Below, piece after piece: positions 1-16,667 of a DNA stretch of 16,667 nucleotides. Under the pieces are notes generated by a model. The model had not been told where the DNA came from, did not search any database, and saw nothing but the letters and a program-made list of their open reading frames with translations. A program made the translations under genes and the position numbers. Positions within the stretch are counted from its first letter, which is position 1. Every line of letters begins with the position of its first letter. This DNA comes from an uncultured Bacilli bacterium. Lineage in GTDB: Bacteria > Bacillota_I > Bacilli_A > RF39 > UBA660. The stretch covers positions 1 to 16,667 of the forward strand of contig CANQUW010000012.1 in the NCBI GenBank assembly GCA_947627145.1, read 5' to 3'.

Positions 1-909
1 TGAAGCAGGTTCTTCTGGAGTTGCAGTTGGAAGTACTAATGTTTCATTAGAAAGTCCACTAGCATCCCCACTACCTCCATCTTCAGTTGGTGCTACTATC
101 TTAATTTCAGGAGCAGCCTCTTCTTCCTTAGGTCTTGTATCTTCTTGAATTACTTCTATTGTTGGTTCATGTGCTTCAGCTGCATTATTATCACCAAGTC
201 CAAAAGTAATTACATCATCTTTTTTATCTTCAGTATCATCAGTCTTATTTTCACTAGATTGTTCTTCATTTTCTTTTTCTTCTGTAGGTAAATTAGGAGT
301 TAAAGGCTCTTTCTCTTCTGCTGTTGAAGAATCATCAGTAATAGGAACATTTAAAGTACTATCTTCATCAACCTTCGTAGGAGTAAAACCTTCTGGTATC
401 TCAGGTTTTTCCTCTTCTTCACTACCAAGTGATGAATCAGGACCTACTTCTCCATCAAGTCCTCCAGACAAACTAGACTCTTCAAGTGGAGATGAACTAA
501 TTGGTGAATCAGCAATAGAACTCTCTACTTCATCGGAACTAACTTGAACTTGTTCCTCTTCTTTTGCCTCAGAATCAGGAACAGATGGCATTTCTATCTT
601 CACATCATCTGATGCAACTTTTTCATCACTTTTATCTTCATCTTTATTTAAACTTTCAAGTAAATTTTCTTTATTAGGTTGTCTTAATACAGCATCCAAA
701 TAATCATCATAATCAGCTCCCTCTCCTTCTGGAGGAAGTAGTGTTTGTGGTTCTTTAACTTCTATTCCTAAATCTCTTCCAGCTTTCTTTTGAGCCAAAA
801 ACTTAATATAAGAAAGCGAATAATATCCACTAAATATAAGATTAAATATTTGAATTTTCTCTTCATCAGTAAAACTATCTTCAAATTTTTCTTTCATTTC
901 ATCTAGCAT
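1..909 (-). CDS. Acidic Ser/Glu/Pro-rich low-complexity protein, C-terminus outside window
   Basis: An open frame runs without a stop from the ATG at 909 to the window edge, giving at least 303 residues. I do not recognise the family. Residues 1-50 are ordinary and probably helical (MLDEMKEKFEDSFTDEEKIQ, then a stretch rich in Ile, Phe, Tyr and Leu). From about residue 55 the chain becomes a long acidic tract dominated by Glu, Asp, Ser, Pro and Thr, with few hydrophobics and no Cys, so it is probably disordered. No signal peptide or membrane segment is visible in the part seen. A Shine-Dalgarno AAGGGAG lies about 10 bases before the ATG and a promoter sits just upstream. The Pro/Glu/Ser spacing resembles a linker leading to a C-terminal domain that is not in the window. 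That the gene is real is well supported; its function is unknown. Confidence 0.75.
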   Translation of the reverse strand, partial: MLDEMKEKFEDSFTDEEKIQIFNLIFSGYYSLSYIKFLAQKKAGRDLGIEVKEPQTLLPPEGEGADYDDYLDAVLRQPNKENLLESLNKDEDKSDEKVASDDVKIEMPSVPDSEAKEEEQVQVSSDEVESSIADSPISSSPLEESSLSGGLDGEVGPDSSLGSEEEEKPEIPEGFTPTKVDEDSTLNVPITDDSSTAEEKEPLTPNLPTEEKENEEQSSENKTDDTEDKKDDVITFGLGDNNAAEAHEPTIEVIQEDTRPKEEEAAPEIKIVAPTEDGGSGDASGLSNETLVLPTATPEEPAS

Positions 910-943
910 ACTTTATACACTCCCTTATTTTATTCTTATAGTA

Positions 944-972
944 AGTATATCATATTATAAAGTTTTTACCAA
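944..972 (-). promoter_or_regulatory. Sigma-A type promoter for the acidic protein gene
   Basis: On the minus strand a -35 TTGGTA (967-972) is separated by 17 bases from a -10 TATACT (944-949). The -10 is preceded by TGA, which fits the extended -10 pattern TGn. Transcription would start near 937, leaving a leader of about 27 bases before the ATG at 909. An overlapping TATAAT (upstream, about 954-959) has no good -35. Confidence 0.6.
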
Positions 973-980
973 GTAATTTT

Positions 981-1619
981 TCAGTTTTCTTCAAGTAATC
1001 TAACACACTTTACATCATTATCAACCAATTTAGAAAAACTTTCTCCATCAGTAATTCTACCAACTATACTTCCGTAATGTGTAGGAACTACTATTTTAGG
1101 TTTAAGTTTATTTATAAAAATACTAGCTTCTTTATAATCCATAGTATAAACTCCACCAATTGGAACAAATGCTACATCACAATCAATACTTTCATTCTCT
1201 ATCAAACCATCCGTATCTCCTGCAATATAATAAGTAACTCCATTAATTATTACAACATATCCACACCATCCATTTTCTTTAGGATGAAAAGGTTTATCTA
1301 CATTGTATGAAGAAACAGTATTAAATCTTAAACTATCTATTTCATAACTTTCATTTGGAACAACTAATATCATATTATCATCATCAAAACCCAAATCATT
1401 TACTTTTTCTTTCAAAAGTCTAGGAACAATAATTTTAGTATTATCCTTTCTTACTTTAAAAATAGAATCTGGATCAAAATGATCATAATGATCATGTGTA
1501 ATAAATATATAATCAGCATCATGAAAATTTTTATCTATTTTAAATGGATCAAAATATACTTTAATATTTTTATCTATCTTTATACTACTTTGTGTAAAAA
1601 CATAAACATTATCTAACAT
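981..1619 (-). CDS. MBL-fold metallo-hydrolase
   Basis: Metallo-beta-lactamase-fold hydrolase of 212 residues, probably cytoplasmic because no signal peptide is seen. The metal-binding motif T-H-D-H-Y-D-H is at residues 41-47, with ligands H42, H44, D46 and H47. A bridging Asp is seen in AGDTD (D135) and a late His in PTHYG (H181). The compact size and the AGDTD motif fit the UlaG/YtkL-like branch of small single-domain hydrolases; the natural substrate cannot be told from sequence. The reading frame stays open up to 1691, but the start at 1619 is chosen because AGGAGAG stands about 7 bases before it and the family fold begins there. The longer form would add a 24-residue hydrophobic extension without a ribosome site and would overlap the gene upstream. 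It has its own candidate promoter. Confidence 0.9.
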   Translation of the reverse strand: MLDNVYVFTQSSIKIDKNIKVYFDPFKIDKNFHDADYIFITHDHYDHFDPDSIFKVRKDNTKIIVPRLLKEKVNDLGFDDDNMILVVPNESYEIDSLRFNTVSSYNVDKPFHPKENGWCGYVVIINGVTYYIAGDTDGLIENESIDCDVAFVPIGGVYTMDYKEASIFINKLKPKIVVPTHYGSIVGRITDGESFSKLVDNDVKCVRLLEEN

Positions 1620-1639
1620 ATAATCACTCTCCTGACTAT

Positions 1640-1668
1640 AAAATACCAAATAAACAATTTTTTGTAAA
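1640..1668 (-). promoter_or_regulatory. Candidate promoter for the MBL-fold hydrolase
   Basis: Minus strand: -35 TTTACA (1663-1668), 17-base spacer, -10 TATTTT (1640-1645). The start would be near 1633, a few bases before the AGGAGAG ribosome site. It directly follows the T-rich tail of the preceding terminator. Confidence 0.5.
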
Positions 1669-1699
1669 GAAAAAGAGAAAAGCTTTAACACTTTTTCTC
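1665..1699 (-). terminator. Rho-independent terminator of the GreA-like gene, with the stop codon in its loop
   Basis: On the minus strand, GAGAAAAAG (1691-1699) pairs with CTTTTCTC (1675-1682) with one bulged A. The tail TTTTTCTTTA follows. The TAA stop of the GreA-like C-terminal half (1685-1687) lies in the loop. Confidence 0.65.
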
Positions 1700-1903
1700 A
1701 ACTATTTTTACATTTATCAAATTACCATGAACTTGATAGCTTACCTCATCCCCTATTTTCTTTTTATAAATCGCCTTACCTAGTGGACTATTAAGAGATA
1801 TCTCTAATACCGATGAATCCTCGTTTGGCATATACTTTCCAGTTAATTTAACAATTTCTTTATCACTTGACCCATCACTATAAGTAAATAATAATTCTAT
1901 CAA
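1685..1903 (-). CDS. GreA/GreB-like C-terminal domain (downstream half of a frameshifted gene)
   Basis: This reading frame carries the C-terminal globular domain of a GreA/GreB-type transcript cleavage factor, the part that docks on RNA polymerase. The segment EISLNSPLGKAIYKKKIGDE (residues 34-53 from the TTG) matches the family's NSPLGKAL-GKKxGDE core and ends in VKIVEK as GreA does. The frame is open upstream to 1966, and the residues read there (KVVNDKKHIDKVNIDDL) continue the domain naturally. The TTG at 1903 is only the first conventional start codon and has no good ribosome site, so independent translation is doubtful. The coiled-coil half lies in the -1 related frame just upstream (1945-2163). 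One extra A in the A5 run at 1957-1961 would join them into 159 residues, the normal GreA length. It is either a disrupted gene, a sequencing error or a recoding event. Confidence 0.75.
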   Translation of the reverse strand: MIELLFTYSDGSSDKEIVKLTGKYMPNEDSSVLEISLNSPLGKAIYKKKIGDEVSYQVHGNLINVKIVEKKC

Positions 1904-1944
1904 ATCATCTATATTAACTTTATCAATATGTTTCTTATCATTTA

Positions 1945-2163
1945 CTACCTTAAGTGTTTTTCTAAATCAAGCATATTTTTAATTTTTTGTGCTACACTTC
2001 TTTCTTCTCTCATAGCTTCTTCATAAGCAAAATTATCATGCCATCCATCACCACAAGTATCACTAAAAACATCACTACTAGAAGAGGAAGTAAGAGAATG
2101 TTTTAACTCATTAAGTATATCATGAAATTGCCTGTAACCTTCTTCATCTACAAGTATCTCCAT
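1945..2163 (-). CDS. GreA-like N-terminal coiled-coil domain (upstream half of a frameshifted gene)
   Basis: This 72-residue frame holds the N-terminal coiled coil of a GreA-like factor, the part that enters the RNA polymerase secondary channel and supports cleavage of backtracked RNA. The helical hairpin runs from about residue 6 to 24 and from 45 to 70. The turn is GDGWHDNFAYEEAMREE (38-54), standing where typical GreA has GD-L-S/K-E-N-AEY; D39 and D43 are the candidate catalytic acids. The start at 2163 is preceded by AGGTGG at about 7 bases. An upstream in-frame GTG at 2214 lacks a ribosome site. The frame stops at TAG 1945, only a few codons after an A5 run (1957-1961) where a -1 shift would enter the C-terminal domain frame. 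The promoter is just upstream. Confidence 0.75.
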   Translation of the reverse strand: MEILVDEEGYRQFHDILNELKHSLTSSSSSDVFSDTCGDGWHDNFAYEEAMREERSVAQKIKNMLDLEKHLR

Positions 2164-2170
2164 ATTATAA

Positions 2171-2195
2171 CCACCTACCTTTATCACTGCGGTGG
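2171..2195 (-). promoter_or_regulatory. Leader hairpin that could cover the ribosome site of the GreA-like gene
   Basis: In the minus-strand leader, CCACC (2191-2195) can pair with GGTGG (2171-2175), which is the ribosome binding sequence for the ATG at 2163. The stem is 5 bp, four of them G-C, with a 15-base loop. In such AT-rich DNA this is notable, but a 5-bp stem may be chance. Confidence 0.3.
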
Positions 2196-2204
2196 AATGT
2201 ACTA

Positions 2205-2233
2205 ATAATATCACAACTATAAAAAAATTACAA
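2205..2233 (-). promoter_or_regulatory. Promoter for the GreA-like gene
   Basis: Minus strand: -35 TTGTAA (2228-2233), 17-base spacer, -10 TATTAT (2205-2210) preceded by TGA (extended -10). The expected start is near 2198, giving a leader of about 35 bases before the ATG at 2163. The -35 begins directly after the stop codon of the membrane protein upstream. Confidence 0.6.
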
Positions 2234-2590
2234 TTAAATCATTTGAAATAATTCCGCAACAAAATTAATAACAAGAGTAGAAACCAAAATAGTAGTTACA
2301 ATCGAAAAAATACTAAATGAAATTTTTATAACTCTTTCACATTTAGATTGTAATGCTAAAACTATATACCATAAAGCAAATACTATTACAAGTATATTAT
2401 CTATCCAAAATAACCATCCATTAATATAATTAACAAGTAAATTATTAATTATATCTATATTTCTATCTTGATAAACCAAATATGTAAAATTAAGTAATGT
2501 AATAATCAAACTAACTATAGTTAAACCAATTAAAATATTTCTAATTAAATGCTCCCTTTTAATAAATTTCTCTCTTTCTTTTTTCTTCAT
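2234..2590 (-). CDS. Small integral membrane protein, about three helices
   Basis: An unrecognised 118-residue membrane protein. The N-terminus is strongly basic (MKKKEREKFIKREH). Hydrophobic segments follow at about residues 17-41, 59-83 and 89-113, so the basic end is probably cytoplasmic by the positive-inside rule. There is no signal cleavage site and no catalytic motif. The start has AGGTAGG about 8 bases upstream and a promoter is present. The downstream GreA-like gene has its own promoter, so this may be a single-gene unit. The coding frame is well supported; the function is unknown. Confidence 0.7.
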   Translation of the reverse strand: MKKKEREKFIKREHLIRNILIGLTIVSLIITLLNFTYLVYQDRNIDIINNLLVNYINGWLFWIDNILVIVFALWYIVLALQSKCERVIKISFSIFSIVTTILVSTLVINFVAELFQMI

Positions 2591-2616
2591 ATTATAAAAC
2601 CTACCTTTCTACCCTA

Positions 2617-2645
2617 ATTTTATAATATAATATTTTTTATTGCAA
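2617..2645 (-). promoter_or_regulatory. Promoter for the small membrane protein gene
   Basis: Minus strand: -35 TTGCAA (2640-2645), 17-base spacer, -10 TAAAAT (2617-2622). It follows the T-rich tail of the tRNA-Cys terminator with no gap and lies about 27 bases before the ATG at 2590. Confidence 0.6.
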
Positions 2646-2681
2646 GAAAAATAAAAAGAAACTATCCAAAAAGATAATTCC
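2646..2681 (-). terminator. Terminator of the tRNA-Cys transcript
   Basis: The minus-strand RNA forms GGAAUUAUC (2673-2681) paired with GAUAGUUUC (2658-2666), 9 bp including two G-U pairs, with a 6-base loop. The tail TTTTTATTTTTC (2646-2657) follows. It lies 12 bases after the CCA end of the tRNA gene. Confidence 0.7.
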
Positions 2682-2693
2682 TTTATTTTACAA

Positions 2694-2768
2694 TGGAGGG
2701 CCTAGTCGGATTTGAACCAACGATCAGGGAGTTGCAGTCCCTTGCCTTAGCCACTTGGCTATAGACCC
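2694..2768 (-). tRNA. tRNA-Cys (anticodon GCA)
   Basis: A 75-base cloverleaf is readable on the minus strand. The acceptor stem is GGGTCTA/TAGGCCC with one G-T pair, and the D stem is GCC/GGC. The anticodon stem AGGGA/TCCCT encloses the loop CTGCAAC, giving anticodon GCA. The T arm is GTTGG-TTCAAAT-CCGAC. The discriminator base is T (U73), as expected for cysteine tRNA, and the 3' CCA is encoded. It is a lone tRNA gene with its own promoter and terminator. Confidence 0.95.
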
Positions 2769-2788
2769 AAATACATATAACACTTAAG

Positions 2789-2817
2789 ATTATACCAAAA
2801 AACCAAAAACTTCGCAA
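2789..2817 (-). promoter_or_regulatory. Promoter of the tRNA-Cys gene
   Basis: Minus strand: -35 TTGCGA (2812-2817), 17-base spacer, perfect -10 TATAAT (2789-2794). The tRNA 5' end is at 2768, about 14 bases after the expected transcription start. Confidence 0.75.
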
Positions 2818-2844
2818 CAAAAAGAAGAAAAAATTTATTTTTCT
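2818..2844 (-). terminator. Weak terminator overlapping the end of the LysM gene
   Basis: On the minus strand, AGAAAAA (2838-2844) pairs with TTTTTCT (2826-2832). The stop codon TAA (2835-2837) lies in the 5-base loop and a T-rich tail TTCTTTTTG follows. The stem has one G-C pair only, so it is weak, but its position matches other stop-in-hairpin terminators in this window. Confidence 0.4.
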
Positions 2845-3290
2845 CTTTTAAACAAAAGTAATTGATTAGGAACTACATATATTTGTTCATTATAATTTAA
2901 AAGATTACGACTATCTATATTATTCTCTTTTACAATACTTTCAATACTATCTCCATTTTTAGTATAATAAACTACTATATCTTCTTTAGGTACTATAATC
3001 TGTTGATTAGGATAAATATATTCATTATTAGAAATACCATTTAACATAAGTAACATATTAGGTCTTATATTAAATTTTTGAGCAATCCCATACAAAGTAT
3101 CTCCACGCTTTACAGTATAATAATCAAATGCTCTATTAGAAAGAATAGGAATCTTTATAGTTTTACCAACTGGTAATTCATAAATATCAAGTAAATTATT
3201 AACACTAATAATATCAAATACTGGAACACTAAAATTATTTGCTAAACTTTCTAAAGTATCTCCCTCTTTTATAGTATAGTTATCATACAT
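2835..3290 (-). CDS. Three-LysM-domain protein without signal peptide
   Basis: A 151-residue protein made almost wholly of three LysM modules at about residues 4-48, 57-101 and 107-148. The first two show the hallmarks clearly: YTIKEGDTLESLA and YTVKRGDTLYGIA at their starts and VGKTIKIP and PNQQIIVP at their ends. The third is more diverged (YYTKNGDSIESI). LysM modules bind N-acetylglucosamine-containing glycans such as peptidoglycan. No signal peptide, membrane segment or catalytic domain is present, so export is unexplained; a cytoplasmic or spore/envelope-assembly role is possible. The start has GGAGG about 8 bases upstream. No convincing own promoter is seen, so it may depend on readthrough from the membrane-anchored protein gene upstream. 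Confidence 0.9.
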   Translation of the reverse strand: MYDNYTIKEGDTLESLANNFSVPVFDIISVNNLLDIYELPVGKTIKIPILSNRAFDYYTVKRGDTLYGIAQKFNIRPNMLLMLNGISNNEYIYPNQQIIVPKEDIVVYYTKNGDSIESIVKENNIDSRNLLNYNEQIYVVPNQLLLFKREK

Positions 3291-3322
3291 AATAATAAAC
3301 CTCCATTAAAATATATGAAATA

Positions 3323-3350
3323 CAAAATAAAAAAAGAAGATTTACTTCTT
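3323..3350 (-). terminator. Terminator overlapping the end of the 424-residue anchored protein gene
   Basis: Minus strand AAGAAG (3345-3350) pairs with CTTCTT (3334-3339) across a 5-base loop TAAAT that contains the stop codon. It is followed by TTTTTATTTTG. The 6-bp stem is weak to moderate. Confidence 0.5.
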
Positions 3351-4616
3351 AAAAATATCATAAAAATTAGAATAACTTGCTAAATCTCCATTTTTTATAA
3401 TAGGTTTTAAACCATAATCAAAATTATACATATATAAAGTATCTCCCGAAATACCAAAAACACTATCTCCTATAACTTTCCATTCACGTAAATTAGAAAG
3501 ACTAAATAATTTAACTGGATGATCCAAATCACTCTTTAACACATAAAATACTTCTCCTGCATCGTTTTTAAAATAATATTTTTTATTACTTTCTTTAATT
3601 TCTATATTACCATATTTAGAAGATAAGTCAGCAACTTCTACATTAGTTTTAAAATAATAATTATTATTAATAAGTTCATTAATATCTACATTAACCATTT
3701 TTTCTCCATTATAGTAAAGTCCTGTAGATAATGTTTCACTACCAACTACTTTAATAGATTTATCAGCTGTATTAATCTCATATTCTTTTTTATTAGTTTT
3801 ATCAACAATATAAACCTTTTTACCAACCACTCCTGCAAAATAAATATTTCTACTAATACCACCATTCTCTTCTTCTATAAATAAAGGATCTTTAAGACCA
3901 TCTTTAACATTAATTAAATATATTCTTTCAAAAGTAGTAGATTTATCACCATCATCAGTATTTACTGTAACATAATAATTACCTGCAAGAGCTGCAAGTG
4001 AATTGTCTAATCTTTTTTCAGAGAATAAATTAGACTCTTTATACTCTCCTTTTTTTATTAAATAAAGTTTATTATATCCCCAAATTGTTGCTCCAAACTC
4101 TTCCGGAAAATTAATTGCCACTTGCATATTTTTATATTGTTCAAAATCATTACCGTTTTCCCAAGAAAAACTATTATATCCTTCTGTCTTAAGATTTGAA
4201 ACAAAAGAATTAACAGAACCATTACCCTGTTGTTTTAAATATGAATAACTAACAAGACCATCCCCATTTTTACAAGTAATTTCACTTATACTATTATCTT
4301 TAAAAACAGGCATAATACAACTAAGTCCATTCTCATCAAACCTTTTTATAGAATTAATTACCATATTTTGACGATTAAAATCTTTATTAATTGAATACAC
4401 ATAAACATCTTTTGTTTTTTCATTCTTTATATTAAATTGATATAAATTATCATTTCCTTTTTTTTCAAAATTTTCTAACACAGTATAATTAATACCATCA
4501 GAACTAATAACATATTCACTATTCTTAACCATAATAAAATAAGTTACTCCAAATTGATAAACTAAAGAAAGTAACCATAACATAAAAATAAGTATAATAA
4601 CTTTTTTCATATTCAT
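3342..4616 (-). CDS. Membrane-anchored extracytoplasmic protein of unknown function
   Basis: About 424 residues. The N-terminus has two Lys followed by one hydrophobic segment (about residues 5-30), fitting a signal anchor or uncleaved signal peptide, and no lipobox Cys is seen. The rest is hydrophilic and rich in Asn, Tyr, Ser and Lys. Short beta-like stretches recur (for example VYIVDKTNKKEYEINTADKS), which suggests a beta-rich or propeller-like outer domain, but I recognise no family. Two Cys about 15 residues apart near residue 100 and 115 could form a disulfide outside the cell. The stretch AAGGTAG precedes three closely spaced ATGs at 4619, 4616 and 4610; 4616 has the best spacing (6 bases). 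The 5' end is close to a TATAAT box, so the leader would be very short. Confidence 0.75.
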   Translation of the reverse strand: MNMKKVIILIFMLWLLSLVYQFGVTYFIMVKNSEYVISSDGINYTVLENFEKKGNDNLYQFNIKNEKTKDVYVYSINKDFNRQNMVINSIKRFDENGLSCIMPVFKDNSISEITCKNGDGLVSYSYLKQQGNGSVNSFVSNLKTEGYNSFSWENGNDFEQYKNMQVAINFPEEFGATIWGYNKLYLIKKGEYKESNLFSEKRLDNSLAALAGNYYVTVNTDDGDKSTTFERIYLINVKDGLKDPLFIEEENGGISRNIYFAGVVGKKVYIVDKTNKKEYEINTADKSIKVVGSETLSTGLYYNGEKMVNVDINELINNNYYFKTNVEVADLSSKYGNIEIKESNKKYYFKNDAGEVFYVLKSDLDHPVKLFSLSNLREWKVIGDSVFGISGDTLYMYNFDYGLKPIIKNGDLASYSNFYDIFKK

Positions 4617-4632
4617 CATCTACCTTAAATTA

Positions 4633-4638
4633 ATTATA
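4633..4638 (-). promoter_or_regulatory. Candidate extended -10 promoter for the anchored protein gene
   Basis: TATAAT (4633-4638 on the minus strand) is preceded by TGA, an extended -10 arrangement. The -35 position holds only TTTAAA (4656-4661, 17-base spacer). The predicted start is near 4626, right at the ribosome site, so this call is tentative. Confidence 0.35.
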
Positions 4639-4690
4639 TCAAAAATAAAATACCTTTTAAAGACATATACCTAAAAAGAACAAAATTTTA

Positions 4691-4717
4691 CAAAAGAAAA
4701 AGAGTATATCACTCTTT
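4691..4717 (-). terminator. Terminator overlapping the stop codon of the PH-like gene
   Basis: On the minus strand AAAGAGT (4711-4717) pairs perfectly with ACTCTTT (4699-4705) over a 5-base loop, followed by TTCTTTTG. The TGA stop (4709-4711) sits at the inner edge of the 5' arm and loop. Confidence 0.65.
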
Positions 4718-5179
4718 AACTCTAAAAGTATCTTTTCTTTTTTCTCTATTCATATTCGTAAAAATATTATTTTCTATTTCGGATAAAGCTTTACGAGAAA
4801 TATTAGAAAGACATATAAATTCTTTAATAGTATCTATATAAACTTTTCCCCAAAAAATACCTTTTATAATCTTTAAATCATTAAACATATCTGGTGTAAC
4901 AGAATTAACAAAATATCCAAATACTACTCTTTTTCTTCCAATAATTAATCTTTCTGTAGTAATAGCAATAACAGCAGTTGATATTATATCAAAAGGATTA
5001 TTATTTTTTTGAGCAACAAAAGCATATAATACTTTCTCATCGGGATTCAAGAAATCTTCTACTACTTTAGCATTTTTCTTAAGTCTCCATGCAACAGTTG
5101 TAGGATACTTATTCTTAAATTCTACTACTCTATCATAAACACTCATATATTCTAAATCTTCAGTTTTAATATCTTCCAT
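4709..5179 (-). CDS. Bacterial PH-like domain protein (YokE type)
   Basis: A 156-residue soluble protein. Residues about 45-140 have the strand pattern of bacterial pleckstrin-homology-like domains. They open with LNPDEKVLYAFVAQ, then a strand ending in ITTERLIIGRKRVVFGYF, and end in a helix (ISRKALSEIENNIF). These domains usually serve as small binding or scaffold modules and no enzymatic residues are visible. There is no signal peptide or membrane segment. Its ATG lies 12 bases after the thioredoxin-fold gene, with AGGAAAA as the ribosome site, so both genes should share a transcript. The assignment to the PH-like superfamily rests on pattern resemblance; the cellular partner is unknown. 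Confidence 0.65.
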   Translation of the reverse strand: MEDIKTEDLEYMSVYDRVVEFKNKYPTTVAWRLKKNAKVVEDFLNPDEKVLYAFVAQKNNNPFDIISTAVIAITTERLIIGRKRVVFGYFVNSVTPDMFNDLKIIKGIFWGKVYIDTIKEFICLSNISRKALSEIENNIFTNMNREKRKDTFRVKE

Positions 5180-5191
5180 AACATTTTCCTA

Positions 5192-5815
5192 TTATTCTGA
5201 AATAATTCCGTTATTTTTGAATAGTTCAAGTAAAGCATCGCCAGTTCCAGCTCCACTAACAGAATCAACAATTTTTCCGCCTTTGACAACAATAGTTGTT
5301 GGAGTCCCCCAGTCACTACCACTAAACATATCATCACTTTCAGCAAATTTACTTGAATCATCATCTTCAAAATTAGCAATATCTAAACGATAAATTGGTG
5401 CATCACTATGTTGATATTTAATATGTTCAATAATAGGATCTTCTAAAGCACACCAAGAGCATCCTGTTCTCATAATATAAATTACTGATGGCTCGTCTGC
5501 TTTCATTAATTTTAAATATTTACTAACATTAATTTCTTCTAATTCTTCTCTTTCATCTTCACTAATAGCTTCAGATTCTTTTTCTATTGCAGAACCTGCA
5601 TCCTCAGTTGAACTAGACTCACTTTCAGAAGAACTTGCCTCACTATCCTTAGAATATTTTTCACTACCATTTGAAGCCATAAAACTTCCACCTAAAACTA
5701 TAATTAAAATTAATACTACTATTGAAACATTTTTTATTGTATCAACACTAATTTCAACTGTTTTAGTATCTTTTTTATTAGTTGTCTTTTTACTGTTGGT
5801 TTTCTTTTTTTCCAT
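5192..5815 (-). CDS. Membrane-anchored thioredoxin-fold protein
   Basis: A 207-residue protein with a very basic cytoplasmic tail (residues 1-20), one membrane segment (about 27-47), an acidic Ser/Glu stalk (about 50-95) and an outer thioredoxin-like domain (about 98-204). The redox motif is C-S-W-C at C119-C122, preceded by a strand (SVIYIMRTG), and the cis-proline is in GTPTT (P172). It probably acts as a thiol-disulfide or redox protein on the outer face of the membrane. The active-site sequence differs from WCGPC and WCPHC, so its direction of reaction is open. The ATG at 5815 is chosen over an in-frame GTG at 5836 because GGGAGG lies between them at proper spacing. It is followed after 12 bases by the PH-like gene. 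Confidence 0.85.
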   Translation of the reverse strand: MEKKKTNSKKTTNKKDTKTVEISVDTIKNVSIVVLILIIVLGGSFMASNGSEKYSKDSEASSSESESSSTEDAGSAIEKESEAISEDEREELEEINVSKYLKLMKADEPSVIYIMRTGCSWCALEDPIIEHIKYQHSDAPIYRLDIANFEDDDSSKFAESDDMFSGSDWGTPTTIVVKGGKIVDSVSGAGTGDALLELFKNNGIISE

Positions 5816-5839
5816 AAATATAACCTCCCTTTCCACTTA

Positions 5840-5845
5840 ATTATA
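5840..5845 (-). promoter_or_regulatory. Candidate extended -10 promoter for the thioredoxin-fold gene
   Basis: Minus-strand TATAAT (5840-5845) is preceded by TGT, fitting the extended -10 form. No recognisable -35 is seen 16-18 bases upstream. The start would be near 5833, just before the GGGAGG ribosome site. A weak A/T-only hairpin with a T8 tail at the end of the upstream gene precedes it. Confidence 0.4.
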
Positions 5846-5854
5846 ACATACATT

Positions 5855-5876
5855 TAAAAAAAATGCTATTTTTTAA
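5855..5876 (-). terminator. Weak A/T hairpin at the stop codon of the phosphodiester glycosidase gene
   Basis: The minus strand reads AAAAAAT-AGC-ATTTTTTTT, a 6-7 bp A/T stem with the TAG stop (5866-5868) in the turn and a run of T. The absence of G-C pairs makes termination uncertain. Confidence 0.3.
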
Positions 5877-6852
5877 CTACAAAATAGAAAGGCATTTTAC
5901 GAAGGCCATCCTTTCCTCCTCCAACAGGAGTATTAATTATCTTATTTTTCACATAAAGTTCAGTTGAACTGCCACCATCTAAATTAGCAGCATTAATAGC
6001 TTTATATCTTTTAAAAATACTAATTAAATCAGGAATAGTAGCACCTATACTAGAAGGAATTCTACCATCAATTACTAAAAATAAAACTATTCCATCTGCT
6101 CTTTGTCCAATAGCAGTCCTAGGTGCAACACCAAAACCACCATTACCAACCACTTTAACACTATGCCCATTTATTATTAGAAAAGGACCAAACTCTATCG
6201 CATCTCTATAACCCTGTTTTAAAGCTTCTTTATCACTAAATTTTCCAAGTACAAGTTTATTATCATTAGTAAATCCAATAAAACCTCCATAATGAAAAGC
6301 ATCATTATTTAAAGAAACAATTTTTCCATCTTTTATAACTGTACCATGAGGAAGTGCTCCATTACTATTCCAATCCGGATCATAAAAACCTCCAGCATTA
6401 ATTGATACAATAGATTTCTCTCTTCTAGAAACAGTAGTGATTTTTTCCCCAGTTCTACCTAGATATTTACTAAGAGCAATAGACACTTTAGAAGGATCGT
6501 ATATAGCAACCAAGTATCCACTATATCCTTTACCATATATTTTTATTATTTTATATAAATCATTACTTTTTCTATCTAATATTTCCTTATCATATTTTGA
6601 CGAAAAAGTTATATTTTTACCTACCTCTATCAAACTTCTATCAGTAACTTCACTATCTTCTTCTACTCTATTTTTACTTAAGACTTTATAAATAACTTCA
6701 TCATTATAAAATAACTTAGCTAAATATCTATGTTCCATAGTAGTCATACTCGTTGTAATAAAATACTCTTTAAAAGGAAATGGTCCATAAAATAAAAGTA
6801 AAAAACTAAATAAAATAACTATTATAAAACTTATAAATATCTTTTTTCTCAT
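5866..6852 (-). CDS. Phosphodiester glycosidase family protein (NAGPA-like), membrane-anchored
   Basis: A 328-residue protein with an N-terminal membrane anchor (residues 4-23) and an outer phosphodiester glycosidase domain from about residue 140 to the end. Family landmarks are INAGGFYD (151-158), GPFLIINGH (222-230), APRTAIGQ (243-250), a strand ending in IDGR (264) and the highly conserved NLDGGSSTEL (290-299). This family includes the mammalian enzyme that uncovers mannose-6-phosphate and bacterial relatives thought to act on surface polysaccharide or teichoic-acid linkages. A role in extracytoplasmic glycan-phosphodiester processing is therefore likely; the exact substrate is not known. 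The start has AGGAG 6 bases upstream. A strong terminator-like hairpin lies only about 13 bases before its ATG, so it depends on readthrough from the mltG operon or on an internal promoter that I cannot identify. Confidence 0.88.
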   Translation of the reverse strand: MRKKIFISFIIVILFSFLLLFYGPFPFKEYFITTSMTTMEHRYLAKLFYNDEVIYKVLSKNRVEEDSEVTDRSLIEVGKNITFSSKYDKEILDRKSNDLYKIIKIYGKGYSGYLVAIYDPSKVSIALSKYLGRTGEKITTVSRREKSIVSINAGGFYDPDWNSNGALPHGTVIKDGKIVSLNNDAFHYGGFIGFTNDNKLVLGKFSDKEALKQGYRDAIEFGPFLIINGHSVKVVGNGGFGVAPRTAIGQRADGIVLFLVIDGRIPSSIGATIPDLISIFKRYKAINAANLDGGSSTELYVKNKIINTPVGGGKDGLRKMPFYFVVKK

Positions 6853-6856
6853 AACA

Positions 6857-6890
6857 ACTCCTAAAGAAAAAATTGGAATAATCCAATTTT
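6857..6890 (-). terminator. Rho-independent terminator or attenuator between the mltG operon and the phosphodiester glycosidase gene
   Basis: On the minus strand AAAATTGGA (6882-6890) and TCCAATTTT (6869-6877) form a perfect 9-bp stem with a 4-base loop, followed by TTTCTTT. It begins right after the TAA of the two-helix protein gene. The T-rich tail runs into the AGGAG ribosome site of the next gene. Confidence 0.75.
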
Positions 6891-6892
6891 AA

Positions 6893-7276
6893 TTATTTTC
6901 CTCCAGGTACCCATTGTATAATACCTTGTCCATTACTAGCAGCATTCCAACAAGCAGCAAATGAAAAACCACTTGCAGAATTAGACGAATCAATAACATT
7001 AACAGTTAAACTAACAGTAAGGTTAACTATATAAGGAATTAAAAATACAATTACAGCAGCAGCAACTTTATGAACTATAACTCTAGACACCACTCTGTTA
7101 GGACGACCAGGAGGACCTTTTACATCAGGATCATCTGGAAACAGTACAAGTGTTCCAAAAGAATAAGCAGCAGACACAATCAAAATTATAGGTACTATAA
7201 CTTGAAATACTGCCATTATATTTTTAAATATCATAATAAACGCAGCCATTGCTGGATCACTACAAGCACTATTCAT
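6893..7276 (-). CDS. Two-helix membrane protein, VirB2/TrbC-pilin-like topology
   Basis: A 127-residue protein with two membrane helices at about 21-45 and 68-92. They are joined by a short loop rich in Pro, Gly and charged residues (PDDPDVKGPPGRPNR, 47-61), which should be cytoplasmic by its arginines and lysines. The short N-terminus holds C5 and the 35-residue tail holds C109, so both could lie outside and form a disulfide. The helix-loop-helix layout and small size recall VirB2/TrbC-type pilin subunits, but I see no other secretion genes in the window, so the resemblance is topological. It is the last gene of the ireB-mltG-trmR operon, 11 bases after trmR, with AGAGGTGAT as ribosome site. 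Function unknown. Confidence 0.7.
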   Translation of the reverse strand: MNSACSDPAMAAFIMIFKNIMAVFQVIVPIILIVSAAYSFGTLVLFPDDPDVKGPPGRPNRVVSRVIVHKVAAAVIVFLIPYIVNLTVSLTVNVIDSSNSASGFSFAACWNAASNGQGIIQWVPGGK

Positions 7277-7287
7277 AATATCACCTC

Positions 7288-7884
7288 TTATTTTTTCTCA
7301 CTTACACTAATTCCGTCTCCAATATCATAAATTTTAGTATTAAATTCTTTATTCTCCGCTAAAAAAGTATGATAATCTCGAATCTTTCTAACTAAACTAC
7401 GTAAGTTCTTACTTTTTATTTCTTTTTCATCTTTCTTTAAATAACCATGAAAATACATATTATCAGTAACTATAAAACCATGATCATTTAAATTAGATTC
7501 AAATTTCTTAAAAAAATTAATATTCTGTCCTTTAGCAGCATCTATAAATATCATATCATATTTATCTGAAATATTAATATCAAGTGCATCTCTAAATAAT
7601 AATTTTACTCTATCTTCTAACTTGAACTTCTTTACATTTTTTAATGCTTCTAAATAACGTTTTTCATCTCTTTCAATAGAAGTAACTTTAAGTTTAGGAT
7701 AACTAAGTGCCATCATAATAGCAGAATATCCAATAGCTGTACCAATCTCTAATACTTCTTTAATTTGATGACTAATAATAAATGTTGTTAAATAGTCAAT
7801 ACCCTCTTCTTGCATAATCGGAACATTTTCACGTTTTGCATATTCCTTCATTTCTCTCAAATATGTATGATAAACTCCTACCAT
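7288..7884 (-). CDS. trmR: tRNA 5-hydroxyuridine O-methyltransferase (TrmR/YrrM family)
   Basis: A class I SAM-dependent O-methyltransferase of 198 residues. Motif I is EVLEIGTAIGYSA (43-55), the acidic ribose-binding end is IERD (70-73), the metal/catalytic Asp region is IDAAKGQ (114-120) and TDN (140-142) follows. Close relatives next to mltG, such as YrrM/TrmR of Bacillus subtilis, methylate 5-hydroxyuridine at the wobble base of tRNA to 5-methoxyuridine. The gene order mltG-trmR seen here supports that role over the related caffeoyl-CoA-type enzymes. Its ATG at 7884 overlaps the end of mltG by 7 bases and has AAGGTGA upstream, so the two are translationally linked. Confidence 0.85.
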   Translation of the reverse strand: MVGVYHTYLREMKEYAKRENVPIMQEEGIDYLTTFIISHQIKEVLEIGTAIGYSAIMMALSYPKLKVTSIERDEKRYLEALKNVKKFKLEDRVKLLFRDALDINISDKYDMIFIDAAKGQNINFFKKFESNLNDHGFIVTDNMYFHGYLKKDEKEIKSKNLRSLVRKIRDYHTFLAENKEFNTKIYDIGDGISVSEKK

Positions 7885-8939
7885 ATCCAGTCACCTTTCT
7901 TTTTTATTTCCGCTACTTGTTTCTCATGTTCTCCACTTGTCTTACTGTAATAAATCTTTCTATTTTTATCAGTAACATAAAATAAATAATCACTTGACTC
8001 TGGTTCAATAGACGCTCTTACAGCTTCCATTGAAGGATTACAAATAGGTCCTACTGGAAGTCCTGCCATATTAACATTTCTTGTATTATATGCATTAGAC
8101 TCACTAAACTGTTCAGCAGTAAGTTCTTTATCCATAGGAACTTGAAGTCCATAATATGTAGTAGCATCTACTCCAAGACTCATATTAGCATTTATTCTAT
8201 TAATAAAAATTCCAACTAATATTTTCATATCTTCTTCATTATTTATCTCAAGTTGTGCCATAGATGCTAAAGTAAAATACTCATGTACTGTAAAATCAGT
8301 TTGTTCATTTATTCTCTTTTTATAAGGACTAAGCTCTGACTCAGTTTGATCAAGCATCTTTTCAATTATCTCACGACAAGTAACCTTTTTATTTTTAAAT
8401 TCATAAGTATTAGGTGCAAGATAACCTTCAAGTGGATAATATATAGAATCATTTAACACCTCATCAGTTAAAAACCAATATTTTTTAATTAACTCATTTA
8501 TATAAGCCTTATCTTTTACAGTATTTAAAAATTCCTCACTACTATTATTAGTCTTTTTACCAATAGTCTCTGCATAATCTGTAATTCTCTCTCCCTCTTT
8601 AAAAGTAAGATTAATAGCATCAGGATTATATAAACTACCCTTCTCCAGTTCTTTTATAATATCTGTTGTACTCATATTTTTTTCAAGTAAATATGATGAA
8701 GCTTTTAAATTAGACTTATTTAATTTAACCATAATCTTAAAAAAGAAATCACTCTTAATTAAATGTTGCTCTTTTAATTTTCTCGCAATCGTATTAGTAG
8801 ACATTCCTTTAGGAATAGTAAATTCTATTTTAGCTTTAGAGTGAGAATCTACTGGACTATTAGAATACTCATAATAAAAAAAGATACCAATAAGAGAAAG
8901 TCCACATAATACGAGTACTGTTATTATAAAATTTCTCAT
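7878..8939 (-). CDS. mltG: Endolytic transglycosylase MltG (YceG-like)
   Basis: A peptidoglycan lytic transglycosylase that cuts nascent glycan strands near the membrane and limits strand length. The protein is 353 residues: one N-terminal membrane helix (about 3-23), a LysM-like subdomain (about 37-105) and the YceG catalytic domain. Landmarks include YPLEGYLAPNTYEF (168-181), LASMAQLE (224-231), where the final Glu (E231) matches the catalytic position, FINRI, AYNT and GLPVGPICNPS. The often conserved VEKE is AQLE here. The start at 8939 is chosen because GGAGGAAGTA precedes it; the in-frame TTG at 8951 has no ribosome site. It lies 17 bases after the DUF1292 gene and overlaps trmR, within the ireB operon. 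Confidence 0.92.
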   Translation of the reverse strand: MRNFIITVLVLCGLSLIGIFFYYEYSNSPVDSHSKAKIEFTIPKGMSTNTIARKLKEQHLIKSDFFFKIMVKLNKSNLKASSYLLEKNMSTTDIIKELEKGSLYNPDAINLTFKEGERITDYAETIGKKTNNSSEEFLNTVKDKAYINELIKKYWFLTDEVLNDSIYYPLEGYLAPNTYEFKNKKVTCREIIEKMLDQTESELSPYKKRINEQTDFTVHEYFTLASMAQLEINNEEDMKILVGIFINRINANMSLGVDATTYYGLQVPMDKELTAEQFSESNAYNTRNVNMAGLPVGPICNPSMEAVRASIEPESSDYLFYVTDKNRKIYYSKTSGEHEKQVAEIKKKGDWIW

Positions 8940-8956
8940 TACTTCCTCCAATAGTA

Positions 8957-9238
8957 TTAATCATTTTCTGATTTTTTCTTAATCTCTTCTTGTAAAGTAT
9001 TAAGTATAGTCTCAATAACTTTCCATTCTTTCTCAGTTTCTATTGCTTCTAATTTAGTTTTTTCATCATCTGGATTATAAACAGAAGCATATACTTGAAC
9101 ATTTCCTTTATCATCACGACTATTATCAGTATAAACTATATAATTTTTCTTTGTTTCTTCACTTTCAAATGTAAATAATACATCATAAATAACTTCATTT
9201 CCTTTATCATCAATTAAACTAAATTTATTTTTTTCCAT
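8957..9238 (-). CDS. DUF1292 family protein (YrzB-like)
   Basis: A 93-residue soluble, acidic protein of the DUF1292 family. The typical opening is seen as SLIDDKGNEVIYDVLFTFES (residues 7-26), followed by the short strands NYIVYTD, VQVYASVYNP and a final helix WKVIETILNTLQEEI. The biochemical role of the family is unknown. In Firmicutes it lies almost always beside ruvX and ireB, as it does here: its ATG comes one base after the ruvX stop, with AGAGGTAAG as ribosome site inside the end of ruvX. The position fits co-regulation and not a proven functional link. Confidence 0.9.
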   Translation of the reverse strand: MEKNKFSLIDDKGNEVIYDVLFTFESEETKKNYIVYTDNSRDDKGNVQVYASVYNPDDEKTKLEAIETEKEWKVIETILNTLQEEIKKKSEND

Positions 9239-9239
9239 T

Positions 9240-9656
9240 TCACTTACCTCTTCTTTCTAAAAAACTTTCAAGTATAATAGTAGCAGCTAATCCATCAATT
9301 ACTTTTTTTCTTTTACGACGACTAGTATTACCTTGTATTAATACTTTTTCAGCCTCTACTGTTGTAAGACGTTCATCTTGAAGATGTACTTTGATACCTA
9401 ATTCTTTTTCAAGTTCATCCTTAAAAGACAAACTAATCTCTCCTCTAGGGCCTATAGTATTATTCATATTCTTAGGAAAACCTAAAACTATTTCATCTAC
9501 ATCTTCTTTTTTTACTATATCTCCTACTTCTTTAACTAATTTTTTATAATCTTCATCATGTCTAATTACTTTATAACTAGTTGCGATAATACCACTTTTA
9601 TCACTTATAGAAATACCAAGTGTACGACTACCCAAATCAAGTCCTAAATATTTCAT
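9240..9656 (-). CDS. ruvX: Putative Holliday junction resolvase / pre-16S rRNA nuclease (RuvX/YqgF)
   Basis: A 138-residue RNase H-fold nuclease, the normal family length. The acidic active-site elements are all present: LGLDLGSRTLGIS with D7, GFPKNMN (59-65), QDERLTTVEAE with D94/E95 and VIDGLAA with D121. Members are annotated as Holliday junction resolvases, and E. coli YqgF processes the 5' end of pre-16S rRNA; which activity dominates here cannot be told. Its start codon overlaps the ireB stop in an ATGA, a sign of translational coupling. Confidence 0.93.
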   Translation of the reverse strand: MKYLGLDLGSRTLGISISDKSGIIATSYKVIRHDEDYKKLVKEVGDIVKKEDVDEIVLGFPKNMNNTIGPRGEISLSFKDELEKELGIKVHLQDERLTTVEAEKVLIQGNTSRRKRKKVIDGLAATIILESFLERRGK

Positions 9657-9907
9657 TTAGTTTGCCTACGAAAATTATCAAGTAAAACTTCAACAATTTC
9701 CGTTCTATCCAATTCTAAAATTTTATTTCTAGAGTCGCGATAAGAAGAAATATATCCAGGATCACCACTAATCAAATATCCAACAATTTGGTTAGTAGCA
9801 TTATATCCTCTTTCTTCCAAAGCATCATACACTTCATTTATTATCTTTCTAATTTCTTGATTATGATCAGATTCAATTACAAATAAATTAGTTTTATCAT
9901 AAGACAT
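9653..9907 (-). CDS. ireB: IreB family regulatory phosphoprotein (UPF0297/DUF965)
   Basis: An 84-residue protein of the IreB family. In Enterococcus it is a small dimeric regulator phosphorylated on N-terminal threonines by the PASTA kinase IreK and affects cell-wall stress and cephalosporin tolerance. The family core is seen in IRKIINEVYDALEERGYN (residues 19-36), NQIVGYLISGDPGYISS and RDSRNKI, with a basic tail. Only Thr5 (in DKTNLF) is available near the N-terminus as a candidate phosphosite, where E. faecalis IreB has two. The ATG at 9907 is preferred over the one at 9913 because GGGAGG ends directly before the latter and sits 6 bases before the former. First gene of the six-gene operon. 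Confidence 0.92.
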   Translation of the reverse strand: MSYDKTNLFVIESDHNQEIRKIINEVYDALEERGYNATNQIVGYLISGDPGYISSYRDSRNKILELDRTEIVEVLLDNFRRQTK

Positions 9908-9932
9908 AAACATCCTCCCTATACTTAACTAT

Positions 9933-9961
9933 ATTCTAACATTTTATTTTGATAGTTGCAA
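9933..9961 (-). promoter_or_regulatory. Promoter of the ireB-ruvX-DUF1292-mltG-trmR operon
   Basis: Minus strand: -35 TTGCAA (9956-9961), 17-base spacer, -10 TAGAAT (9933-9938) preceded by TGT (extended -10). The -35 starts a few bases after the rhomboid stop codon. The expected start is near 9926, leaving a leader of about 19 bases before the ireB ATG. Confidence 0.65.
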
Positions 9962-9964
9962 ACT

Positions 9965-11116
9965 TTATCCAACACAAATTGCCATATATGCTAAAAATAA
10001 AACATAAATAATAGAAATAATTAAGCCATTAGCTTTTTCAAAAGTACTACTCTTATACTTTATACCTAAACCAATTGTAATTAAAAATCCTCCAATAAGT
10101 CCTCCAATATGAGCAAAATTATCAATACCGCTCATCATAAATCCAAGCACAAGATTAATTACAATTAAAGGAATTATCTGACTTTTAATAACATTACCTA
10201 AATAAACTCTATAGTGATATCCAAAATAAACAATCGCACCCATAAGTCCAAAAATCGCACCAGAGGCACCAATTGATACTCCATTTCTCATAAATACAAT
10301 TGACATCAAACTTCCACTAAGTGCACTAAAAAGATAAATAAGTAAATACTTCGTCTTACCAACAAAACTCTCAAGTTGACTACCAATTACAAACAAAGCA
10401 TAACAATTAAACAACAAATGAAATATATTACCATGTAAAAATGCACAAGTTAAAAGTCTATAATACTCACCTGCTCTTACATATGGTGAATATAATGCGA
10501 AATAATTTATCTCTTGATCATAAACATTAAATAACATTGGTAAAATATATAAAATAATATTAATAGCTATTAAAGATATAGTAATAACAGGATACTTAGG
10601 AGCAAAAACTTCCTCAACTTGTTCAGCATCACTTTTATTATGTTTATTAATATCATTAGTAATTTTAACAAATAAATCCATTCCCTCTTCAGTATATTTC
10701 ATCTTACCAACTAAATCAGGAAATTTATTTTTAACTATAGAATTATGATTTAAATCATCCTCATCACTAACACTAATACAATCTATATTTTTAACATCCT
10801 CATCCATACTTACATTGTCTCCAAGATCTAAAAATATACTTAATGTATTTATATTAAAAGACAAAGTCTTAACTTTTATTTTACTCATAATTCTACGTGT
10901 TTTAAATATATCAAAATTAAATTGTTCATCATTATGAATATAATTAGAAACAATACGAACTATCTTATAATCTTCATCCATATTTTCAAGCCAAATCTCA
11001 TTTTCAGCCCCTTGTAAAATAATAGGATTATAATTTTTCTCTGTAATGAAGTAATGTAAAAGTTTCATAATCATAATATTTTTATCATCTAAAAGTCCTT
11101 CTATATTTGCATCCAC
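9965..11116 (-). CDS. Rhomboid intramembrane serine protease with N-terminal soluble domain (GluP-like)
   Basis: A 383-residue membrane protease. Residues 1 to about 170 form a soluble, probably cytoplasmic domain ending in an acidic/charged linker. The rhomboid core follows with about six or seven helices. Core motifs are LLTCAFLHGNIFHLLFN, with the oxyanion-side His and Asn (H233, N237), GASGAIFGL with the catalytic serine S285, and NFAHIGGLIGG with the catalytic histidine H336. The arrangement resembles Bacillus GluP/YqgP but lacks its C-terminal TPR part. The start is taken as GTG at 11116 because AGGAGG lies 8 bases upstream; the ATG at 11161 has no ribosome site and would add a hydrophobic tail. 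No terminator is seen after it, so readthrough into ireB is possible. Confidence 0.9.
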   Translation of the reverse strand: MDANIEGLLDDKNIMIMKLLHYFITEKNYNPIILQGAENEIWLENMDEDYKIVRIVSNYIHNDEQFNFDIFKTRRIMSKIKVKTLSFNINTLSIFLDLGDNVSMDEDVKNIDCISVSDEDDLNHNSIVKNKFPDLVGKMKYTEEGMDLFVKITNDINKHNKSDAEQVEEVFAPKYPVITISLIAINIILYILPMLFNVYDQEINYFALYSPYVRAGEYYRLLTCAFLHGNIFHLLFNCYALFVIGSQLESFVGKTKYLLIYLFSALSGSLMSIVFMRNGVSIGASGAIFGLMGAIVYFGYHYRVYLGNVIKSQIIPLIVINLVLGFMMSGIDNFAHIGGLIGGFLITIGLGIKYKSSTFEKANGLIISIIYVLFLAYMAICVG

Positions 11117-11144
11117 TACAATTTCCTCCTTTTTTACTAATATT

Positions 11145-11150
11145 ATTATA
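11145..11150 (-). promoter_or_regulatory. Candidate -10 box for the rhomboid gene
   Basis: TATAAT on the minus strand lies about 15 bases before the AGGAGG of the rhomboid gene, in the 69-base AT-rich region between divergent genes. The -35 position has only TTTTCT (11168-11173), so the call is tentative. I could not find a convincing promoter for the plus-strand TspO gene in the same region. Confidence 0.35.
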
Positions 11151-11185
11151 TAACAAAACATAAAATAAGAAAAGAGGTGATATCT

Positions 11186-11650
11186 TTGAAAAAATTATTT
11201 ATTTTAATTTTATGTATAATACCATGGTTTTTATCTTCATTGGTACCAATTGATAAAAATTTCTATAATAGTCTAAATTTACCATTCTTTACACCACCAC
11301 CAATATTTTTTAGCATAGCTTGGACTATAACTTATATATTAATTGGTATAAGTATTTATCAAATATTAAAAATTCACAATTTCAAATTAAAAGATGTACC
11401 TATTTCTTATAAAAAAACTTTACTAATAAATTATCTATTAAATGAGTCATTTCAACCAGTATTTTTCTTACTTAGAAGTCCCTTTCTAGGATTTGTATCA
11501 ACTCTTGCAACTTTTATATCTACCCTTTACTTATATGAAGAAACTGGAAGTATAAATGAAAAAAGTACAAAATATTTAAATATGTATGTACTCTTAAGTC
11601 TTTTTGCAACAGTCCTTTCAGTTACAATATATATTTTAAATGTTAGATAA
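11186..11650 (+). CDS. tspO: TspO/MBR family membrane protein
   Basis: A 154-residue five-helix membrane protein of the tryptophan-rich sensory protein / translocator (TspO/MBR) family, which binds porphyrins and related ligands. The family region LPFFTPPPIFFSIAWTITYI is clear, as is INYLLNESFQPVFF in place of the usual NxxWxxxFF; the tryptophan content is lower than in typical members (only two Trp are seen). The start is taken as TTG at 11186 because AGAGGTG precedes it by about 6 bases; the in-frame GTG at 11177 lies inside that ribosome site. It is divergent from the rhomboid gene and its last 15 bases overlap the end of the opposite-strand membrane protein gene. Confidence 0.85.
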   Translation: MKKLFILILCIIPWFLSSLVPIDKNFYNSLNLPFFTPPPIFFSIAWTITYILIGISIYQILKIHNFKLKDVPISYKKTLLINYLLNESFQPVFFLLRSPFLGFVSTLATFISTLYLYEETGSINEKSTKYLNMYVLLSLFATVLSVTIYILNVR

Positions 11651-12241
11651 TATAATGCCAACAATCGTTCCAATTAAAACAACTATTATAAAAGATAAAA
11701 TCATACTTATAACTATCACATACAAAGAATTTTTCTTACCAACACTCTTATTATCAAATATATTTCCAATAGTTATTAAAAAACTATATATGATACAACT
11801 TATAAAACTAAACGGATAAAAAACAGGAATATAAGGTCTTACACCATATAAAGCAGTTAACACCCCAGCTGAAACAGTCTGCATATAAGACAAACATTCT
11901 TTAAAAAAACATAAAACTATAAACTCCAAAATAAACAAAAATACTATATACATAATTGGATATATATATCTTCTATATCTTTTTACGTGTTTAATTGTAA
12001 AAATTAAAAACAAGCAAAAACAAACCAATATTATTGGAATAAAACATTTTCCACTCATAGAATGTTTCAAAATATTATTATAAGTATCATTATCACCCCA
12101 ACCGTAAGTTCCAACTACATTAGTAAAATAATAAAATAAACTATGACTAAATAATAATATAGAAAGAATATTCAACACAACAATGAACCCTAAAAATATT
12201 ATAAAAAATTTCTTAACACCATTATCTACTTCTTTATTCAC
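11636..12241 (-). CDS. Polytopic membrane protein, last gene of the dnaE operon
   Basis: An unrecognised 201-residue protein with about five membrane segments (roughly 11-33, 66-84, 93-113, 136-160 and 172-198) and short polar loops. The loop KHVKRYRRY (84-92) is strongly basic and probably cytoplasmic. No catalytic motif is seen. It starts with GTG at 12241, inside the end of rluD (8-base overlap), with GGAGG 7 bases upstream, so translation is coupled to rluD. The 3' end overlaps tspO on the other strand by 15 bases. I find no clear terminator behind it. Confidence 0.7.
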   Translation of the reverse strand: MNKEVDNGVKKFFIIFLGFIVVLNILSILLFSHSLFYYFTNVVGTYGWGDNDTYNNILKHSMSGKCFIPIILVCFCLFLIFTIKHVKRYRRYIYPIMYIVFLFILEFIVLCFFKECLSYMQTVSAGVLTALYGVRPYIPVFYPFSFISCIIYSFLITIGNIFDNKSVGKKNSLYVIVISMILSFIIVVLIGTIVGIILSNI

Positions 12242-13115
12242 TTTTTTCCTCCATTTTTATTCTTTCCAAAAACTCACGTGGTGGCTCTACTTCAAAGTAT
12301 AAATGTTCATGAGTAATAGGATGTATAAATTCAATCGATTTAGAATGAAGCATTTGACCAAAGTCACTTGCTTTTTTCTTAGAATAAACTGGGTCATTTA
12401 TAACAGGATGTCCAATATATTTCATATGAACACGAATTTGATGAGTACGTCCAGTCTCTAAAATACACTCTACAAGTGTTGCATTCTTAAATCTTTTTAA
12501 AACTTTAAAATTAGTAACAGAATTCTTACCATTTTCCACAACTGCTTGCTTTTGGCGATTCATAGGATCTCTTCCAATAGGAGCATCAATCTTTCCAGTA
12601 GAATGCATTATAACACCTTCAACCAATGCAAGATAATGCCTTTTAATTTTTTTATCTTTAATCATTTGTGCAAGAGCCTCATGAGTCTTTTCATCTTTAG
12701 CAACTACCATTAAACCACTAGTATCTTTATCAAGTCTATGAACAATACCAGCACGAATATCTTTAGATGAGGATTTTTTTAAATGATATAAAACTGCATT
12801 AACAAGAGTACCACTATAATGCCCCACTGCAGGATGTACAACCATTCCACTTTTTTTATTAATAATCATTAAATAATCATCTTCATAAACTATATCCAAT
12901 GAAATATTTTCGGGTTTTACATCAAGCACCTCTTCTTCTATTTCCTTAATTTCAATATTATCTCCTACTTTTACTTTATAACTACTATTAACACTTTTCC
13001 CATTAACTAAAATATTTTCTTTCTCAATAAGTTTTTGAATCTTACTACGAGACATATCAGTATTATTTGATAAATACTTATCAATTCTTTCCCCATTACT
13101 TTCTTCTACTACCAT
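12234..13115 (-). CDS. rluD: RluA/RluD family 23S rRNA pseudouridine synthase
   Basis: A 293-residue pseudouridine synthase that isomerises uridine to pseudouridine in large-subunit rRNA. An S4 RNA-binding domain covers about residues 9-58 (RIDKYLSNN...IQKLIEKENILVNGK). The catalytic domain follows with GIVHRLDKDTSGLMVV (123-138), where D129 is the expected nucleophile, then ETGRTHQIRVHM and a terminal HSKSIEFIHP. S4 plus this catalytic type is typical for RluD/YlyB-like enzymes; the exact modified position (1911/1915/1917 class) is inferred. The ATG at 13115 has AAGGAG upstream and overlaps lspA by 20 bases. lspA-rluD adjacency is common in Firmicutes. Confidence 0.93.
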   Translation of the reverse strand: MVVEESNGERIDKYLSNNTDMSRSKIQKLIEKENILVNGKSVNSSYKVKVGDNIEIKEIEEEVLDVKPENISLDIVYEDDYLMIINKKSGMVVHPAVGHYSGTLVNAVLYHLKKSSSKDIRAGIVHRLDKDTSGLMVVAKDEKTHEALAQMIKDKKIKRHYLALVEGVIMHSTGKIDAPIGRDPMNRQKQAVVENGKNSVTNFKVLKRFKNATLVECILETGRTHQIRVHMKYIGHPVINDPVYSKKKASDFGQMLHSKSIEFIHPITHEHLYFEVEPPREFLERIKMEEKSE

Positions 13116-13578
13116 AATTACTCCTTTCCAATATAAAACTATCTATGATAAACACTAAAACTCCACATACAATAAATATATCCGCAATATTAAATACAGG
13201 AGCATTCCATCCAAATAAATTAAATGCTAAAAAGTCAGTTACTTTTCCATATAAAAGTCTATCAATTAAGTTCCCTATTATCCCAGACATTATAAAACCT
13301 AATGTAATAGAAGTAACTAAACTAAAACTTTTATAATTTTTATTTATATAATTCAAAAGATATAACAAAACTCCAATACTAATAAATACAAATATATAAG
13401 AAGCTCCTTCAAGCATACTAAAAGCAGCACCACTATTTTCAACATAATATAAAGAGAAAAATTTAGGAATAACAGTAATTCTTTCTAAAAGAACCATATT
13501 ATTTTTTACAATATATTTAACAAAAAAATCAATTATTATACCAATCAAAGTAACTATATAAATTCTATCCTTCTTCAT
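13096..13578 (-). CDS. lspA: Lipoprotein signal peptidase (signal peptidase II)
   Basis: A 160-residue four-helix membrane aspartyl protease that removes signal peptides from prolipoproteins after lipid attachment. Conserved blocks are ENSGAAFS (47-54), GNLIDRL (102-108), VTDFL with catalytic D115 and FNIADIFI with catalytic D133. Length and topology are normal. The ATG at 13578 lies inside the last codons of dnaE (14-base overlap) with GAGGTAAAGG just before it, so it is coupled to dnaE. Its presence implies that the organism makes lipoproteins. Confidence 0.95.
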   Translation of the reverse strand: MKKDRIYIVTLIGIIIDFFVKYIVKNNMVLLERITVIPKFFSLYYVENSGAAFSMLEGASYIFVFISIGVLLYLLNYINKNYKSFSLVTSITLGFIMSGIIGNLIDRLLYGKVTDFLAFNLFGWNAPVFNIADIFIVCGVLVFIIDSFILERSNYGSRRK

Positions 13579-16531
13579 CCTTTACCTCATTTAACTTTCT
13601 AATATTTAAAACAATAATTTGATACTTATTAAGACGTCTCTCTACTCTACCTTGAACTTTCAAAACATCTCCTCTTTGTATAAAATTATATTCATTCCAA
13701 GTATCAGGGAAAAAAGTAAAATCTGCAGAGCCTGTCTCATCACTACCAGTAACAAAAGACATAGAATCTCCCTTCTTAGTTTTAATAGTTTTAATTTTAT
13801 CAACAAGTACCAAACTTATAACATTTTTATTAAAATATTTATCTATATCTTCTACAAATATAGCATCTTTAACTTCACCTCTATATTTTTGTGCAGGATG
13901 AGCCGATAAATAAAAACCAAATATTTCTTTTTCTTTTTCAAGTAAAAACTCATCACTAAACTCAGACTTCTCTTCTATATCAGGTCTCATTACTAAAGAT
14001 GGATCTATATCAACAGTAATTTTAGCATAATTAACAAGAGCAGATAAATTATGAATTAAAGTACTTCTATTATAACCAAATTTATCAAAACAAGAAGCAT
14101 ATATCAAAGCCTCAATTACCTTTTCACCTACATGTTCAACTACAAGTCTACTCATAGCATCATAAATATCACTAAATGGCATATCTCCTCTTGCTTTAAT
14201 AATCTGAGCTGACGCTACTGTTCCAACTGATTTTATATTAGAAAAAGGAAAATATATTTTATTATCATAAACAATATAACGTCTACTACTTATATTAATA
14301 TCAGGTTTTACTACTTCTATATTACGACTACGAGCTTCCATTATATATTCATAAGTCTTAGATTCAATACCAATAACATTACTAAGTAAATTACTATAAA
14401 ACTCATGACTAAATCTAACTTTTAAATAAGCCATCTTATAAGCAATAATAGAATACGCAACAGAGTGAGATCTATTAAATCCATATCCTGCAAAGTTTAA
14501 AATAAGGTCAAATATCTTTTTACTAAGAGTAGCATCATGTCCTCTTGCAATACTTCTTTTTATAAATTTTTCCTCTTCACTTTTTAAAAGGTCAAACTTC
14601 TTCTTACTCATCGCACGTCTTAAAATATCAGCTTCTCCTAAAGTATACCCAGCAAAAATATTAGCCACTTGCATAATCTGTTCTTGATAAATTAAAATAC
14701 CATAAGTATCTTTTGTAATTTCTTTTAAAGTCGGATCCAAATAAGTAATCTTCTCTTCCCCATGCTTACGTCTAATATAAGGATCAATATTAGGAGCAGC
14801 ACCTGGTCTAAATAATGCAATTGCGGCAAAAACATCTTCAAAAGTATCAGGTTTAAGTCTACTTAAAAAATTTCTCATACCAGTAGATTCAAATTGAAAT
14901 ATACCAGTAGTATCAGCTTTTCTAAATAATTCTATAGTCTTTTTATCATCAAGAGGTATATCAGAAAAATTAATCCTTTTTCCATAATTTTTTTCTATAT
15001 CATTTAATATATTAGAAATTAAAGATAAATTCTTAAGACCTAAAAAGTCCATTTTCAAAAGTCCTAATTCTTCTAAAAATTCCATAGAAAATGCAGTCTG
15101 ATACATTCCCTCATTATAAACAAGCGGTACAACTTCATCAAGTGGCTTCTCACACATAACAATACCTGCAGCATGACTTGATGTATGACGAGGAAATCCC
15201 TCAAAAGCAAGAGAAGTACTATATACTTTCTTTAACTGATTATCAGCATTAATTACTGCCCTAAAATTTTTATTTTCTTTATAAATATCGTTTAGAGTTT
15301 GATGAGTAAATGCCGGAATAAATTTACATGCTCTATCTAGTTTATAAATAGGAACATTCATAACTCTACCAACATCTCTTAAAACTTGTTTTGCACCCAT
15401 AGTACCAAAAGTAACAATACCACTTACATTCTTAACTCCATATTTTTCTATAACATAGTCAATTACCTCTCCTCTTTTATCATCAGGAAAATCAGTATCA
15501 ATATCAGGCATAGTAACACGTTCAGGATTTAAAAATCTTTCAAAAAGCAAATCATATTTAATTGGATCAATATCAGTTATCCCAATAGAATAAGATACTA
15601 AACTACCAGCAGCACTACCACGTCCTGGTCCAATTAAAATATTATGACGTTTAGCATAAAATATAAAATCATATACAACTAAAAAGTAGTTAGCAAACCC
15701 CATCTCTTTTATAACAGAAAGTTCGTACATAAGTCTATCTTTATACTTTTTACTTATATTTCCTCCTAGCCTTTTAGAAAGACCCTTTAAAGACAAACTA
15801 TATAAATAAGAATCTGCTGATACATCTTTATCAAGTTTAAATATTGGAAGAAGTAACTCACTCTTAGGAAAAGAAAAATTACAACTACTAATAATTTTCT
15901 CTATATTAATAAGACCTATATCACTACTCTTTAAAACAACATCATGTATATTTAATTCTTTACCATCTACATCATAAGAAATATCATCACTAATAGTTTT
16001 ACCATCTCTTATTCTATATATAAAATTAAGTAAATCTGCATCTTTCTTTTCCTTATATAAACACTCTTTAAAAAACACTACACAATTACTATCTAAAAGT
16101 AACTCCTCTTCTTCCTTTTTATTACTATAACCATAATAAACATCATCAAAATATAAAGTTATTTCATCTTTTAAAGAAATTGACTTATAAGGAATAACTA
16201 AAATTAAAGATTTATTAAATTGTTTTAAATCATCCACAACAACTTCTCTTTCACTTTGAATTGTAGAAAGTTTAATAAGACTTTTATAGCCATTATAATC
16301 TTTAGCAAACAAACAAATAAAATTATCTTTTAATTTTACTTCAAGTCCAATAACAGGTTTAATATTTTTATTTTTACATTTATGATAAAATTCCATCATA
16401 CCAAACATACTATTATCACAAAGTACTGCAGAGGAAAGATTAGCTGAAACAGAATAATCTATAATATCATCTATTGTAAGTAAAGAACTTAAAAGTGAAT
16501 AATTACTTTTAACATTAAGTGGTGTATACAT
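13565..16531 (-). CDS. dnaE: DNA polymerase III alpha subunit, DnaE type
   Basis: A replicative C-family DNA polymerase of 988 residues, somewhat short for DnaE. Domains in order: PHP (about 1-200), palm/thumb/fingers (about 240-720), helix-hairpin-helix region (about 755-830) and OB fold (about 900-980). Catalytic acids are D343 and D345 in MPDIDTDFPDD and D495 in LLKMDFLGLK. GPGRGSAAGS (301-310), TFGTMGAKQVLRDVGR and GYGFNRSHSVAYS are also intact. The PHP metal site is degenerate: the usual H-x-H-S is NVKS (6-9) and the usual TDHG is CDNS (38-41). No exonuclease domain is present, so this is not PolC. AAGGAGGG precedes the ATG. First gene of an overlapping operon with lspA and rluD. Confidence 0.96.
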   Translation of the reverse strand: MYTPLNVKSNYSLLSSLLTIDDIIDYSVSANLSSAVLCDNSMFGMMEFYHKCKNKNIKPVIGLEVKLKDNFICLFAKDYNGYKSLIKLSTIQSEREVVVDDLKQFNKSLILVIPYKSISLKDEITLYFDDVYYGYSNKKEEEELLLDSNCVVFFKECLYKEKKDADLLNFIYRIRDGKTISDDISYDVDGKELNIHDVVLKSSDIGLINIEKIISSCNFSFPKSELLLPIFKLDKDVSADSYLYSLSLKGLSKRLGGNISKKYKDRLMYELSVIKEMGFANYFLVVYDFIFYAKRHNILIGPGRGSAAGSLVSYSIGITDIDPIKYDLLFERFLNPERVTMPDIDTDFPDDKRGEVIDYVIEKYGVKNVSGIVTFGTMGAKQVLRDVGRVMNVPIYKLDRACKFIPAFTHQTLNDIYKENKNFRAVINADNQLKKVYSTSLAFEGFPRHTSSHAAGIVMCEKPLDEVVPLVYNEGMYQTAFSMEFLEELGLLKMDFLGLKNLSLISNILNDIEKNYGKRINFSDIPLDDKKTIELFRKADTTGIFQFESTGMRNFLSRLKPDTFEDVFAAIALFRPGAAPNIDPYIRRKHGEEKITYLDPTLKEITKDTYGILIYQEQIMQVANIFAGYTLGEADILRRAMSKKKFDLLKSEEEKFIKRSIARGHDATLSKKIFDLILNFAGYGFNRSHSVAYSIIAYKMAYLKVRFSHEFYSNLLSNVIGIESKTYEYIMEARSRNIEVVKPDINISSRRYIVYDNKIYFPFSNIKSVGTVASAQIIKARGDMPFSDIYDAMSRLVVEHVGEKVIEALIYASCFDKFGYNRSTLIHNLSALVNYAKITVDIDPSLVMRPDIEEKSEFSDEFLLEKEKEIFGFYLSAHPAQKYRGEVKDAIFVEDIDKYFNKNVISLVLVDKIKTIKTKKGDSMSFVTGSDETGSADFTFFPDTWNEYNFIQRGDVLKVQGRVERRLNKYQIIVLNIRKLNEVKDEEG

Positions 16532-16554
16532 ATATCTTCCCTCCTTATGTCATT

Positions 16555-16560
16555 ATTTTA
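16555..16560 (-). promoter_or_regulatory. Candidate extended -10 promoter for the dnaE operon
   Basis: Minus-strand TAAAAT (16555-16560) is preceded by TGA, giving an extended -10 element. A matching -35 is not visible. It lies about 24 bases before the dnaE ATG. Confidence 0.4.
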
Positions 16561-16591
16561 TCACAAACACTAAGCAAAATATAGGTTTTAT

Positions 16592-16620
16592 TTGACTTTC
16601 GTTAACTTTTGTGGTAAAGT
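16592..16620 (+). promoter_or_regulatory. Promoter for the plus-strand gene that begins at the window edge
   Basis: Plus strand: -35 TTGACT (16592-16597), 17-base spacer, -10 TAAAGT (16615-16620). It is divergent from dnaE. The leader would be about 38 bases long and ends in AAGGAGGG. Confidence 0.5.
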
Positions 16621-16664
16621 TATACATGCGAGTGAAATACTATATTATAAAGGAGGGTATTATT

Positions 16665-16667
16665 ATG
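16665..16667 (+). CDS. Start codon of an unidentified plus-strand gene (rest outside window)
   Basis: The window ends on ATG. A strong ribosome site, AAAGGAGGG (about 16649-16657), stands 7 bases before it and a promoter is seen further upstream, so a divergent gene is likely to begin here. Nothing can be said about its product. Confidence 0.55.

Follow-up and report, generated by a model that had tools for sequence, protein, structure and literature searches.

The window (the whole stretch of DNA analysed, 16,667 nucleotides from an uncultured Bacilli bacterium) carries on its minus strand a Gre-type gene that is written in two overlapping frames, with a hydrolase gene on one side and a tRNA gene on the other. 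The features considered here are the following.

1945..2163, minus strand: upstream frame of 72 amino acids, holding the coiled-coil half of a Gre-type protein with a WHDN tip, from an ATG at 2163 to a TAG at 1947-1945 (ORF list, alignment with kin)
1685..1966, minus strand: downstream frame, one step away, the C-terminal polymerase-docking-type half, 93 open codons ending in TAA (PF01272)
1948..1953, minus strand: stretch in which the frame shifts relative to kin (codon alignment with 31 loci; DNA alignment with loci L075 and L076)
1957..1961, minus strand: run of five A singled out by a preliminary description of this DNA, lying 5' of the frame change (DNA and codon alignments)
2164..2180, minus strand: ribosome-binding-type sequence before the ATG, AAAGGTAGGTGG, read by eye
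981..1619, minus strand: intact metallo-beta-lactamase-fold hydrolase (PF13483, E 1.5e-19), which adjoins an intact Gre gene in genomes G150 and G254
2694-2768, same strand as the Gre gene and upstream of it: tRNA-Cys, anticodon GCA (Rfam, ARAGORN)

The frames at 1945-2163 and 1685-1966 together make up one Gre-type protein, each encoding one half, as the preliminary description had proposed and as is borne out by the frames themselves, by PF01272 and by the alignments with kin. In the Pfam scan, the downstream half matched PF01272 (GreA_GreB C-terminal domain) with an E value of 2.1e-9 and 37.6 bits, the cut-off being 26.9. The upstream half alone matched no Gre model in Pfam, PF03449 included, and aligned along its whole length with the N half of the full-length proteins P0001-P0003; both halves aligned with intact proteins of 158-159 amino acids. 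In the window's other minus-strand ORFs, 19 in number, the adjacent frame was open for 35 codons at most, and for at least 87 codons at 0 of 3258 codon positions. The two pieces are thus sensibly read as halves of one gene and not as a product of chance. The second frame is indeed open upstream to 1966 and overlaps the first, with both frames open simultaneously from 1966 to 1948, and it was also rightly stated that the downstream half has no good start of its own: its only start is a TTG at 1903, where no ribosome site was seen by eye. As written, the window copy does not hold the coiled coil and the C-terminal domain in a single chain, the stop at 1947-1945 lying between them.

As judged from its sequence, the gene is not an ordinary GreA; it is a Gre paralog that has diverged and carries a WHDN tip. 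It had been described as GreA-type, which stands insofar as the downstream half is Gre-type (PF01272) and fails for a standard GreA: five full-length kin gave no match to PF03449 (Gre N-domain) at E <= 0.1, and the best scores of the kin against the NCBIfam GreA model NF001263 were 54.5-59.4 bits versus a cut-off of 145. Canonical GreA was rejected as an identity on both counts. PF01272 was above its cut-off in P0001, P0002, P0003, P0010 and P0018 as well as in the window's downstream half. The tip in kin reads GDGWHDN or similar, and its W, H, D and N are invariant in all 16 proteins aligned, these being the 20 protein matches less P0008, P0009 and P0015 (excluded as short) and P0013 (excluded for its odd start). 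The predicted model of P0001 has helices at 7-26 and 45-68 and gave a fold match; judging by this model, the intact kin join an N-terminal coiled coil to a C-terminal FKBP-like GreA_GreB domain in one chain. The tip of the model has a pLDDT of <50, so that the placement of its acids is tentative. A canonical Gre N domain was found in 9 of 11 kin genomes, and the WHDN Gre paralog is patchily distributed, alongside a canonical Gre gene in most kin genomes tested. A literature search on WHDN together with GreA found nothing.

In the orthologs examined the gene is in one piece. The closest three of the 20 protein matches (P0001-P0003) are single proteins of 159, 159 and 158 amino acids, each 82% identical to the window's downstream half. 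Among 385 genomes from the order, 32 gave a match at E <= 1e-15, with none of 35 rows showing an internal stop; in the family of G254 matches were found in 20 of 386 genomes, with 21 of 21 rows likewise uninterrupted. The two genome sets overlap and together comprise 35 genomes with a match, of which 31 were re-read as DNA (G008, G011, G393 and G475 were left out, as were second copies in G049, G347 and G418). All 31 loci re-read were single ORFs of 158-181 amino acids; one of them, L088, is without the WHDN tip. The WHDN paralog (L075-L119) is present twice in each of G049, G347 and G418. In G150 and G254 the intact gene adjoins the same hydrolase and lies close to other genes of the window. 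The DnaE proteins of these two genomes are 77% identical to that of the window, compared with 47-51% in four genomes outside that genus, and G150, G254 and G302 probably belong to the window's genus. In G302 (DnaE 76%), the third genome of that genus, neither the Gre gene (E <= 1e-9) nor the hydrolase (E <= 1e-20) was found, which may reflect loss or an incomplete assembly. As far as the alignments reach, the frame shift is not conserved among the orthologs examined.

The preliminary description had placed the shift at the run of five A at 1957-1961, whereas the alignments place the change at 1948-1953. In the protein alignment, P0001 and P0002 read E-K-H-L-K-I-V-N-D-K-K and P0003 reads E-K-Y-L-K-I-V-N-D-K-K; the first frame of the window gives E-K-H-L-R and then a stop, and its second frame gives L-K-V-V-N-D-K-K. 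The window agrees with kin in the first frame up to the codons CAC TTA, so that CAC (His) still belongs to the first frame and the change falls within 1948-1953. A shift inside the A run would be expected to put Thr in the His column, which has Thr in 0 and His in 5 of 34 aligned rows (the 31 loci and P0001-P0003). Furthermore, when the DNA is aligned with L075 and L076, no gap is needed across the A run, and one opens only 3' of it. A break inside the run was therefore ruled out by the protein, codon and DNA alignments together. A run of at least five A is present in 1522 of 14534 (10.5%) equal-sized stretches of 19 bases in the window's other minus-strand ORFs, and in the window, with a GC content of 26.8%, runs of this length or more number 85 for A and 120 for T. 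The break site at 1948-1953 itself is no homopolymer.

The expression signals had been described as intact, which holds for the ribosome site; AGGTG-type sites also precede the genes of L075 and L076. For the promoter and terminator the scan does not support the description. A promoter scan of 1600-2300 on both strands gave 7 sites, compared with 4.2 +/- 1.6 in shuffled sequences, so that promoter-like sites are near their chance number, and no terminator was found in a scan of 1600-2300; a weak A/U hairpin (-8.4 kcal/mol, z -1.6) overlaps the stop codon. The hydrolase ORF as listed (981-1691) has as its start a GTG overlapping the stop codon of the Gre gene. P0023, the single match from the same species in a hydrolase search, is 99% identical and comes from a contig of 1763 bases; it begins at the ATG at 1619, and the search brought up no second allele of the Gre gene. 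The window hydrolase is 86% identical to P0024, which is probably a neighbour of P0002, because the longest contig of each has 1871 bases. Rfam and ARAGORN found nothing in the window beyond the tRNA-Cys. A phage origin has no support: a phage collection gave no near match to the window, and a viral scan gave one distant relative at 24% identity.

A split is observed, at an observed place relative to kin, and the kin examined are intact. It is very likely that this split is either a break in the strain or a sequence error, the two taken together, and a true mutation of this strain is the reading that we favour, with a probability of about 0.5. According to this reading, a frame break at 1948-1953, recent and not conserved, would interrupt the gene of a divergent Gre-type factor of the RNA polymerase secondary channel that has a WHDN tip, and the DNA as written would yield the coiled coil as a stub of 72 residues, with no polymerase-docking domain. 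Lacking that domain, the window copy is not expected to act as a Gre-type factor, its function has presumably been lost, and the basic role is probably covered by another, canonical GreA of the same genome. The intact near-kin orthologs at the same locus in G150 and G254 fit a recent pseudogene as well as a sequence error. Long decay was rejected as unproven: the downstream half is open across 93 codons, though slightly more diverged than intact pairs are, and it has kept the family motifs. In this half the window is identical to P0001, P0002 and P0003 at 74, 74 and 73 of 88 residues (82, 77 and 77 for pairs of the intact proteins), and in the upstream half at 67, 62 and 65 of 71 (63, 68 and 62 for intact pairs); residues altered in the window alone number 6 among the 88 of the downstream half and 2 among the 71 of the upstream half. 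The downstream half would be at most slightly loosened, the numbers being too small to argue from. This divergence may argue weakly against an error in the record. Conversely, the downstream half is still a stop-free conserved domain, as an error would leave it, which counts against a true mutation. That the organism's gene is intact and the break is present only in the record is possible, and such an error would fit the intact gene of the closest kin, the open, domain-like downstream half and the internal stop of DnaE in 2 of the 7 kin genomes that have a DnaE match, which indicates that interruptions do occur in such assemblies. Of these matches, G196:C10:18404-21313 is interrupted by a single TAG and G335:C27:552-3488 by a single TAA, and as the gene is expected to be essential, the interruptions are perhaps assembly errors. 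On the other hand, the break is at no long homopolymer, which counts against a typical homopolymer read error, and no further split gene was noticed in 16.7 kb. The window's other 20 ORFs are tightly packed and none is listed as split, and those seven of the scanned core genes that matched a full family (MltG, RuvX, IreB, RluA-family, LspA, DnaE and the hydrolase) are near full length, which argues against a generally poor assembly.

Besides mutation and error, the preliminary description had rightly listed recoding as a rival, by which the full-length protein would arise when the ribosome slips by -1 on A_AAA or the polymerase slips within the A run. The sequence TTA GAA AAA CAC does contain an A_AAA tetramer, single-tRNA slips can be supported by Z_ZZN tetramers according to PMC5009743, and a slip at the A run would reach the second frame, as both frames are open from 1966 to 1948. 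However, no in-phase X_XXY_YYZ heptamer was seen by eye, the predicted folding of the RNA downstream does not surpass that of shuffled sequences (z -1.04), a run of five is short and, as noted above, common by chance, and the actual frame change lies 3' of it. According to PMC5574713, transcript insertions in E. coli and Buchnera rise exponentially with run length, and PMC6149199 reports that T7 polymerase, unlike the E. coli enzyme, slips strongly on runs of 3-4. Recoding would have gained support had orthologs shared the shift; with 31 of 31 loci in a single frame, conserved recoding is rejected because the orthologs are intact, and recoding of any kind is very unlikely. A programmed -1 frameshift gene was rejected as well, as the shift is not conserved in the orthologs examined and neither an in-phase slippery heptamer nor a downstream structure beyond chance was found. 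It is very unlikely that a leaky -1 slip of the ribosome or the polymerase at the upstream A_AAA, inside the short overlap of the two open frames, partly rescues the break, in which case a little full-length WHDN-type Gre factor would be made together with an excess of the 72-residue stub, and the stub might also enter the polymerase's secondary channel on its own. Least likely of all is that the halves are two separate genes by design, made as two polypeptides. In its favour, P0008, P0009 and P0015 among the 20 protein matches consist of the C half only, and P0021, from a search with the N half, is an N half with a different tail. All four are on short contigs and may be further interrupted Gre paralogs or effects of gene calling. 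That search, restricted to candidates of <=126 amino acids, gave two matches, one apparently cut short and the other P0021, and no second copy of the window's split. Against two separate genes stand the TTG at 1903 as sole start of the downstream half, with no ribosome site by eye, and the fused state of all 31 loci read.

On balance, a recent break of the gene or an error in the sequence is the most likely explanation, ahead of a novel mode of decoding, and the locus drops out as a possible example of conserved recoding. In a genome of 27% GC, a short stretch of A close to a break says little in favour of slippage. A by-product is the recognition of the WHDN-tip Gre paralog, which is divergent and patchy in its distribution. 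If the rescue by a leaky slip were true, the locus would offer a natural example in which the dose of a transcription factor is set by a leaky frame change.

When compared with known systems, the window copy shares with frameshift pseudogenes and metagenome indel errors a one-step change, intact kin and gene-like halves, and no feature that distinguishes it from these was seen. With genes rescued by slippage (Buchnera-type A runs, 'savior' indels), it shares an AT-rich genome and a short A run near the break, whereas its run is only five long, the break is downstream of the run, and the arrangement is not conserved. In contrast to the GreA/GreB transcript cleavage factors (PF03449 and PF01272), the five full-length kin have no PF03449 match, the best NCBIfam GreA scores stay below the cut-off, the tip is WHDN, and the window copy is split. 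Gfh1 of Thermus is an inhibitory Gre paralog; sequence identity to it is about 20%, and the tip residues of the kin differ from those of Gfh1 as far as they are aligned.
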